64,000 nt of DNA from Pseudoramibacter sp. (GTDB lineage Bacteria > Bacillota > Clostridia > Eubacteriales > Eubacteriaceae), in assembly GCF_022484225.1 (NCBI RefSeq), contig NZ_JAKVLT010000001.1, forward strand, positions 1,851,406 through 1,915,405, given 5' to 3'. Positions within the stretch are counted from its first letter, which is position 1. Each line of letters starts with the position of its first letter. The position numbers and the translations under genes are program-made. Under the pieces are notes generated by a model. It did not search any database, was not told the origin of the DNA, and saw only the letters and a list, made by a program, of their open reading frames with translations. Of this stretch, positions 1-64,000 are shown one piece after another.

Positions 1-2906
1 TACACAGTACGAACGAAATCCACGAATCGTCCAACCATATCATCCTTGAAATACTCGTCATCCGTAATTGGAATGATGGCATCCTTATCGGGGATGAATG
101 TCTTGTATTTCGAGCTATCCCAGCCACCGCCAGCATAGGCGAGACCCTCTACGTCGAGGGAATAACGCCCCATCATGCAGCCTACAGCGTAAGAGACAAA
201 CGAACGGATGTCACGACCAATGTCTGCCTTACGGACAGTTACATCTCTGTCTTCTTCCTCCGGTGTCAATTCATCCTGCAAGCCGTAGATATCGATGAAG
301 ATGCGGTTCAGTTCTTCCTCGTTACTTTTCAGCTGATTGAAACGCTCGTCGCATTCCTGCTGCCACTGTGAGAAGGCTTCTTTGATAGTCGCAGTTTTTC
401 GAATCAGTGGATGGCGCTGGAAGTCCCAAGAGGTTTCGAAGGAATCCCAGTCCATTTTTTCCATAGAAATATTTTGCTCAACCAAATTATCTATCTGATC
501 AGATACTAAAACATCCCTTTCTACTGGGATTGAAAAAATGTCTCTAATTTGATAGTTCATTGTTGGACTAATAAGTTTTAATAACGCCCTCGCAACGTTT
601 GAATTTAATAATCCAAGGATTCCATTTATATACTTGACATTGTTAATGAATATACTGGTGCCTGCTTTTTCAAATAATTCATTTTCTGATAATTTTCTAA
701 AAGAGGGCGTACCAGAAGTAATATACGACCATGTAATACCGCTCTTAAATCGAAGATATTCTGGAACAATTCTTGCAATGTTGTCGTGTTTATAATGCTG
801 TCTTGCTTCTGAAGTCCATAAGATCACATTGTCATCATTTCCATAATATTTTCGATACCCACCACCTCTGGCGCATTTAGCCCAATATTCTCTATTTACA
901 TTGTAATGGTTAACTTCCCAAAACAAGCGCAAATACTTGTTATTATTTCCTGTAATATTTTGCCCATTAGATGTTGCATACTCAGAAATATATTCATTAT
1001 CAAATGCTTGCATGATATTTTTATTTGCCCAATACGCCACCGGACTCCCGGGGATTTTGGAGAAGTTGGACTGGGAGGATTCGTAGAAGTATCCGCAATC
1101 CGGATTTGCTAATGCTTCCTTTACCTTTTTACGCTGTACTTCCATGCCGCCCGTAAAATCTTCCAGCCTGATATATTGTCCAACTTTACCCGTCTTACTG
1201 TTTTCTAAAACAAAAGCACAAATGTCTACTGTTGCTTCTTTGAAAAACGCACCTTTTGCCAACTGAACAAGAGTCATAATAGTTTTATTCTCAAATATAT
1301 AATTTCTCAGTTTTTCATAGCTCTTAATGAACATCCAAACATTAGGCGTCATGAATCCGGAATATCCATTCTCCTCGCAGAATCCAAAATTTCTGTAAAC
1401 GAACACACTGAACAGGTCGCCCTTGTAATCGGCATAGTTGTCCATGATATACTTCTTCAGCTTCGCGTCAAACTTATTGAGGTACGGCGGATTCGTAGCT
1501 ACCACTGCATATTTGTCGGACAGAATCTTTGCTTCTCGTACAAGCGGCAGAAGTGTATTCAATGCCATATCTTTATAGAGATTGACATCTCCTTCGATCT
1601 CTTCAAATCGCGCAAAAAGTGCACCAAAATCTACAGGCTTTATCTGAATGATAGAGCCGTATTCCTTTGCATCCCGTGTTTCTTCGATAATCGACTGGAT
1701 ATCCTTCTTGAGCTTGTCGTTCCCATTGGTAAAGTAATCAATGATAAAGGAATCAACATGATTACTTTCCTTTATCTCGTAAAAATGCGGCTGAATGTCA
1801 CGCTTCAGGAACCGCTTGTCATACTGCATAGCCTTCATCATAATGGCAAAGCTGGCAAGCTGTGCAGCACGCTCATCAATATCGAGTCCAAACAAATTAT
1901 TCTGCACAATGGAGGCAGCTGCTTCTCGCTCTGTATAGCCGTATTCCGTGTAAATCTTCATGAGAACGTCAAAAGCGTAAACCCCGAAGTGTGCTGAGCC
2001 CATACATGGATCGAATACGGTAAGCTGCTCCGGAGTTATCTTTTCATTGACAGTCGGAATAACGCCGTCTTTCGGCACGACAAAATATTCCAGCTCGTTT
2101 TTCAGATTGCTGTTCGGATTCCGCTCAATCCAGTATCTTCCGACAGAGTTATCAATGATGTAACGAACAACCCAGTCTGTTGTGAACAGCTGCGTAGCCG
2201 CAGGGATCTCATTTTTCGCCACGACCTTCCCATGAAGTGGATCAACAACCTTATCGTGCTTTTCAGAAATGTAATACTGGTAAAGCCAGCCGATGATCTC
2301 GATCTGTCCGTCTTTCTCTACATTCCAGTCTTTTTCAGGAATGTCAGAGATCATGCGTTCAATAACGCTGCCCTCTCTGAGCAGGTTATCCGGGAACAGA
2401 AGCTCGGTATAATCCGCAATCTTCTGGAACATGCCCGGCAGAACGCCTGAGAGCGCATTGCACTGCGTGATGATGAGATACTTGAACAGCGCGTCGTCGT
2501 CATTGGCATCTTTCAGGGCATAGACCTTCTCCATGTTGAGACCGTCCAGATCCAGATGAATCGCCTCGGCCAGAATCTCCGGCTTGAACTTCCCGTTCTC
2601 ATCTGTGAACACACGAATCCGTGACGGAAGGTAATTATTGACCTCCATAAACCGCAGGGCAGAGAAGCGGTTAAACCAGGTATACGCCACTTCCTCAATG
2701 ACCTGATCCATGCCTTTATCCTTCACCTTAGTAATCAGGGAAACACGCTGCTTCTTCTCCGAAGGAGTCAGAAGGACACCGTGCGCCGCGTCCGCGTTTG
2801 GATCGGCATCAGCGCTGATTTCGTATTGATCCGCCTTCTGAGAGACACGCTCAATAAGTTCATTTCTTGCCCAGACAGCATATTTCTTTATCGTATTCTT
2901 ATCCAT
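1..2906 (-). CDS. pglX: BREX-1 adenine-specific DNA methyltransferase PglX (3' end outside window)
   Basis: N6-adenine DNA methyltransferase of the type 1 BREX phage-defence system; in the family it marks host DNA at a non-palindromic site and is also needed for exclusion of phage. Reading from the ATG at 2906 the frame is open to the window edge (about 968 codons), so the C-terminus is missing. Visible signatures are a SAM-binding motif I variant, FDPCMGSAHF, near residue 300 and the catalytic motif IV NPPY near residue 471. A helical region lies before motif I, and a target-recognition-like region follows NPPY. The start has AAAGGA nine bases upstream. It begins 15 bases after the brxC stop, so it is co-transcribed with brxC. 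pglX genes are often phase-variable or exchanged at the 3' half, and that part cannot be seen here. Identification is firm from motifs plus context. Confidence 0.95.
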   Translation of the reverse strand, partial: MDKNTIKKYAVWARNELIERVSQKADQYEISADADPNADAAHGVLLTPSEKKQRVSLITKVKDKGMDQVIEEVAYTWFNRFSALRFMEVNNYLPSRIRVFTDENGKFKPEILAEAIHLDLDGLNMEKVYALKDANDDDALFKYLIITQCNALSGVLPGMFQKIADYTELLFPDNLLREGSVIERMISDIPEKDWNVEKDGQIEIIGWLYQYYISEKHDKVVDPLHGKVVAKNEIPAATQLFTTDWVVRYIIDNSVGRYWIERNPNSNLKNELEYFVVPKDGVIPTVNEKITPEQLTVFDPCMGSAHFGVYAFDVLMKIYTEYGYTEREAAASIVQNNLFGLDIDERAAQLASFAIMMKAMQYDKRFLKRDIQPHFYEIKESNHVDSFIIDYFTNGNDKLKKDIQSIIEETRDAKEYGSIIQIKPVDFGALFARFEEIEGDVNLYKDMALNTLLPLVREAKILSDKYAVVATNPPYLNKFDAKLKKYIMDNYADYKGDLFSVFVYRNFGFCEENGYSGFMTPNVWMFIKSYEKLRNYIFENKTIMTLVQLAKGAFFKEATVDICAFVLENSKTGKVGQYIRLEDFTGGMEVQRKKVKEALANPDCGYFYESSQSNFSKIPGSPVAYWANKNIMQAFDNEYISEYATSNGQNITGNNNKYLRLFWEVNHYNVNREYWAKCARGGGYRKYYGNDDNVILWTSEARQHYKHDNIARIVPEYLRFKSGITWSYITSGTPSFRKLSENELFEKAGTSIFINNVKYINGILGLLNSNVARALLKLISPTMNYQIRDIFSIPVERDVLVSDQIDNLVEQNISMEKMDWDSFETSWDFQRHPLIRKTATIKEAFSQWQQECDERFNQLKSNEEELNRIFIDIYGLQDELTPEEEDRDVTVRKADIGRDIRSFVSYAVGCMMGRYSLDVEGLAYAGGGWDSSKYKTFIPDKDAIIPITDDEYFKDDMVGRFVDFVRTV

Positions 2907-2921
2907 GAAATGATCCTTTCG

Positions 2922-5900
2922 TCAGTTTAATTTGATTCCATCACTATCCTTCAAGAGAGCGGTCAGATAGGAGCGCATTCTCTCCACATAGGCATCCACA
3001 TCGGCCTGACTTTCCAGTGTCGCCTGCTTGAAGATTGCCTGCCGGTACACATTCTTGATGTGCTTCTTCGGCTGATTCGGCTTCGTCGGCGTTATCGGCT
3101 CCGGTGCCTTTTCTAATTCAATAGCTGACACTGTATCATCCTTATAATTCCACATCTGTGTGATCATACCATCGAGCAGAACAATAGTCTTCGTTGTGGT
3201 GATCTGATCCTTCATCTGTGTGAAGTAATTGTCTGCCTTCTCAATGGCATTTTTGAACTTACCGCCTTCGCCTCCGGCCTGATGAATCTCAGCAAGGCAC
3301 TGGCGCACGATTTCAAGAAGTTCTGCCCGCTTTGCTTCGAGCAGCTTATTATGCCCGGCGCGAACCTTATCCATCAGTGCATTGAGCTCCGGGATCTGTT
3401 TATAAACAGCCGGATTGCTGCCGTTCACCATCGTAATCTTCCGGATTTGATTCAGCGCGGTATTGGTCTCTTCATCCTTCTGGATATACGGCAGGTCATT
3501 TCGCAGGTCGGATTCCATCTTCACGGCCGCATCAAATACCGTGACCTGATTCTTGAAGAACGCCTCGACCGGCTGCATGTCTTCCTTGCTATCAAATAGA
3601 TCCGTCTCATCAGCCACAAGCCTATCAATCAGGGCGATGTCGTCCTTCTGCTGGGAGAGGACATCGTCCATGAGTTTAATGGCTGCTCTTACCTTGTCGT
3701 GATCCGGATATTTATGGCCTTCATATCTCCGGTTCAGTTCCTCATAATGAGCCTTCTGTTCCGTAAACTTTTCCAGAATCTGCTTCACAAGAGCATCCTG
3801 ATCATCCGGCACATCCATGATGTCAAAGTACTCCCGCATGATTTCCTTTGCGGCCTTCATCTTCTGAGCGGATGCTGACTGTTTCATGGAAATCATAGCC
3901 TTGCCGCGTTCCGTCTTCTTGCGGAGCATATCCGGTAGCTTTGCATTATCCGGACGAATCTGCGCACCGCCATATTTGATTGTGACCTTCTGCTGATAAA
4001 TCAGAAGCGCCACAACTGCAGCGATGTCTATTTCCTTCCAGCCGTATGGAATCTTCTGATAGCGCGTCTGGATGTCGTCCATCGAAGTCGGGAGTTTCTT
4101 CATGGACTGCATTTCGAGATATTCCTCGACCTTGGCAGCGGCGTCTCGGTTATCCTCCAGCCCGACCATCTGCGCATCGGTTCCCCTGAGGATTGCAAGC
4201 ACGTCCGCATCTGTCTCCACATTCTTGGTGATAAGATCCAGCTCGCTGTAAACATGGGCTACCAGATATTTCAGAGCATCATCAATCCTTGCGGAAGCTG
4301 TACCTCCGGTTACTTCAATGTGTTCGCCATCTGCATAGAACTGCGCTCCGATGATAGCCTTCTCCAGTTCTTCTTTTGCCGACGTTTCATATTTTCCAGC
4401 TTCATCCTGTTGATCACGGATAATGTCCTGTACGGATTTCGCCAGTTGATTCACATTGCGCTGCTTCACATATTGACGTATCTTCATGGCGTTTTCCAGA
4501 CATTCGTAATATGGCGTGTCCGCAAGCACAATGATTGCGCTCTTGCCTTTGGACTCCGTCATCAGACGGAGCTCTTGCTTGTCGTCAGCGTCCGCCGCCA
4601 CAGTCAGAAAGCGAAGCGTCATGCCCCCAGTCACCGAACCAATGGATGTGGAATCTATCATTTCATCAAATGGAAAGTCATACTTCCCATAGTGATATTT
4701 CTTCTGTGTATAAATATCACCGAAAATAATCTGCCCGATACGTTCTACGATCTTGGCAGTATCCACAGATGTATTCGCGATATCTCGAGCAATATCCTGC
4801 TCTTCATCTGTGAGGAAGATATAAGCGTCACCGCGGCGGTCGATATAGTTCTGGCTCTTCAGACGGTCAAGGGACTTCTGCACAACCTGCCTGAGTTCGA
4901 TCTTGTCGGCACGAATGTCATCCGCCATGAGGATGACGATGTTATCGAGATTTGCCTTTACATCATCAATGTACCGAATGAGATAAAGAAGCTTTAACAC
5001 CTTGACATCATAATCCTCAATACCGTCATGGTTATCTGCGGCCTTCTGGCAGCGCTCGATCACCCGGCGGATTGATCCGTCGAGGAAGGAATGGACGCTG
5101 TCATAGAACGGATAAAGCGGCGCAATGGCATGCTCGTCCTTATCCTCGATGGACTTTGCCACGATCTGGAAGCCGTCCAGCATCGAACGTTCTGCTCCGG
5201 AGTAGTGCTTTCCGGCAGCTCCGTGCTTCCTTATCTCCGAGAAGATCTTCTGGATCAGGATGAACTGATACGGCACAAATGGATAGTTTACAACGAAATC
5301 TTCCGGCCCACTGTAGCCTTTGATATCCAGCACGGAATCTGTAAAGCTGAAGAGGTTCTTCAATACGTAATCGTTACGCTCATACAGGTCCCGAAGGACA
5401 GTTGCAGCTTCCAGCTTCTTGGTAAGGAGTCTCTTCTGAATGACTTCATCGACAGCTGATGAGGACAGGGAGAGCCTTGTCTTGAATCTTGCCTGAATAC
5501 GTGAGAACTCATCCATGCGAACCTTGATGATCTCATCAATGGCTTCCTGGCCGGTACAGACGATCCAGACCTTGCTCCCGCACTCACTACCGACTTTTTC
5601 CACAAGAGACTGCAGATTAAGAAGCAGGTTTGTATCCGTTCCGATATACTGGCCAACTTCGTCCACCATGAAGAGAAGACGGAAGTTCTTAGGCTTGCTG
5701 TCTACATAATCTTTGATCTCGGAAACAAGCTGGGCGATACTGATTTCCGCTGTCTCTGTTCCGTTAAACCAGTTTCGAGCAGCAGTCTCGCTCATGCCGA
5801 GTACTTCCTCGAGTGTCTCCACAACGTCATCTTCAAAGAAGCCGAAAGAATCACGGGTTTCTACCCACGGTGCACCGTTCTTCTCTTCAAAAACACGGCG

Positions 5901-6437
5901 GAATTCTTCGGTCTTTCCCTGCTTTTCAATGAACTGTTCCAGCTTCGCCACCTTCAGATCCTCGCCGAGGAAGCCTAGATGGTTATAGAACATCTTGGCG
6001 AAAACCTTCAGAACAGCCGTATTGTCCTTATTGCTGAACCCTTCAATGTCTATATTGAAAAGGATCGTCTCAGTGGGTGCCTTTGTCGCTTTATCAATTA
6101 GCATGAAGGTCGCAGGATCATCAGCAAATTTTTTGCGAAAGCGCTCAACTGTAGGGATACCGTTGATGGTCCGGTTTTCCAGAATATAGGAGAGCATCTT
6201 CAGGAAGTGAGATTTACCACTTCCAAAGAACCCGGAGATCCAGACGCCAATATCCGATGTCGGTACGTCAAACGCGTCATCATAATAATTGAAGAAAGTA
6301 ATGAAATGTTTCTTCAGCTCACGGGTGATAACGTACTCGTTCAGCTCCTGTTCTGTTGAATTGTCTTCCTGATCTACCTTGATGACACCATTTATCTTTC
6401 GGTTGATATCATCAACAAACATTTCCTGAATTTTCAT
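2922..6437 (-). CDS. brxC: BREX system P-loop ATPase BrxC
   Basis: Large ATPase core component of BREX (BrxC/PglY family), 1171 residues, close to the usual ~1200. The Walker A motif GFFGSGKSH lies at about residues 69-77, and a Walker B-like LLFMVDEVGQYIG follows near residue 255. The rest is long and helix-rich with charged stretches, as in the family. In known BREX systems BrxC is required for both methylation and phage exclusion; its exact activity is not settled. It sits between brxB (13 bases upstream) and pglX (15 bases downstream) in the canonical order brxA-brxB-brxC-pglX. The reading frame is intact, with no premature stop or frameshift, so this part of the system looks functional. 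The start is supported by GGAGG a few bases before the ATG. Confidence 0.97.
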   Translation of the reverse strand: MKIQEMFVDDINRKINGVIKVDQEDNSTEQELNEYVITRELKKHFITFFNYYDDAFDVPTSDIGVWISGFFGSGKSHFLKMLSYILENRTINGIPTVERFRKKFADDPATFMLIDKATKAPTETILFNIDIEGFSNKDNTAVLKVFAKMFYNHLGFLGEDLKVAKLEQFIEKQGKTEEFRRVFEEKNGAPWVETRDSFGFFEDDVVETLEEVLGMSETAARNWFNGTETAEISIAQLVSEIKDYVDSKPKNFRLLFMVDEVGQYIGTDTNLLLNLQSLVEKVGSECGSKVWIVCTGQEAIDEIIKVRMDEFSRIQARFKTRLSLSSSAVDEVIQKRLLTKKLEAATVLRDLYERNDYVLKNLFSFTDSVLDIKGYSGPEDFVVNYPFVPYQFILIQKIFSEIRKHGAAGKHYSGAERSMLDGFQIVAKSIEDKDEHAIAPLYPFYDSVHSFLDGSIRRVIERCQKAADNHDGIEDYDVKVLKLLYLIRYIDDVKANLDNIVILMADDIRADKIELRQVVQKSLDRLKSQNYIDRRGDAYIFLTDEEQDIARDIANTSVDTAKIVERIGQIIFGDIYTQKKYHYGKYDFPFDEMIDSTSIGSVTGGMTLRFLTVAADADDKQELRLMTESKGKSAIIVLADTPYYECLENAMKIRQYVKQRNVNQLAKSVQDIIRDQQDEAGKYETSAKEELEKAIIGAQFYADGEHIEVTGGTASARIDDALKYLVAHVYSELDLITKNVETDADVLAILRGTDAQMVGLEDNRDAAAKVEEYLEMQSMKKLPTSMDDIQTRYQKIPYGWKEIDIAAVVALLIYQQKVTIKYGGAQIRPDNAKLPDMLRKKTERGKAMISMKQSASAQKMKAAKEIMREYFDIMDVPDDQDALVKQILEKFTEQKAHYEELNRRYEGHKYPDHDKVRAAIKLMDDVLSQQKDDIALIDRLVADETDLFDSKEDMQPVEAFFKNQVTVFDAAVKMESDLRNDLPYIQKDEETNTALNQIRKITMVNGSNPAVYKQIPELNALMDKVRAGHNKLLEAKRAELLEIVRQCLAEIHQAGGEGGKFKNAIEKADNYFTQMKDQITTTKTIVLLDGMITQMWNYKDDTVSAIELEKAPEPITPTKPNQPKKHIKNVYRQAIFKQATLESQADVDAYVERMRSYLTALLKDSDGIKLN

Positions 6438-6450
6438 CTGTTGGGTCCTC

Positions 6451-7011
6451 CTATATTATGTTGAACGCCCTGTAGTAAGGATTCGGCTTAAGTCTGTCAA
6501 ACAGCTTCACGTGCCTTCCATCGAATGTTCCCGGATACATCACTAGAATCGGAACGCCTCCGACTCGTGGTTGCAAGGCTTCCAGCAGCATATGAATCCG
6601 CATGAATGGAAATACATCTCCAACACCGGTTAAAAGAAGAACGTCTCCCTTTTCCGGAGCCTGGCTGCAGATCTTGTCCACATATGTCTGCACGGTGATG
6701 GATTTCTCAATCATCTTCTGGAGCTGGTCCTTGCCCCGCTTCTTCTCCTGTTCCGACATACGCGAGAGTATTCGCTTGTCCTCGCAGCAACGCAGAAAAA
6801 TCTCATATAAGTTGTACTCTTTCAGATGACATGGCAGTGTCTGATCTGTCAGAATCTGCTGCACAAAGTGACGGACGCGCATCTCGTCCTTCGCTTCATA
6901 GCAGAATATCCTGATATTCACTTCATTGGACAGGCCGTTTCCTTCCAGAAAATCCGGATCTTTTAGGAGTTCCCGAACTTTATCCAAGCGTTCATCTATT
7001 TCTCCGCTCAT
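6451..7011 (-). CDS. brxB: BREX protein BrxB (DUF1788)
   Basis: Small BREX core protein of 186 residues (DUF1788 family). No catalytic motif is evident; the family shows a conserved central stretch here read as LLLTGVGDVFPFMRIH, followed by VPILVMYPGTFDG. In described systems BrxB is essential for defence, and it is thought to act as a structural or assembly factor with other Brx proteins. It begins eight bases after the brxA stop, with an AGGAGG ribosome site in the gap, and ends 13 bases before brxC, so the three are one transcript. Assigned by family motif and position; a role beyond 'BREX core component' cannot be read from the sequence. Confidence 0.93.
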   Translation of the reverse strand: MSGEIDERLDKVRELLKDPDFLEGNGLSNEVNIRIFCYEAKDEMRVRHFVQQILTDQTLPCHLKEYNLYEIFLRCCEDKRILSRMSEQEKKRGKDQLQKMIEKSITVQTYVDKICSQAPEKGDVLLLTGVGDVFPFMRIHMLLEALQPRVGGVPILVMYPGTFDGRHVKLFDRLKPNPYYRAFNII

Positions 7012-7019
7012 ATTTCCTC

Positions 7020-7649
7020 CTACGACAAACAGTTAAAAGCTGGCAATGCCTGTGACATTCCATCGTTCCTGATCGCATTTTCAAGGACCGGACTGATTAG
7101 TACTGGGTTCAGATGATCTGCTTTCGTACTATCCAGATAGTCATTTTCTACCAGTATTTTTGTTAAGACCTGCTTCAATTTCTTTATCGTTAATTCACTC
7201 CATGAAGCCACACAATCATTCTGTTCCTGTAGGCGCATGAAGAATATGTTTAGATCCATTCTGCTAAACGAGGTATCAAGCTTCTGATATTTCTCTCCAA
7301 TAACGGTAATCATGAATTCCCATACTAGACGGTACTGCCGCATCATGGCATAAAGACAAATCTGTCTTGATACATCAGAAGGTTGAGCTGCAATGGCTGT
7401 TACCAAATCCGAATCCGCAAGAGCATCCAAGCGCTTAATACAGGTCTTGGCCATTCTCTGTACACTTTTCTCTGTCGGATACTGGAACAAGTTCTCGGCA
7501 ACAATCTTCTCTATGATCTTGTCATCACTTAATCCATCTGCCCTTAGTTTTGCTGTTGTTCTTACTTCATAGAACAGAAATTGTTCTCTGGTAATAACCG
7601 CACTGTAAGTGCTCGTATTGACAAGCCTCCTTCTTTCCTTAGGTGGCAT
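7020..7649 (-). CDS. brxA: BREX protein BrxA (DUF1819)
   Basis: First gene of the BREX operon, 209 residues, DUF1819 (BrxA) family. Structures of BrxA homologues resemble the RNA-binding protein NusB and bind DNA; that is family knowledge and no motif here proves it. The N-terminus (STYSAVITREQFLFYEVRTT) is typical of the family. The ATG is preceded by AAGGAGGAACAGG, a strong ribosome site. The start lies inside the 3' end of an XRE-type regulator fragment read in another frame (its stop is at 7639-7641), so brxA was once translationally coupled to a regulator that is now truncated. No clear promoter is visible directly upstream, and transcription probably starts somewhere in the decayed region 7650-8420. 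Confidence 0.94.
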   Translation of the reverse strand: MPPKERRRLVNTSTYSAVITREQFLFYEVRTTAKLRADGLSDDKIIEKIVAENLFQYPTEKSVQRMAKTCIKRLDALADSDLVTAIAAQPSDVSRQICLYAMMRQYRLVWEFMITVIGEKYQKLDTSFSRMDLNIFFMRLQEQNDCVASWSELTIKKLKQVLTKILVENDYLDSTKADHLNPVLISPVLENAIRNDGMSQALPAFNCLS

Positions 7650-7800
7650 CCTGTTCCTCCTTGTTCTTCACTTGGTCAGGAGCATCATCGGGAATTGTTT
7701 CTACAATTTCATTAATATTACAGTTCAACGCTTCACAAATCTTCAGCAATACGTCCGTGGTAATATTATCCCTACCTTCATCCCGACTAAGACAAGAATC
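7639..7800 (-). pseudogene. C-terminal fragment of an XRE/Cro-type regulator overlapping brxA
   Basis: The 53 codons ending at a TAA that overlaps the brxA start read, in part, NITTDVLLKICEALNC and then NINEIVETIPDD. This is the typical C-terminal half of small Firmicute XRE-family helix-turn-helix proteins. The N-terminal half with the DNA-recognition helices is absent: upstream in this frame the residues no longer match and two adjacent TAG stops follow near 7844. No start codon is available. The overlap with brxA suggests the intact ancestor was the local regulator of the BREX operon. Called a remnant from sequence character; a profile search would settle it. Confidence 0.6.
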
Positions 7801-7895
7801 TTGTCGACGTTCTTCAATTCCGGATAAAGCCGATAAAATCTACTAGTGCAAAAATAGCCAACATGTACATCGAAAAACTGAGGGTTAGTCTTCAT
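7743..7895 (-). other. Short open frame of about 50 codons, possible gene fragment
   Basis: A frame from an ATG at 7895 encodes about 50 residues (with RFYRLYPELKNVDKIL in the middle) and runs into the XRE fragment in a different phase. It has no good ribosome site. It may be the 5' part of an unrelated gene that was joined to the regulator remnant by deletion, or simply a chance frame. No family recognised. Confidence 0.2.
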
Positions 7896-7949
7896 GCTAT
7901 GCAGATCTCTTTACGGCTCTTTCGTAAAAAATCTTAAATCTGTGTTCGT

Positions 7950-8339
7950 TTACTTTTCACCATCCTGCTCATGTTTCTGATTCGTTTCATCTCCCGGCGT
8001 ATCCTCTTCGAGTTCCATAATGTCTTCAAGCTGACAATGCAATCCTTTGCAGATCCTCACCAGCGCACTGACGATAAAGGGCTCACTGGAGTCCATACTG
8101 GAAATAGGATCATCTATGACCACGATCTTATCCTTGCCAGAGTCCGCATCGGTCTGGCTGCCGCGCACCAAGCGGTAGAAGTACAGGAAATCAATGAAGT
8201 TACGCTCACCCTCGCTGAGCTTTTCCGCAACCTTGCCATCCTCTCGGATAACCTCATAAGCACCTTTGACGCCTTCCTTTTTGCGGAGCCGGAATCCTTC
8301 AAATTGAGCTAATTTGCCCTTGGATAACTTCCCTACGTG
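7950..8339 (-). pseudogene. Chimeric remnant: AAA_13-type ATPase fragment fused to an XRE regulator tail
   Basis: A 129-codon stretch is open but has no convincing start (it follows a TAG at 8340-8342). The first ~80 residues carry the ABC-like signature LSEGERNFIDFLYFY and the Walker B/D-loop IVVIDDPISSMDS, then FIVSALVR. This is the C-terminal ATPase lobe of AAA_13 proteins, the family that includes RloC/PrrC-like anticodon nucleases and other defence ATPases. Directly after SALVR the text changes to ICKGLHCQLEDIMELEED, the tail of a second XRE-type regulator, and ends in a charged C-terminus at TAA 7950. The Walker A half and the rest of the ATPase are missing. Best read as a deletion scar that joined two defence-island genes in frame; expression of a small fused protein is possible but unsupported. 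Confidence 0.65.
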
Positions 8340-8422
8340 CTATTTTCCGTCCGGATTATAGGGACGCTGAAATTTTCCATGATTCCCGGAACCCGCTGAT
8401 TCCAGATGGTTTCGGGCTTATC

Positions 8423-9802
8423 CTATTTTTTCTTCGACATCAATGCTACCGTCTCAACATGCCCAGTCCCCGGGAACATGTTCACAGGCGTCGCTTCAAT
8501 CAGTTCATATCCGGCTTTTTTCAAAATCCCCACATCCCGGGCCAATGTTGCAGGATCACAGGAAACGTACACGATTTTGGGGATACGGCAGGCGATCAAA
8601 CTGTCGAGCAAGGTTCGCGCACAACCCTTTCTCGGCGGATCAACGACAGCAACGTCGGCGCGGCTGCCCTGTCTGATCTGCTCGGGCATCACGTCCTCTG
8701 CCTTGCCGCAGATAAAGGAAATATTTTGAATGTGATTGCGCTTCGCATTTTTGCGTGCATCTTCGACGGCTTCCGGAACGATTTCAACGCCAAGCACCCG
8801 TCCGGCGTCCTTAGCCATGCAAATGCCGATGGTACCTGTCCCACAGTACAAATCCCAAAGGGTTTCTTTCCCCGTCAAAGTTGCATACCCCTTGGCCTTT
8901 TCATAAAGTTTTTCTGCCTGAATGGTATTAACCTGGAAAAAAGACTGGGGTGAAATGTTAAAGGTGTAGCCGCACAACCCTTCTTCGATAAACGCTTCTC
9001 CGGCTAAAAGCTCCGTCTTCGTTCCCAAAACGCGATTGTTGGGCTTGGTGTGGATATTGAGCATAAGGCTCTTCAATTGTGGCAGGCCTTCAAAAATTTG
9101 CACAGTCTGTCTTTTCTGCTCGGATGATAAATCGTGACTGACAACCGGCACCACCATCACGTCGCCTTGGCGGTTCGTTCGGAGCAGAAAACCGCGCACA
9201 TTCCCTCGCCGGCTTTTTTCATCGTAAGGTGTGAGCTTAAGTGCCGCCATCCATTTCCGACACACCGCCAAGACCGGTCCCAAAGGCCGCTTTTGATTCA
9301 GACAGTCGCCAATGGGTACCACTGCATGACTGCCCTTTTGAAAAAAGCCAATTCCCGCATCTGACACTTTGAGCTGCGCTTTATTGCGATAGCGGATTGG
9401 CTGCTCCATCCCGATTGTCGACCGAACTTTCTCAGCCACATCTGTCAACCCACCAATATGTTTAAATGCGTTGATCACCGTCTGTCGTTTGAGCTCATTT
9501 TCGCAGGACGCTGTCAAATGCAGCCATTGACAGCCACCGCATTTTGGAAAAGCTGGACAATCCGGCGTCTTTCGGTTCTTTGAGTCCGCAAGGATCTGAC
9601 TCATTTTGCCTTTCAGATATTGCTGTTTGACCGCCGTCAATTCAACCTCAACGGTCTCGCCAACAACCGCCCCATCGACAAAAAGGGCCTGCCCCTGAAC
9701 GTGGCCGACCCCTTCTCCCCGCCGCGTCATGTCGGAAATGGTCACCTCGAGGTGATCGCCGATGCGGTACGGGCTTTTATGCTTGCTTCGTTTTTTCATC
9801 AA
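8423..9802 (-). CDS. rlmD: 23S rRNA (uracil-5-)-methyltransferase, RlmD/RumA family
   Basis: SAM-dependent methyltransferase making 5-methyluridine in 23S rRNA (TrmA/RumA family; in Firmicutes one enzyme, RlmCD, may modify two sites), 459 residues. The N-terminal TRAM RNA-binding domain lies at about residues 10-70. An iron-sulfur cluster motif follows, CPAFPKCGGCQWLHL, near residues 85-100. The Rossmann methyltransferase domain has DLYCGTGTIG, DPPRKGC and the nucleophile-containing VYVSCDPATLARD. Length and all key cysteines match the family. Its start overlaps the stop of the upstream repressor gene by four bases (ATGA), so it is the last gene of a ygiQ-repressor-rlmD operon. It is the first intact chromosomal gene beside the BREX island. 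Confidence 0.93.
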   Translation of the reverse strand: MMKKRSKHKSPYRIGDHLEVTISDMTRRGEGVGHVQGQALFVDGAVVGETVEVELTAVKQQYLKGKMSQILADSKNRKTPDCPAFPKCGGCQWLHLTASCENELKRQTVINAFKHIGGLTDVAEKVRSTIGMEQPIRYRNKAQLKVSDAGIGFFQKGSHAVVPIGDCLNQKRPLGPVLAVCRKWMAALKLTPYDEKSRRGNVRGFLLRTNRQGDVMVVPVVSHDLSSEQKRQTVQIFEGLPQLKSLMLNIHTKPNNRVLGTKTELLAGEAFIEEGLCGYTFNISPQSFFQVNTIQAEKLYEKAKGYATLTGKETLWDLYCGTGTIGICMAKDAGRVLGVEIVPEAVEDARKNAKRNHIQNISFICGKAEDVMPEQIRQGSRADVAVVDPPRKGCARTLLDSLIACRIPKIVYVSCDPATLARDVGILKKAGYELIEATPVNMFPGTGHVETVALMSKKK

Positions 9803-10248
9803 TCTTCGTCCGATTTGGGATGATTGTCCATGGTGCGGATCGCCTGTTTGCGGAGGGTCGCCTTCATGGCCGAAAAAGTTTCGTCGCTGATGATGTGTTC
9901 GATCCCGCAGGCGTCGTTTTCGGCAATTTCCGGGGACACATTCAGGAAATTGCGGATAAATTTCGTGATGGTGACGTGGCGGTCGTACACTTCTTTGGCC
10001 GTTTCAAGGCCTGCTTCGCTGAGGTAAATCCGGCCGTAGCGTTCATGGCGGACCAGTCCCCGGTCGGTCATTTTCTTGACGGCATCGGTGGCACTCGCCT
10101 TGGTCACTCCCATGGCCTGGGCTAGATCTGTGATGCGCACCCCGGTGTTGCTGCCCAGATAATTCAAATAAATTTCTTCCAAATAGTCTTCAATGGATTC
10201 GGTAAAGCCCTTTCGCGTTTTACCGCTTATTTCTGGTCGATAAACCAT
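9799..10248 (-). CDS. DtxR/MntR-family metal-dependent transcriptional repressor
   Basis: Metal-sensing repressor of 149 residues: an N-terminal winged helix (IEDYLEEIYL, VTKASATDAVKKM) and a dimerisation/metal domain. It has no SH3-like third domain, so it has the size of MntR rather than DtxR. Compared with Bacillus MntR, the metal ligands Asp8, Glu11 and His77 are conserved (EDYLEE, DRHVTITKF). The position of MntR Glu99 is a cysteine (NDACGIEH), as in DtxR/IdeR. Metal specificity (Mn versus Fe) therefore cannot be assigned from sequence. It overlaps ygiQ upstream by 29 bases and rlmD downstream by four, and GAGAGG precedes its ATG. No metal transporter is nearby, so its targets are elsewhere. 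Confidence 0.88.
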   Translation of the reverse strand: MVYRPEISGKTRKGFTESIEDYLEEIYLNYLGSNTGVRITDLAQAMGVTKASATDAVKKMTDRGLVRHERYGRIYLSEAGLETAKEVYDRHVTITKFIRNFLNVSPEIAENDACGIEHIISDETFSAMKATLRKQAIRTMDNHPKSDED

Positions 10249-12109
10249 GTTTTTTTCCTCTCTTTCGATTGCGAGTGATCGTCTTTCTATTGGCAGAATG
10301 CCGCGGATGAATGAGACAGCGCGGCCCCGGGCCGATAAGATCTTCCCGGCCGCAGCGCTTCAGCGCTTCAACAACTAATTTTCTGTTTTTCGGGTCCCGG
10401 TACTGCAGCAGCGCCCGCTGGAGACGCTTTTCATGCCCCTTGGGCACGTGAATGGGCCTCAGGGTTTCCAGATCAAGCCCCGTGTAATACATGGCCGTCG
10501 CCCGGGAGCCCGGCGTCGGATAAAAATCCTGAACCTGCTCCGGCTCAAGGTGATGATCCCGCAGGTATTCCGCCAGGGCCACCGCATCCCTCAGTGTCGA
10601 ACCGGGATGGCTGGAGATGAAATACGGCACCACATATTGATTGAGATGTTCGGCCCTGTTGATGGCATTAAAGCGGTCCACAAAGCGCCGGTATTTCGCA
10701 AAGGAAGGCTTGCCCATGTAATGGAGCACCCGGTCCGAGATGTGCTCCGGCGCGACCCTGAGCTGGCCGCTGACGTGATGGCGCACCAGTTCTTTAAAGG
10801 CGGCATCACTGCTGTCTGCCATGAGGTAATCGTAGCGGATGCCGGAACGCACGAAGACCTTCCGGATCTCCGGCACCCCGCGAAGCGCTTTTAACATCTC
10901 GCAGAAATCTCCCTGATCGGCGTCGATGTTCGGACAGACTTCCGGGAACAGACATTCCCGATTTGGGCACGCCCCGGATTTCAGCTGTTTCTTACAGGCC
11001 GGATGCAGAAAGTTTGCAGTGGGTCCGCCCACATCATAAATCATCCCCTTGAACCGCGGATCCCGGGTCATCGCCTTGGCTTCCCGCAGAATAGAGGCCT
11101 GGCTCCGGCTTGAGATGATCCGGCCCTGATGCATGGCGATGGCGCAGAAAGCGCAGCTGCCGAAACAGCCGCGGTTGGACGTGATGGAAAAGCGCATTTC
11201 CGACATTCCCGGAATCTCCGGCCCGGGATTGAGCTGAAGCCCGGTATAGGGCAGATCGTAAACGTCGTCCATTTCCTGGGTGGTCAGGGGCATCTGGGGT
11301 GGATTCTGGACAAAATACCGGGCGCCGCAGCCCTGAACCGCCGGCCGTTCTTCAAAGGGATTGCTGCACAAATCGATAAGGCGGGTCATCTCGGCAAAAG
11401 CCCGCTTTCCTTCAGGACTGGGTTCTGAGACCGTCTCAAAAGCCGGCAGCTGGAGGCTGTCATCGGGCTTTTCATCCATGATCACGCCGGTCCCCCGGAT
11501 ATAAGTGATCTGATCGATGGGCAGTCCCGCGTCTAGGGCTTCGGCCACCTCGGCAATGGCCTTTTCGCCCATGCCGTAGACCACGAGATCTGCGCCGGAA
11601 TCAAAGAGAATCGGACGGCGGACCCGGTCCTGCCAGTAGTCGTAATGAGCGAACCGCCGCAGACTGGCTTCAATGCCGCCGATGACAATGGGCACCTTGC
11701 CGTAGGCCTCCCGAATCCGGCCGCAGTACGTGATCACCGCCCGGTCCGGCCGCGCCCCGGTTTTGCCGCTGGGGGTATAAGCGTCGTCGTGGCGCCTTTT
11801 TTTATTGACCGTATAATGGCAGACCATGGAGTCCATATTACCCGACGACACCAGAAACGCCAGCCGGGGTTTGCCCAGCACCTTAAAGGCGTTCACATCG
11901 TCCCATTGGGGCTGGGCGATGACCCCCACCTTGTAGCCCAGATCGGCCAGCACCCGGGCGATAATGGCCGGCCCAAATGCAGAATGATCGACGAAGGCAT
12001 CCCCGGAAACCATGACAAAATCGCAGGCCGTCCAGTTTAAAGCCTGCATTTCCCTTTGATTTCGCGGGAATGGCAGCGTTTCATCGATCGTGATTTTCGA
12101 TAATTTCAT
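10220..12109 (-). CDS. ygiQ: YgiQ-family radical SAM protein (UPF0313)
   Basis: Radical SAM enzyme of the YgiQ family, 629 residues, function not experimentally defined. An N-terminal region resembling a B12-binding fold is followed by the radical SAM core, with the Cx3Cx2C cluster motif CFGSCAFC near residues 315-322 preceded by SITSNRG. The C-terminus is basic (RKTITRNRKRGKK), as in homologues. A second cysteine group, CKKQLKSGACPNREC with CPN nearby, is typical of the family. No Shine-Dalgarno sequence precedes the ATG. Instead a TATAAT box sits seven bases upstream, which would place transcription start at the ATG (see the promoter entry). It starts seven bases after the cobS stop and leads the ygiQ-repressor-rlmD group. 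Confidence 0.9.
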   Translation of the reverse strand: MKLSKITIDETLPFPRNQREMQALNWTACDFVMVSGDAFVDHSAFGPAIIARVLADLGYKVGVIAQPQWDDVNAFKVLGKPRLAFLVSSGNMDSMVCHYTVNKKRRHDDAYTPSGKTGARPDRAVITYCGRIREAYGKVPIVIGGIEASLRRFAHYDYWQDRVRRPILFDSGADLVVYGMGEKAIAEVAEALDAGLPIDQITYIRGTGVIMDEKPDDSLQLPAFETVSEPSPEGKRAFAEMTRLIDLCSNPFEERPAVQGCGARYFVQNPPQMPLTTQEMDDVYDLPYTGLQLNPGPEIPGMSEMRFSITSNRGCFGSCAFCAIAMHQGRIISSRSQASILREAKAMTRDPRFKGMIYDVGGPTANFLHPACKKQLKSGACPNRECLFPEVCPNIDADQGDFCEMLKALRGVPEIRKVFVRSGIRYDYLMADSSDAAFKELVRHHVSGQLRVAPEHISDRVLHYMGKPSFAKYRRFVDRFNAINRAEHLNQYVVPYFISSHPGSTLRDAVALAEYLRDHHLEPEQVQDFYPTPGSRATAMYYTGLDLETLRPIHVPKGHEKRLQRALLQYRDPKNRKLVVEALKRCGREDLIGPGPRCLIHPRHSANRKTITRNRKRGKKHGLSTRNKR

Positions 12110-12115
12110 ATTTTA

Positions 12116-12145
12116 ATTATACCATACTTGGTAGGCCTACGCCAA
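12116..12145 (-). promoter_or_regulatory. Putative leaderless promoter of ygiQ inside the cobS 3' end
   Basis: On the minus strand TTGGCG (12140-12145), an 18-base spacer and TATAAT (12116-12121) form a good sigma-A-type promoter. The -10 box contains the cobS TAA stop. Seven bases after it comes the ygiQ ATG, which lacks a ribosome site, so the expected transcript starts at or beside the ATG. Confidence 0.5.
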
Positions 12146-12887
12146 TGTTCTGGAGAATCAGAAAGACGATCATGAAAAAGGCCTGGTTCATCTCGATGGT
12201 CATGCCGATGGTATCTCCGGTGATCCCGCCGATCTTGCGCTTCAAATCCCACATCATGATAAAGTTTAACAGCGCGCTGACGGCAAAAGCCAGCAGAAGG
12301 CGCATCGACAGCCACCCGCAGACCGCTGCGATGGCAGCGGCGTACACCGCCACATGCCAGCCTCGGGTGATTTCCGTGATGCGCCGTCCGAGGCCGCCGC
12401 CGCCTTCGGCGTAGGACGAAATGCAGCAGGTCTGGATGGCGGCGTAGCGCCCGACCACGGGCATCAAGGCCAGTACGATGAGAAAATGGCCGGCGATGAC
12501 GCGGCGGTAGCCGATCCACAGGGTCATCATCAAAAGCACGAGGCCGATCGCTCCGAAAGATCCTAGGCGGCTGTCCTTCATGATTTTCATCATCTTGTCG
12601 TGATCCCGGGCTGAAAAGACCCCGTCAATGGTGTCGGCAACCCCGTCGAAGTGCAGGCCGCCGGTCAGCCAGATGTAAAAGATCAAAATCAGAATCGCGG
12701 CGATTTCCGGCATGCGCAGCCAGGAAACGCACCACCCGAATCCCCAGAGGGCCGCGCCGATTACCGCGCCGATGACGGGCATCAAAAGCATGCAGCGGTA
12801 AAACTCCTCTTCGCTGACGTCCTTCAGCTGAATCGGAATCCGCGTGTAAAAAGACAAACCAATTAAAAATTCACGAAAAAAATTCAC
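12117..12887 (-). CDS. cobS: Adenosylcobinamide-GDP ribazoletransferase CobS
   Basis: Integral membrane enzyme joining alpha-ribazole to adenosylcobinamide-GDP in the last step of cobalamin nucleotide-loop assembly. It has 256 residues with several hydrophobic helices. The family signature is present: GGLHFDGVADTIDG, then SRLGSFGAIGL; the acidic residues of the first motif hold the metal and substrate. I chose the GTG at 12887 because AGAAAGGA lies seven bases upstream; a longer form from 12920 would add eleven unlikely residues and no ribosome site. No other cob gene and no cobalamin riboswitch are visible nearby, so this looks like a salvage enzyme or a displaced member of the pathway. It follows ptsH after a terminator and its stop overlaps the ygiQ promoter. 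Confidence 0.93.
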   Translation of the reverse strand: MNFFREFLIGLSFYTRIPIQLKDVSEEEFYRCMLLMPVIGAVIGAALWGFGWCVSWLRMPEIAAILILIFYIWLTGGLHFDGVADTIDGVFSARDHDKMMKIMKDSRLGSFGAIGLVLLMMTLWIGYRRVIAGHFLIVLALMPVVGRYAAIQTCCISSYAEGGGGLGRRITEITRGWHVAVYAAAIAAVCGWLSMRLLLAFAVSALLNFIMMWDLKRKIGGITGDTIGMTIEMNQAFFMIVFLILQNIGVGLPSMV

Positions 12888-12910
12888 ATCTAATCCTTTC
12901 TCTTTGGCGC

Positions 12911-12948
12911 AAAAAAACAAAAGACTGACGGTCGATCCCCTCAGTCTT
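12911..12948 (-). terminator. Rho-independent terminator after ptsH
   Basis: On the minus strand AAGACTGA pairs with TCAGTCTT around a short GC-rich loop, followed by TTTTGTTTTTTT. It lies 24 bases past the ptsH stop and before cobS, so cobS needs readthrough or its own promoter. Confidence 0.8.
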
Positions 12949-12971
12949 TCTGCATTCGCCCTATTGCGTTA

Positions 12972-13244
12972 TTATTCGTCCGGCAGCCCGAACTTGTTGT
13001 CGATCAGTGCGGTCAAACGGTCCATCGCCGCTTTTTCATCGTCGCCGTTGACTTCGAGCAGAATTTCATCGCCCTTGGAAACTGCCAAAATCATGACGCC
13101 CATAATACTTTTCGCGTTGACGCGCATCGACCCTTTGCTGATATAAATTTCGCTTGAAAACTCATTTGCCGTTTCGACAAAAAGCGACGCTGGTTTTGCA
13201 TGAAGCCCCGCTTTATTCTTTACCACTATATTTTTTGTAAGCAT
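12972..13244 (-). CDS. ptsH: Phosphocarrier protein HPr
   Basis: Small phosphoryl carrier of the sugar phosphotransferase system, 90 residues. The active-site histidine is in AGLHAKPAS (His15 region), and the regulatory serine is in AKSIMGVM (Ser46 region), the site phosphorylated by HPr kinase in Firmicutes. This serine implies a CcpA-type carbon-control role; the histidine rules out the regulatory paralogue Crh. The ATG at 13244 is chosen because AAGGGGTGG precedes it; the upstream TTG/ATG option adds nine unconserved residues. Enzyme I (ptsI) is not next to it. It has its own promoter and terminator and is therefore monocistronic, as HPr genes outside pts operons often are. Confidence 0.93.
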   Translation of the reverse strand: MLTKNIVVKNKAGLHAKPASLFVETANEFSSEIYISKGSMRVNAKSIMGVMILAVSKGDEILLEVNGDDEKAAMDRLTALIDNKFGLPDE

Positions 13245-13276
13245 TGTTCCACCCCTTATATATTCTGTCATAATCG

Positions 13277-13305
13277 ATTATACACGATTTCATTATTTAT
13301 TTCAA
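13277..13305 (-). promoter_or_regulatory. Sigma-A promoter of ptsH
   Basis: Minus strand TTGAAA (13300-13305), 17-base spacer, TATAAT (13277-13282), 33 bases before the ptsH ATG. Confidence 0.75.
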
Positions 13306-13343
13306 GTCTAATCGGGTATCTTAATTCAGTATAGACAATTTTT

Positions 13344-14138
13344 TCACAATTTCACGCCAAGGGCGTCAAAATAGGTCTGCACCACTTCCAGATCTGGGAA
13401 AATCGCTTCGGTCTTCTGACGCATTTCTTCGTCAGGTTTTTTGAGATCCGGCACCATGATCGGCCTGAGCTCCGCCGCGTAGGCCGCGCGGACGCCGTTG
13501 TAGGAATCTTCGATGACGAAGCCCGTTTCCGGCGAAATCGCAATGGCCTCCGCCGCCTTCAGAAAAATATCCGGCGCCGGCTTGCTGCGCTTGACCATAT
13601 CGCCGCAGACCAAAACGTCAAAGTACTGAATGATACCGACGTCCGTCAGTTCTTTCCGCACGGTTTTTTCCCGGGTCGATGACGCCAAAGCCACGGGTAC
13701 ACCCCGGGATTTGAGATTCTGAAGCAGTTCGACGGCGCCTTTTTTTAAGGGCAGACCGTGACGTTCGTCGTAGCGGGCGAAGAAAATGGTCCGCATCTCA
13801 TCTTCGTACTGTTCAAAGGGAAAATCCTTCCCGTAATAGTCGTCAAAGGTCCGGCGCGTCGCCTGAAAGTTAGTCCCAAGGCAGGCCACGATCACTTTTT
13901 CGATATCCGGAATACTGTGGCGCTTCGCCACCTGCTGCCAGGCGTACAGCACTTCTCGTTCAGAATCGAAAATCACGCCATCCATATCGAAAATCACGCC
14001 GCAAAAAGGCGCCGGATTCCTGGCGAGCGCCTTTTTCAAAGCGTAATCCGCGTATTCCGTTTTGGATAGACAGACCGGTCCCATTTCCGTCGGCACCATT
14101 TCCCTCTGGGTCAACCCTTCCGTTTCTTTTTTTTGCAT
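13344..14138 (-). CDS. HAD-family phosphatase/phosphoglucomutase-like hydrolase
   Basis: HAD superfamily subfamily IA hydrolase of 264 residues. Motif I is FDMDGVIFDSE, with the nucleophile Asp and the DxD pair. Motif II is ALASSTREK, motif III the lysine of VKRSKPAPDIF, and motif IV VIEDSYNGVRAA. The pattern fits the beta-phosphoglucomutase/sugar-phosphatase branch; the substrate cannot be inferred. The ATG at 14138 is chosen for GAGGGAGCTT directly before it. A longer frame to 14414 runs antisense through the DUF1858 gene and is not real. About 40 residues precede motif I, longer than usual. It is divergent from the DUF1858 gene. Confidence 0.85.
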   Translation of the reverse strand: MQKKETEGLTQREMVPTEMGPVCLSKTEYADYALKKALARNPAPFCGVIFDMDGVIFDSEREVLYAWQQVAKRHSIPDIEKVIVACLGTNFQATRRTFDDYYGKDFPFEQYEDEMRTIFFARYDERHGLPLKKGAVELLQNLKSRGVPVALASSTREKTVRKELTDVGIIQYFDVLVCGDMVKRSKPAPDIFLKAAEAIAISPETGFVIEDSYNGVRAAYAAELRPIMVPDLKKPDEEMRQKTEAIFPDLEVVQTYFDALGVKL

Positions 14139-14156
14139 AAGCTCCCTCTTCTTTTC

Positions 14157-14186
14157 TTGCAGTGTTCCCCGGCATTTTGCTATAAT
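14157..14186 (+). promoter_or_regulatory. Sigma-A promoter of the DUF1858 gene
   Basis: TTGCAG (14157-14162), 18-base spacer ending in TGC, then TATAAT (14181-14186); GGAGG follows at 14198 and the ATG at 14208. Confidence 0.75.
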
Positions 14187-14207
14187 AAAAGCAAATTGGA
14201 GGTTATT

Positions 14208-14447
14208 ATGGAACAAACAAAAATCACCAAATCCATGGGGATTCTCGAGGCTGTCAAACTGCACCCCGACATTCAGCGCTACTTCGCCATGGCCGGCATG
14301 TCCTGTTTTGGCTGCATGGCCGCCCAGTACGAAAATATCGAAGAAGGCTGCCTCGCCCACGGCATCGACCCGGACGTTTTCGTCCGCAATCTCAATTTCT
14401 TTATTTCGGGTCAAAAACCCACGGAAGACAATCTGCCTTCTACCTGA
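14208..14447 (+). CDS. DUF1858 domain protein (CxxC redox-type small protein)
   Basis: A 79-residue protein of the DUF1858/TIGR03980 family, sometimes called hybrid-cluster-protein-associated disulfide domain. The signature is the MSCFGCMAA stretch with a CxxC pair near residue 27, preceded by ITKSMGILEAVKLHPDIQRY. The family is common in anaerobes and is thought to take part in thiol or iron-sulfur chemistry, but no reaction is established. It has a strong promoter and GGAGG ribosome site of its own. It is one of few plus-strand genes and is convergent with hslO, another cysteine-dependent redox protein, 11 bases away. Confidence 0.85.
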   Translation: MEQTKITKSMGILEAVKLHPDIQRYFAMAGMSCFGCMAAQYENIEEGCLAHGIDPDVFVRNLNFFISGQKPTEDNLPST

Positions 14448-14458
14448 TTTCTGCCGTT

Positions 14459-15382
14459 TTACTGATTCAAGCCGTCATGGACTTGAATCTTTTTTATTTT
14501 TTGGCCGGCGGCTTCTTCCCGGATCTTTTTCAAATCTTCGACCGAGAACACATAAGCTTTGCCGCAGAAATGGCAGCGCACTTCAATGGGTTCGCCGTCT
14601 GCGATCATGGCGTCCAGCTCTTTGAGACTGATCGCTGAAAGCGCCCGGCTGACCCGATCTTCGGAGCAGTCACACACGAAAGCGGCCGGGAGTTTGCCCG
14701 TCCATTCGATCCCCATCGGTTCAAGAATGGCCTCTAAAATATTTTCCGGGGTCATGCCTTTTTCAAGCATCGCCGTGATCGAATCGATTTTTTCGATCTG
14801 GGCTTCCAGCTGGGACACCGTCGCTTCCGAAGCGTCGGGCATCAGCTGAACGATAAAGCCCCCGGCGTTTTCCACCGAACCGTCGGCCTTTACCCGAACG
14901 CCGAGGCCTACGGCTGATGGCGTCTGTTCCGACACATTAAAATAATAGGCCAGATCTTCTGCGATTTCGCCGGAAATCAAATTGCAGATGCCGTTGTAGG
15001 GTTCTTTGAGCCCCATATCCCGAATGACTGTCAGGGTGCCGTTTCCAATCGCACCGCCCACATCGAGCTTGCCTTTGGCGTTAATGGGCCGGTCTGCTTC
15101 TGGATTCACGGCGTAGCCCTTCACTTCGCCCCGGCTGTTGGCGGTCACTGTGAGGCCCCCCGCCGGTCCGTCACCACTGATCTGAAGAGTCAAGACATCG
15201 TCTTTCCCCTTCATCATGCTGCCCATCATGGCGCCCGCCGCGAGGAGCCGTCCTAAAGCCGCCGTCATCACCGGCGTCGTGTCGTGCAGGGTCCGCGCTT
15301 TTTCGACCAGTTCCGTTGCGTCGATTGCAAAAGCGCGGATGCTCGCCTGTGCTGACGTCGCTGTTACAATATAATCTGACAT
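14459..15382 (-). CDS. hslO: Redox-regulated chaperone Hsp33
   Basis: Cytosolic holdase chaperone activated by oxidation, 307 residues. The four zinc-binding cysteines are present in the expected spacing near the C-terminus: CDCSE (CxC) and CHFCGK (CxxC), about 30 residues apart. The N-terminal domain contains TATSAQASIRAFAI and GRLLAAGAMMGSMMKG, typical of the family. Length is slightly over the usual 290. The ATG has AAAGGG upstream. An inverted repeat flanks its probable -10 box (separate entry). The chaperone responds to disulfide stress, consistent with the neighbouring DUF1858 CxxC protein and the nearby gshA, though no joint regulation is shown. Confidence 0.95.
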   Translation of the reverse strand: MSDYIVTATSAQASIRAFAIDATELVEKARTLHDTTPVMTAALGRLLAAGAMMGSMMKGKDDVLTLQISGDGPAGGLTVTANSRGEVKGYAVNPEADRPINAKGKLDVGGAIGNGTLTVIRDMGLKEPYNGICNLISGEIAEDLAYYFNVSEQTPSAVGLGVRVKADGSVENAGGFIVQLMPDASEATVSQLEAQIEKIDSITAMLEKGMTPENILEAILEPMGIEWTGKLPAAFVCDCSEDRVSRALSAISLKELDAMIADGEPIEVRCHFCGKAYVFSVEDLKKIREEAAGQKIKKIQVHDGLNQ

Positions 15383-15425
15383 CGCATCCCTTTCTTTTTT
15401 CTTTATATTGGTTCAATTTACAAAC

Positions 15426-15455
15426 TTTGGCGTTTATTATATCAAATGCGCCAAA
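15426..15455 (-). promoter_or_regulatory. Promoter region of hslO with inverted repeat around the -10 box
   Basis: TTTGGCG and CGCCAAA form a perfect 7-base inverted repeat with a 16-base spacer that contains TATAAT (15436-15441 on the minus strand). The -35 region is weak. Such placement fits a repressor operator, but could be chance. Confidence 0.4.
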
Positions 15456-15518
15456 CAAATAAAGTGCAAATTGAAATTTTTCAAGTTTTCACCAAAAATA
15501 AATCCGATCAGGCCGACT

Positions 15519-15668
15519 TTACTTTTTCTGCGAATCATTTTTATCTTCACGTTTCGCTTTACGAAAATACCAAATCGCTAACAAAATAAAAGCGCCGACC
15601 ACCAAAATCCGAATGCCCGAAAACAGGGCGAAAATAATGAGTGCCAGCGCAATAATCAATTCAATCAT
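15519..15668 (-). CDS. Small single-pass membrane protein, unknown function
   Basis: A 49-codon frame starts at the ATG at 15668, with GAGAGGCCTCTC upstream. The product has a hydrophobic segment of about 30 residues (LIIALALIIFALFSGI, then LVVGAFILLAIWYF) followed by a strongly charged tail RKAKREDKNDSQKK. This topology suggests a membrane anchor with a cytoplasmic tail. It begins ten bases after the acyl-ACP thioesterase stop and is probably co-transcribed with it. No family recognised; coding status is supported by the ribosome site, spacing and hydrophobic pattern only. Confidence 0.6.
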   Translation of the reverse strand: MIELIIALALIIFALFSGIRILVVGAFILLAIWYFRKAKREDKNDSQKK

Positions 15669-15678
15669 GAGAGGCCTC

Positions 15679-16443
15679 TCATTCGTGGTTGGGTTTCTGG
15701 GACGCCGGCCGGAGCGTCATGCCGATCTGGCACAGCAGCAGGCCGTCCTGATTCTGAATATCCATCCGGCAGTGGGTGTCGTCTGTCTTTTTATAGCAGA
15801 CTGTCACCACGTCGCCGAATTTCGCCTGTTCCTTGTACAAAATGTCGAAATCCGCCACTTCTACTTTCGAAATCAAGTCTGCCGGAATCGCTTCGAAGGC
15901 CCAGGCCAGGTAGCGGACGTTGTTGACGTGTCCATTGTAGTCGATGTCCAAATAGCGCACGGCAAACTGGCGATGACTGTCCCAATCGGCGACACGCTTG
16001 AGCCGCGGAATCCGGTATTTGTCGCCGTCTTCTTTAAATTGATAAACATTGTTAATTTCATTGTCGCCGACCCGGACGATGTGGTCTTTATCAAAATCCA
16101 TCATCATCCAGTGGGACTGCCCTTTAACCATGGTCTTCCCGTCTTCGTCTTCCAGCACGAAGCCGCGGTTGGCGATAAAGCCCTGGGCCGCCCCTGCCCA
16201 GGTGCCGACGCGCACCGTCTGAAGAAATTTGGGATAATCGATGATTTCGATGTGATACTTGACCACGATCCACGCCAGATGCATCCGGTCCAGTTCATAG
16301 GGGCCGGCTTTCAGCGCCGCGCTGTGCTCCAAGGCAATTTCCTGAAAGTAATTCAGGACGCTGACCGGGGAAGCGCAGTAATTCTGGAGACAGTCATAGG
16401 TATAGATTTTCTGATCCTGATAAAAAATATTCGACTTGTTCAT
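15679..16443 (-). CDS. Acyl-ACP thioesterase
   Basis: Hydrolyses acyl-acyl carrier protein to free fatty acid (FatA/FatB-type acyl-ACP thioesterase family, tandem hotdog folds), 254 residues. The second hotdog domain carries the family signature DIDYNGHVNNVRYLAW, whose Asn and His belong to the catalytic network. The N-terminal hotdog includes MHLAWIVVKYHIEI, a family hallmark. The ATG at 16443 is preceded by GAGGAATCA; upstream codons to 16479 are within the gshA terminator area and are rejected. Chain-length specificity cannot be read. It is followed by a small membrane protein gene, and a strong terminator separates it from gshA upstream. Confidence 0.9.
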   Translation of the reverse strand: MNKSNIFYQDQKIYTYDCLQNYCASPVSVLNYFQEIALEHSAALKAGPYELDRMHLAWIVVKYHIEIIDYPKFLQTVRVGTWAGAAQGFIANRGFVLEDEDGKTMVKGQSHWMMMDFDKDHIVRVGDNEINNVYQFKEDGDKYRIPRLKRVADWDSHRQFAVRYLDIDYNGHVNNVRYLAWAFEAIPADLISKVEVADFDILYKEQAKFGDVVTVCYKKTDDTHCRMDIQNQDGLLLCQIGMTLRPASQKPNHE

Positions 16444-16477
16444 TGATTCCTCCGTCGCAGCCTTGCCGCTGCGTAAC

Positions 16478-16508
16478 AAAAAACCGCTGCATCAGAACGG
16501 TGCAGCGG
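16478..16508 (-). terminator. Rho-independent terminator after gshA
   Basis: Minus strand CCGCTGCA, nine-base loop, TGCAGCGG, then TTTTTTG; it begins about seven bases beyond the gshA stop. Confidence 0.9.
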
Positions 16509-16514
16509 CTGATA

Positions 16515-17939
16515 TCAAGTTAAATCCGGGACCGCAGCTTTATAGCGGATCAGCGCTTCTTCATACGCGCCAGACGGATGCTGAAGACGTTCGAGGCTTC
16601 CCGCCTTGTACTGCTTCGCCAGATGGGACATGCCGTAAACATAGCCCTGATCTTCGACCAGACGGACAAGGGCCGCGGCGTGATCGTCCCGCACGTCGCC
16701 CAGACGCGCCTGCATGCTCGCGACGGCCGCGTCCTTTCCCAGGTTCAAGGTCCGGTTCATGCAGCCGATATCCTGAACGATTTCCTGGGCCCATTCTTTG
16801 GCCAAAATAGCTTCGCCGTTTCGATGCAGCACGAGAAAGGCGTCCTGTCCCTGTTCAGCCACACGCCATTCGTTGTCGTCGGCCTCTTCCCGGTCGCTGG
16901 CTGCGCCGATCACCGGCTTGACCAGACAGTAAAGCAACAACAGATGGACAATTTCCATATCCCTTTCGCTGATGCCGTAGGGATCAAAGGGATTGAGATC
17001 CATTGTCCGGATTTCGATGTACCGGATGCCGTCTGCTTTGAGGGAACCCAGCCAGTTTTCCTTGGGATGCGCCGGTTTGAGCCGGGCCTGGGCGTAAAAT
17101 TCCTTCGGCTCTGACAATTTGCCTTCGGCGACAAATCCTTCTAAATCGTCAATAAAATGCCCGATGCTGTCGTACCGGGGATACAGGGCTTCGTTGTTTT
17201 TGTAGCCGGGGGAACCGCTTCTGAAAGAAATACCTTTTTTGGAATAATGGCTTCCCCGGTCGTCAGACCAGGGCATGAGCTTCAGACAGGACGGGATAAA
17301 CGTATCGTGGGCTGCAATGGACGCGCCTGTCAACTCAATCAACAGCCAGCGGTACGTCAGGTAATTTTTCGCAATTTTCAGATAAAGCTGGTTTTTGAAG
17401 TCCTGAACTGTCAGGGTCGGTTTATCCTGCTGCACTTTGCCAAACCATTTTTGGACAGCTTCTTCTCCCAACGAATAGTTGAAGTGAATGCCGGAAAACA
17501 TCTGTTTTTTCGCCCCGTACTTTCTCACGAGGTTCCGGCGGTACTGCATGGCCTTTTCCGCTCCCGGTTCCCCAAAATACCGGGCGACGGGAATCTTTTC
17601 GTCGTCGGGCAGCACACAGGGAATGGAATTCGGCCAAAGGTATTCGTCCTCCGGCAGAACGGCGTTGACCATATCGGTCAGCACGCCGAGGGTTCGGTAC
17701 GTGTCCTGCACCGAAGGACACGGCGGCGTCACGATTTCAACCTGGCTTTCTGAAAAATCCGTCGTGACGTAGGCATTGGTTAACTTGTTGCCCAAAGCGG
17801 CCGGATGGGGCGTAAGGGCCAGTGTGCCGTCTTCGTGGGCTCTGAGGCTCTCCCGTTCAATTCCAAAATTGCCGGAGAGGATCTCTTCGGGTTCTAACGC
17901 TGCTTTTAATGTGTCAATGGTAAAAATTTCGTCTTTCAT
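16515..17939 (-). CDS. gshA: Glutamate-cysteine ligase (GshA type)
   Basis: ATP-dependent ligase making gamma-glutamylcysteine, 474 residues, resembling the Escherichia coli GshA/GshF N-terminal domain class. N-terminal FGIERESLR matches the glutamate/ATP-site signature, and TDFSESQVEIVTPP the next conserved block; later blocks include GIHFNYS and IRYIEIRTMDLNPFDPYGIS. There is no ATP-grasp GshB/GshF C-terminal domain, so this protein can make only gamma-glutamylcysteine. A glutathione synthetase gene is not visible in the window. It follows the HicB-like gene and glf by short gaps and ends at a strong terminator, so it is the last gene of that transcription unit. GAACAGGCAGGGG precedes the ATG. 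Confidence 0.93.
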   Translation of the reverse strand: MKDEIFTIDTLKAALEPEEILSGNFGIERESLRAHEDGTLALTPHPAALGNKLTNAYVTTDFSESQVEIVTPPCPSVQDTYRTLGVLTDMVNAVLPEDEYLWPNSIPCVLPDDEKIPVARYFGEPGAEKAMQYRRNLVRKYGAKKQMFSGIHFNYSLGEEAVQKWFGKVQQDKPTLTVQDFKNQLYLKIAKNYLTYRWLLIELTGASIAAHDTFIPSCLKLMPWSDDRGSHYSKKGISFRSGSPGYKNNEALYPRYDSIGHFIDDLEGFVAEGKLSEPKEFYAQARLKPAHPKENWLGSLKADGIRYIEIRTMDLNPFDPYGISERDMEIVHLLLLYCLVKPVIGAASDREEADDNEWRVAEQGQDAFLVLHRNGEAILAKEWAQEIVQDIGCMNRTLNLGKDAAVASMQARLGDVRDDHAAALVRLVEDQGYVYGMSHLAKQYKAGSLERLQHPSGAYEEALIRYKAAVPDLT

Positions 17940-17987
17940 AACCCCTGCCTGTTCAAAATAAATGAAATCAGCAATGGCCAGGAGCCC

Positions 17988-18281
17988 TTAGATCCACGTA
18001 TCCTTCGCTTTAACACCCGTCCAGTATTTGTCAATGTCCGTGTAGACGTATTCGATGGTTTCGTCTTCGCCGGCTTTCATCAGCCGCGCATTGGAGGGAT
18101 CCGGAATCGTTTCTTTAATCTGGGATTTGTGAACGTAGTAGCGGCCGAGCACTTCCTTCGCTTCTTCCGCTACGGTTTCCTTATCTTTTCCGGAGAACGG
18201 TTCAATTTCCGGAAGATCCGGGAAATGGCAGACAACGCGGTCTGCTTCCTGTTTGTAAACAGCAGGGTAAATTTTTAACAT
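17988..18281 (-). CDS. HicB-like antitoxin-fold protein, orphan
   Basis: A 97-residue protein whose first half (YPAVYKQEADRVVCHFPDLP, then a TVAEEAKEVLGRYY helix) matches the degraded RNase-H-like fold of HicB antitoxins and DUF1902-type proteins. The second half is acidic and has no obvious helix-turn-helix or ribbon-helix-helix DNA-binding domain. There is no hicA-like double-stranded RNA-binding toxin beside it. It may be a HicB relative with a housekeeping role rather than a toxin-antitoxin module. It lies 25 bases after glf and 48 before gshA, with AAGGAAGG before the ATG. Confidence 0.6.
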   Translation of the reverse strand: MLKIYPAVYKQEADRVVCHFPDLPEIEPFSGKDKETVAEEAKEVLGRYYVHKSQIKETIPDPSNARLMKAGEDETIEYVYTDIDKYWTGVKAKDTWI

Positions 18282-18306
18282 AATGCTACCTTCCTTTTAT
18301 TTAAAT

Positions 18307-19428
18307 TCAAGCCAGAATCTGCTGCGCCTTGTCGAGAGCAGCAGCAATGACGGCGTCCATATCGTAATATTTGTATTCACCGAGGCGGCCGCCGAAGACC
18401 ACCTGTTTTTCCTGTTCGCCCAGCGCCTTATATTGCTGATAAAGGGCACTGTTCTTGTCGTCGTTGACCGGGTAGTAGGGTTCGTCCCCCGGCTGCCATT
18501 CCGAAGAGTATTCCCGGGAAATCACGGTCTTGGGCAGATCGTTTCCGGCTTCGTCTTTTCCGAATTCAAACCATTTGTGTTCGATGATCCGGGTCCACGG
18601 CGTTTCGGCGTCGGTGTAGTTGACCGCAGCATTGCCCTGGAAATTGTCGGTGTCCAGCACTTCAGTTTCAAAACGAACCGAGCGGTATTCCAGATGACCG
18701 AGACGGTAATCGAAATAGGCGTCGATGGGGCCGGTGTAGACCACGCAGTCCGCCATTTCGTCAAAAGCAGCTTTGTTTTCGAGATAATCTGTGCCGAGTT
18801 CGATGCGGTCCACATCGGCGATCATGTTCTGTACCATTTTGGTGTAGCCGCCGACGGGAATCCCCTGATGCAGGGCGTTAAAATAGTTGTTGTCGAAGGT
18901 CAGGCGCACCGGCAGGCGTTTGATGATAAAGGCCGGCAGTTCCGTACAGGGCCGTCCCCACTGCTTTTCAGTGTAGCCTTTGATGAGTTTTTCGTAAATG
19001 TCCGTCCCCACCAGGCTGATGGCCTGTTCTTCAAGATTTTTGGGATTGGTGATGCCCGCCGCCTTCCGCTGGGCTTCGATTTTCGCCGCAGCTTCCTGAG
19101 GTGTCACCACGCCCCACATCTTGTTAAAGGTGTACATGTTAAAGGGCAGCGAATACAGTTCGCCCTTGTAATTGGCCACCGGGGAATTGGTGAAGCGGTT
19201 AAAATCCGCAAAACGGTTCACATACTGCCACACGGCTTCGTTGTTGGTGTGGAAAATGTGGGCCCCGTACTGGTGCACGTTGATCCCTTCCACCTTTTTG
19301 GTGTATACATTGCCTGCAATATTCGGCCGCTTGTCGATCATCATCACAGTCTTGCCGGCCGCCTTTGCTTCGTGAGCAAAAACGGCGCCGTAAAGGCCTG
19401 TTCCGACGATTAGATAATCGTATTTCAT
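18307..19428 (-). CDS. glf: UDP-galactopyranose mutase
   Basis: Flavoenzyme interconverting UDP-galactopyranose and UDP-galactofuranose, 373 residues. The N-terminal FAD-binding motif is YLIVGTGLYGAVFA, followed by the conserved GINVHQYGAHIFHTNN. Later family blocks are YTEKQWGRPCTELP, with the arginine/tyrosine substrate contacts, and the C-terminal GRLGEYKYYDMD. The ATG at 19428 is used because TTGGAGAACAGC provides the ribosome site; a TTG twelve bases earlier is less likely. Galactofuranose made here would be used by a galactofuranosyltransferase, for which 56375-57319 is a candidate, and GalE (26561) can supply UDP-galactose. Its immediate neighbours, a Wzy-like protein and VanZ, also suit cell-surface work. 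Confidence 0.96.
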   Translation of the reverse strand: MKYDYLIVGTGLYGAVFAHEAKAAGKTVMMIDKRPNIAGNVYTKKVEGINVHQYGAHIFHTNNEAVWQYVNRFADFNRFTNSPVANYKGELYSLPFNMYTFNKMWGVVTPQEAAAKIEAQRKAAGITNPKNLEEQAISLVGTDIYEKLIKGYTEKQWGRPCTELPAFIIKRLPVRLTFDNNYFNALHQGIPVGGYTKMVQNMIADVDRIELGTDYLENKAAFDEMADCVVYTGPIDAYFDYRLGHLEYRSVRFETEVLDTDNFQGNAAVNYTDAETPWTRIIEHKWFEFGKDEAGNDLPKTVISREYSSEWQPGDEPYYPVNDDKNSALYQQYKALGEQEKQVVFGGRLGEYKYYDMDAVIAAALDKAQQILA

Positions 19429-19455
19429 GCTGTTCTCCAATACTGTTTATTGACG

Positions 19456-19614
19456 CTAAATCAGATGCATCAAGCCTGAAACCGCCGCGATCACCACGGC
19501 AATTCCCAAAAGTCCCACCAGCAGTCTGATCAGGCAGCCTGTCAGTTTTAATTCAATCTTAATCACCAACAGTGCGACAATCGCTGCCACAATGTAAGAA
19601 ATGATATTGTTCAT
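19456..19614 (-). CDS. Small membrane protein, unknown function
   Basis: A 52-codon frame starts at the ATG at 19614. The product is almost entirely hydrophobic, with two likely membrane segments (ISYIVAAIVALLVIK and LIRLLVGLLGIAVVIAAVS) around a short loop ELKLTGC. It fits between the beta-helix protein and glf, with 27 bases to glf. The ribosome site is weak (GAGAAAGTG). A TTGTGA-16-TATAAT promoter-like pattern abuts the ATG, but it cannot serve this start. No family recognised. Confidence 0.5.
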   Translation of the reverse strand: MNNIISYIVAAIVALLVIKIELKLTGCLIRLLVGLLGIAVVIAAVSGLMHLI

Positions 19615-19649
19615 ATTATAACACTTTCTCAGGCTTTCACAAATCGAGA

Positions 19650-20309
19650 TTAACGCTTCTTGACAATTTCTCCTGAATTTTTCACGATCGATTCCGGCGC
19701 GACGACGCCGCGGACGCAGGTCGTCGGGTAAATGTTCGTGTGGGGGCCGATCACGGTTCCGGGATTGAGCACGGCATTGCAGCCCACTTCGACGTAATCG
19801 CCGAGCATGGCGCCGAATTTTTTCCGGCCGGTTTCCAGATCCTTGTCGCCGTCGTGCACCCAAACCGGCTGCCGGTCCGCCCGGACGTTGGACGTGATGG
19901 AGCCGGCGCCCATGTGGGCGTGGAACCCTAGAATGCTGTCCCCGACGTAATTGTAGTGAGGCGTTTCGACGTTATCAAACAAAATGACGTTTTTCAGCTC
20001 CACGGAGTTGCCGACGACGCAGTTTTCGCCGACCAGGGCCGACTGCCGGATGAAGGCGCCGTGGCGCACCTGGGTGTGGGCGCCGATGATGCACGGCGCG
20101 CCGATATAGGCTGACGGAAAGACGTCAGCCGTTTTGTGAATCCAGATGCCCTCTTCCGGGTGATCGTATGCTTCTTCAGGAAGCGATTTCCCCAATTCTA
20201 AAATTAAATCGTGAATGCCTTCTAAGGCTTCCCAGGGATAAGTGAATTGTTCTAGATAAGAGGCAGCCTGGGTATGGTTGAGATCAAATAAGTTTTGAAT
20301 GGTTATCAT
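19650..20309 (-). CDS. Left-handed beta-helix (hexapeptide-repeat) protein, GlmU-like C-terminal type
   Basis: A 219-residue protein. After an N-terminal helical section, a run of hexapeptide repeats (from about residue 65 to 200, with AYIGAPCIIGAHTQV, GENCVVGNSVELKN, GDSILGFHAHMGAGS) builds a left-handed beta-helix as in the acetyltransferase half of GlmU. There is no N-terminal pyrophosphorylase signature (no LAAGxGTRM), so it is not a full GlmU. It could be an acyl- or acetyltransferase acting on nucleotide sugars. The GGAG ribosome site precedes the ATG. It lies between the Wzy-like gene and glf, which suggests work on surface-glycan precursors; the substrate is unknown. Confidence 0.75.
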   Translation of the reverse strand: MITIQNLFDLNHTQAASYLEQFTYPWEALEGIHDLILELGKSLPEEAYDHPEEGIWIHKTADVFPSAYIGAPCIIGAHTQVRHGAFIRQSALVGENCVVGNSVELKNVILFDNVETPHYNYVGDSILGFHAHMGAGSITSNVRADRQPVWVHDGDKDLETGRKKFGAMLGDYVEVGCNAVLNPGTVIGPHTNIYPTTCVRGVVAPESIVKNSGEIVKKR

Positions 20310-20320
20310 GATAAATTCTC

Positions 20321-21781
20321 CTAACGTCTGCGGTACCGGCGGGTATTGCGGTTGGTTGTTTTTTCATACGGACTGTTCTGGGTTCTCCGGCTCTGTCGGA
20401 GCTGGCGGGCGATTTCAGCTGCCTGGTTCGAGGTGTCCGAGCTGCTCCTGGAGACCGGCCGGGACGCCGTCGTCTGCCTGGTATAAGGCTTCAGCGGCGT
20501 GCGCTGCATCTGGGCCCGCTGACTCGCGCTGCTTCTTGTGGCGGTGCCGCCGGGCCGAGCCGGGGCGCTTCCGATAATGGATTCAATTTCCGAAATCGGA
20601 ATGTGGCGCGTGTTGGCCGTCAGGAAGTCCTTGTCGTGTTCGGTGGCAAACAGGGCCACCCCCAGGGCCAGCCAGAAGGTGTTGTAATTGATGCCCAAAA
20701 TCAGCTGATCGATGATCGCAAAAAGGGCGTAGGCCGAAGAGACGAAGAGCAGGTAATATTCTTCCCGCTGATACATTTTCCACAGCCCATAGATCACCAG
20801 CACCATAAAGAGTATGCTGAAGATGATCCCGTATTCCTGAAGCACCAGAATATACAGGGAATCGATAAAATTGTAGCCGGGATTGAACACCCCGCCGTCG
20901 GTGGACATCGGAAAGGCCCGGGGCCACCATTTGATCCCCCGGGTCGTCAGCGAGGTGTATTCCAGACGAAGCCGCCCCGAAAGGGTCGCATTCAGACTCG
21001 CCCATCTGGGCACATTGGGATCGTAATGATACCCGGCCCAGAGACAGATCGAACCGAAAATCAGCGGCGACGCCACCATGAGCATCCACAGAGGCTTCAG
21101 CTTGTCCGCCGGAATGGTGCGGTACTGGGACAAATAGGCAAAGACCAGCACCAGAATCGTCAGATAAAAAGGCAGTCTGGAATTGGTCATGATGAACATC
21201 GCCACATTGGCCGGCCCGAGAATGAGCAGCTCCAGTTTTCCCAGTTTTTCCTTTCGGATGTACACCACCAAAGCGCTGATGTTAAACAAAAGGGTCGGAC
21301 CGAAAGACGCGTAGCGAAAGCCCACCCAATGCCGGGGTCTGGCCACGTAGGAATCGAAATGATTCTGGATGATGCCCGCAAAGGAACTGAACACGATGAC
21401 CGCCAGCAGAATGGAGCTGACCACGATCGTGAGCTTGACCACTTTTTCAAAGTCGATGTCCCGGGCGCAGATGATGAACACCACGATCCAGGTCACCGAA
21501 TCCGTCACCACGTCCCCGATAGTAAAGTTAATCACCAAAAGAAAAGCAAAGCCCAGAAGGACGCCGAGCTTTTCTTTAGTGGACCGGGGCGTATTGATGA
21601 TTTCCTTGCAGATCAAGAGCAGGATGCTCAAAATCAAGAGCTTCGTTCCCATCGTGAACTGATAGTCGACGACGAAGAACGACGTATTGATAATGGAAAC
21701 AAAAAGGTAAACCGTATAGGAAATGAAAAACAGCCAGCTGTTTAAGTCCGTATTGACAAAACGCTTGAGTTCCTCTTTCAT
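20321..21781 (-). CDS. Wzy/O-antigen-ligase-like polytopic membrane protein with basic C-terminal tail
   Basis: About 486 residues with roughly ten hydrophobic segments in the first 390. It is related to the two Wzy-like proteins at 49112 and 53272: all three share a RH[YW]xGFxY block (here PRHWVGFRYASF), an ARDIDF-like block, and a large loop with SGRLRLE followed by YNFIDSLY. These are probably polysaccharide polymerases or O-antigen ligases of the Wzy/WaaL type. Unlike the other two it has a C-terminal tail of about 90 residues, rich in Arg, Ser, Thr and Gln, ending RRYRRR, presumably cytoplasmic or wall-facing. Start at the ATG at 21781, two bases after the lipoprotein stop. Substrate unknown. 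Confidence 0.7.
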   Translation of the reverse strand: MKEELKRFVNTDLNSWLFFISYTVYLFVSIINTSFFVVDYQFTMGTKLLILSILLLICKEIINTPRSTKEKLGVLLGFAFLLVINFTIGDVVTDSVTWIVVFIICARDIDFEKVVKLTIVVSSILLAVIVFSSFAGIIQNHFDSYVARPRHWVGFRYASFGPTLLFNISALVVYIRKEKLGKLELLILGPANVAMFIMTNSRLPFYLTILVLVFAYLSQYRTIPADKLKPLWMLMVASPLIFGSICLWAGYHYDPNVPRWASLNATLSGRLRLEYTSLTTRGIKWWPRAFPMSTDGGVFNPGYNFIDSLYILVLQEYGIIFSILFMVLVIYGLWKMYQREEYYLLFVSSAYALFAIIDQLILGINYNTFWLALGVALFATEHDKDFLTANTRHIPISEIESIIGSAPARPGGTATRSSASQRAQMQRTPLKPYTRQTTASRPVSRSSSDTSNQAAEIARQLRQSRRTQNSPYEKTTNRNTRRYRRR

Positions 21782-21783
21782 GC

Positions 21784-22272
21784 TCACCACGTCTTCACGA
21801 AAGCTTTGAGTTTATCGATGGAGGAGACAGCCTTTTTACTGCTGCCAGTCACCTGGTAATACTTCGGTGTGCCGTTGGTATTTTTGGATAAGACCCCTTT
21901 CCCCCGGATATTAAAGGCGATGGAGGTGCAGTAGCGGTCTTTGTCAAAGCCAAACACCACCGACGGCGACGTTTTGTCCTTCTGAACCACTGTAATCTGA
22001 TTATTTGCCGAATCTTCTGACACGGTGTACGCCGACTGATCCAGCGCATTTAACGTCTGAAGGACTTCATCGTAAGACTGGTTTTCAGCCGCCGCACCCT
22101 GATATTTCATAAAGACGTCCTGGAACAGCGCTGTGGTTTCGTAATGATGGGAACCCGACGCGGTTTTCTCCGACGCCGTCGTCTTCGCCGAAGACGCCGC
22201 GCCGCAGCCGGCCATCACCAGCACCATCAATGCCGTTAAACCCAATGCCCAGATTTTATTTTTTTTAATCAT
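21784..22272 (-). CDS. Predicted lipoprotein, unknown function
   Basis: A 162-residue secreted lipoprotein: a charged N-terminus MIKKNK, a hydrophobic core, and the lipobox VMAGC with Cys at residue 23. A Ser/Thr/Ala-rich linker follows. The mature part (about 110 residues) contains DVFMKYQGAAAENQSYDEV and ends in KLKAFVKTW. It has the look of small substrate-unassigned Firmicute lipoproteins (DUF3862-like beta-lactamase-inhibitor-fold proteins are one possibility, not proven). It is directly followed by the Wzy-like gene and preceded by the VanZ gene at 20 bases, so it is probably part of the surface-polymer unit. GAGAGAGG precedes the start. Confidence 0.75.
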   Translation of the reverse strand: MIKKNKIWALGLTALMVLVMAGCGAASSAKTTASEKTASGSHHYETTALFQDVFMKYQGAAAENQSYDEVLQTLNALDQSAYTVSEDSANNQITVVQKDKTSPSVVFGFDKDRYCTSIAFNIRGKGVLSKNTNGTPKYYQVTGSSKKAVSSIDKLKAFVKTW

Positions 22273-22292
22273 GATCTAACCTCTCTCCTCTA

Positions 22293-22919
22293 TTATCTTC
22301 GCTTCCGGCTCACGGCCCGCTTGGGGATGATGATCCGGTAAAGCATATAACCGATGAAAGTTCCCAGGGTATTGTTGAAAATATCGTCGAATTCAAACAG
22401 TCCGCAGTGGAAGACGTACTGCATCACTTCAATGGAAAGCGAACAGGCGAAACCGAAGAGCAGGGTCTGCCAAAAACAGCGTTTGCCCCGGGACAGCGGG
22501 AACAAGAACCCCACCGGCATGAGCATCGCGATGTTGAGGAAAATCTGCTTGGCCAGATACCAGCTGTGCTGGGCCAGCATGCTCTTGTATTCCCAGAACA
22601 AATTGAAGTTCGCCTGGGACGCCGCTGTCGGCACTCTGGAAAACACCGTCGAGCCGAACATCAAATACAGATACAGAATCAAAAGCCAGCCAAAAAGCAG
22701 CTGACTCGGCCGGATGCGCCGGCGGAAGCACATGACGATGCCCGCCACAAGGGAAACCGTTAAAATCAAAAGGCCGACCCGAACCATGTTCGGCGTCCAG
22801 ACGGGATGATACCCTTCCCAGACGTTGCCGGCCCAGGCTTTCAAATCCGTCCGCTCAAGCTTCGCCGCCAAAGCGTTTAATCCCCGCGTCAGCAAGGCAA
22901 AAAAATTCGTGGTTCTCAT
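22293..22919 (-). CDS. VanZ-family membrane protein
   Basis: A 208-residue VanZ-like protein with about five membrane segments. The family blocks are NIAMLMPVGFLFPL, the SIEVMQYVF helix, and FEFDDIFNNTLGTFIGY. VanZ itself confers low-level teicoplanin resistance by an unknown route; most relatives are of unknown function and are linked to the cell envelope. The ATG at 22919 is preferred because AGGA lies upstream; a GTG at 22943 has no ribosome site. It is the first gene of the run that ends with gshA, although no clear promoter was found just upstream. Confidence 0.85.
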   Translation of the reverse strand: MRTTNFFALLTRGLNALAAKLERTDLKAWAGNVWEGYHPVWTPNMVRVGLLILTVSLVAGIVMCFRRRIRPSQLLFGWLLILYLYLMFGSTVFSRVPTAASQANFNLFWEYKSMLAQHSWYLAKQIFLNIAMLMPVGFLFPLSRGKRCFWQTLLFGFACSLSIEVMQYVFHCGLFEFDDIFNNTLGTFIGYMLYRIIIPKRAVSRKRR

Positions 22920-22991
22920 AACAATTGTCCTGCCTATCTTCACTTTGTCTAAGCATTATAGATAATCTTATTTAATGCTTCCTGAATCTTC

Positions 22992-23018
22992 AAAAAAAAA
23001 GCTCTTCCGAAGAAGAGC
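22992..23018 (-). terminator. Rho-independent terminator after the tRNA genes
   Basis: Minus strand GCTCTTC-TTCG-GAAGAGC followed by nine T; a textbook stem with a UUCG tetraloop, 13 bases past the tRNA-Gly CCA end. Confidence 0.95.
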
Positions 23019-23030
23019 GTAATTTTAAAA

Positions 23031-23105
23031 TGGAGCGGAAGACGAGATTTGAACTCGCGACCCTCGCCATGGCAAGGCGATGCTCTACCACTGAGCCACT
23101 TCCGC
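23031..23105 (-). tRNA. tRNA-Gly (anticodon GCC)
   Basis: A 75-base cloverleaf with encoded CCA: acceptor GCGGAAG/CTTCCGC, anticodon stem TCGCC/GGCGA around loop TTGCCAT, and T arm GTTCAAATC. The anticodon GCC reads GGC and GGU. It is transcribed with tRNA-Leu four bases upstream. Confidence 0.97.
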
Positions 23106-23109
23106 AAAA

Positions 23110-23200
23110 TGGTGCGAGGAAAGGGATTCGAACCCTCACCGCTGTATAAGGAGCGACAGGTCCCTCAAACCTGCGTGTCTGCCTGTTCCACCATCCTCGC
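23110..23200 (-). tRNA. tRNA-Leu (anticodon GAG)
   Basis: A class II tRNA with a long variable arm and encoded CCA: acceptor GCGAGGA/TCCTCGC, anticodon stem CAGGT/ACCTG around TTGAGGG, T arm GGTTCGAATCC. The anticodon GAG reads CUC and CUU. First gene of the two-tRNA transcript. Confidence 0.97.
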
Positions 23201-23210
23201 AAACCAGTTG

Positions 23211-23258
23211 TTCATAACAGAACGATATTATTATAGCGAACTGTTATGAAGATTGCAA
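23211..23258 (-). promoter_or_regulatory. Strong tRNA promoter with a 10-base inverted repeat across the -10 box
   Basis: TTGCAA (23253-23258), 17-base spacer and TATAAT (23230-23235) on the minus strand. TTCATAACAG (23211-23220) and CTGTTATGAA (23241-23250) are perfect inverted repeats of ten bases separated by 20, centred on the -10 region. Confidence 0.75.
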
Positions 23259-23265
23259 GTGTTTT

Positions 23266-23880
23266 TTATAAAATTTCCGTGATAAATTTTTCGACGTTCT
23301 GTTCCAAAGTTTTTTCGTCCCGGCTGTTGTCGACGATCCAGTCCGCCCGGCAGATCATTTCATCGTCCGACATCTGCAGATTTAACATCTTCTGCGCGAG
23401 CTTTTCGCCGATGTGATCCCGGGCCATGAGCCGGGCGACGCGCACCGGCGTGTGGCAGATCACCACGAGGATCTGATCCACGTAGCGTTCCTGATGGGTT
23501 TGGAAAAACATCGGGCAGTCATAGACCACAAGCGGCGTCCCGGCCTTTTGGTGATCCGCAATTGCTTCTAAAATGTCCTGTTGGAGAATGGGATACTGAA
23601 TGGCTTCGAGAGCCGCCTTCACATCAGGATCTTCCGTCATTTTGCGCCGGAGCAGGCCGCGGTCAAGCGCCCCGTCCGGGGTCAGCACCCCTTCGCCAAA
23701 CCGCTCGACAATGAGCGGCAGAGCTTTTCCGCCCGGGGCGGTGATGGCGTGGGCCAGCTGGTCCGCGTCCACCACCGGGCAGTGATACTTCTCTTTTAAC
23801 AATTTTGAGACCGAACTTTTTCCAGAGGCAATCCCTCCAGTGAGGCCGACGACAATGGATTTTCGTTTATTTGATGGCAT
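23266..23880 (-). CDS. coaE: Dephospho-CoA kinase
   Basis: Last enzyme of coenzyme A synthesis, phosphorylating the 3' hydroxyl of dephospho-CoA; 204 residues. The P-loop GLTGGIASGKSSV is at the N-terminus, then the conserved DADQLAH and PLVVYDCPMFFQ blocks, and the lid region CRADWIVDNS near the end. The ATG at 23880 has AAGGAGA nine bases before it; an in-frame ATG at 23898 is also possible. Its start overlaps the polA stop, an arrangement (polA-coaE) found in many Firmicutes, and the two are certainly co-transcribed. Confidence 0.95.
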   Translation of the reverse strand: MPSNKRKSIVVGLTGGIASGKSSVSKLLKEKYHCPVVDADQLAHAITAPGGKALPLIVERFGEGVLTPDGALDRGLLRRKMTEDPDVKAALEAIQYPILQQDILEAIADHQKAGTPLVVYDCPMFFQTHQERYVDQILVVICHTPVRVARLMARDHIGEKLAQKMLNLQMSDDEMICRADWIVDNSRDEKTLEQNVEKFITEIL

Positions 23881-26539
23881 ACCACGAATCTCCTTCATGA
23901 GCGTCGACCACCAACGGCACGGCCAGCTGCACCGTATTTTCCATTTCTTCGATCAAAAGGGCCAGCACGTCGTCCGCTTCGTCCTTCGGCGCGTCGATGA
24001 TGAGTTCATCGTGAATCTGCAGAATCAGGTGAGAGCGCAGACTTTCTTTCTGCAGGCGCTTGTACACGCGGATCATGGCCATTTTCATGATGTCCGCCGC
24101 CGTGCCCTGGATCGGCGTGTTCAGCGCGATGCGCTCGCCGCTTTTGCGGATCATGCCGTTACGGGACTGAATTTCCGGAATGTTGCGCCGGCGCCCGAAC
24201 AGCGTCGTGACGTAGCCCTTTTCCTTGGCCGAGGCCACGATGTTTTCCATATAAGCCTGCACTTTCGGGTAGCGGGCGAAATACATGTCGATGTAGTTCT
24301 GGGCCTGCTGGCGACTGATCCCCAGCTCCTTCCCGAGGCTGAAGGCCTGCTTGCCGTAAATCAGGCCGAAGTTGACCGCCTTCGCGTGGCTGCGCTGTTC
24401 CCGGGTAACCTCTTCGAGGGGCACGCCGAAAATTTCAGAGGCCGTCCGGGCGTGAATGTCTTCTTCCCGCTTGAAGGACTGGATCAGATTTTCGTCACCG
24501 GTCAAATGGGCCAGCACCCGGAGTTCAATCTGGGAATAGTCGGCGTCGAGGAGGGTCCGGTCCGGACTTTCGGGAATAAAGACCTTCCGGATTTCCCGGC
24601 CGAGGTCCGTGCGCACCGGAATGTTCTGAAGGTTGGGGTCCGACGATGAAATCCGCCCCGTCGCCGTCACCGTCTGGTTGAAATGGGAGTACACCCGTTG
24701 GGTCTTCGGATCGACGTATTTAATCAGGCCGGCACCGTAAGTGGAGTCCAGCTTTGTGACCGTCCGATACTCGAGAATCGCCGGCACGATGTCGTGATAA
24801 GGGGCCAGCTGTTCCAGCACTTCCACCGACGTCGAATAGCCGGTTTTCGTCTTTTTGATGGCCGGCAGCTGAAGTTCTTCAAACAGCACCTGGCCCAGCT
24901 GCTTCGTGGAGTTGATGTTGAATTCGCGGCCTGCCGCGTTGTAAATCTGATCGGTCAGATCGTGAATCCGGCTTTCAAAGGTTTTTGACAAATCCTTGAG
25001 CTGGTCCACATCGATCTGAAAGCCGATGCTTTCCATGGACGCCAGGACTTCAATCAGCGGCATTTCGATGTCTTCGTAAAGCCGAGTCATGCCCTGTTCT
25101 TCGAGGCATTGGCGCAGTTCTTTTTCCAAATCGATGAGAACCTGGCATTCTTTGGCCATCTGGGGCGCCATCACTTCCGGCGCGAGATCCCCGAGCTTTT
25201 TCCGCTTTTTTCCCTTGCCGAACAAACTTTCTTCGTCAGGGATGCTGCGGTCGAGGTATTTGCGGGCCAGGTCCGACAGGGCGTAGCGCCGGTCCGTCGG
25301 TTCCAGCAGATAGGCTGCGATGTAGGTGTCAAAGCCGAGATTCGCCACAGATGCCCCTTCAGCTTCAAAAGCGTGGATCAACGTCTTCAGGTCGTGGCCG
25401 GTGACGGCCAGGTCGTCGGCGTTGGGCAGATCGTCAAATTCATGGATAAAACGGTGAATGAGCTTGGGATCATCGATGACCCAGATTGTCTTGAAGTTAC
25501 TGACCGCCAGATACGCCGCGTCTTCTTCTTCCCGAAGGTGCAAGGCGATCCGGTCCCATTTTGCGATCTGCAGCTGAAGGAAATACAGATCCTTTTCAGA
25601 GTCGAGGTGAGAAAAAGGCACCGCTTCTCCCCCATCAGTGCCCAAAGTTTGGGGCTGGCCTTTGGTGCGTTCCACGCTGCGGATGATCGACGAAAATTCC
25701 AATTCTTTTAACGTCGCCATAACCTCCGGATTAAAGAGATCATTCATCGCCAGGGCTTTGTCGTCTGTTTTGACCGGCGCCTTAACGTCGATGCGCCCGA
25801 GGAACAGACTCAAATAGGCGTTGTCCTTTCCTGCTTCCACTTTTTCTTTCTGCTTGCCTTTGAGCTCGTCGATGTGAGCGTACAGGCCGTCCACGGTCTT
25901 GTATTTTTTAACGAATTTCAGAGCCGTCTTTTCCCCAATGCCCTTGATGCCGGGGATATTGTCCGAGGTGTCTCCCATGAGGGCCTTCACCTGAATGAGG
26001 TCCGCCGGTTCCACCCCGTACTTGTCTTCAATGGCCGCCGGGTCCATTTCCACAAATTGGGAACCGCTCCGGGTCGTCGTGTACAAAATGTGGATGTTGT
26101 CTTCGACGAGCTGGAAGGAGTCCCGATCCCCGGTGATGATCTGGGCCAGCACCGGATCGTCCCGGTGGGCGAAGGCCTTGGCCACCGTTCCGACGATATC
26201 GTCCGCTTCGTACCCCGGCAGGGTCAGCACCGGCACCTGCATTTCATTGAGCAGCTTTTTCATCAGCTCCAGCTGGGTGATCAGCTCATCGGGCATTTTG
26301 TCCCGGCCAGCCTTGTAGTCGTCGAATTTTTCGTGGCGGAAAGTCGGTTCCGGCAAATCAAAGGCCACCCCGAGAAAATCGGGCCGCATCTCATTCTGAA
26401 TCTGCTGGAGCAGCTTCACAAAGCCATACACCGCGTTGGTCGGCACCCCTTTGGAATTCGCCATGCCGCGAATGCCGTAAAACATCCGGAATAAAATGCT
26501 GTTGCCGTCGATTAATATGGCCTTTTGCTTTGCCGCCAT
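23867..26539 (-). CDS. polA: DNA polymerase I
   Basis: Repair and Okazaki-fragment polymerase, 890 residues. The N-terminal 5'-3' exonuclease (about 1-290) has LIDGNSILFRMFYG and the EADDIVGT and DTSDNIPGIKGIG motifs. The middle domain (about 310-470) lacks the DxE metal-binding motif of an active 3'-5' proofreading exonuclease, as in Bacillus polymerases. The C-terminal polymerase domain has motif A DADYSQIELRVLAH, the O-helix HAKAVNFGLIYG and motif C QIHDELI. Length matches the family. It is followed by coaE with overlap. The ATG at 26539 is preceded by CAGGAGGA. galE lies upstream in the same direction. Confidence 0.97.
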   Translation of the reverse strand: MAAKQKAILIDGNSILFRMFYGIRGMANSKGVPTNAVYGFVKLLQQIQNEMRPDFLGVAFDLPEPTFRHEKFDDYKAGRDKMPDELITQLELMKKLLNEMQVPVLTLPGYEADDIVGTVAKAFAHRDDPVLAQIITGDRDSFQLVEDNIHILYTTTRSGSQFVEMDPAAIEDKYGVEPADLIQVKALMGDTSDNIPGIKGIGEKTALKFVKKYKTVDGLYAHIDELKGKQKEKVEAGKDNAYLSLFLGRIDVKAPVKTDDKALAMNDLFNPEVMATLKELEFSSIIRSVERTKGQPQTLGTDGGEAVPFSHLDSEKDLYFLQLQIAKWDRIALHLREEEDAAYLAVSNFKTIWVIDDPKLIHRFIHEFDDLPNADDLAVTGHDLKTLIHAFEAEGASVANLGFDTYIAAYLLEPTDRRYALSDLARKYLDRSIPDEESLFGKGKKRKKLGDLAPEVMAPQMAKECQVLIDLEKELRQCLEEQGMTRLYEDIEMPLIEVLASMESIGFQIDVDQLKDLSKTFESRIHDLTDQIYNAAGREFNINSTKQLGQVLFEELQLPAIKKTKTGYSTSVEVLEQLAPYHDIVPAILEYRTVTKLDSTYGAGLIKYVDPKTQRVYSHFNQTVTATGRISSSDPNLQNIPVRTDLGREIRKVFIPESPDRTLLDADYSQIELRVLAHLTGDENLIQSFKREEDIHARTASEIFGVPLEEVTREQRSHAKAVNFGLIYGKQAFSLGKELGISRQQAQNYIDMYFARYPKVQAYMENIVASAKEKGYVTTLFGRRRNIPEIQSRNGMIRKSGERIALNTPIQGTAADIMKMAMIRVYKRLQKESLRSHLILQIHDELIIDAPKDEADDVLALLIEEMENTVQLAVPLVVDAHEGDSWYAIK

Positions 26540-26560
26540 CCTGTCCTCCTGTGTTTTGTT

Positions 26561-27577
26561 TTAATCTCTGTACCCGTTGGGGTTCTGTTTCTGCCAATTC
26601 CACGAATCCCGACACATGTCTTCGAGGGTGCGAGTCGCCGTCCAGCCCAACACTTTTTTCGCTTTGTCTGCGTTGGCCCAGAATTCCGGCAGGTCGCCGG
26701 CGCGTCTCGGCCCGAATTCGTATTTGATTTTGAGGTCATTGGCCTTTTCAAAAGCTTTGACGATTTCCAAGACGGAATACGGGGTGCCCGTGCCCAAATT
26801 AAAGATATTCGTTCCCGGATGATCCGCGATGTATTCCACGGCCTTGACGTGACCTTCGGCGAGATCCATCACGTGGATGTAGTCCCGGCGGCACGTGCCG
26901 TCCGGCGTGTCGTAGTCGTTGCCGAAAATCGTCAGGTGATCCAGCTTGCCCACAGCCACCTGGGAAATATAGGGCATCAGGTTGTTGGGAATCCCCTTGG
27001 GATCTTCGCCGATCATGCCGCTTTCGTGGGCGCCGATGGGATTGAAGTAGCGCAGCAGCACGAGATTCATGTCCGGATCAGCAGCCACCGCGTCGGTGAG
27101 AATCTGTTCCATCATGTACTTGGTCCAGCCGTAGGGGTTCGAGCAGCTGCCCCGGTGCATCGTTTCGACGTATGGAATCGCGTTTTCCGCGCCATACACC
27201 GTCGCTGATGACGAGAACACGAAGTTCTTCACCCCGGTCGCTTCCATGCATTCCAAAAGCGTCAGGGTCGTGTCGATGTTGTTGCGGTAATAGAGCAGCG
27301 GTTTTTTCACCGATTCGCCCACAGCTTTAAGGCCTGCGAAATGGATGACGCAGTCGATGTCGTTTTCCTTAAAGATTTTCATCATGGCGTCCCGGTCCTG
27401 GACGTCCGCTTCGTACAAGGTCACCGGCTTGCCCGTCAGTTTTTCCACCCGGCGCACTGCTTCCGGCGACGCGTTGTAATAATTGTCTGCGATCACGACG
27501 TCGTGGCCGCTGTTGAGCAAAGCCAAAGCTGTATGACTGCCAATATAGCCAGCACCGCCAGCGAGTAATATTTTCAT
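26561..27577 (-). CDS. galE: UDP-glucose 4-epimerase
   Basis: Short-chain dehydrogenase-type epimerase interconverting UDP-glucose and UDP-galactose, 338 residues. The NAD-binding motif GGAGYIGSH starts at residue 7, SSSATVYG carries the catalytic Ser, and NPYGWTKYMME carries the YxxxK pair. It has its own promoter and a GGAGG site before the ATG. It is probably the source of UDP-galactose for UDP-galactofuranose (glf) and for glycosyltransferases of the polysaccharide locus. polA follows by 21 bases in the same direction, so galE-polA-coaE may share transcripts. Confidence 0.96.
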   Translation of the reverse strand: MKILLAGGAGYIGSHTALALLNSGHDVVIADNYYNASPEAVRRVEKLTGKPVTLYEADVQDRDAMMKIFKENDIDCVIHFAGLKAVGESVKKPLLYYRNNIDTTLTLLECMEATGVKNFVFSSSATVYGAENAIPYVETMHRGSCSNPYGWTKYMMEQILTDAVAADPDMNLVLLRYFNPIGAHESGMIGEDPKGIPNNLMPYISQVAVGKLDHLTIFGNDYDTPDGTCRRDYIHVMDLAEGHVKAVEYIADHPGTNIFNLGTGTPYSVLEIVKAFEKANDLKIKYEFGPRRAGDLPEFWANADKAKKVLGWTATRTLEDMCRDSWNWQKQNPNGYRD

Positions 27578-27612
27578 GGAAACCTCCTAATGATTATCGT
27601 AATATCGTTTGT

Positions 27613-27642
27613 ATTATACCCCATTTGTCCTTTCCGTGCCAA
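27613..27642 (-). promoter_or_regulatory. Sigma-A promoter of galE
   Basis: Minus strand TTGGCA (27637-27642), 18-base spacer, TATAAT (27613-27618), 35 bases before the galE ATG. Confidence 0.75.
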
Positions 27643-27682
27643 CTTCAAGCAATATTTATCTTTGATTGTGCTGTTTCGTCTC

Positions 27683-27712
27683 TTGTTTCTCAAATCGTAA
27701 ACGTGCTACAAT
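27683..27712 (+). promoter_or_regulatory. Probable promoter of the methylthioribose-kinase-like gene
   Basis: TTGTTT (27683-27688), 18-base spacer, TACAAT (27707-27712); the gene starts at 27746 after AACGGAGGA. Confidence 0.6.
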
Positions 27713-27745
27713 AATAAAGAATTAATTGAGGAACGGAGGACAAAC

Positions 27746-28993
27746 ATGGATTACAAAAATTTAACACCGGAAAGCACAGCAGCTTACATCAAAAACGAAA
27801 CCGACTTGTTTCCAGAAGACGCAGACTTAGACGTCTACGAAATTGGCAGCAGCGGCAACAACGCTAACGATGGCGACGGTTTTATTAACTTTGTCTTCCG
27901 CATTTCCGACACCAAAACCCATCACTCCGTGATCCTCAAACAGGCCCGGGACTACGCCCGGACTTTTAAAGGTGACACTCCTTTTATTCCCGAACGCAAC
28001 GCGACTGAAGCGAAGCTCATGGCCATCAAATCGGCCATCACCCCGGATTACATCCCAGAAATCTACCGCGTCGACGAAACCAACCATCTTTATATCTGCG
28101 AAGACTGCGGCAATCTCAAGATCTGGCGTTTCGCCCTCGACGACGGCAAAATTTATCCGAAAATTCCGAAGATGGTCGGCGAACTCGTGGCCAAAAACAA
28201 CTTCTACACCTCGGAGCTTTATTTAGAGCCTGAAGTGCATCAGAAGCTCGAAGCCACGTTCAATAACGCGACCATGCGCAACCTTTTCGAAAATATTTTA
28301 TTCCTGCACATTATCACCACACCTGAGGAAAAAGACCCAGTCCGCCTCGAAATGGCCGACGTCATCTGGGAAGACCACACGTTTTGCACGGAAATGCTCA
28401 AGCTCCGCCATATTTACATGGCCAAGTCGGAATGCCTGATCCATTCGGATCTGCACACGTCCAACATCATGGTCGACGCCGACCACATGAAGACCATCGA
28501 CATGGAATACGCCTTCATGGGACCGTGCTCCGCCGATTCGGGCTACCTCATCGGCAATTTCCTGTATCAGTACCTCCGCTGGTTCTACTGCCCGGCCACT
28601 GAAGACAGCACACCGGAAGAAATGCGGGCCTACGCCCTCGACTGCATCCGGGATTTCTTAAACACGTATTTCGACGTCTTCAAGGCCTGCTGGGCCAAAG
28701 ACGTCCGGAAGATTTATCAGGGCTTTGACGATTACCGGGATTATCTCCTCGACCGCTACTTCCACGAAACCGTCGGCTTTATCGGCTGCCAAATCATGAG
28801 CCGCATCGGTCGGGACACCGCGACCCCGGACATCGACACCATCCCGGACAAAAACGACCAGTACGAAGCCTGCCGAATTCTGCTGCTCATCGCCCAGTAC
28901 CTGGTGCTGCACCGGGAAGAAATCGCCGATACCGACGCTCTGATCAAGACGGTCGTTGAACTCACTGAAACGTCGAGGAAAGCGCTGCATTAG
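27746..28993 (+). CDS. mtnK: S-methyl-5-thioribose kinase-like phosphotransferase
   Basis: APH-fold small-molecule kinase of 415 residues. The catalytic loop HSDLHTSNIMV (near residue 234) and the metal-binding DMEYAFMGP stretch resemble MtnK (HGDLHTGS... and DPEFAFxGP). The N-terminal EIGSSGNNANDGDGFINFVF is a nucleotide-loop-like segment that also fits MtnK. MtnK phosphorylates methylthioribose in the methionine salvage pathway. The usual partner mtnA (isomerase) is not adjacent, so the gene is single, with its own promoter and a strong hairpin after it. The small departures from the MtnK motifs leave room for another substrate among APH kinases. Confidence 0.75.
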   Translation: MDYKNLTPESTAAYIKNETDLFPEDADLDVYEIGSSGNNANDGDGFINFVFRISDTKTHHSVILKQARDYARTFKGDTPFIPERNATEAKLMAIKSAITPDYIPEIYRVDETNHLYICEDCGNLKIWRFALDDGKIYPKIPKMVGELVAKNNFYTSELYLEPEVHQKLEATFNNATMRNLFENILFLHIITTPEEKDPVRLEMADVIWEDHTFCTEMLKLRHIYMAKSECLIHSDLHTSNIMVDADHMKTIDMEYAFMGPCSADSGYLIGNFLYQYLRWFYCPATEDSTPEEMRAYALDCIRDFLNTYFDVFKACWAKDVRKIYQGFDDYRDYLLDRYFHETVGFIGCQIMSRIGRDTATPDIDTIPDKNDQYEACRILLLIAQYLVLHREEIADTDALIKTVVELTETSRKALH

Positions 28994-29015
28994 GCGAAAT
29001 AATTTCTAGAAATGC

Positions 29016-29049
29016 AAGAGCCGCTGTGATTGTTATCACAGCGGCTCTT
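29016..29049. terminator. Bidirectional hairpin between convergent genes
   Basis: A perfect 15-base inverted repeat, AAGAGCCGCTGTGAT-TGTT-ATCACAGCGGCTCTT, lies between the kinase stop and the acyltransferase stop. It lacks a long T run on either side but is strong and positioned to end both transcripts. Confidence 0.75.
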
Positions 29050-29050
29050 G

Positions 29051-30139
29051 TTATGCCCTTTGCTTGTCTTTTTTGATAAGTGGATACTGACGGTACATGA
29101 AAAACGACCGAATCACTGGAATATGCGGGATCACTGCAATAGCTATAACTGCCAGAACGACGCGGCAAAGAATTAAACCTGTAGTATAAAACTTCATGCT
29201 GCTGATTTTAAGTGCTCCGCAAAGCTTGTCCATAACGCGAAACGTCTTTAATGTATTTAAGTCAAGAATATGGGTGCACAAAACAATGAGTGAGAGTTCT
29301 CCTAATTTTGAGAACCATTTTGTAAATTCTTTAAAACATTTTTCAAGCCAAAGGCTCACATAGCAAATCGCATAGCACCCGGCTACACTGCCAATAACCG
29401 CAATCGCTGGATTGTCTGCTGTCGCCGTATTCAGCCAAAACGTACTGATTCTAGCAGAAAGCCCCCAGACGATAAAGGCAAAAACAGCATGAAACCACTT
29501 TCCTTTTTGAATCAGATGATAACGATGCATCCATTCTCCGGTCCAGTAAAAAAACATGCTGACCAGGGCGGCCGGGATGGACCAGGGCAAATACAGATTA
29601 AATTTTTCGGTTAAGACAAACCCTAGAGCGCAAAAACCTGCAAAAAGCACCGTACAAGCCAAATCTGAAAAATGGTACCGATCTGTTAAATTCCTCAATC
29701 CCGTGTACAGTAAGTTCGCCACAAACATACACGGCAGAAACCAAATGGCGCCTATCGCCATAATATTCACCTGTGTCTTCCCGATAACCGTTGTTGCTGT
29801 ACCAATACCGTAACAAGCCGCGATTACGCCTTGACGAAAGGTTGGAAAATAAGGCTGCAAAAAATGATTCGGTCTTTTTACCGCAATCATCGAAAAGATG
29901 ATCATCAAAACACTGGTAATGATGTAGGGCAGTAAAAGATTATCAAACCCACCTGAAATGACTTTTTGGATCGGTTTCTGCCGGTGCAGATAGCCTGACA
30001 GAAAGAAAAAAATCGAAACGTTGACCGTATAAATCGCATAAAAAACAGTGTGCCCAAAATACAAGCCAATGGTATGTCCTGTGATAATCAATAAAATGCC
30101 AATGGCTCTGGCATTGTCAATCCATTTTACCCGCTCCAT
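29051..30139 (-). CDS. Acyltransferase 3-family membrane protein
   Basis: Integral membrane O-acyltransferase of the acyltransferase 3 family, 362 residues and about ten hydrophobic segments. N-terminal WIDNARAIGILLIITGHT contains the conserved Arg and catalytic-region His, followed by IFFFLSGYL. Such proteins O-acetylate cell-surface polysaccharides or peptidoglycan; the acceptor is not apparent. The ATG at 30139 has AAAGGATATTT before it; an extension upstream crosses the terminator of the previous gene. Located between the surface lysozyme and a metabolic kinase. Confidence 0.85.
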   Translation of the reverse strand: MERVKWIDNARAIGILLIITGHTIGLYFGHTVFYAIYTVNVSIFFFLSGYLHRQKPIQKVISGGFDNLLLPYIITSVLMIIFSMIAVKRPNHFLQPYFPTFRQGVIAACYGIGTATTVIGKTQVNIMAIGAIWFLPCMFVANLLYTGLRNLTDRYHFSDLACTVLFAGFCALGFVLTEKFNLYLPWSIPAALVSMFFYWTGEWMHRYHLIQKGKWFHAVFAFIVWGLSARISTFWLNTATADNPAIAVIGSVAGCYAICYVSLWLEKCFKEFTKWFSKLGELSLIVLCTHILDLNTLKTFRVMDKLCGALKISSMKFYTTGLILCRVVLAVIAIAVIPHIPVIRSFFMYRQYPLIKKDKQRA

Positions 30140-30165
30140 AAATATCCTTTCACTGGAATTTCCGC

Positions 30166-30203
30166 AAAAAGCCCTCTTGCAAATAATTTGCAAAAGGGCT
30201 TTT
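30166..30203 (-). terminator. Rho-independent terminator after the GH25 lysozyme gene
   Basis: Minus strand AAAAGCCC-TTTTGCAAA-TTA-TTTGCAAGA-GGGCTTTTT: a long stem with one mismatch and a short T tract, 25 bases beyond the stop. Confidence 0.85.
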
Positions 30204-30227
30204 ATTAGCGTTTGCTCTTATCTTTTA

Positions 30228-32849
30228 TTAAAAATTCGAATACGCTTTATTCATGTCGATGCTGCCGGAAAGTCCCGGGACATTTCCCGTATCACTGTAC
30301 TGCCAGATATCGATATGATTACTGTAGGATGGTTTGGATGAGCTGTTCCAGAAATACGGATACTGGGCATACCAGATCTTATAATTTTTGATCATGCTAT
30401 AATCCAGATGATTATTCAGCCAATTCTGGTTGGCGTAAATCATTGGCGTATACCCGGCCTTCTTCACTTCTTCACAGAAAGCGATGGCATTCTTCGACTG
30501 CTGAGTCTTGCTCAGATACGAAATCTTGCTGTCTTCCAAGTCGATACAAATCGGCATTTTGAGGCTTCTGCCATTGAGCAAGCTGATCGCATAATCCGCT
30601 TCCTGGCGGGCTTCATTTTCATCGTCAGCGTAACTGTAGACGTAAACGCCGAAAGGCATCCCTGCCGCAGTTGCATTGGCGTAATTGTTGTTGAACTGCT
30701 TGTCCATCGCGCCGTTGCCCGCATGCCCCCAGGCGATCCGGAGCATCGCAAAGGAGTAGCCGGCATTCTTCGCTTTGCGCCAGTTGTCGGCGCTGATGTA
30801 GCCCTGCCATTCAGACACATCCACTCCTAAGCCGCCGGTTTTGACAATGCTATTGTCAATTTTAATGTATGAATTGCTCGTATCCCCAGGGGCTGATGCG
30901 TTTTTCGGCAGTACACAAATCTGAACTGCTTCTGCACGAAGGCTACCGTTGGACGTACCGGCCCACTCGCCGTCTTTTGCCCAGCCAAGCCAACCGTAAT
31001 TCTGCACGTGGACACGGTACCAAACACTCATCGTCGAAGATGCGGAACCATTAAGTTGTAATTGAATGGCTTCCACACGTTTGCTTTCTCCTGTTGTACC
31101 AGAGAATTTATCTGTATCTTGACTGCTGATCCAATCTTGAGAGCTTCCAATATCCTGAATATGTGTATGATAAGAAATATAAGAATCTCCTAAAAACTGA
31201 TCTGAGAATTTTACTTGAAGAGCCTCAATCCTTAAGGCCTGACCTGTGGTCCCGGAGGTTTCTCCTCCTGATACCCAGTCCATCCAGCCTTTATTCTGGA
31301 CGTGGGTTCTGTAAGACACAGTGTAAGCTTTACTAAAATAATTTTGAGAAAGTTCCGCTGTAGAAATATTTCCAAGAGCTTCTGGTGCCGTATCACCCTT
31401 GGGCACCAATTTAATGGCAATGGCTTCAGCTCTTAAACCGAGTCCTTCTGATCCGGCCGATTCGCCGTTTTTGGCCCAGCCAAGCCAGCCGTAATCCTGA
31501 ACATGAACAGCGTAATAAATATCGTACTGCTCACTGAGGGAATCATTGAGTTTAATCTGAACCGCTTCGAGGCGTTTAGCCTGACCTGTTGTCCCGACTG
31601 TCTGATTGTTGTTCACCCAGTTCTGCCAGCCTTTATCCTGTACATGAGCACGATAGGTAATGCTGGTCGCTGCATTAGTCAGGTTGTCCGCAGTGAAATT
31701 GATCTTCAACGCTTCCAGACGAAGGGATTTTCCCGTTTCACCAGCCACTGCGCCATCCTGAACTGTTTTGGTCCAACCCGTATTCTGCTGGTGCACACTG
31801 TATTGAACATGAGGATTTGAAACATCTGTTGCAGAATAAACATGCTTTGACACGCTGCCCAAAGCCTGAGGCGCCGTCGCCCCTTTGTTCACGATGATGA
31901 CTTCGACCCCTTCGATCCGTTTTGAAAGGCCGACAGAACCACAGGTTTCCCCGTTTTTCGCCCAATTGACCCAGCCGTAATCCTGGACATAGGCGCAGTA
32001 GTAAATATCGTATTTACTGGCGTCTGTTCCTGTCAAGTTAATTTTAAAGGCTTCAAGCCGCAGGCTCTGAGCGGTCGTCCCAGCGAGTTCTCCATTGCTT
32101 TTAGCGCTTTGCCAGCCGATATTTTGAACATGAGCGGAATACGAGACACCGAGGGTCGACGTATCCTGACCTGTTTTAATCGAAAGGCCTTCCAGCCGCA
32201 GGTCCTGACCGATGGTGCCGGCCACCTGACCGCCGCTTACCGCATTGAGGGTGCCTTTATTTTGAACATGAGCCTGCACTTTTAATGACGTATTTACGTC
32301 ACTGCTGTAATTTTGAGGTGTTCCGATACTGATGGTAAATTTCTGCCCTGCCGTATTATTCTGCTGATACAGTTGAACATTGGCACCGTCCGTCGTGATA
32401 TTGCCGCCGGCCACATCCATGACTTTTGTACTCGAGCAGGCTGGCTGCAGGGTGTAGGTTCCGTCCGATTCCAAATTTAGCGTCCATTTTTGGGCATCTG
32501 AATCATTTTCGTCGTACACTTGAATATTGGTGCCGTTTTTGTCGCTGGCGCCATTGACGTCCAGTGCTTTCTGTGCCCCCTTGTTTAATATTTTGTACTG
32601 GCCGTTTCCGATTGGAATAAATTCCCAGTATTGATCCTGACTATACTGATTTTTTTCAAGAATAATCACGTTGTTAACATTTCTTGAAACTGCCTTGTCT
32701 CCCACCAAAATCTGAGCCGTAAAACTATCCTGAGGCAAATCTGCCGCTTTCACTGTTCCTGTTGCAAACAGCATTGCAAACAAGAAAATGCTCAAAAAAG
32801 AAAAAAGACCTATTATCGAACTGTACGCTATGCGTTTTATTCCGCTCAT
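30228..32849 (-). CDS. Secreted GH25 lysozyme with ricin-B-type lectin domain and nine ChW repeats
   Basis: Surface hydrolase of 873 residues. A signal peptide of about 32 residues ends ATGTVKAA. Residues ~35-180 form a ricin-type beta-trefoil with QYWEFIPI, DAQKWTLNL and AGQKFTISI repeats. Then come nine clostridial hydrophobic (ChW) repeats of about 45 residues, each with a xHVQxxGW...G..AGTxGxxxRxEAxxI pattern, between residues ~190 and 650. The C-terminal 200 residues are a GH25 (1,4-beta-N-acetylmuramidase) domain. It starts GVDVSEWQGYI and holds the family's acidic residues in ICIDLEDS, with DIWQYSDTG near the end. The ATG at 32849 has AAAGGATGG upstream. Likely a peptidoglycan hydrolase anchored to the wall through the repeats. 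Confidence 0.92.
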   Translation of the reverse strand: MSGIKRIAYSSIIGLFSFLSIFLFAMLFATGTVKAADLPQDSFTAQILVGDKAVSRNVNNVIILEKNQYSQDQYWEFIPIGNGQYKILNKGAQKALDVNGASDKNGTNIQVYDENDSDAQKWTLNLESDGTYTLQPACSSTKVMDVAGGNITTDGANVQLYQQNNTAGQKFTISIGTPQNYSSDVNTSLKVQAHVQNKGTLNAVSGGQVAGTIGQDLRLEGLSIKTGQDTSTLGVSYSAHVQNIGWQSAKSNGELAGTTAQSLRLEAFKINLTGTDASKYDIYYCAYVQDYGWVNWAKNGETCGSVGLSKRIEGVEVIIVNKGATAPQALGSVSKHVYSATDVSNPHVQYSVHQQNTGWTKTVQDGAVAGETGKSLRLEALKINFTADNLTNAATSITYRAHVQDKGWQNWVNNNQTVGTTGQAKRLEAVQIKLNDSLSEQYDIYYAVHVQDYGWLGWAKNGESAGSEGLGLRAEAIAIKLVPKGDTAPEALGNISTAELSQNYFSKAYTVSYRTHVQNKGWMDWVSGGETSGTTGQALRIEALQVKFSDQFLGDSYISYHTHIQDIGSSQDWISSQDTDKFSGTTGESKRVEAIQLQLNGSASSTMSVWYRVHVQNYGWLGWAKDGEWAGTSNGSLRAEAVQICVLPKNASAPGDTSNSYIKIDNSIVKTGGLGVDVSEWQGYISADNWRKAKNAGYSFAMLRIAWGHAGNGAMDKQFNNNYANATAAGMPFGVYVYSYADDENEARQEADYAISLLNGRSLKMPICIDLEDSKISYLSKTQQSKNAIAFCEEVKKAGYTPMIYANQNWLNNHLDYSMIKNYKIWYAQYPYFWNSSSKPSYSNHIDIWQYSDTGNVPGLSGSIDMNKAYSNF

Positions 32850-32944
32850 GTAACCATCCTTTCGAAAAAAATCATTCACTTTTAATTATAACGAAAATTT
32901 TAGGATAGTAAAGCTCCTTTCCAATTTCTTAAACCTTTTTATTC

Positions 32945-32973
32945 TTGAAATATAAAGTGAGCATGTGTAAAAT
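32945..32973 (+). promoter_or_regulatory. Sigma-A promoter of gtrA
   Basis: TTGAAA (32945-32950), 17-base spacer, TAAAAT (32968-32973); AAGGAG precedes the ATG at 32998. Confidence 0.65.
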
Positions 32974-32997
32974 AAAAACATTATCAAGGAGTTATTT

Positions 32998-33420
32998 ATG
33001 AAAAAGAATATTAAAACCCTTTATTTAAACCATAAAGAAATTATCAATTATCTAATTGTCGGCGTTTTAACAACGCTTCTCAGCTTAGCTGTCTATTATT
33101 TTTGTGTTTCTACTTTCTTGAATCCCAGAAATGCTTTCCAGCTTCAAGCTGCCAATGTTATTTCGTGGGTTATCTCCGTTCTTTTTGCTTACATTACCAA
33201 CCGAAAATACGTTTTTGAAAGCAAAAACTCCCATATCCTCAAAGAAGCCTCTGCTTTTTTCCTGGCCAGAGTCAGCACACTTTTAATGGATATGGGGATC
33301 ATGTTTTTATGTGTAACTTTAATGGGCATGAACGATAAAATCGCCAAGATAATTTCGCAAATTGTTGTGATTATCAGTAACTATGTTTTCAGCAAATTGT
33401 TTGTCTTTAAAAAAAAATAG
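32998..33420 (+). CDS. GtrA-family membrane protein (putative bactoprenol-linked glucose flippase)
   Basis: A 140-residue GtrA-like protein with four membrane segments (NYLIVGVLTTLLSLAVYY; VISWVISVLFAYITN; FFLARVSTLLMDMGI; IISQIVVIISNYVFSK) and the family stretch NRKYVFES. In phage and bacterial gtr clusters GtrA flips undecaprenyl-phosphate-glucose, made by GtrB, to the outer face, where a GtrC/GtrII transferase uses it. The adjacent downstream gene is a broken GtrII-type transferase, so the pair was once a glucosylation module. AT-rich compared with the housekeeping genes. No gtrB is visible in this window. Confidence 0.88.
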   Translation: MKKNIKTLYLNHKEIINYLIVGVLTTLLSLAVYYFCVSTFLNPRNAFQLQAANVISWVISVLFAYITNRKYVFESKNSHILKEASAFFLARVSTLLMDMGIMFLCVTLMGMNDKIAKIISQIVVIISNYVFSKLFVFKKK

Positions 33421-33500
33421 TATTGTTTATATAAAATTTTAATTATATTGCAGAGAAATATGTTTCGCTTGAACAGATGTGCTAATAATTAACTAAGAAG

Positions 33501-35076
33501 ATGTTTATGAAAGATAGCATTAAAACTCCGTTTAATTTGCGCATATATAAATTTATTGAAAAATATGGAAAAGAATTGACTATTTCAGTTATTTTTTCTT
33601 TTTTGCTTTATTCGGTCATGATCACGAATGAATTAACCAACACGTATGACGGCATGTGGCATGGTGTTTATGGATACGCAAATGATTAGGAACTCTCAAT
33701 CGGAAGGTAGTTTTGGCTCATCATTGATCGATTTCGACTCGGCGTCACTACAGAACCATCAGCCTGCTTTCATTATTATGTTTTGTCATTGGTAATATTA
33801 TTGCTGAAGAAATTCTTCAAATACGGAGGAAATTTACTAAAATTTCTTTCCAGATCTTTTTAATTGCGAACACAGCTGTCAGCATTTTTCTCTCCTATCG
33901 ATACATGGCAATAACTTTTTCGCTTTCCTACTTATTCAGTGTATTGGGCGCCTTTTCTTTTGTTGCTATGTATCGGTACAACCGCAATATCATTACATAC
34001 TCTATCCTTTCTATTGGTTTCATCACCCTTTCACTTGGACTTTATCAAGCCAATCTTGGATGCACTTTAATCTTGCTTTCGCTCGTGTTAATAAAAAATT
34101 TATGGCAACTTCAAAAGGAATCGATTTGGAACTATTTAAAAAAAATAATTCATGCTATTGTAATGATTGGCTGTGCTTGTATTCTTTATGCTGTCATCTG
34201 GAAAATTTTTCTTTCTTTAATGCATACACAAAAAAGTACCTATCATGGTGCAGCTTCAATTAGTGTTGTGTCGATTCTTTCCAGCCTTCCGCGCTCTATT
34301 CACGCGGCTTATACTGCTTTCTTGCAATATTTTATGCCAGGACAATGGCAAAATATCTATCAGCAAAAATATATTTTTTTATTTATCGTTTTTGCTTTGT
34401 TTACAATTATCACAATTTATTCAATAGTCCATAAAGCAAAATGGTCAAATAAAATTCTTTCCCTCATTTGTATTGCACTTCTGCCATTATTCGCTAATGT
34501 TTGTTTACTGCTCGCTCCAGATGCTGACGGTATGCAGTTACAAATGACAATGCCAATGGCGATGATTCTCCCAGGGTTAATTGCTATGATTGATTCTATC
34601 AATATTCAAGATAATCATCTTAAACTTATTAAGCTCCTCTTTTTTGCCTTTGGAAATGTGATGATGGTCTCTACAGATCAACACGTCATGCTGCAATCAA
34701 AAATACAAGCCTTGCACTGATGAATCGTATTTTAACAGATACTTCAGATAAATTAGACGATTCAAATAATATGCAAGTTGTCTTTGCTGGTATTCCAGCG
34801 AACAATTCCCTTTATCAAAAAGATGTATTTTGGAATCAATCAAATCATTATTCGCATTATGGTGAATTTTGGACGGGTGACAATGGTGGAATACAAAGCT
34901 ATTTCGGTTTTCTACGAGACTGCGGCGCTCATATTAATTTGCTCCTTGATAGTCAAATTTATCATCAGATCACCAATTCTAAAGAAGTTCAAGAAATGCC
35001 GGAGTATCCTCAAAAAGGTTATGCAAAAGTAGTAAATGGATACCTCGTTATTAAAGTATCTCAAGGTACTAGTTAA
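33501..35076 (+). pseudogene. GtrII-type glucosyltransferase, broken by two amber stops and two frameshifts
   Basis: Read across frames this is one polytopic membrane glycosyltransferase of about 520 residues. It starts at 33501 or 33504 and reads through DGMWHGVYGYAND, then meets TAG at 33687-33689 and TAG at 33708-33710. Both lie where the family pattern expects Trp (D-W-ELSIGR-W-FWLIIDR). Near 33759 the frame shifts by -1 (EPS | SLLSLLCFVIGN). It continues to 34698 and shifts by -1 again in the five-A run at 34699-34703 (QSK | NTSLALMNRI), then ends at 35076. Several independent lesions mean real decay rather than a single read error. Follows gtrA by 80 bases and is equally AT-rich. Confidence 0.8.
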
Positions 35077-35090
35077 TTTAATAATAAAAA

Positions 35091-35284
35091 TTATGAATTT
35101 CTATTGAATAATTTTACAAATATTCCGATATTCATAATAATTTGAATCGGCTGACAAACTTGTAATGCCATCGTTATCATTTTCCCAAGGGATAATGCTT
35201 CTCTGCCAATCCGCTCACTTCGTTTATCATAACATTTTCCCTTTGCAATATCAAAACGCGGATCTCTTTTTTTATTCTGATTTA
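35091..35284 (-). pseudogene. Possible 3' remnant of an unrecognised gene
   Basis: About 64 codons are open on the minus strand, from the end of the GT4 gene to a TAA at 35091. They contain RFDIAKGKCYDKRSERIGRE and then a hydrophobic stretch, with no start codon or ribosome site. It could be the tail of a polysaccharide gene lost by recombination at the cluster end, or a chance frame. Nothing else is seen in 35077-35271. Confidence 0.25.
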
Positions 35285-36435
35285 TTCCAATAGCTTCCTA
35301 ATGCCTTTTGATAAAACGCTTCTAACTTTTTGATATTAAATTTCATGTCATAACCATTTTTTCTGATGGCGTCGATTGGCGTTCTGCGTTCATCTTTATC
35401 TTTCAGTATATTATCTACTGCATTTGCCCACTGATCGAGGTCATCTTCTTCAATTCCCAGGAATTGAACATTTCCAGAAATGTCCGACTGGCGGCTGACG
35501 TGATCTGAGACCAGACATTTTAATCCGGATGCCTGCGCCTCAACCAACGAAACCGGCAAGCCTTCAAAATGAGAAGGCAAATAAAAAACGTCCATCACCT
35601 GCAAAAGTTCAGGCACATCAGAGCGTTTGCCTAGAAATAAAACGCTGTCCTCTAAATTTAACTGATGCACCAGTGCCTGCATTTTTTCAAAATATTCCCC
35701 AATGCCGATTAGCATCAATTTTGTATTGGCATTTTGATTATGCAAACGTTCGAAAATTTGAATGAGAAATAAATGATTTTTTTGATAATCAAATCTTCCT
35801 ACATGTCCCACAACAAACTGATTTTCCAAATGATATTTAGTTCTTAGTTTTTTTCGTGTTTCCAGATTAAATTGGTATTTTTCAACATCTATGGCATTCT
35901 TAAACGTAAAATATTCAGATGATTTGCATATCTTTTTTCCAAACAGCCACTCTCCTGCCTCTTCAGAACAACCGATATAATGAGTCGCTACGCGGCGAAT
36001 TTGTTTTCTTTCTTTTTCCAAAAAAAGGTAGTGCATTAAATCTTTGGGATTACGAATTTCCAATTGATGCCAAGTATTATGACTGTGAGCCACCCGAACC
36101 GGCACGCCGTACTTTTTGGCAATCTTTAAGACCTCAGCTCCCAAAGCATTCATATGCGTATGGACAATATCGTAATGATGAGACTTAAAAAAAACTTCCA
36201 GTGATTTTCTACTCTGAAACAAGCCGCCTTCGAGGGGTGTGTAATAATAAACAGACGCCCCCTTTTTTCTTAAATAACTTGAGGCTTCTGTTTTGTCTTC
36301 AGTTTGCGTATCATGCATTAATAAAAAATCAATATGAAATTTTGTTCTATCAATATTATCAAAAATATTAAGCATGACACTTTCCGTGCCACCCTCTACG
36401 AGTAAATGGTTATACACAAACAGAACGCTAATCAT
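35272..36435 (-). CDS. Glycosyltransferase, GT4 family (EpsF-like)
   Basis: Retaining GT-B glycosyltransferase of 387 residues. N-terminal VLFVYNHLLVEGGTESVMLN is the glycine-rich acceptor loop; HTHMNALG lies near residue 95. The C-terminal nucleotide-sugar domain has VVGHVGRFDYQKNHLFLIQIF and the E-x7-E region PSHFEGLPVSLVEAQASG. It is similar in layout to the GT4 protein at 55276-56397 (same VGHVGRF.YQKNH and PSHFEGLP stretches). The donor and acceptor are unknown. It is the last gene of the rfb-containing transcript, 17 bases after the extra rfbC copy. Confidence 0.88.
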   Translation of the reverse strand: MISVLFVYNHLLVEGGTESVMLNIFDNIDRTKFHIDFLLMHDTQTEDKTEASSYLRKKGASVYYYTPLEGGLFQSRKSLEVFFKSHHYDIVHTHMNALGAEVLKIAKKYGVPVRVAHSHNTWHQLEIRNPKDLMHYLFLEKERKQIRRVATHYIGCSEEAGEWLFGKKICKSSEYFTFKNAIDVEKYQFNLETRKKLRTKYHLENQFVVGHVGRFDYQKNHLFLIQIFERLHNQNANTKLMLIGIGEYFEKMQALVHQLNLEDSVLFLGKRSDVPELLQVMDVFYLPSHFEGLPVSLVEAQASGLKCLVSDHVSRQSDISGNVQFLGIEEDDLDQWANAVDNILKDKDERRTPIDAIRKNGYDMKFNIKKLEAFYQKALGSYWNKSE

Positions 36436-36452
36436 ATTTTCTTTCTTATTCG

Positions 36453-37061
36453 TTAAAATTTAAAAGTATCCTTAATCCCCAGCCATTTCTGATCTTTATC
36501 AGACAAATTAAGAGGTGTTCCGTCGCTCAATGTGTAGCCTTCTGCGCTGCAACTGCCCTGATATTCACCGACAACCTGGGGCCATTCGATGCCGATTTCC
36601 GGATCGTTCCAGGCCATGCCCCCTTCGTCGTTGGGGTGCCAGAAATCGTTGACTTTGTAGCAGAATTCCGCCACGTCTGACAGCACAAGGAAACCATGGG
36701 CGAAGCCTTCGGGAATTAAAAACTGCTTTTTATTTTCTTCGGTCAGTTCAACCCCATACCATTTGCCGTAAGTCTTCGAATCTGCACGCAGATCGACTGC
36801 CACGTCAAAAACGTCACCTCTAATGGCGCGCACCAGCTTGCATTGGGGATAATGTTTCTGGAAATGCAGTCCTCGAAGCACCCCTTTAGTTGACATGGAC
36901 TGGTTGTCCTGCACAAAGTCAATGTCAAAGCCTGCTTCTTTCATGTCGTTCTGATTGTAGGTTTCCATGAAATAGCCCCGTTCATCGCCATGAACCGCTG
37001 GTTCGATAATGCAGAGACCTTCGATGCCGCCAACGTTTTTTTCTACTTTAATCTGTCCCAT
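36453..37061 (-). CDS. rfbC: dTDP-4-dehydrorhamnose 3,5-epimerase, extra copy
   Basis: Second complete copy of RmlC/RfbC, 202 residues, differing from the copy at 38134 at only one internal residue (DVAEF versus DIAEF) and lacking its last two residues. Active-site elements are intact: HGDERGYFMETY, DNQSMSTKGVLRGLHFQ (catalytic His) and the Tyr of AEFCYKVNDFW. DNA differs from the other copy at many third positions, so it is not a fresh duplication. It lies behind a 3' fragment of rfbD and in front of the terminal GT4 gene. Probably functional but redundant. Confidence 0.95.
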   Translation of the reverse strand: MGQIKVEKNVGGIEGLCIIEPAVHGDERGYFMETYNQNDMKEAGFDIDFVQDNQSMSTKGVLRGLHFQKHYPQCKLVRAIRGDVFDVAVDLRADSKTYGKWYGVELTEENKKQFLIPEGFAHGFLVLSDVAEFCYKVNDFWHPNDEGGMAWNDPEIGIEWPQVVGEYQGSCSAEGYTLSDGTPLNLSDKDQKWLGIKDTFKF

Positions 37062-37188
37062 TTTGCGCTCCTTTTTCTATTTCTATTCCTGATAATCTTT
37101 CAAAATTTTGAGATAACGGCTCAAAGCGTCTGTCCAGTCCGGCAGCGGTTTAAAGCCATTTGCCACGAGTTTCGACTTGTTCAGAAGA
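36457..37188. repeat. Direct repeat copy 1 (rfbC plus rfbD 3' end)
   Basis: Colinear with 38144-38875 at a constant offset of 1687 bases with no gap. It covers all of rfbC and the last ~35 codons of rfbD. Differences are mostly synonymous. Confidence 0.9.
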
Positions 37189-37199
37189 CGATAATTAAT
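37083..37199 (-). pseudogene. 3' fragment of rfbD
   Basis: About 38 codons, ending VANGFKPLPDWTDALSRYLK then ILKDYQE and TAG, match the end of the full rfbD at 38770. The remainder of the gene is missing; the fragment begins right after the stop of the GT14 gene. It marks the junction of the duplicated segment. Confidence 0.85.
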
Positions 37200-37203
37200 A
37201 ATC

Positions 37204-38112
37204 TTAGAAAACCATTATTCGATCTTTTAAAGCTTTCAATAATTCTGGATCTCTCACAAAATCAAACTTTCTTGCAAATAAACATCCACTTTCCATCAAC
37301 ATAGGAACATCTTCGATAGTGTAAATATAAGGATATCCCCTTGTCCAATCAATCGCCCGACAGACATCAAAATAGGTATCCTGAATATAGGGATGCTTTT
37401 CACAGCGATTTGCCGTATAGCGTTTAAAACGGTCTCCACTGTTTAAATAAACGGTCTGCAAAAAAATTTCATCAACGCAGAATCCATCTTTAAAATACTT
37501 TTTGATAAATACTTTCTGAGATAGTACATAGCGTGCAAAAGCATCAGTGATATCAAACCATTGAGAGCCAATCCCATATTGAATTTTACCGTCTATTCGA
37601 TTGATTCTAACAATCTTTTGTAGAATAATTCCCATTCTTCTCATTACTTTACCCATCAAATTGTTTCGATTAAACTTATTTTGAAAAGGATAGTAATATT
37701 TCACACGATTAGTAATTAATTTTGGATTATCGTCAATACTGATAAATTCTTCTCCAGCATGCTGATCGTAAAAAGATAAAATTTCATCAATCGGTTTTAA
37801 CGGAAAATCCTGACCGCTTAAAAAATGATAGTATTCGTAATGATCTTTACTCGTAGCTGCTTCAATCAATATGAGTTCAGCACGAATTAATGTGTCTCCG
37901 CCCCAAGAAGCTGAAATGCGTTTAGTAAAAAATAAATTTCCATTCTTTATATATTTTTTTAAACCTGTGAAATCTTCTTCACATTTTTGATCAATCAGCA
38001 CAAAAAAATCACATCGAGGGTGGTCTAACGCAGAAAGCATCACACCAACCTGATGCATATTTTTATGGGCTAAAATCAAAAAAGCATGTTTCTTTTCTAT
38101 TTGATCTCTCAT
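37204..38112 (-). CDS. Core-2/I-branching-type glycosyltransferase (GT14 family)
   Basis: A 302-residue protein of the beta-1,6-N-acetylglucosaminyltransferase-like family (GT14). Signatures are AFLILAHKNMHQVGVMLSAL at the N-terminus, YEYYHFLSGQDFPLKP and QYGIGSQWFDITDAFARYV. In bacteria these enzymes occur in capsule and exopolysaccharide loci; the sugar is not predictable. It is AT-rich and sits alone between the two rfbC copies, so it was apparently brought in or trapped by recombination within the repeated segment. A 21-base gap separates it from rfbC upstream. Confidence 0.85.
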   Translation of the reverse strand: MRDQIEKKHAFLILAHKNMHQVGVMLSALDHPRCDFFVLIDQKCEEDFTGLKKYIKNGNLFFTKRISASWGGDTLIRAELILIEAATSKDHYEYYHFLSGQDFPLKPIDEILSFYDQHAGEEFISIDDNPKLITNRVKYYYPFQNKFNRNNLMGKVMRRMGIILQKIVRINRIDGKIQYGIGSQWFDITDAFARYVLSQKVFIKKYFKDGFCVDEIFLQTVYLNSGDRFKRYTANRCEKHPYIQDTYFDVCRAIDWTRGYPYIYTIEDVPMLMESGCLFARKFDFVRDPELLKALKDRIMVF

Positions 38113-38133
38113 AAATTTATTTTCGCTGAACTC

Positions 38134-38748
38134 TTATGAATTAAATTTAAAAGTATCCTTGATCCCCAGCCACTTCTGGTCTTTATCGGACAAATTAAGG
38201 GGCGTGCCGTCGCTTAAGGTATAGCCTTCTGCGCTGCAGCTGCCCTGGTATTCGCCGACAACCTGGGGCCATTCAATGCCGATTTCCGGATCGTTCCAGG
38301 CCATGCCCCCTTCATCGTTAGGGTGCCAGAAATCATTGACTTTGTAGCAGAATTCCGCGATGTCTGAAAGCACGAGGAAACCGTGGGCAAAGCCTTCGGG
38401 AATCAAGAACTGTTTCTTGTTTTCTTCCGTCAGTTCAACGCCGTACCATTTGCCGTAGGTCTTGGAATCTGCCCGCAGGTCGACGGCCACATCGAAGACG
38501 TCGCCTCTAATGGCGCGCACCAGTTTGCACTGGGGATAATGCTTCTGGAAATGCAGTCCCCGGAGCACCCCTTTGGTCGACATGGACTGGTTGTCCTGCA
38601 CAAAGTCAATGTCAAAACCGGCTTCCTTCATGTCGTTCTGATTGTAGGTTTCCATGAAATAGCCCCGTTCATCGCCGTGAACCGCCGGTTCGATAATGCA
38701 GAGGCCTTCAATGCCGCCGACGTTTTTTTCAACTTTAATCTGTCCCAT
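38134..38748 (-). CDS. rfbC: dTDP-4-dehydrorhamnose 3,5-epimerase
   Basis: Third enzyme of dTDP-L-rhamnose synthesis, 204 residues, in the expected place after rfbD. The conserved HGDERGYFMETY, MSTKGVLRGLHFQ and AEFCYKVNDFW blocks carry the arginine, histidine and tyrosine of the active site. It is 21 bases downstream of rfbD in the same transcript. The neighbouring copy at 36453 encodes almost the same protein. Confidence 0.96.
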   Translation of the reverse strand: MGQIKVEKNVGGIEGLCIIEPAVHGDERGYFMETYNQNDMKEAGFDIDFVQDNQSMSTKGVLRGLHFQKHYPQCKLVRAIRGDVFDVAVDLRADSKTYGKWYGVELTEENKKQFLIPEGFAHGFLVLSDIAEFCYKVNDFWHPNDEGGMAWNDPEIGIEWPQVVGEYQGSCSAEGYTLSDGTPLNLSDKDQKWLGIKDTFKFNS

Positions 38749-38875
38749 TTTGCGCTCCCTTTTCTATTTCTATTCCTGATAATCTTTTAAAATTTTAAGA
38801 TAACGGCTCAAAGCGTCTGTCCAGTCCGGCAGCGGTTTAAAACCATTCGCTGCGAGTTTCAACTTGTCCAGCCGG
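38144..38875. repeat. Direct repeat copy 2 (rfbC plus rfbD 3' end)
   Basis: Partner of 36457-37188. The unit between the two copies is the GT14 gene plus the rfbD fragment, which homologous recombination between the copies would delete. Confidence 0.9.
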
Positions 38876-39726
38876 CTGTTAAAGGGCCGCTTTGCTTTAG
38901 AAAGGCCATATTCTTCCGTCGTCACTGGCGTAACTTTTGTCGTATAGCCCGCCTGACGGTAGATTTCTCTTGTGAAATCGTACCATGAAATGTAGCCGGT
39001 CTTGGTACCGAATCCGTTGTCTTCCGCAAGTTCGCTGTTCGTCGCATGATAGGTGCCGTAGCGGTCGGTTTCAATCATGTCGACCAGCAGCCGCGCAAGA
39101 TCGTACGTGTAAGTCGGTGTGCCGATTTGATCATTGACGACCCGGACTTCGTCGTGGGTTTTGCCGACTTTCAGCATAGTCTTGATGAAATTATGGCCGT
39201 TGATGCCGAACACCCAGGCAATCCGGACGATAAAGTATTTTGTGAGACACTTCCGGACCGCTTTTTCCCCGGCAAGCTTTGTCTTCCCGTAAACATTGAG
39301 GGGCTTGAAATCCTTCTGATCTGGCTGCCACGGTTCGGTGCCCTGACCGTCGAACACGTAATCCGTGCTCAAATAAACCATTTTAGCGCCCACATCCGCG
39401 CAGACTTTGGCGATATTTTCAGTACCGGTAACGTTGACCGCTTCAACTTTTGCGCGGTTTTCTTCGTCTTCCGCCGCGTCCACTGCTGTCCAAGCGGCGC
39501 AGTGCACCACCACATCGGGCTGCAAATCTTGAATGACGCGGCTGACCTGGGCTGAATTCGTAATATCCAGACTGACGTAGGGCATTTTCGCCACAGGACT
39601 GCCGTCATCCATTCCGGTATACTGCTCAGCCAAATCAGAGCCGATGCCTTCATAGCCCCTCTTGGCGAGCTCGTTCATTACATCGTGGCCGAGCTGTCCT
39701 GCGACGCCTGTTACTAAAACTTTCAT
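38770..39726 (-). CDS. rfbD: dTDP-4-dehydrorhamnose reductase
   Basis: Last step of dTDP-L-rhamnose synthesis, 318 residues. The N-terminal Rossmann motif is VTGVAGQLGHDV, then LSTDYVFDG and the YxxxK pair in YGKTKLAGE. The C-terminal KRPFNSRLDK is typical of the family. It lies 11 bases after the GT2 gene and 21 before rfbC, within the rfbA-rfbB-GT2-rfbD-rfbC operon. It starts with ATG after AGAGGAAACG. Confidence 0.95.
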   Translation of the reverse strand: MKVLVTGVAGQLGHDVMNELAKRGYEGIGSDLAEQYTGMDDGSPVAKMPYVSLDITNSAQVSRVIQDLQPDVVVHCAAWTAVDAAEDEENRAKVEAVNVTGTENIAKVCADVGAKMVYLSTDYVFDGQGTEPWQPDQKDFKPLNVYGKTKLAGEKAVRKCLTKYFIVRIAWVFGINGHNFIKTMLKVGKTHDEVRVVNDQIGTPTYTYDLARLLVDMIETDRYGTYHATNSELAEDNGFGTKTGYISWYDFTREIYRQAGYTTKVTPVTTEEYGLSKAKRPFNSRLDKLKLAANGFKPLPDWTDALSRYLKILKDYQE

Positions 39727-39737
39727 CGTTTCCTCTT

Positions 39738-40712
39738 TTATTTTCTAAATACAATTTCAAAAATATCTTTGAAATAACTTTTTTTATAATCAAATAAATA
39801 TCGGCGGTATTGATTAAAAGCAAAAATCTGAGATAATTGCCGGTGTTCTAAAAATTCAATTCTTTTCCTTAAAAAATGAGTATAGCCTTTTATATCAAGG
39901 GGATAGCTTTTTTCTTCAATTTGGTAGCGTTCCATCAGCGTGTTCATGAGCTCCAGCTGCCTGTGATATTTTTTGATATCGCTGAGATACCGCTCTTTGG
40001 TATTTTTCATGACTTCTTTTGTCTTTGCCGTACTGGAAACGGGCATACCGCCCAGTGCATTACTGGCCTGGCGATACTTCATCAAAGATTTGGGAATGGG
40101 TACAATTTCGCCGATCGTTAATGACACAAGCGCCAGCCATTCATCGTGGAAATCACCATAAAACGGCGCAGCCTTTTCATAGACTTGTTTCTTAAAGGCA
40201 CAGGCACTGCCCTGCACCACATTGCTCGCATACAATCTTTTATAATCATGATTGAGAAACAGCCTATAATCAAATTCTAATGTATTCTTCCAAAAAGAAG
40301 GATACAGCGGTTTGAGATCCTGATCGACCAGCGCCGCATCGTGAAAGACCATCGCCGCTTCCGGATGCTCTTCAAAAACATGCATCATGACTTCAATCTT
40401 CTCCCGATGCCAGACATCATCCTGATCACTTAAAAAAATGATATCGCCATGACACAGACCAATCGCTTTTTCAAAATTTTTGACAAAGCCCAAATTTTGC
40501 GCATTCCGTTCAATGTGCACCGTCCCCGGCCAATCCGCCAGGCACTTATCGGCAATACCCATCGTATCGTCTGACGATCCGTCATCGCAAATGACAATCT
40601 CATCGGGCAGACAGGTCTGACCCGTGATGCTGTTCAGCTGTTCTTCAAGAAAACGGCTGCCATTGTACGTACACATCGCAACCGAAATGGTTTTTTTCTT
40701 ATCGGTTTCCAT
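39738..40712 (-). CDS. Glycosyltransferase family 2, probable rhamnosyltransferase
   Basis: Inverting GT-A enzyme of 324 residues. N-terminal SVAMCTYNGSRFLEEQLNSI and the nucleotide-binding CDDGSSDDT are followed by the metal-binding DxD-like LSDQDDVWHREK near residue 100. The class is common for rhamnosyl- and related transfers. Its position between rfbB (14-base overlap) and rfbD suggests that dTDP-rhamnose is the donor, an inference from context. The C-terminal 100 residues are basic and helical and may lie on the membrane. Confidence 0.85.
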   Translation of the reverse strand: METDKKKTISVAMCTYNGSRFLEEQLNSITGQTCLPDEIVICDDGSSDDTMGIADKCLADWPGTVHIERNAQNLGFVKNFEKAIGLCHGDIIFLSDQDDVWHREKIEVMMHVFEEHPEAAMVFHDAALVDQDLKPLYPSFWKNTLEFDYRLFLNHDYKRLYASNVVQGSACAFKKQVYEKAAPFYGDFHDEWLALVSLTIGEIVPIPKSLMKYRQASNALGGMPVSSTAKTKEVMKNTKERYLSDIKKYHRQLELMNTLMERYQIEEKSYPLDIKGYTHFLRKRIEFLEHRQLSQIFAFNQYRRYLFDYKKSYFKDIFEIVFRK

Positions 40713-41718
40713 ACATCTGCTGATAATAATTCTGATATTCCCCGTCGATAATCGGCTGCCACCAGTCTTCGTGGTTCAGATACCAGTCGATTGTCTTTTT
40801 AATGCCGTCGGCGAACTTCGTTTCCGGTAGCCATCCCAATTCACGGTGAATCTTCGCTGGATCGATAGCATAGCGCCGGTCGTGGCCCTTGCGGTCTGTC
40901 ACATGTTCGATCAAACTTTCCGGTTTGTCGAGGGCTTTGCAGATCAATTTGACGATGTCGATATTGGCCATTTCGTTGTGGCCGCCAACGTTGTAAATTT
41001 CGCCAACTTTGCCTTTGTGGATGATGAGATCGATAGCCCGGCAGTGATCTTCGACGTAGAGCCAGTCTCTAACATTTTTACCATCGCCGTAAACCGGCAG
41101 TTTTTCGTCGTGAAGGGCGTTGATGATCATCAGCGGAATGAGTTTTTCCGGAAAATGATACGGCCCGTAGTTGTTAGAGCATCTGGAGATGGTCACGGGC
41201 AGACCGTAGGTTCTGTGATAAGCCAAGACGAGCAAATCGGCCGACGCTTTAGAAGCCGAGTAAGGGCTCGACGTGTGAATCGGCGTTTCTTCTGTGAACA
41301 TCAGATCCGGCCGATCGAGGGGCAGATCTCCGTACACTTCATCGGTAGAAACCTGGTGATAACGGGTAATGCCGTATTTCCGGCAGGCGTCCATCAAAAC
41401 CGACGTGCCGAGGATGTTCGTCTTTAAGAAAATCGACGGGTCTTCGATGGATCGGTCTACATGAGATTCCGCCGCGAAATTGACCACGACGTCCGGTTTT
41501 TCTTCTTCGAACAGCGCGTAAACCGTCGGACGGTCGCAGATATCCGCCTTGACAAATTTAAAATTCGGCGCATCGAGAATGTCTTTTAATGTCGACAAAT
41601 TGCCGGCATAAGTCAATTTGTCGAGACAAATGATCTGGTCTTCCGGATGGGCGGAACGCCAATGAAAAATAAAGTTGCTGCCAATAAAACCGGCCCCGCC
41701 GGTGACAATAAGTTTCAT
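40699..41718 (-). CDS. rfbB: dTDP-glucose 4,6-dehydratase
   Basis: Second step of dTDP-L-rhamnose synthesis, 339 residues. NAD-binding GGAGFIGSNF at the N-terminus, the VSTDEVYGDL active-site block with the Asp-Glu pair, and YSASKASAD with the YxxxK catalytic pair. All family hallmarks are present and the length is standard. It starts nine bases after rfbA and overlaps the next GT2 gene. Confidence 0.97.
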   Translation of the reverse strand: MKLIVTGGAGFIGSNFIFHWRSAHPEDQIICLDKLTYAGNLSTLKDILDAPNFKFVKADICDRPTVYALFEEEKPDVVVNFAAESHVDRSIEDPSIFLKTNILGTSVLMDACRKYGITRYHQVSTDEVYGDLPLDRPDLMFTEETPIHTSSPYSASKASADLLVLAYHRTYGLPVTISRCSNNYGPYHFPEKLIPLMIINALHDEKLPVYGDGKNVRDWLYVEDHCRAIDLIIHKGKVGEIYNVGGHNEMANIDIVKLICKALDKPESLIEHVTDRKGHDRRYAIDPAKIHRELGWLPETKFADGIKKTIDWYLNHEDWWQPIIDGEYQNYYQQMYGNR

Positions 41719-41727
41719 GCTTTCTCC

Positions 41728-42612
<885 letters not shown>

Positions 42613-42640
42613 TGTAAACTCCTTTAAATCATTCTTTAAT

Positions 42641-42669
42641 AGTATATACAGAATTTAAATGGTTTTCAA
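42641..42669 (-). promoter_or_regulatory. Sigma-A promoter of the rfb operon
   Basis: Minus strand TTGAAA (42664-42669), 17-base spacer, TATACT (42641-42646), 28 bases before the rfbA GTG. Confidence 0.8.
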
Positions 42670-42690
42670 GTTGAACCTACCCCATAAAGC

Positions 42691-42717
42691 AAAAAAGGGC
42701 CGCATTCATGCCCTTTT
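42691..42717 (-). terminator. Rho-independent terminator after the Wzz/BY-kinase pair
   Basis: Minus strand AAAGGGC-ATGAATGC-GGCCCTTTTTT, eight bases beyond the kinase stop and just before the rfb promoter. It separates the upper polysaccharide transcript from rfbABDC. Confidence 0.8.
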
Positions 42718-42724
42718 TGATGTC

Positions 42725-43432
42725 TTAGATTTGTTTTGCGTACAGGCGTTTCGCTGTATCCTCTACTTTCAGATCCACCCGGGTCATCGCCGTTCCGATG
42801 ACGTTTCCTCCAGCATTTTGCAATTGAAGCAATGCCTGTTTGACCTCATCCTGAGCCGATGCGTACTGGCGAATACACAGCAGAACGCCGTCCACTGCTC
42901 CTGCCATCATCAGCGTATCAGAAAAACTTGCCGGTGCAGAATCAATGATCACCCAGTCATAATCGCCTTTCAGCTCACTTAAAATTTTTGTTAATGAATC
43001 AAGGCTGATATCATCAGAAGTAAAGTCTGCCGAAGTGCCTTTTGGCAAAACCTTTAAATCATCGTATTTTTCAGCAGAAACGACTGCCGGCACCAAATCA
43101 GTTTCCCCTTTTAAAAGATTCATCAAACCTGCTTGTTCTTTCGGAAGATTCAGGCGCTCTGCGACGTTCCCCGTTCTAAAATTGCCGTCCACGAGAACCA
43201 CTTTCTGACCAGCTTGTGTTAAACTCAGCGCCAAATTGATCGCCGTCGTCGTTTTGCCTTCCCCTGCAACAGCTGATGTCATCAAAAGTGTCTTGATTCC
43301 CTGCTTCTGCTGAATCGTTAGCAAATTCGTCCGCAGCACACGGTAAGCTTCAATAATCGTTTCCGATTGAATGTCCGGCAATAAAATATGATCGTTTCGG
43401 TCCTTTTGTTTTCCTGCGATGATCAAATTCAT
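42725..43432 (-). CDS. CpsD/CapB-type BY-kinase ATPase (copy 1)
   Basis: Bacterial tyrosine-kinase-family ATPase partner of the chain-length regulator, 235 residues. Walker A (AVAGEGKTTTAINLA) is near residue 55, Walker A' is VVLVDGNFRTGN and Walker B is YDWVIIDSAP; all carry the catalytic residues, although Walker A' has Gly where Ala is usual. The usual C-terminal tyrosine cluster is missing: only one Tyr is near the end (RLYAKQI), so classical autophosphorylation may be reduced or absent. It overlaps the upstream Wzz gene by four bases, the standard CpsC-CpsD arrangement. No CpsB or Wzb phosphatase is visible in the window. Confidence 0.88.
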   Translation of the reverse strand: MNLIIAGKQKDRNDHILLPDIQSETIIEAYRVLRTNLLTIQQKQGIKTLLMTSAVAGEGKTTTAINLALSLTQAGQKVVLVDGNFRTGNVAERLNLPKEQAGLMNLLKGETDLVPAVVSAEKYDDLKVLPKGTSADFTSDDISLDSLTKILSELKGDYDWVIIDSAPASFSDTLMMAGAVDGVLLCIRQYASAQDEVKQALLQLQNAGGNVIGTAMTRVDLKVEDTAKRLYAKQI

Positions 43433-44127
43433 TTCTGGCCATCCTTTCGTTTGGCGTCCACTGCCGCCGCACTCTTTTCCGTTGGAATGAGCCCCAATAC
43501 CGGCAGATCCAGAGCTTCTGTAATATCACTGCTGCGTTTAAAAGAACGGTCGTAAAGCCATGAAAAAACAACGATCAAAAGTGAAATCAATAGCCCGACA
43601 ATACCCCAAATCAGGGTGATTTTATTATAATGCGGTGCTGTTTGAATTAAAGAAGTTTGATTACGTCCATAAGATTTAGCTGATTCCACATCCTTTAACT
43701 TCATTAACTGTTTTTGCAGGCGGGTGTTTAGATAAACAGCTGTCTTCCGGCATTGTTCTGCATTATCACCACCGACGGTCAGCCAATAAGTATGGGTCGT
43801 TGACTTATCAATATCTGCATCATTACTGTGAATTGAAACATCGTTAATCAGTTGGTCAACTGATGTTGATAGGTTCAAATCTTTTTTGGCTTGACTTAAA
43901 AAACGATTAGAACGCAGCATTTCTTGGTATTGATCTTTGTCTGATGTTGATGTTTTTGCCGTCTTTGTCGTCACTACCATGGAAGTCGTCGCTGCAAAAG
44001 TCTTTTTCATGACATAATGAGAAAGACCATAGCCTACACCTGTAAAGACAATCGTCATGATTAAGATAAAAACAATATTATACTTAATTAAGCGAAATAA
44101 ATCTCGTAGATTAATCCTTGCATTCAA
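43429..44127 (-). CDS. Wzz/CpsC-type polysaccharide co-polymerase (copy 1)
   Basis: Chain-length regulator and BY-kinase activator, 232 residues. It has an N-terminal membrane segment (IVFILIMTIVFTGVGYGL), an extracytoplasmic middle of about 130 residues, and a second membrane helix LIWGIVGLLISLLIVVFSWL. The cytoplasmic tail (ITEALDLPVLGLIPTE) is the typical kinase-contact segment. It pairs with the kinase directly downstream. AT-rich. A divergent second copy of the pair lies at 50399-51780. Confidence 0.88.
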   Translation of the reverse strand: MNARINLRDLFRLIKYNIVFILIMTIVFTGVGYGLSHYVMKKTFAATTSMVVTTKTAKTSTSDKDQYQEMLRSNRFLSQAKKDLNLSTSVDQLINDVSIHSNDADIDKSTTHTYWLTVGGDNAEQCRKTAVYLNTRLQKQLMKLKDVESAKSYGRNQTSLIQTAPHYNKITLIWGIVGLLISLLIVVFSWLYDRSFKRSSDITEALDLPVLGLIPTEKSAAAVDAKRKDGQK

Positions 44128-44926
44128 GATGATTTCCTCTTCTCTTTTTGATTTCTTTCTTCATTATTGCTTTGATCTTTATATTATCATAAGCTTTTTT
44201 TAAAGCAGAACGTTTGTCCTCAGAATTATAAATCGGAAGCTCTTTCACTTTTAAATGCTGATGATGAACCCAAATATTTAAAAGGCGTTCTGAAACAAAA
44301 CCAAACATCCGCTGATTGTAGGAATTATATTGGCTAAGATCAATCTGTTTTTCCATCTCGAACAAAATTGGGAAAAGCCACTCGCAATACGCATCACAAA
44401 TAGCCTTATTTGAAATCATCATGTTATAGCAATACGCTGTTGTCTGTTGTTCAAACCAATTAATATCTTTTAAATAATCGGAGCAGTTTGATTCGATAAT
44501 TGCCTTACATTGATCCCAAATTGTCACATCATGACAATACGCAAACTGCTCTTTTGCATTCATGCCATAAAAAATGTTCTTATCTCTTGCAGGCAAAATG
44601 ATATCATATTGTTCGAAAATCTCAGCAGTTTTTGCTTTATCTAAAATATGAGTCCTGGGAAAGTGCTTGGAAGTTGTAAAATATCTACGGTAATGACAAA
44701 GACCGACAAAATCTTCGTTTGATCTTTTCCAAATCCAATACAATCCGGTCAACTCACAATAATTTTTATTTTTGGAAGATATATTTTGAGGAAAATCATT
44801 GTCTCTTAGATAGCCTGTATCACCCGAATTGTAATCTGCACCTACTAACAAGGGCTGATAAAGATCAGAATCGACAATATTCTTGAATTTTTTATGTGTA
44901 ATAATATAAATTTTCATATTGATCAT
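44111..44926 (-). CDS. DUF4422 protein, putative capsular glycosyltransferase (1 of 3)
   Basis: A 271-residue DUF4422 family protein. The hallmark stretch NKNYCELTGLYWIWKR and the HYRRYF that follows are shared with the genes at 54509 and 57319, as are the N-terminal sugar-nucleotide-like segment and the NIWVHHQ region. The family is found in capsule loci and is thought to be a glycosyltransferase, without a proven activity. It begins within the stop of the upstream GT2 gene (TAATG). Its last 17 bases overlap the Wzz start. AT-rich. Confidence 0.8.
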   Translation of the reverse strand: MINMKIYIITHKKFKNIVDSDLYQPLLVGADYNSGDTGYLRDNDFPQNISSKNKNYCELTGLYWIWKRSNEDFVGLCHYRRYFTTSKHFPRTHILDKAKTAEIFEQYDIILPARDKNIFYGMNAKEQFAYCHDVTIWDQCKAIIESNCSDYLKDINWFEQQTTAYCYNMMISNKAICDAYCEWLFPILFEMEKQIDLSQYNSYNQRMFGFVSERLLNIWVHHQHLKVKELPIYNSEDKRSALKKAYDNIKIKAIMKKEIKKRRGNHLECKD

Positions 44927-45660
44927 TATTTCTCTAATATTTTATATCTGAGTTTTCGATAAAAGATTTTCATTCTTAAGACCAATGAATTTGTTGACCA
45001 TTTATCATAAATGGTATAAATCGTTTTAAAATCCTTCTTATATAATTTTGCCAAGTTGATTAACGCCTCAAAGTAATTCATATTAAATGACTTGCCATTC
45101 GATGCATGATAAATTCCATCAATCGGAAATGTCATGACCTTTAAATGGTCTCTAAGACAGGCACAGGCTAAATCAGAAGCATATAAATGCCATGTTTTCC
45201 CCAGATCATTAAAACGATGTTGTTGATAAACGTCCTTAGGGATAATAAACAAGCATTCATCCAAACTCATAGATTCCAGTGGCGTCGTAAAATTATGGAA
45301 ATTACCAGCTAACGCACGATTCGGTCCTTCGGTTATTTTTGAAGCTACAACCTGATTTCCTTTAATTCTAGTAAGACCAGCTACGCCAGCTACGCCAAAA
45401 TCATATTCTTGGCAAAAATGACTAATCTGAGCTAAGATATCCTGGCGCTGAAAAACAATATCCTGATGACAAACAATCAGGAAATCTCCCTTAGCTTTGG
45501 AACAACCATAATTGAGCGTTTCAGATGCTGATTGAAATCCGTGCTTTTGGGCATTGATTAAAATGATTTCATATTCTGCACCAACTTGTTCGTTTAAGGA
45601 TTTTAGCAACAAATCATCTAAAATTTTTTTATTATTATATGCACAAATTATCGAAAACAT
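44926..45660 (-). CDS. Glycosyltransferase-like protein, family 2 type
   Basis: A 244-residue protein with a GT-A-like N-terminus (MFSIICAYNNKKILDDLLLK, then EIILINAQ) and a metal-site-like CHQDIVF near residue 85. A later WHLYASDLACACLRD block fits the family 2 variant (Glyco_tranf_2_5-like) often found beside DUF4422 genes. It lacks the long C-terminal domain of processive GT2 enzymes. Donor unknown. It lies 28 bases after the fucosyltransferase-like gene and is coupled to the DUF4422 gene by a shared stop/start. Confidence 0.75.
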   Translation of the reverse strand: MFSIICAYNNKKILDDLLLKSLNEQVGAEYEIILINAQKHGFQSASETLNYGCSKAKGDFLIVCHQDIVFQRQDILAQISHFCQEYDFGVAGVAGLTRIKGNQVVASKITEGPNRALAGNFHNFTTPLESMSLDECLFIIPKDVYQQHRFNDLGKTWHLYASDLACACLRDHLKVMTFPIDGIYHASNGKSFNMNYFEALINLAKLYKKDFKTIYTIYDKWSTNSLVLRMKIFYRKLRYKILEK

Positions 45661-45688
45661 GGATCTATCCTATTCAAAAAACAGTTTA

Positions 45689-46627
45689 CTAAATTTTAAT
45701 CCAATCGTCCAATATTAAAGGTGAAACATAATCATTATTGAACCAATGACTTGGTGATACAACTACTTTATCAGGATTTGTTGAAAGCCATTGACACCAC
45801 CAACTAAACGTGCTGTTCGAAATAATAAAATGTTTGCAGGCACTCATCAGCCTTAATTTTTCCCACACTGGATCTGTTCCATCTTCATAATAGGTTTCGC
45901 ATTCTGTATGAATATTGGCCTTTACCCATTCAATATCATCTGAAAATAAGAAAAACACCGGATTTTGAACTTTTTGTTTGATGATTTCAATTGCCTTTAA
46001 AAAATAATCCTGATGACAAACGCTGTGTAGCGCTTTTATTTTTGAGTTTGATTCAAAATCACCTCTGCGGACGCTGAGACAAATGGAATTAGTCTGATTA
46101 ATTTTTTCAAATAATTCCGCATTTTTGGGAATCAACGGCTGCTTAGGCTGAAGCTCTTTTAACAATATATCTCGAATTTCGTCAAAATACTGCGGTGATT
46201 CAAACCCACCTGACAAAAACTTGTTTTTTGACTTTGATTTCGCAATCTGACAAAACCCAGTCCGGAACCAGTAGATCCCATATTTATTTAACACTGATAG
46301 CCATTTGTGCTCATATTCAACCTGTTCTGTCATTTTTGGCGTTTCAATTTTTCTAAGTCCACGATAATAAAACGCACAAACCATTTTCTGACAAAAACTG
46401 CTTTCATTTTTTAAAACTTTTCCGCCCTTGTGATAGGTTTCATAGTCTGCTACATTAAAATCAGCCAGCACATTATAAAAAGAAGGATCTGTTTGATGAA
46501 GATCATCGATTTGCTGAAAATTGAAACACAGCTTTTCATCTGGATAATATTTGAGCTGAACCGCTCTTGCAGCAGCGTAACGGAAAAACTGATTGCCCAA
46601 TCTGCCGTACATTTCAATGTAAATCAT
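45689..46627 (-). CDS. Alpha-1,2-fucosyltransferase-like protein (GT11)
   Basis: A 312-residue GT11 family protein. The N-terminal IEMYGRLGNQFFRYAAARA is the conserved GxLGNQxFxYA signature. The CLSVRRGDF motif contains the arginine pair that binds GDP-fucose, and ISNSTFSWWCQWLS is the third family block. GT11 enzymes include alpha-1,2-fucosyltransferases and a few other hexosyltransferases; GDP-fucose synthesis genes are not in the window. Its start overlaps the GT4 gene by 14 bases. AT-rich. Confidence 0.85.
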   Translation of the reverse strand: MIYIEMYGRLGNQFFRYAAARAVQLKYYPDEKLCFNFQQIDDLHQTDPSFYNVLADFNVADYETYHKGGKVLKNESSFCQKMVCAFYYRGLRKIETPKMTEQVEYEHKWLSVLNKYGIYWFRTGFCQIAKSKSKNKFLSGGFESPQYFDEIRDILLKELQPKQPLIPKNAELFEKINQTNSICLSVRRGDFESNSKIKALHSVCHQDYFLKAIEIIKQKVQNPVFFLFSDDIEWVKANIHTECETYYEDGTDPVWEKLRLMSACKHFIISNSTFSWWCQWLSTNPDKVVVSPSHWFNNDYVSPLILDDWIKI

Positions 46628-47966
46628 TTTGATAAACTCCGATCAATCTTTTTGTATGATGTGACATGTCAAAATCAAAGGATAGGTTCTGTATTTGCTT
46701 CACGACATTTTGATAATTTTCTGGTTTTAATAAATCTAGTATTTTTTGAGCTAAATCATCTGAACTTTGATGATCAAATATCAATTGAAGATCAACCTCT
46801 TCAAGAATACTCCGGCTCCCGACGAGATCTGAACAAATGACCGGAATATCTCTGGCTAAAGCCTCAATCATAATAAACCCAAAAGTCTCAGGCCATTGAC
46901 TGGGTACCACCAATATGTCCGTGTTTTCCCAAATATACTCTACCCGATTCTCCGTGAAATAACCCTCATAATGTTTGTGTCGTTCGTTTGATGTGTTTTC
47001 CGGATAATGGCCTTCACCGTAAAACCAGGCTTCCCAAAGATTCGATGCATTTTCTTCTAACAAATCCAACGCTTTTTCAAAAACATCATAGCCTTTGTCT
47101 TTTCGGCATCCACCCATGTAGGCGATATTAAAAACTTTTTTATTTGATAACGGCCGCCTTTGAGGGGTAATCCCCGCGTGGGTAATCGGAACATAGAGAT
47201 AATTTGCATTTGGAAATGCTTTTTTGTAAATTTCCAGTGTCATGAGACTGTTTCCCAGAACACAGTCGAAATACGAAAAAATCTCCTGATAATATTTCCC
47301 CAACGCTTCAAATTCGCATACAAGTTCTTCCGGAATCTGCTCAGGTTTTGACTGTAGATTTTCCCCATGATCGTGATGTTTTATCAATTTATGTTTCAGC
47401 TTATTGATAAGTGCATCGTTTTTATGTTCCTGATAAAAATAACTCTGATACACCGCCTGCATTTTTGAACTCATGCCCGAATGAAAATTACATGCAGCGC
47501 ATTTATGAGGCGTACTTTCTGTACAGAGGATATTGTCCCGCGTGTAAAGCACGCATCGGAAACAAAGAGGGTAATAATCGTGGGTTGTAAAAACAATTGG
47601 TATCCCCATTCCCTTCGCACATTGAAAAAATTCTAAATGAATGCCCTGAATGCTGTGCACGTGAATGACATCTGGCTCATACTGTGCTAAAAAGCGCTGA
47701 TAGCCACTGGGATCCACTTTCTTCATATACCGATCGGGGTCGTCGATGCCGCGGTTCACAGCAACAGGAAGCGCATTAACGACAATAAATTTATCCTCGC
47801 CTTTGGATTTAACTTTGACTTGATGGCCTTTTCTCTCACCGACAGGAAACATGACTTTCGCATCATGCCCTTGGCGTTTCTGCTCCAGTAGCAAATCTTT
47901 GCAGTACTGGTTGAGACCGCCTTTATGGGTAAAGGGATCTGCCAAACAAACATGTAATATCTTCAT
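46614..47966 (-). CDS. Glycosyltransferase, GT4 family, with cysteine-rich insert
   Basis: A 450-residue GT-B enzyme. Its N-terminal VCLADPFTHKGGLNQYCKDL is the glycine-rich loop, followed by DVIHVHSIQG and TTHDYYPLC. The C-terminal domain has FNIAYMGGCRKDKGYDVF, and PSQWPETFGFIMIEALA near residue 370. An unusual insert of about 50 residues holds several cysteines (CFRCVL, CTES, CAAC), perhaps a zinc-binding finger, seen in a subset of capsular GT4 enzymes. It overlaps the fucosyltransferase-like gene. Donor unknown. Confidence 0.85.
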   Translation of the reverse strand: MKILHVCLADPFTHKGGLNQYCKDLLLEQKRQGHDAKVMFPVGERKGHQVKVKSKGEDKFIVVNALPVAVNRGIDDPDRYMKKVDPSGYQRFLAQYEPDVIHVHSIQGIHLEFFQCAKGMGIPIVFTTHDYYPLCFRCVLYTRDNILCTESTPHKCAACNFHSGMSSKMQAVYQSYFYQEHKNDALINKLKHKLIKHHDHGENLQSKPEQIPEELVCEFEALGKYYQEIFSYFDCVLGNSLMTLEIYKKAFPNANYLYVPITHAGITPQRRPLSNKKVFNIAYMGGCRKDKGYDVFEKALDLLEENASNLWEAWFYGEGHYPENTSNERHKHYEGYFTENRVEYIWENTDILVVPSQWPETFGFIMIEALARDIPVICSDLVGSRSILEEVDLQLIFDHQSSDDLAQKILDLLKPENYQNVVKQIQNLSFDFDMSHHTKRLIGVYQNDLH

Positions 47967-47969
47967 CTT

Positions 47970-49133
47970 CTATTCGCAAAAAATCTTTCTGTATTGATCC
48001 GCAATAAACGGCCAGCTGTAAGCGTCCTGGATGCGCTTTTTTGCCTTTTCGCCGTATGCATCCAAAACCTGTTGATCCAACTGATCTGCACGGTCAATTA
48101 AACTCGCCAGATTGCCTGGTTTCTTCGTCCAGTAAAGGGCAGCGTCTTCACCCACTTCTTCATTAAAACCGACTTTCAGCAGTAAATTTAGTTTTGTGCT
48201 GCCAAGGGCTTCCAGCAAACTGGGATTGGTCCCACCGACTTCATGCCCGTGGAAATAGCCGTAGGCATTTTCCCGGATCTTCTTCAATAATTCCGAATCG
48301 TACACTGTACCGACGAATTTGATTCGGCGGTCTCGTCTAAAGAACAATTTATTCTGCAGTTCATCCAGCAAGGCGTCGTTTGTGGTCGCGATGATGGCAA
48401 AATCCTTTTTCGTGTGGGATTTCATAAATTCGGCGATCATGGTTTCGTAGTTGTTTTCCGGGACAAAACGCCCCACTACGAGGTAATACTCATGAGCCCT
48501 TAATTTATGTTCGCGAAGCCAATTGGTAAACTTCGGATCGTCGTCTTTAAGCGAAGAAGGTTTAGTTTCGGAGCCGTAAGCGATAAACGTCGTCTTGGGA
48601 GCGTATTCGGCATAAGTTTCCTGAATATACTTTTCGATGTTCTTACTGTCACACACCAACAAATCCGCGTGCTTGACCATAAGCTTTTCCGAATATTTCC
48701 AGTATTTGCGAACCGGTTTGCTCCATTTCGCACGCATCCACTCATGTCCATCAGGATTCACAAAAACTTTTCCGCCCAATTGGTGAATACGCCGCACGTA
48801 TTTGGAAAAAAAGGGGCCAATTCGGCACGCGAGAACATAGACGATCGGTTTTTCAATCTGATGAGCCTGAATATATTGACAGCACCATTTCAAAGCGCGG
48901 ACGTCATACAGAATCGCCCGTGCCGAGCCGATATTCGGCGTCTTGACATTAAAGCATGTCGCATTGTGATACTTAAAAACGGGCTGTTCTTCGTTCAAAT
49001 CATCCCGGCACGCAACATAATAATGGAGACTTTGATTATCTTGATGATACTCAGTAAGCTTATCTACAAAAGTTTCGTAACCGCCGTAATGTCCTGGGAT
49101 GCCCTTACAGCCTACGATAAAAATGTGTTGCAT
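47970..49133 (-). CDS. Rhamnosyltransferase-like glycosyltransferase with DUF1972 N-terminus
   Basis: A 387-residue GT4-type enzyme whose N-terminus (IFIVGCKGIPGHYGGYETFV) is the DUF1972 domain of Cps2T/RgpA-like beta-1,4-rhamnosyltransferases. These attach rhamnose to the first sugar on undecaprenyl phosphate in streptococci. The C-terminal domain has YYLVVGRFVPENNYETMI and HGHEVGGTNPSLLEALGS. The ATG at 49133 (with GGATAACGG before it) is preferred; the upstream extension runs into the previous gene. With the dTDP-rhamnose pathway present, it is a good candidate for the second sugar of the repeat unit. The overlap with the polymerase gene is 22 bases. Confidence 0.88.
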   Translation of the reverse strand: MQHIFIVGCKGIPGHYGGYETFVDKLTEYHQDNQSLHYYVACRDDLNEEQPVFKYHNATCFNVKTPNIGSARAILYDVRALKWCCQYIQAHQIEKPIVYVLACRIGPFFSKYVRRIHQLGGKVFVNPDGHEWMRAKWSKPVRKYWKYSEKLMVKHADLLVCDSKNIEKYIQETYAEYAPKTTFIAYGSETKPSSLKDDDPKFTNWLREHKLRAHEYYLVVGRFVPENNYETMIAEFMKSHTKKDFAIIATTNDALLDELQNKLFFRRDRRIKFVGTVYDSELLKKIRENAYGYFHGHEVGGTNPSLLEALGSTKLNLLLKVGFNEEVGEDAALYWTKKPGNLASLIDRADQLDQQVLDAYGEKAKKRIQDAYSWPFIADQYRKIFCE

Positions 49134-50380
49134 GTTTCCGTTATCCTTTTCGTTCTTTTCCAAACAAAACGCTCCCACCATTGATTGACAGGAAGCACGT
49201 CAGCGTAAAATATTATGAGTAAAAATGTATTGTAATACGGCAATAAGATCAAGTCATCCACCACCGCGTGAATGGCTAAAACCGATAAAATCACCAATAG
49301 ACTGTATTTTTTCTGATGCAACAGCCGATAAGCAGCAACTGTGAATATCGTTATCAGGAGAACGCTGAAAACCACGCCGTATTCTAATAAGAAACGAACG
49401 TAGAGACAATCTAAATAGAAATATTCTCCCCGGCCACGAAGACCGCTGCCGCTGAGCCCATTGCCAAGCATGGCAATATTCTGACCAAAAGCACTGAAAC
49501 CATAGCGCTTAAAGCCTAAACGTCCCATTCGCAGACGGCCGCCCAAAGCGGTATCGATTTTTGCCATCCAAGAAATGTGGGGATTGTACCCAAAGGACAA
49601 CGCAATGCTGAAAACCGCGCAAAGGATAAACAGCCAGGGCAAGACCGCCGCAATTTTAGAAAATACTTTATGGAATGCCTTCGGCCATTTTTGACGGTAC
49701 CGCACCACAAAAATGCCCAAAATCATCAGTGCATTGAGAATAAAGTTGAGCCGGGCGTCGCAGAGCTTGTAAAAAAGATAAGCCAATGCCAATCCTAAAA
49801 CAAGTTCACTCCAGTGCAGCCGGTCTTTCCGCAGATAATAGTACAGCGCTTCAATATTAAACAACACCGTTGGCGGGAATAGGCAATACAAAAAGCCAAG
49901 ATAATGCCGGGTGACGCCGGGATGGGTGACCGTATCCAGGTAATCGGGGATTTTCCCTGCCACGCTGCTTAAGATGATAAACAGAAACAGCACGGTGCTC
50001 AAAATCAAGGCCCACCGTGCAATTTTTTTAAAATCAATATGCCGGGCGCCGAAAGCGAAAAGCAGAATCCACAAAAACGGGCGTCCCCATACATCACCAC
50101 TCAAATAGAAAGTCGCCAGCATGACCACAGCAATAAAAGCAATGCCGAGCCAGTCTGACAAAGTATAGTGAAAATCCGTCAATTCCGCAATAACCAGCAG
50201 TACAAAACAGAATTTGACCGTCATTTCGTAAAAACTGCCGACGTAATTCTGATAGAACGACACACACAGGATGAAATAGATCATGTACAAACTGAGGGCC
50301 AGCAAATAGAAAAAAGCCCGCAGATCGATCTCAGGGTATTGAATTTTAACGGTTTGATTGATTGTTTCTCGTTGATTCAT
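49112..50380 (-). CDS. Wzy-like O-antigen polymerase (paralogue 2)
   Basis: A 422-residue polytopic membrane protein with about ten hydrophobic segments. It shares with the proteins at 20321 and 53272 the blocks FGARHIDFKKIARWAL, VTRHYLGFLYCLFPPTVLFN and a large loop GGRLRMGRLGFKRYGFSAFG followed by YLDCLYVRF. It belongs to the Wzy/EpsG/ligase-like class and would link repeat units outside the membrane. The two in the main locus could polymerise different linkages. It lies 18 bases after the BY-kinase 2 gene's neighbour group and overlaps the DUF1972 glycosyltransferase. Confidence 0.78.
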   Translation of the reverse strand: MNQRETINQTVKIQYPEIDLRAFFYLLALSLYMIYFILCVSFYQNYVGSFYEMTVKFCFVLLVIAELTDFHYTLSDWLGIAFIAVVMLATFYLSGDVWGRPFLWILLFAFGARHIDFKKIARWALILSTVLFLFIILSSVAGKIPDYLDTVTHPGVTRHYLGFLYCLFPPTVLFNIEALYYYLRKDRLHWSELVLGLALAYLFYKLCDARLNFILNALMILGIFVVRYRQKWPKAFHKVFSKIAAVLPWLFILCAVFSIALSFGYNPHISWMAKIDTALGGRLRMGRLGFKRYGFSAFGQNIAMLGNGLSGSGLRGRGEYFYLDCLYVRFLLEYGVVFSVLLITIFTVAAYRLLHQKKYSLLVILSVLAIHAVVDDLILLPYYNTFLLIIFYADVLPVNQWWERFVWKRTKRITETCNTFLS

Positions 50381-50398
50381 CTTATAGTTTTATTTTTA

Positions 50399-51064
50399 TT
50401 AGTAAGGATTATCAAAGGTCAACACGCTGCCGACCACTTGAACGTGATTTTGCTGATAATTTGCCAACAGACTACGGGTCGCCTGGCGTGTGGCGTCCAG
50501 TTTCCGGACGACGAGCAGAACCCCGTTGGCAATCTGGGACAAGGCCAAAGCATCCGCGCTCTGATCCGCTGGCGGCGTGTCGATTAAGATCCAATCGTAG
50601 GGCAGATCCGCCAGCTCCCCCTTTAATCTAACGAGGGCGTCCGCTGGAAAAATCAGGGCATCTGACGGTTTGGACAATATAAAATCAAAAGGCTGAGAAG
50701 CCCGTCTTTCGATGCATTGTGCAACATTCGCTTGACAGTCGAAGAAAGCATTAAAGGATTTTTCACTGCTGCAGTGCAGCCGTTTTTCCATCTGCGGTTT
50801 CCGGCAGTCGGCTTCAATGAGCAGCACCTGCTGGTGCACAGCGCTTAAAGCCTCGGCCACGTTGAGGGCGGCTGTCGTCGTCCCCTGTCCGTCTTTCGGC
50901 CCGTTCAGCAACAGCACCTTGGGCCGTTTTGCTTCAGCCAATGGTAGTGCAAGTATATTATAACACAAGCGCCGGTAAGATTCCCGGTAAGCCGTATCCT
51001 GAGTCTGACTCAATGCGGTATTTGATATTGGGCGTTCTTTGCCCCATTTAAACAATCCCATCAC
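50399..51064 (-). CDS. BY-kinase-family ATPase (copy 2) with altered Walker A
   Basis: A 221-residue paralogue of the CpsD-type kinase, next to the second Wzz. The Walker A region reads GPKDGQGTTTAALN, where the family has GEGKTT(T): the invariant lysine is replaced by Thr. Walker A' is LLIEADCRKP (Glu for the first Asp), while Walker B YDWILIDTPPA is intact. There is no tyrosine cluster at the C-terminus (it ends SVLTFDNPY). ATP hydrolysis or kinase activity is therefore doubtful; a structural role with the Wzz partner is more likely. An intact reading frame argues against simple decay. Confidence 0.82.
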   Translation of the reverse strand: MMGLFKWGKERPISNTALSQTQDTAYRESYRRLCYNILALPLAEAKRPKVLLLNGPKDGQGTTTAALNVAEALSAVHQQVLLIEADCRKPQMEKRLHCSSEKSFNAFFDCQANVAQCIERRASQPFDFILSKPSDALIFPADALVRLKGELADLPYDWILIDTPPADQSADALALSQIANGVLLVVRKLDATRQATRSLLANYQQNHVQVVGSVLTFDNPY

Positions 51065-51072
51065 TGTTCCTC

Positions 51073-51780
51073 CTATTTTTTCCTTCTTTTGGACGCTGTC
51101 GGAATATCGCCCAAGACCGGCAATTCAAGATGTTCTTCCAATTGCCGCACATTGCGGTAATGAGAATCGCCGAGCACCCGAATGCAGAGATAGCCAGCGC
51201 TGAGCACCAGTCCCAGCAGCGCACCGGCTGCCGCATATTTTTTAGCCGGCGAATGAACATCGCGGCTGACCGTATAGTGCTGAGTCCGGACCGAATCTAC
51301 GGTATTGAGATTTTGAATTGGAATATTCAGCACGGCTTCCTTGCCGACCCGCATGACCTTCGCTACAGTTTTACGGCTGCTACCCTCATAATTCAGGGTT
51401 AATACATGCGTATAGGCATTGTTGTTGTCGCCGTGTGCAGGCGAAACGCGGAAATCAGCCAACTGAGAAGCTTTGACTGAACCCAAACGCACTTTTTCCT
51501 TGTAGTAGTACATGGGATCCTGAATCAATGTTTCAATGCTGTCGGCCTGGGAATCTGCGTCAACCCCAGGCTGATTCGGCCCATAAGGTGCATTGACCAC
51601 AAAATTGAGTTTTCCAGTATAGGCTACTGTTGTTCTGGACTGACCCACACCAAAACCCGCTATGGCAAAAATCACAGCAAAGATGAGGATCACAAACCAG
51701 TTGCGTCCGAGGATTCGCCACAGTGTCCGCGCCTCCAAGGTCACAGCATCATCGTATTTTTTCTGAATGTCTGCGTTCAT
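51073..51780 (-). CDS. Wzz/CpsC-type polysaccharide co-polymerase (copy 2)
   Basis: A 235-residue chain-length regulator. It has an N-terminal membrane helix (WFVILIFAVIFAIAGFGVG), an extracytoplasmic domain and a second helix (AAAGALLGLVLSAGYLCIRV). The tail HLELPVLGDIPTASKRRKK is kinase-contact-like and basic. It is followed after eight bases by BY-kinase copy 2. Its sequence is only distantly related to the copy at 43429, so the two pairs are not a recent duplication. Preceded by the Wzx gene. Confidence 0.85.
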   Translation of the reverse strand: MNADIQKKYDDAVTLEARTLWRILGRNWFVILIFAVIFAIAGFGVGQSRTTVAYTGKLNFVVNAPYGPNQPGVDADSQADSIETLIQDPMYYYKEKVRLGSVKASQLADFRVSPAHGDNNNAYTHVLTLNYEGSSRKTVAKVMRVGKEAVLNIPIQNLNTVDSVRTQHYTVSRDVHSPAKKYAAAGALLGLVLSAGYLCIRVLGDSHYRNVRQLEEHLELPVLGDIPTASKRRKK

Positions 51781-51790
51781 TTTTTCTCCT

Positions 51791-53260
51791 TTATTGTTTC
51801 GGATTATTTCGGCCGAAGTTCATCTTTGCTTTCACCGTTCCGACCATTTCACCCATCATCGGCTCTTTAGTCAGCATCATGACCAGCACGTACACGCCCA
51901 TGAACAAAATCACGGAAATCACCAGCAGAAAGAAGACGTGGAGGCCGAGACGCTTGACCCAAAGCGAAGCCAAAGTCGCAAGGCCCAGGGCGAGGATGAT
52001 TTTACCGTAGGGCAGTTTTTTAAAGATCTCCGACACCTGATCCCTCAAGACGTGATACTGCACCACCAGCACGACGAATTCCGCAGCCAGCGTTCCAATC
52101 GAAGCGCCTGTAGAACCCAGTCTTGGAATCAAAAAACAGTTAATAGCAAAATCGACAACCGCCCCGGCGATTTCCGAATACAGAACGTATTTCTCTTTGC
52201 CCAGGGGCACGAGAATTTGAAGTCCCAGAATATTGGTGAGGCCGATGAAAAGAATCGTCGGCTGAATCCACTGCATCGGCAGTACGGCGCCGCCGTAAGC
52301 GGGCCCGGACAGCAGCCGGATGCCTTCTTTGGCAAACAAAATAAAATACAGAGCCAAAGGGCAGGCAATATCTAAAACAAAGTTCAAAGCTTTCGTTGAA
52401 ATCCGGCGAAGATCGGCGTAATCGCCGTGTTCGACGTAATAAGACGCCCGGGGCAAAAGCACCGCGCCCAGCGATGTGACGATGCTCACGAGAATCGTCT
52501 TGATCTTCACGGCCGCGTTGTAATACCCCACTTCGGTGTTGTTTTTCATAAAGCCGAGCATGACTGTATCCAAGTTCGTATAAACTGTCGTCGCCACCGA
52601 CATCGCAAAGAAAATGAGGATGGGCTTGAGGTGGCGCCGGATGTGATAGCCCCCCACCGGATGCATGTAAATATGCTTCCGGGCGTTGATCAAGTTCAAA
52701 ACATTGGACGCCGAAGCGGCGAAAATCGAAATGCCCCCGTAAATCACGTAATCGCTTTTCTGATGAATGAACATGAACATCGCCACCAAAGCGATGAACT
52801 TGAACACGATGGACCGCACCGTGATGTAAGTGTATTCTTCAAGGCCCTGGTACATCCAATCGATCCCCACGCAGGTGAAGATGATGTTTAACGAAACCAC
52901 CAGATACAAGGTCCGGTCGGCCTGCAGCTTGGGCACAAAGGCGATGCAGAAAAACAGGATCACGTAAGCCACAATGTTCATCACAAAGTTGATGAAAAAC
53001 AGCTCGTGGGTGACCCGGGTCAGTTTCATTTTGTCGTCCCGGACCTGGGCGCACTTCCGAATCCCGTAGGTCGGAATCCCCAGCTGAGAAAACATCGTAA
53101 AATACGTAATCACCGACGTCGCAAAGGAGACCCGCCCGGTGCCAGCCGGCAGGAGAATCCGGGAAACGTAAGGAAAAGTAATCAGCGGGAAAATGAACTG
53201 CGACATGGTGAGGATCGCGTTCATGATGAAGTTTTTCTTGATGGATTTTTGTTTTGGCAT
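51791..53260 (-). CDS. wzx: Polysaccharide repeat-unit flippase, Wzx family
   Basis: MATE-like/PST flippase of 489 residues with about 12-14 hydrophobic segments. N-terminal NAILTMSQFIFPLITFPYVS and YFTMFSQLGIPTYGIRKCA are typical of the polysaccharide-transport family (RfbX/Wzx). The C-terminal part carries GAVVDFAINCFLIPRLGSTG, a conserved block. It moves undecaprenyl-diphosphate-linked repeat units across the membrane, feeding the Wzy-like polymerases encoded on either side. It starts 11 bases after the polymerase at 53272. ATG with AAAGGTGA upstream. Confidence 0.93.
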   Translation of the reverse strand: MPKQKSIKKNFIMNAILTMSQFIFPLITFPYVSRILLPAGTGRVSFATSVITYFTMFSQLGIPTYGIRKCAQVRDDKMKLTRVTHELFFINFVMNIVAYVILFFCIAFVPKLQADRTLYLVVSLNIIFTCVGIDWMYQGLEEYTYITVRSIVFKFIALVAMFMFIHQKSDYVIYGGISIFAASASNVLNLINARKHIYMHPVGGYHIRRHLKPILIFFAMSVATTVYTNLDTVMLGFMKNNTEVGYYNAAVKIKTILVSIVTSLGAVLLPRASYYVEHGDYADLRRISTKALNFVLDIACPLALYFILFAKEGIRLLSGPAYGGAVLPMQWIQPTILFIGLTNILGLQILVPLGKEKYVLYSEIAGAVVDFAINCFLIPRLGSTGASIGTLAAEFVVLVVQYHVLRDQVSEIFKKLPYGKIILALGLATLASLWVKRLGLHVFFLLVISVILFMGVYVLVMMLTKEPMMGEMVGTVKAKMNFGRNNPKQ

Positions 53261-53271
53261 AGATCACCTTT

Positions 53272-54495
53272 CTATTTTCGTCTCGCCTGCCGGGCCTTTT
53301 CAACCAACGGCCAAATCACCAAGGGTGAAAGGATCAGCCAGAAGGTATTCTGATAAATATTCAAAATCAAGTCGTCGATTGTGCCGTGAAGAGCCAGAAT
53401 GCCGCCGATCATGAGCAGATAGGTATCGCCGTTCTGATAGGCCCGGTAAAGCGCAAGGGTCATCAGGGCAATGAGCAGGGTGGTGAGCACCCAGCCGAAA
53501 TTCTGAAACATCTGAATGTACATGCAGTCGACGTAATTGTAAACGCCGTGGGTTTTAGAAAGATCCCGATGGCCTTTGTCATTTAATGCATTGCCGCTCA
53601 TTATAATAGCTTCGCCAAAGGGCCGCACGCCATGCTCTTGAAGGGAATTCTGTCCCAATTCCAGACGATGTCCCAGTTTCAAATTTAATTTGGACTGCCA
53701 GGGCACGTTGTTCGAATAGGCCAGCGTCGCCCCGACGCTTAAGATCATGCAAAACACAAACGCAAAGGCCAGCATGCGCCCGTGCCGCTTCGGCGCCTTT
53801 TTGCTTTTTCGGGCGTGCCGCCATTTGAGAGCCGCCGCGCCGAAGATCATGAGCAGGCACAGCATAACCGCGAGTCTGGCGTCAGTTAAGCTGAAAATAA
53901 GCAGATTGAGCACCGCAAAGGCAATAAGTCCGCGCCAAGGCATCTGATCTTTTTTAAGCCAGATCGCCAACGCCGTGAGATTCGAGAGAAAAACCGACGG
54001 GTACAGCGCGTATTTAAACCCAAGGTAATGCCGCGTGCGCCCTCCGCCTATCTCAACATAATTTCGGATGATGCCGATGCCGCTGCAGACCACCGTGATG
54101 ATGAAAAGCAGACTGCCGAGTTTCAAAGTAAAATCGGCGATTTTTCGAAATTCCACATCCCGCGCCGTAAACACAAAAATCATAATCCAGGTCACCGGAT
54201 TTAAGATCAAATCGTGATTGTGACTCAAAAAAACGGCGGCAAGACACGCAAAAGTCACGGCGCCGACGATGACGCTGCGCCGGATATCGTCGACGGGAAA
54301 ACATTCTTTTAAAATCAAAATAACCGCAACAGCAAAAAGCACCCATTTGTAGGCAATGCCGCCGTATTGAATCTGAAAAAAAGAAATATCCCACACTGAA
54401 CCGATTAAGTACAGACCGTAAGCCAGAAAAAACAGAAAATCCTTCTGGGTCCACCGCCGGGTCCGAAGTTGAAACGCTGCCGTTTGATTGTTCAT
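53272..54495 (-). CDS. Wzy-like O-antigen polymerase (paralogue 3)
   Basis: A 407-residue polytopic membrane protein, sister of the proteins at 49112 and 20321. The shared blocks are FVFTARDVEFRKIADFTL, RTRHYLGFKYALYPSVFLSN and the big loop LGHRLELGQNSLQEHGVRPF followed by YNYVDCMYIQM. These place it in the Wzy/ligase class. It is directly upstream of the Wzx flippase, and a DUF4422 gene lies just upstream. With two polymerases in one locus, one may act as a ligase transferring polymer to the wall or build a different linkage. Confidence 0.78.
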   Translation of the reverse strand: MNNQTAAFQLRTRRWTQKDFLFFLAYGLYLIGSVWDISFFQIQYGGIAYKWVLFAVAVILILKECFPVDDIRRSVIVGAVTFACLAAVFLSHNHDLILNPVTWIMIFVFTARDVEFRKIADFTLKLGSLLFIITVVCSGIGIIRNYVEIGGGRTRHYLGFKYALYPSVFLSNLTALAIWLKKDQMPWRGLIAFAVLNLLIFSLTDARLAVMLCLLMIFGAAALKWRHARKSKKAPKRHGRMLAFAFVFCMILSVGATLAYSNNVPWQSKLNLKLGHRLELGQNSLQEHGVRPFGEAIIMSGNALNDKGHRDLSKTHGVYNYVDCMYIQMFQNFGWVLTTLLIALMTLALYRAYQNGDTYLLMIGGILALHGTIDDLILNIYQNTFWLILSPLVIWPLVEKARQARRK

Positions 54496-54508
54496 CTTGC
54501 TCTCTTTC

Positions 54509-55279
54509 TCACGCCCTGCGGTGTGCGGCGAAATAAATGCGGTTGGTCATCCGCCTTCTGGTGTAGGTCAGGGTCTGACTCAAAGGGGTTTCGGTGTTCA
54601 CCACCGGAAGGTGGCTGACTTTGAGCTTCTGATGCATGACCCAGACGTTGAGCAGCCGTTCTCCCAAAAAGCCGTACAACCGTCTGCGGTAAGGATCCAA
54701 GAGTGATAAATCGACATCTTTTTCCAATTCAAACAAAATTGAAAATAGCCAATCACAATAAGCATCAAACAGCTCTGCTTTGCAAAACAGCATGTTGAAA
54801 AGGCAACAGCGGTTTTCAGAAAAGAAGGCATCAAAATCTGAGAGGTACTCAGGATAAAGGCCCCCTACCACCCGGTGCAGCAGGTCGAAAATTTCCGGCG
54901 TGCAGCACCTGATCATGATTTCATCTTTGGCGTTTTGTTTAAAATACTCAATGTAAGGCAAAATGATGTCGCAGTGTTCCAGCCGGCTCACCAGTGCTTC
55001 ATAAGGGAAGATGCTTTTGTAGGTTCTCGCAAAATTGCTTTTGCCGAAATACCGGCGGTAATGCACGAGTCCTTTGTACGGATCTTTCGCGTTTTTCCAG
55101 ATCCAGTACAGGCCGGTCAGTTCACAGAAATTCGGATTTTTCTCAGAAATCTGATCGCCGGTATTGTCTTTTTGAAACCCTAATTCGAGTTCAGGATGAA
55201 CCGCAGCACCAACCTGAAGCGGGCAATACCCCTTGAGGGCCGGCGGCTCAAAGGCCTTATGGGCTGCAATATAAATCAA
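54509..55279 (-). CDS. DUF4422 protein, putative capsular glycosyltransferase (2 of 3)
   Basis: A 256-residue DUF4422 family protein. It contains the shared NPNFCELTGLYWIWKN and HYRRYFGKSN stretches and a C-terminal NVWVMHQKLKV. I place the start at a TTG (55279) preceded by AGGAGGGG, because an ATG far upstream would lie inside the GT4 gene. That gives N-terminal LIYIAAHKAF, matching the sister proteins' IYIITHKKF. The start overlaps the GT4 stop by four bases. Function within the family is unproven. Confidence 0.75.
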   Translation of the reverse strand: MIYIAAHKAFEPPALKGYCPLQVGAAVHPELELGFQKDNTGDQISEKNPNFCELTGLYWIWKNAKDPYKGLVHYRRYFGKSNFARTYKSIFPYEALVSRLEHCDIILPYIEYFKQNAKDEIMIRCCTPEIFDLLHRVVGGLYPEYLSDFDAFFSENRCCLFNMLFCKAELFDAYCDWLFSILFELEKDVDLSLLDPYRRRLYGFLGERLLNVWVMHQKLKVSHLPVVNTETPLSQTLTYTRRRMTNRIYFAAHRRA

Positions 55280-56397
55280 CGCACCCCTCCTGTATATAAA
55301 TCTAAAAACTGCTGAACCGTGTACGCAATGTCGTACCCCGCCCTGTTGAGTTTTGCATAGGTATCCTGCCGGGGCTGACTTGCCATCCGCTGGATCTGCT
55401 GCGCCCATACCGGCACTTCGTTCTCAGTAATGGGCAGATACCGCACGGATTCCGTGAGTTTCGCTTCCTGGGTAATCTGATCGGAAAAGAGCACCGGCAG
55501 ACCTGCGGCCTGAGCTTCGACGCCGACAATGGGAAGGCCCTCAAAATGAGAGGGCAACACAAAAACGTCCATGGCCTGGAGGAGTTTCGGCACCCGGCCG
55601 CTGGCCCCGTAAAAAATCACAGCATCTTCAAGGCCCATCGCCTGCGCCTGAGCTTCAGTCTGAGTTTTGAGCTCCCCTTCTCCAACGAGCAGCAGTTTAG
55701 CCCGGGGTTCCAAAGCCTTAAAGGCTTTAAAAATTTTCAAAAGATAGCCATGGTTTTTTTGATAGGCAAAACGGCCCACATGGCCCACCACCACAGCATT
55801 TTCCAAATGAAGTTCGCTGCGGATATCGGATCGTGCTTTTGCATTATAGCGAAATTTTTTCAAGTCCACGCCATTGTGAATCAGCTGAACCTGAGTCGGA
55901 GTGATATTGGGATACATCCAGTCCCTGGCCAGATCTGAACACGCGACAAAGCGCGTGCCATAATGCTTAAGCTTGGTTCGGAAAAAGCGGTGAACTTTGC
56001 GTTTAAAAGCCTGATGAGCGCCGTCCACCCCTGCAGCGTGGGAGTGCAGAATGATGTTGGCGATCCCGGCAGCTTTGGCCGCTTTGGCCGCCACCCAGAT
56101 TTTATTAGCCACATCGGAGTGAATGTGAACGTAATCGTAGCGTTCGCTTTCCATGAGCGCCTTCAGCTGTTTGAAAATATGGTGCTGCTTGATCACTTTG
56201 TTGCCGGGCCGGCCCACATAATACACCTGAGTCCCCAGGGCATTTAAAGCGTCGATATTTGCCTGCTTTTCAAAGGGTTCCTGACAGGCAATGTCGATGT
56301 GAAGATCTTCAGGCTTGTGTTCGATGACGTTTTTCACCAGACTGTAAACACCGCCGTGGCCGTTGTCGTCGACATTAACCTCCAGCACTTTCGTCAT
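55276..56397 (-). CDS. Glycosyltransferase, GT4 family (EpsF-like)
   Basis: A 373-residue GT-B enzyme. N-terminal DDNGHGGVYSLVKNVIEHK is the glycine-rich acceptor loop and YDYVHIHSD follows. The C-terminal domain has VVGHVGRFAYQKNHGYLLKI and the nucleotide-sugar block PSHFEGLPIVGVEAQAAG. It is the sister of the GT4 protein at 35272, with similar blocks throughout. Its start lies inside the GT2 gene upstream (23-base overlap), so the two are translationally coupled. Donor unknown. Confidence 0.88.
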   Translation of the reverse strand: MTKVLEVNVDDNGHGGVYSLVKNVIEHKPEDLHIDIACQEPFEKQANIDALNALGTQVYYVGRPGNKVIKQHHIFKQLKALMESERYDYVHIHSDVANKIWVAAKAAKAAGIANIILHSHAAGVDGAHQAFKRKVHRFFRTKLKHYGTRFVACSDLARDWMYPNITPTQVQLIHNGVDLKKFRYNAKARSDIRSELHLENAVVVGHVGRFAYQKNHGYLLKIFKAFKALEPRAKLLLVGEGELKTQTEAQAQAMGLEDAVIFYGASGRVPKLLQAMDVFVLPSHFEGLPIVGVEAQAAGLPVLFSDQITQEAKLTESVRYLPITENEVPVWAQQIQRMASQPRQDTYAKLNRAGYDIAYTVQQFLDLYTGGVR

Positions 56398-57319
56398 GAT
56401 CCGCCTTCCCTTCTTCTAAATTTACGTATTCAATCTGTGGATGAAAATGAAAGCCTTTTTTGAAAGAGGTTTTGATCACCTTAAGCTTCTCTGATTTCGC
56501 TGTCTTCGCTTTAAACAGAACTTTCAGCAAATGGAAGGCCGTTCGGGCGTACAAATAGAGATAGCCTTTGAGTCCCTCTCTCCGGTACAGCACCACTTCG
56601 TTGCGGTACATATAGCGGTAGCGCCACAGGCGGTCCGGAGAATCCTGTTCGATGCCGACCTTCTGGTTGCTGCCCATACGGTGCACCACACGGCTGGCCG
56701 GCACAGCGTAGCACGGCAGATGTCTGGAAATCCGTCTCGAATATTCGAGATCATCCGACCAGATGAAAAACTCCTGAATCGGCAGACCGTATTTGACAAT
56801 CACGTCCGCCTTGACAAAGAACGACACAAAAGTCGCCATGATGACGGGAACCTGATCCTGGGTATAATCCTCTAATTTTTTGTGCAGGCCCGTGCGCTGG
56901 CGGTTCATGTTGCAGATGCTGCCGTCGGTCCAGTACGCGATGCCAGACAGAAAGCCGTAACGTCCGTCCAGTCTGCGGTCGGCCTTGAGCAGTTCGGATA
57001 AAGCCAAGGGCGTCACATAGGTGTCGTCATCCATCAGCCAGATATACTCGTAACCCAGCTGGACCGCTTTTTCCGCGCCGACCCGAAAACCGCCGGCGCC
57101 GCCGATATTTTCTCTCGTATTGAAATAATAAATCTGCTGCCGATCGATGAGATCCTGAACCGATTCTTTCGTGCCGTCGGTGCTGGCATTGTCAATTAAT
57201 ATAATGTCGCACTGCGCCTTTTCAAGGTTCAGCAGGTTCTCCAGACAGCCTCTCAGCATATCCTTCCGGTTAAAGGTCACCACTACAGCGGCAACGGGAT
57301 GTTTTCTCTGCCATTTCAT
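56375..57319 (-). CDS. Family 2 glycosyltransferase, candidate galactofuranosyltransferase
   Basis: A 314-residue GT-A enzyme. The N-terminus (VAAVVVTFNRKDMLRGCLENL) and LIDNASTDGT bind the nucleotide sugar. IWLMDDDT supplies the DDD metal motif and FFIWSDDLEYSRRI is the acceptor/catalytic block. This WxDDxE pattern resembles GlfT-type galactofuranosyltransferases and related rhamnosyl enzymes. The presence of glf elsewhere in the window makes UDP-galactofuranose a plausible donor, by inference. It starts at the stop of the DUF4422 gene upstream (one-base overlap). Confidence 0.78.
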   Translation of the reverse strand: MKWQRKHPVAAVVVTFNRKDMLRGCLENLLNLEKAQCDIILIDNASTDGTKESVQDLIDRQQIYYFNTRENIGGAGGFRVGAEKAVQLGYEYIWLMDDDTYVTPLALSELLKADRRLDGRYGFLSGIAYWTDGSICNMNRQRTGLHKKLEDYTQDQVPVIMATFVSFFVKADVIVKYGLPIQEFFIWSDDLEYSRRISRHLPCYAVPASRVVHRMGSNQKVGIEQDSPDRLWRYRYMYRNEVVLYRREGLKGYLYLYARTAFHLLKVLFKAKTAKSEKLKVIKTSFKKGFHFHPQIEYVNLEEGKADHDESAGG

Positions 57320-58149
57320 CAGAAACTACCCTCATACTTTCGGTGAAAAAATTTTGCCCGCAAAAAAGAAAAGCCTTTTTTTAGCCAGTTGGTCTTTTCC
57401 ATGTTCGCGTAAGGCAGGATTTTAATGTCGGAAGCCTTTAATCTGCCGGCCCGAACCTGATGGGCCAGCCAGACGTTGAAGATGATTTCGGCGATGCGAC
57501 CGAAATACCGTCTTTGAAACGGACTGAGCTCAGCCATATCCACCCGCTGTTCCAGCTCACCTAAAATTTTAAACAGCCAGGTGCAGTATTCCCCGACTAA
57601 GGGTCGGGCCATAATCATCATGTTGAACATGTACCCTGAAGATTGTTTCGTGATGCGGTCGAAATCTTCAAGATAATCCGGATAAAACTGCTCAATGATA
57701 TCCCGGGTCGCATCCAGTTGAACCGCATAATGGGTGTGAGCGTAATGGGAATAAAGAGTTTCGATGTAGTAGCGCCGCTTCTTCGGCACAAAAACCTGAT
57801 ATTGTCCCAGCAGAGGGGCCAGATCCTGATAAGTGAGAATCGACTGAAAGCGGTCACGGTGCAGCGGTTTTTTGACAAAGTAGCGTCTGTAATGCACCAG
57901 CCCGATGTAATCGGCCCGGACGTGCTTCCAGGCCCAGTACAGGCCGGTCAGCTCACAGTAGCCGTCGTTTTTCAGGGAAATATTGTCGCCGGTATTGTCT
58001 TTGACGTAGCCCAAATCGAGGGGATGGCCCTCCCCGTCCGTTTTGCCCTCTGCGCCGACGTGCAGCGGCAGGTACATCGGGTCTCCCGGCATTCTGTATT
58101 TTTTATGTGTCGCGACGATGATTTGAATCCGCCTGCTTATGTCCTTCAT
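57319..58149 (-). CDS. DUF4422 protein, putative capsular glycosyltransferase (3 of 3)
   Basis: A 276-residue DUF4422 protein with the conserved NDGYCELTGLYWAWKH, HYRRYFVKKP and NVWLAHQVRAG stretches. It is the first gene after the initiating transferase, so its product may add the second or an early sugar. The distance to the sister genes at 44111 and 54509, and their divergence at the sequence level, argue for separate roles. The ATG at 58149 has GAGAAACGAAT upstream. Activity in the family is not established. Confidence 0.78.
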   Translation of the reverse strand: MKDISRRIQIIVATHKKYRMPGDPMYLPLHVGAEGKTDGEGHPLDLGYVKDNTGDNISLKNDGYCELTGLYWAWKHVRADYIGLVHYRRYFVKKPLHRDRFQSILTYQDLAPLLGQYQVFVPKKRRYYIETLYSHYAHTHYAVQLDATRDIIEQFYPDYLEDFDRITKQSSGYMFNMMIMARPLVGEYCTWLFKILGELEQRVDMAELSPFQRRYFGRIAEIIFNVWLAHQVRAGRLKASDIKILPYANMEKTNWLKKGFSFLRAKFFHRKYEGSF

Positions 58150-58164
58150 ATTCGTTTCTCCAAT

Positions 58165-59577
58165 TTATTCCGCGCCTTTTGCCGTAAAAACCACTTTGAT
58201 CGTCTTAAGTATCAATTTAAAGTCCAATCCCAGACTCCAGTTTTCGATGTAATAAGCGTCGAGCTTCACCACTTCTTCAAAATCGGTAATTTCCGAGCGG
58301 CCGCTGGCCTGCCACATCCCGGTCAGGCCGGGTTTCGCGGCCAGGCGCTTCAAATGGTGCATGTCGTACTGTTTGTACTCTTCGACAGTTGGCGGCCGCG
58401 TCCCCACGAGGGACATATCGCCTTTCAGGACGTTGAAAAACTGCGGCAGCTCGTCAACGCTCGCCTTGCGCAGAAAATGGCCGATGGGAATGATCCGGGG
58501 GTCGTTGTCCATCTTGAACATGAGCCCAGACATTTTGTTCTGGGCCATGAGTTCTTTCTTGCGTTCTTCCGCGTCGGGATACATGGTCCTGAATTTGTAA
58601 ATCTTAAAGGTTCTGCCGTTGCGGCCGACCCGTTCCTGGGCGAAGAAAATCGGCCCCGGGGACTGATGCTTGATGATCGGTCCAAAAATGATCAGGGCAA
58701 TGCCGGTGAAAATCAGGCCGATGAGAGCCCCGACGATGTCCGCAGCGCGCTTGACGATGAGCTTCCACTGGGGCACAGCGCTCATACTGGTAGTCATAAC
58801 CGTCAGGCTGCCCATTTTCTGGATCGCCTTGTTCGGGATATCGCTGTTGAATTCCGGCAGGGCGAGATGCACCGTCAGCCCCGCTTCCACAAACATCTTG
58901 ATCAAATGTTCCGTCGCTTTGTTGCGCACGTCGATGTCGATGAACACTTCATCGACGATGTTTTTGCGGACGTATTCAAAAACCGACCGCATTTCACAGA
59001 CGACGGGAATGTCGCGATAAGTCTGCCCCACCTGATCCTGAAGATCGTAGAGCACGAGTCCGCAGATGTTAAAAGAACGGTAGAAATTCCGCTGCAAATT
59101 GGCGATAGCGGACTCGGCATTGTCGCTGGTCACGATCGCCAGCATCTGCCGTTCTTTTTTGGAGACTCTGAGGCGATGGCGGACCACCCGCTTCCACAGC
59201 ACCCGTTCTGTGTAATTGAGCACGATGGACACCGGGATCATGGACACCATGAGTACCCGGGAATAATAGTAGGAATTCTGCATCAAAAACATCCAGAAGA
59301 TCAAAAGCATGATCGTCACAAAGGTGTGGATGCAGACGGATTTAAATTCCGCGTACCGATCCCGGTAGATGATATTGCTGTAGGTGGACGAAAAGAAAGC
59401 CGCGATGATGTGCGCCGGCACAATGGCGATCGCCATTCTTTTGTACAGCGGCGGAAACGGAATGAATACGCCGATTTTATAGGCGTAAACAATAAAAAAA
59501 GAGAGTTCAAAGAACACCAGGTCAAGCAGGAGAAAATCCAGATGCTTGACCCAGCTGCTCGTTTTTCTTTTATACAT
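58165..59577 (-). CDS. Undecaprenyl-phosphate sugar phosphotransferase (WbaP/CpsE type)
   Basis: Initiating enzyme that transfers a sugar-1-phosphate from a nucleotide sugar to undecaprenyl phosphate, 470 residues. About five N-terminal membrane helices are followed by a CoA-binding-like soluble domain. The C-terminal bacterial sugar transferase domain has SPGPIFFAQERVGRNG, YKFRTMYPDAEERK, DELPQFFNVLKGDMSLVGTR and LTGMWQASGRSE. All catalytic blocks are present. It heads the long minus-strand polysaccharide transcript and has its own promoter upstream. Whether it uses glucose, galactose or another sugar cannot be read from sequence. Confidence 0.95.
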   Translation of the reverse strand: MYKRKTSSWVKHLDFLLLDLVFFELSFFIVYAYKIGVFIPFPPLYKRMAIAIVPAHIIAAFFSSTYSNIIYRDRYAEFKSVCIHTFVTIMLLIFWMFLMQNSYYYSRVLMVSMIPVSIVLNYTERVLWKRVVRHRLRVSKKERQMLAIVTSDNAESAIANLQRNFYRSFNICGLVLYDLQDQVGQTYRDIPVVCEMRSVFEYVRKNIVDEVFIDIDVRNKATEHLIKMFVEAGLTVHLALPEFNSDIPNKAIQKMGSLTVMTTSMSAVPQWKLIVKRAADIVGALIGLIFTGIALIIFGPIIKHQSPGPIFFAQERVGRNGRTFKIYKFRTMYPDAEERKKELMAQNKMSGLMFKMDNDPRIIPIGHFLRKASVDELPQFFNVLKGDMSLVGTRPPTVEEYKQYDMHHLKRLAAKPGLTGMWQASGRSEITDFEEVVKLDAYYIENWSLGLDFKLILKTIKVVFTAKGAE

Positions 59578-59622
59578 GTATACTCCAATCTCAGGTTTTG
59601 ACTTTATTGATGGTATGCGTGT

Positions 59623-59650
59623 ATTATATCACGGCTCGCATAAAATTCAA
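59623..59650 (-). promoter_or_regulatory. Sigma-A promoter of the polysaccharide locus
   Basis: Minus strand TTGAAT (59645-59650), 16-base spacer, TATAAT (59623-59628), 45 bases before the initiating transferase ATG. It would drive the genes from 59577 down to the terminator at 42691. Confidence 0.75.
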
Positions 59651-59687
59651 AAAGCATCAATTTTGGGGGTTAATCTGTTATTAAGTC

Positions 59688-61079
59688 TCAGGCTTCAGCG
59701 TAGCCTTTGTCCCGAATCACGCGGATGACCGAATCTACCAATTCTTCGCACTGGAGCTTGGTTTCCGCTTCCACCATGACGCGGATCAAGGGTTCTGTGC
59801 CCGAAGGTCTCACGAGAATCCGGCCGGTATCGCCAAGGGTGTCCGCCGCCTGTTTCACGGCCTGTTTCACGTCGGGATCATTCTGCGCGGCTTCCTTGTC
59901 TGCGACCCGGACGTTTTTGAGCACCTGGGGATAAATGTACAGAGGTTCGGTCAGTTCCGACAGCCTCTTTTTCTGGCCGATCATGGCCTGCATGACCTTG
60001 AGGCTGGTCAGGATGCCGTCGCCGGTGGACGCGTATTTCGAGAAAATGATGTGGCCCGACTGTTCGCCGCCGAGGTGGCAGCCGTGCTTGGACATGTATT
60101 CGTAGACGTACTTGTCGCCAACCTTGGTTTTAGCGTAATCAATGCCCAGCTGATCAAAGGCCTTATAGAGCCCAAAATTAGACATGACCGTCGTCACGAC
60201 TGTATTGTTGACGAGCTTATCCCGATCTTTCATGTATCGGCCGTATAAATACAAAATATGGTCCCCTGTCACGATGTTGCCCTTTTCATCCACAGCAAGA
60301 CAGCGGTCAGCATCACCGTCGTAAGCAAAGCCCACATCCATGCCATGTTCAACGACGTATTTTTGAAGCCCCTCGATATGGGTAGATCCCGCATTGGCGT
60401 TAATATTTAATCCATCGGGATCGGCGTTGATCACCGAAACCGTTGCGCCAAGGGCGTTGAAAACAGACGGTGCGATATTCCATGATGAACCGTTGGCACA
60501 GTCCAGTGCCACTTTAATGCCTTTGAAGGAGTATACGCCAAGGGAAATCAAATAACCGATATAGCGGTTGCGTCCGGAGGCGTAGTCGATGGAGCGGCCG
60601 ATTTTATCCCGTTCGGCCTTCGGCAGCTTGCCGCCCCAGGTTTTGCCGAAAGCGGTTAAATGGCCGTCAATATAGGATTCGACGAGATCAATCACTTCCG
60701 GGTCCATTTTTTCGCCATGATGATTGATGAGTTTAATCCCGTTGTCGTAATAAGGATTGTGGCTCGCCGAAATCATAATGCCGCAGTCGAACTGATCGAC
60801 CCGGGTCACATAAGCGACAGAAGGAGTGGTCGTCACGTGAAGAATGTAGGCATCAGCCCCTGATGCCACGATGCCCCCGACGAGCATGGATTCGAACATG
60901 TAGCTCGACCGTCTTGTGTCCTTGCCGATCACAATTCTGGGCGTCGTCGCATCGCCTTTCTGCCGGCGGACTTTCCCGTAATACCAGCCCAAGAAGCGGC
61001 CGATTTCGTAAGCGTGTTCTGCTTTCAGCGTGACGTTGGCTTCCCCGCGGAAACCGTCTGTTCCAAAATATTTTCCCAT
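59688..61079 (-). CDS. glmM: Phosphoglucosamine mutase
   Basis: Converts glucosamine-6-phosphate to glucosamine-1-phosphate for UDP-GlcNAc synthesis; 463 residues. The phosphoserine loop is ISASHNPYYDNGIK near residue 105, the metal-binding block is YDGDADRCLAVD, and the phosphate-binding loop near the C-terminus is RPSGTEPLIRVM. N-terminal KYFGTDGFRGEAN is typical. AGGAGATCAAGCA precedes the ATG. It lies between the translation genes and the polysaccharide locus, a sensible place for a wall- and capsule-precursor enzyme. Confidence 0.97.
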   Translation of the reverse strand: MGKYFGTDGFRGEANVTLKAEHAYEIGRFLGWYYGKVRRQKGDATTPRIVIGKDTRRSSYMFESMLVGGIVASGADAYILHVTTTPSVAYVTRVDQFDCGIMISASHNPYYDNGIKLINHHGEKMDPEVIDLVESYIDGHLTAFGKTWGGKLPKAERDKIGRSIDYASGRNRYIGYLISLGVYSFKGIKVALDCANGSSWNIAPSVFNALGATVSVINADPDGLNINANAGSTHIEGLQKYVVEHGMDVGFAYDGDADRCLAVDEKGNIVTGDHILYLYGRYMKDRDKLVNNTVVTTVMSNFGLYKAFDQLGIDYAKTKVGDKYVYEYMSKHGCHLGGEQSGHIIFSKYASTGDGILTSLKVMQAMIGQKKRLSELTEPLYIYPQVLKNVRVADKEAAQNDPDVKQAVKQAADTLGDTGRILVRPSGTEPLIRVMVEAETKLQCEELVDSVIRVIRDKGYAEA

Positions 61080-61116
61080 TGCTTGATCTCCTGTATTTAA
61101 AATTTCCTTTTATCAT

Positions 61117-61150
61117 AAAAAAACTCCGAAGCCATCGCCTCGGAGTTTTA
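61117..61150 (-). terminator. Rho-independent terminator after rpsB-tsf
   Basis: Minus strand AAAACTCCGAGGCGATGG then CTTCGGAGTTTTTTT: a strong stem with a T run, ten bases past the tsf stop. Confidence 0.9.
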
Positions 61151-61159
61151 TGATGTCAA

Positions 61160-61810
61160 TTATTCGCCCATTTGTTTGGCAACTTCTTCAGCAAAGTTTT
61201 CCTGTTTCTTTTCGAGGCCTTCACCCATTTCGAAACGAGCAAAACGGCGGATTTTGACGTTTTCACCAATGTCCATGATCTGTTCTTTGACCAAATCGCC
61301 AATGGTGATGTCCGGATCTTTGATGTAAGGCTGATCCAGCAGGCAGATTTCTTTGTAGAATTTCTTCAGGCGGCCTTCAACCATCTTTTCGACGATTTTT
61401 TCCGGCTTGCCTTCGTTCAGCGCCTGAACTTTCAGGATTTCCTTTTCTTTTTCGACTTCTTCAGCCGGGACATCTTCTTCGCTTAAATATTTTGGATTCG
61501 CTGCAGCGATGTGCATTGCGACGTCTTTGGCAAAGCGCTGGAATTTGTCGGTCTGAGCGACAAAGTCGGTTTCGCAGTTGATTTCGACCATCGCGCCGAT
61601 ACGGCCGCCCATGTGAATGTAAGAAGCGACAACGCCTTCAGCCGCAATTCTGTCGGCCTTTTTAGCGGTCTTCGCCATTCCCTTTTCACGCAGGATGACG
61701 ATCGCTTTTTCCATATCGCCGTCGGCTTCGGTTAAAGCTTTTTTGCAGTCCATCATGCCGGAACCCGTTTTTTCACGGAGTTCCTTGACCATCTGTGCTG
61801 TAATTTTCAT
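61160..61810 (-). CDS. tsf: Translation elongation factor Ts
   Basis: Guanine-nucleotide exchange factor for EF-Tu, 216 residues. N-terminal [19 protein letters not shown] and the core [20 protein letters not shown] are the two EF-Ts signatures; the C-terminal [15 protein letters not shown] is also conserved. It is the short form, lacking part of the core duplication found in the ~285-residue enterobacterial protein. It follows rpsB by 27 bases with a GGAGGAGACAA site. The usual downstream pyrH and frr are not here; a terminator follows instead. Confidence 0.97.
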
Positions 61811-61837
61811 GAATTGTCTCCTCCAGTATCAATCGAA

Positions 61838-62599
61838 TTATTCAGCTTCTGTTTCTTCCGCTTCTGCTTCAGCTGCAGAAATCGGCACATCTTCTTCCTG
61901 TTCTTCTGCCGGTGTCTGTCCCTGTTTGCCTTCGATGACGGCATCTGCCAGGATGCGCAGAATCAAAGCGATGGCGCGGATGGCGTCGTCATTGCCAGGG
62001 ATGATGTAGTCGACATCGTCCGGATCGCAGTTGGTATCGACAATGCTGACGATTGGAATACCGAGCTTCTGCGCTTCGCGGATCGCGATGGCTTCCTTCT
62101 TGCAGTCGATGACGACAATGGCGCCCGGCATGCCGTCCATGTCTTCAATCCCGCCGAGGAACTTCTGCAGTTTTTCACGTTCGCGGACAAGACCGATGAC
62201 TTCCTTCTTCGGCAGTAAATCAAATGTGCCGTCTTCTTCCATGCGCTTGAGATCTTTCAGACGGTTAATCCGTTTGTTGATGGTTTCCCAGTTGGTCAGG
62301 GTGCCGCCGAGCCAGCGGTGATTGACGTAGTATTCGCCGCAGCGTTTTGCTTCGGTTTCGATGCTGTTCTGTGCCTGCTTCTTCGTGCCGACGAATAAAA
62401 TGTGTTTGCCGTCAGCTGCCAAATCGCGGACGAAATTGTAAGCATCGCCGATCATGGTGACCGTCTGCTGTAAGTCGATGATGTAAATCCCGTTTCTTTC
62501 AGTGAAGATGTAGGGTTTCATCTTCGGGTTCCATCTGCGTGTCTGATGGCCGAAATGGACACCAGCTTCCAATAATTGTTTCATTGTGACAATAGCCAT
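61838..62599 (-). CDS. rpsB: 30S ribosomal protein S2
   Basis: Small-subunit ribosomal protein, 253 residues. N-terminal [20 protein letters not shown] and the [16 protein letters not shown] block are diagnostic. The C-terminus is an acidic Ala/Glu tail of about 25 residues. The ATG at 62599 is chosen for the AGGAGGTACAAAA site; the upstream frame to 62659 is leader RNA. It forms the usual rpsB-tsf operon with its own promoter upstream. Confidence 0.97.
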
Positions 62600-62694
62600 T
62601 TTTGTACCTCCTGGTTTTTCTTCCACTTCCGTCTGCGGAGCGCGCGACTCAGAGAGCACCTGCGCATTCCTCGGGAAATGTGTATATTCACAAC
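62600..62694 (-). promoter_or_regulatory. rpsB mRNA leader
   Basis: The ~95 bases between the promoter and the rpsB start are GC-rich and contain potential stems (for example around 62635-62665). S2 leaders are known to carry autoregulatory RNA structures in several phyla, but I could not match a specific one here. Confidence 0.3.
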
Positions 62695-62700
62695 TTGTTT

Positions 62701-62729
62701 AGTATATCGTAAGCTTATAAGCTTTGCAA
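62701..62729 (-). promoter_or_regulatory. Sigma-A promoter of rpsB-tsf
   Basis: Minus strand TTGCAA (62724-62729), 17-base spacer, TATACT (62701-62706). The box begins two bases after the hslU stop. Confidence 0.8.
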
Positions 62730-62730
62730 G

Positions 62731-64000
62731 TTAAATCAAATATTTTTCGTAGCTTTTTTCGTTATCCTTCGGTTTGAACACCGAATCGACGTACGCTTTT
62801 GTGACGGTGAACGTGTCTTTGTCGTAATCACTGGCGTAGAACGAAATTTCTTCGAGCAGTTCTTCAAAAACGGTGTGCAGCCGGCGGGCACCGATGTTTT
62901 CATCTTCTTCGTTCTGCTGGAAGGCAATCGCCGCCACTTCCCGCAGGGCGTCTTCGTCAAATTTCATTTCAATGCCTTCGGTACGCATTAAATAAGTATA
63001 CTGCTTGACGATGGCGTTTTCAGGCTGGGTCAAAATCTTCACGAAGTCTTCTTCGGTGAGGCTGTCCAGATGCACCGAAACGGGGAAACGTCCCTGAAGT
63101 TCCGGAATCATGTCTTCTACATTGGCCACGTTAAAAGCACCGGCGCCGATGAAAAGCATAAAGTCGGTCTTGACCGGGCCGTATTTCGTGTTCACGGTGC
63201 TGCCTTCGACGATGGGCAGGATATCCCGCTGCACCCCTTCCCGGGACACGTCGGGGCCGCCGTGGCTGGCGCCGTTGTCGATGATCTTGTCGATTTCATC
63301 GATGAAGATGATGCCGTTCTGTTCGGCTTCGCGGATCCCGATTTCGTTGACTTCGTCCATATCGATCATCTTCTGGGCTTCCTGGTTGACAAAGGCCTTC
63401 CGGGCTTCGGAAACTTTCATCGTTCTTTTCTTTTTCTTTTTGCCGCCGGGCATCAGGCCGTCGAAAATATTGCCGATTTTGATACTCATGTCTTCGCTCA
63501 TGCCGGCCATGACGCCGATGGATTTGGTGGCGTCATCGTCCAGTTCCACTTCGATGCGTTCGTCTTCCAGCTTGCCGGCCAGAAGCTGTTCCCGCAGTTC
63601 GTTTCTCCGGGTGGTGACGGCCTGTTTTTCCTGTTCGTCTTCAGTCGTACTGCCGTTTTGTTCAGCGTTTGAAGGATTCTGTCCGGAGGATAAGAGTTCA
63701 AAGGGGTTGACCAGTTTTTCTTCCCGCTTCTTTTTGCGCTGCTGAGGGACCAGGCAGTCCAGAATCATTTCGTTGGCGCGCTTTTCGGCCTGTTCCTGAA
63801 CTTCGTCCATCTTCTGCTGCTTGACCATGCGAATGGACGTGGTCACCAGATCCCGAACCATGGATTCCACATCCCGGCCCACATAGCCGACTTCGGTGAA
63901 CTTCGTCGCTTCGACTTTAATAAAAGGCGCGGATACCAGTTTGGCCAGGCGTCTGGCAATTTCAGTCTTGCCAACACCGGTGGGGCCCATTAATATAATA
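62731..64000 (-). CDS. hslU: ATP-dependent protease ATPase subunit HslU (5' end outside window)
   Basis: AAA+ unfoldase of the HslUV (ClpYQ) protease, partial: the last ~423 residues are seen and the N-terminal ~50 lie beyond the edge. Walker A GPTGVGKTEIARRLA is at the visible start, followed by the VEATKFTEVGYVGRDVES pore/loop block. The charged intermediate (I) domain comes next, then Walker B GIIFIDEIDKI and the sensor blocks GRFPVSVHLDSL and NIGARRLHTVFEE. The C-terminal YEKYLI matches the HslV-docking tail. The usual partner hslV would lie upstream, outside the window. The gene ends next to the rpsB promoter. Confidence 0.97.
   Translation of the reverse strand, partial: IILMGPTGVGKTEIARRLAKLVSAPFIKVEATKFTEVGYVGRDVESMVRDLVTTSIRMVKQQKMDEVQEQAEKRANEMILDCLVPQQRKKKREEKLVNPFELLSSGQNPSNAEQNGSTTEDEQEKQAVTTRRNELREQLLAGKLEDERIEVELDDDATKSIGVMAGMSEDMSIKIGNIFDGLMPGGKKKKKRTMKVSEARKAFVNQEAQKMIDMDEVNEIGIREAEQNGIIFIDEIDKIIDNGASHGGPDVSREGVQRDILPIVEGSTVNTKYGPVKTDFMLFIGAGAFNVANVEDMIPELQGRFPVSVHLDSLTEEDFVKILTQPENAIVKQYTYLMRTEGIEMKFDEDALREVAAIAFQQNEEDENIGARRLHTVFEELLEEISFYASDYDKDTFTVTKAYVDSVFKPKDNEKSYEKYLI

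Follow-up and report, generated by a model that had tools for sequence, protein, structure and literature searches.

Two co-polymerase/BY-kinase pairs in one cluster

The window (the whole stretch of 64,000 nucleotides of Pseudoramibacter sp. DNA that we analyzed, contig NZ_JAKVLT010000001.1) carries two pairs of Wzz and BY-kinase genes, lying 7 kb apart in one cluster and on the same strand, as they also do in the related genome G004. The two BY-kinase-like proteins, here called copy 1 and copy 2, are the only BY-kinases of the complete genome to which the window belongs (G000), in which the weaker matches are ATPases of the ParA/MinD type. Copy 2 and wzz2 are flanked by the genes for a Wzx flippase and for a Wzy-like protein, and the genes concerned are as follows.

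42725 to 43432, minus strand: copy 1, BY-kinase-like
43429 to 44127, minus strand: wzz1, co-polymerase of copy 1
49112 to 50380, minus strand: Wzy-like membrane protein, polytopic, encoded immediately downstream from copy 2, assigned from position and hydrophobicity, homologous to the product of 53272 to 54495
50399 to 51061, minus strand: copy 2, BY-kinase-like but lacking the Walker A lysine, 220 aa when started at the ATG at 51061
51069 to 51074, minus strand: Shine-Dalgarno sequence AGGAGG, overlapping the wzz2 stop codon, 7 bases before the ATG at 51061
51073 to 51780, minus strand: wzz2, cognate polysaccharide co-polymerase adjoining copy 2, CapA/CpsC-like with a weak Wzz match, 235 aa
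51791 to 53260, minus strand: Wzx-type flippase (Pfam Polysacc_synt)
58165 to 59577, minus strand: initiating sugar-phosphate transferase of the cluster (Pfam Bac_transf and CoA_binding_3)

A Pfam search with the protein encoded at 49112 to 50380 returned no match; it is one of three related polytopic proteins in the window (49112–50380, 53272–54495, and 20321–21790, all on the minus strand) that resemble Wzy polymerases or ligases and match no Pfam family. Elsewhere in the window, two near-identical dTDP-4-dehydrorhamnose epimerase-like genes (36453–37061 and 38134–38748, minus strand, 202 and 204 aa) lie on either side of a glycosyltransferase gene; judged from sequence, this pair is a recent duplication, and G004 has a single copy in the region read.

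The reading frame of copy 2 is open from an alternative GTG start at 51064 as well (50399–51064, minus strand, 221 aa), but the ATG at 51061 is the likelier start, given the spacing of the AGGAGG and a close orthologue that begins at the same MGLFKW. The overlap of the Shine-Dalgarno sequence with the stop codon suggests that translation of copy 2 may be coupled to that of wzz2. Wzz2 has no kinase domain of its own, its tail reads VLGDIPTASKRRKK, and its gene is kept beside copy 2 in both G004 and G003, and beside a BY-kinase in G001. By fold and homology, copy 2 is a member of the BY-kinase family. Its AlphaFold2 model (pLDDT 88.9, pTM 0.87) has only BY-kinases as best PDB matches (Wzc, CapA-CapB fusions, Etk, and VpsO; E 7e-15 for Wzc), and the NCBIfam model eps_fam (TIGR01007) matches it with E 1.7e-15 and 57 bits, which is under the 108-bit cut-off.

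Motifs of copy 2 and copy 1

Copy 2 belongs to a clade of four proteins, from G000 (Thr at the Walker A lysine position), G004 (Thr, 85% identical), a contig binned as UBA4248 (Thr, 84%), and G003 (Met, 43%). The preliminary description of this DNA, which had been made from the letters of the window, stated that the Walker A lysine of copy 2 is missing, and the codon at that position is indeed one for threonine. The relevant residues are listed below.

50879 to 50881, minus strand: position of the Walker A lysine, codon ACG (Thr); ACG also in G004 and the UBA4248 contig, ATG in G003
50894 to 50896, minus strand: Lys at position -5 (that of the MinD/ParA signature lysine), codon AAA; in 4/4 clade members
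50813 to 50815, minus strand: first acidic residue of Walker A', Glu for Asp; copy 2 reads LLIEADCRKP
50570 to 50593, minus strand: Walker B, WILIDTPP, intact; Asp in all clade members
50963 to 50983, minus strand: ESYRRLC, degenerate EX2RX2R oligomerization motif; second Arg replaced by Cys (EX2RX2C) in 4/4

The whole Walker A region of copy 2 reads NGPKDGQG-T-TTAALN, and both ACG and ATG are a single base away from the lysine codon AAG. Walker A' has the form ExD in three clade members and ExN in G003. The glutamate at its first position had been taken as a further sign of inactivity, an argument that we do not retain because the same residue occurs in 7 of the 45 canonical, Tyr-tailed kinases. 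The protein ends with its last beta strand, the members of the group finishing in LTFDNPY or LTFDNNL, and it has one Tyr and no C-terminal tyrosine cluster. Retention of Walker B, of part of the P-loop (QG-T/M-TT), and of an acidic first residue in Walker A' may reflect residual selection on a nucleotide site.

Copy 1 likewise has a single Tyr in its tail and no tyrosine cluster, so the statement that neither copy has such a cluster stands. It had also been described as keeping Walker A, which is correct (SAVAGEGKTTT), but it does not make a clean active comparator: its Walker A' reads LVDGNFR, with the second Asp replaced by Asn (DGN for DxD). All 45 canonical BY-kinases of the order have that Asp and none has the Asn, which recurs in copy 2 of G003. 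Copy 1 may thus, like copy 2, be kinase-dead. This bears on the idea that copy 2 is a non-catalytic subunit in mixed rings with copy 1, tuning or localizing it, as has been proposed for PtkB and PtkA. The closeness of the two pairs in G000 and G004, the EX2RX2R motif and Walker A lysine kept by copy 1, and the reported cross-binding of PtkB to TkmA (PMC4205851) would fit such rings. However, with its Tyr tail and the second Asp of Walker A' both missing, copy 1 may offer no kinase to tune, and the copy 2 locus of G003 has no copy 1, the other BY-kinase of that genome being on a different contig and of a different subfamily. We therefore regard mixed rings as rather unlikely.

Distribution of the lysine loss

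The preliminary description had proposed an alignment of BY-kinases around Walker A across relatives, and this alignment bears out the loss as a feature of the clade. Of the 57 BY-kinases surveyed (56 from genomes of the order plus the one on the UBA4248 contig), only the four copy 2 proteins lack the lysine; the remaining 53/53 have it. As G003, G004, and the UBA4248 contig all share the loss against this background, chance or error is excluded for copy 2. A sequencing error or frameshift had been considered separately and was ruled out by the lysine loss in three other assemblies and by the clean frame.

In a phylogenetic tree, the copy 2 proteins form one clade (100/99), with copy 1 as likely sister (93/83) and the G001 protein next (93/81), although these are long branches. 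G003 is syntenic around the locus (tsf, glmM, initiating transferase, wzx, Wzy-like gene, wzz, copy 2) and has, on a separate contig, a canonical CpsC-CpsD(Tyr tail)-CpsB module in which the lysine is kept and the CpsB phosphatase is adjacent. In G001, a Wzz related to wzz2 (34%) adjoins a BY-kinase that keeps the lysine, whereas its EX2RX2R has lost the second Arg, its Walker A' the second Asp, and its tail the Tyr cluster. A class-wide search, giving 69 BY-kinases ranked by similarity to copy 2 and hence not a random set, contained one further lysine-less case (L163, with Ser), an unrelated fused co-polymerase from another family. The loss of the Walker A lysine thus looks rare yet recurrent in the sequences compared. 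A BY-kinase joined to a co-polymerase domain at L172:8757-10085 (G421:C60), in another family of the class, lacks the lysine independently (GEG-S-TTTA, VEGNLRKP, EAYNNLA).

Plasmid relatives of copy 2 all fall below 60% identity (26–31% among the matches listed) and include no orthologue, and a scan of public genome contigs found only the G004 contig and the one binned as Myxococcales UBA4248. The latter (L043, DGWW01000058.1) bears the Wzy-like, wzx, wzz, and copy 2 genes of the genus, with copy 2 at 84–85% identity, and is probably misbinned.

The survey also bears on the lysine at -5, which is found in 4/4 members of the clade versus 0/45 canonical BY-kinases. A conserved upstream lysine shown to substitute for the missing one had been named beforehand as a feature that would speak against inactivity; the lysine is there, but nothing shows that it substitutes. 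If it had taken over phosphate binding, copy 2 could be a MinD-type ATPase switch with no tyrosine kinase activity, a view consistent with the retained QG-x-TT and Walker B and with a weak P-loop match to an NCBIfam model of KGGVGR-variant ATPases, which also lack the canonical lysine, though copy 1 matches that model about equally. In MinD-type ATPases both lysines matter, and copy 2 does not have the two-lysine KGGxGK signature, the -5 Lys being present and the canonical one absent. We know of no BY-kinase that uses the -5 lysine for phosphate binding. Conservation of the active site, moreover, is lowered in copy 2 rather than raised (see below), and we consider the switch improbable.

Selection on copy 2

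The intact Walker B and reading frame of copy 2, noted in the preliminary description, are confirmed by the WILIDTPP motif, the open reading frame, and a dN/dS of 0.10 between G000 and G004 (Nei-Gojobori), which equals that of Wzz2 (0.098); copy 1 has 0.15. This dN/dS rules out a pseudogene. Could copy 2 nevertheless be a gene in decay that is about to be lost? The erosion of motifs looks progressive in the genus, with G001 having lost the second Arg, the Tyr tail, and the second Walker A' Asp while keeping the lysine. However, the frame of copy 2 has stayed open in four lineages, the most diverged at 43% identity, and with the low dN/dS and the apparently tight coupling to wzz2, we think decay very improbable.

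Constraint has instead moved within the protein. Between G000 and G003, copy 2 identity is 0.45 in the active-site region and 0.63 in the C-terminal strand-helix-strand region, whereas canonical pairs of similar divergence (n = 807) average 0.51 and 0.29, respectively. Subtracting C-terminal from active-site identity gives −0.16 to −0.18 for copy 2 versus a mean of +0.22 for the canonical pairs, with 0/807 as low; the 807 pairs are not independent of one another, but the direction of the shift from the catalytic site to the C-terminal region is clear.

Phosphatases

The CpsB phosphatase was found in 22/22 near-complete genomes of the family with a Tyr-tailed BY-kinase and in 1/3 with tail-less BY-kinases only, the one case being an orphan gene of G001 (Fisher p 0.01, treating related genomes as independent). 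Neither CpsB_CapC (PF19567) nor LMW-PTP (PF01451) was found in the complete G000 genome or in G004. The orphan CpsB/CapC-type gene of G001 (L102:7474-8268) is flanked by a comF-like and a murB-like gene, and the sole BY-kinase detected in that genome has no Tyr tail. A total absence of tyrosine phosphatases was considered and rejected, since a Y_phosphatase3 gene (PF13350) is present at G000:C1:1493072-1493851; it occurs in all five genomes of the genus, far from the polysaccharide locus.

The presence of this gene, along with the kept Walker B and a second Walker A' Asp in 3/4 clade members, could be read as favoring a copy 2 that is still an active tyrosine kinase, able to act on other proteins in trans even with the lysine gone. 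Replacement of this same lysine, however, is the standard way of making BY-kinases inactive, as in Wzc K540M, CapB2 K55M, and PtkA K59M (PMC11986026, PMC3795738, PMC4205851), and in copy 2 of G003, Walker A' is also missing its second Asp and its Arg. Activity of this kind therefore seems to us highly unlikely.

Discussion

With its catalytic residues and Tyr tail lost, its fold kept, and its conservation in orthologues, copy 2 can be classed from its residues as a predicted BY pseudokinase, in which the loss is partial, Walker B being kept. We consider it probable that this pseudokinase is of the two-gene CapA/CapB (PCP-2b) type and serves as a phosphorylation-independent scaffold for Wzz2. 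The preliminary description had already raised the possibility of chain-length control outside the standard phosphorylation cycle, with copy 2 as a scaffold for its Wzz partner, and this remains the best reading, based on the lost lysine and Tyr cluster, the selected frame, and the absence of CpsB and LMW-PTP, though without the argument from the Walker A' glutamate. Copy 2 would have derived from a true BY-kinase with its fold retained, would probably have kept its docking to the cytoplasmic tail of Wzz2, and would have lost tyrosine phosphorylation: having neither the lysine for phosphate transfer nor a Tyr tail as substrate, it would no longer be a tyrosine kinase. The scaffold could set the assembly state of Wzz2 beside Wzx and Wzy, with a presumed effect on chain length. 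In CapB, the octamer interface is described as formed about half by the EX2RX2R helix and about half by the Tyr cluster (PMC3795738). As copy 2 has no Tyr cluster and only one of the EX2RX2R arginines, any rings that it forms would have to be stabilized differently, Wzz2 and contacts made by its conserved C-terminal region being two candidates.

Two close parallels are Gram-negative. EcpK/EpsV of Myxococcus xanthus and HfsB/HfsA of the Caulobacter holdfast have been proposed as a PCP-2 group that is independent of tyrosine phosphorylation (PMC12004946). EcpK, like copy 2, is a stand-alone BY-kinase fold with no functional Walker A and no Tyr tail, and its partner EpsV, like Wzz2, is a kinase-less Wzz-like protein of a Wzx/Wzy pathway; HfsB is an inactive BY-kinase relative that is needed together with a kinase-less co-polymerase (PMC12004946). 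EcpK, however, retains no Walker motif, not even B, and its gene is not adjacent to epsV, whereas copy 2 is Gram-positive, still has Walker B and some of the P-loop, and adjoins wzz; the likeness to HfsB/HfsA is one of description. The placement of copy 2 among the BY-kinases of its genus suggests an origin separate from EcpK and HfsB, which were compared by description. By analogy, the best reading on present evidence is that copy 2 would work like these two proteins.

Other known systems share some of these features. CapA/CapB of Staphylococcus aureus has the two-gene arrangement of co-polymerase and kinase and the fold, CapA-CapB being among the top matches to the copy 2 model, but CapB has the lysine, EX2RX2R, a Tyr cluster, and the CapC phosphatase. 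CapB1 was proposed as a pseudokinase (PMC3795738) and later found to be active when fused to CapA1 (PMC6441080); it has all the motifs, which copy 2 does not. In Bacillus subtilis, PtkB (EpsB)/TkmB is likewise a second BY-kinase copy for which a pseudokinase role has been suggested, though PtkB is described as structurally a bona fide BY-kinase (PMC4205851). Among open-licence papers, we found no Gram-positive BY-kinase without the lysine; CapB1 and PtkB come nearest, and neither is reported to be lysine-less. Wzc K540M, which the copy 2 model matches best in fold, has the lysine replaced at the same position, but it is a laboratory mutant with Tyr tail and EX2RX2R intact, forming octamers partly through the tail. 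Since forms of Wzc K540M have been solved with ADP bound (PMC3795738), copy 2 could bind nucleotide and yet have no kinase activity, and binding alone would not be decisive.

For the genus as a whole, we would tentatively suggest that its two-gene chain-length system left the tyrosine phosphorylation cycle in steps, first with loss of the tail and ring contacts, then of a Walker A' Asp, and then of the lysine. G000 would in that case have neither a competent BY-kinase nor a CpsB-type phosphatase, and polymer control would run via protein contacts, possibly with the -5 lysine in a new nucleotide-sensing use. A BY pseudokinase acting as a structural partner is a theme known from other bacteria and, as far as we could find, probably undescribed in the present Gram-positive lineage. 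Whether PCP-2 co-polymerases need cycles of tyrosine phosphorylation is a question raised in Gram-negatives by the 2025 work on EcpK (PMC12004946), and the graded series in this Gram-positive genus offers natural comparisons for it: a lysine with no Tyr tail in G001, a lysine-less copy 2 in three genomes, and, in G003, a pseudokinase alongside a canonical kinase-phosphatase module.
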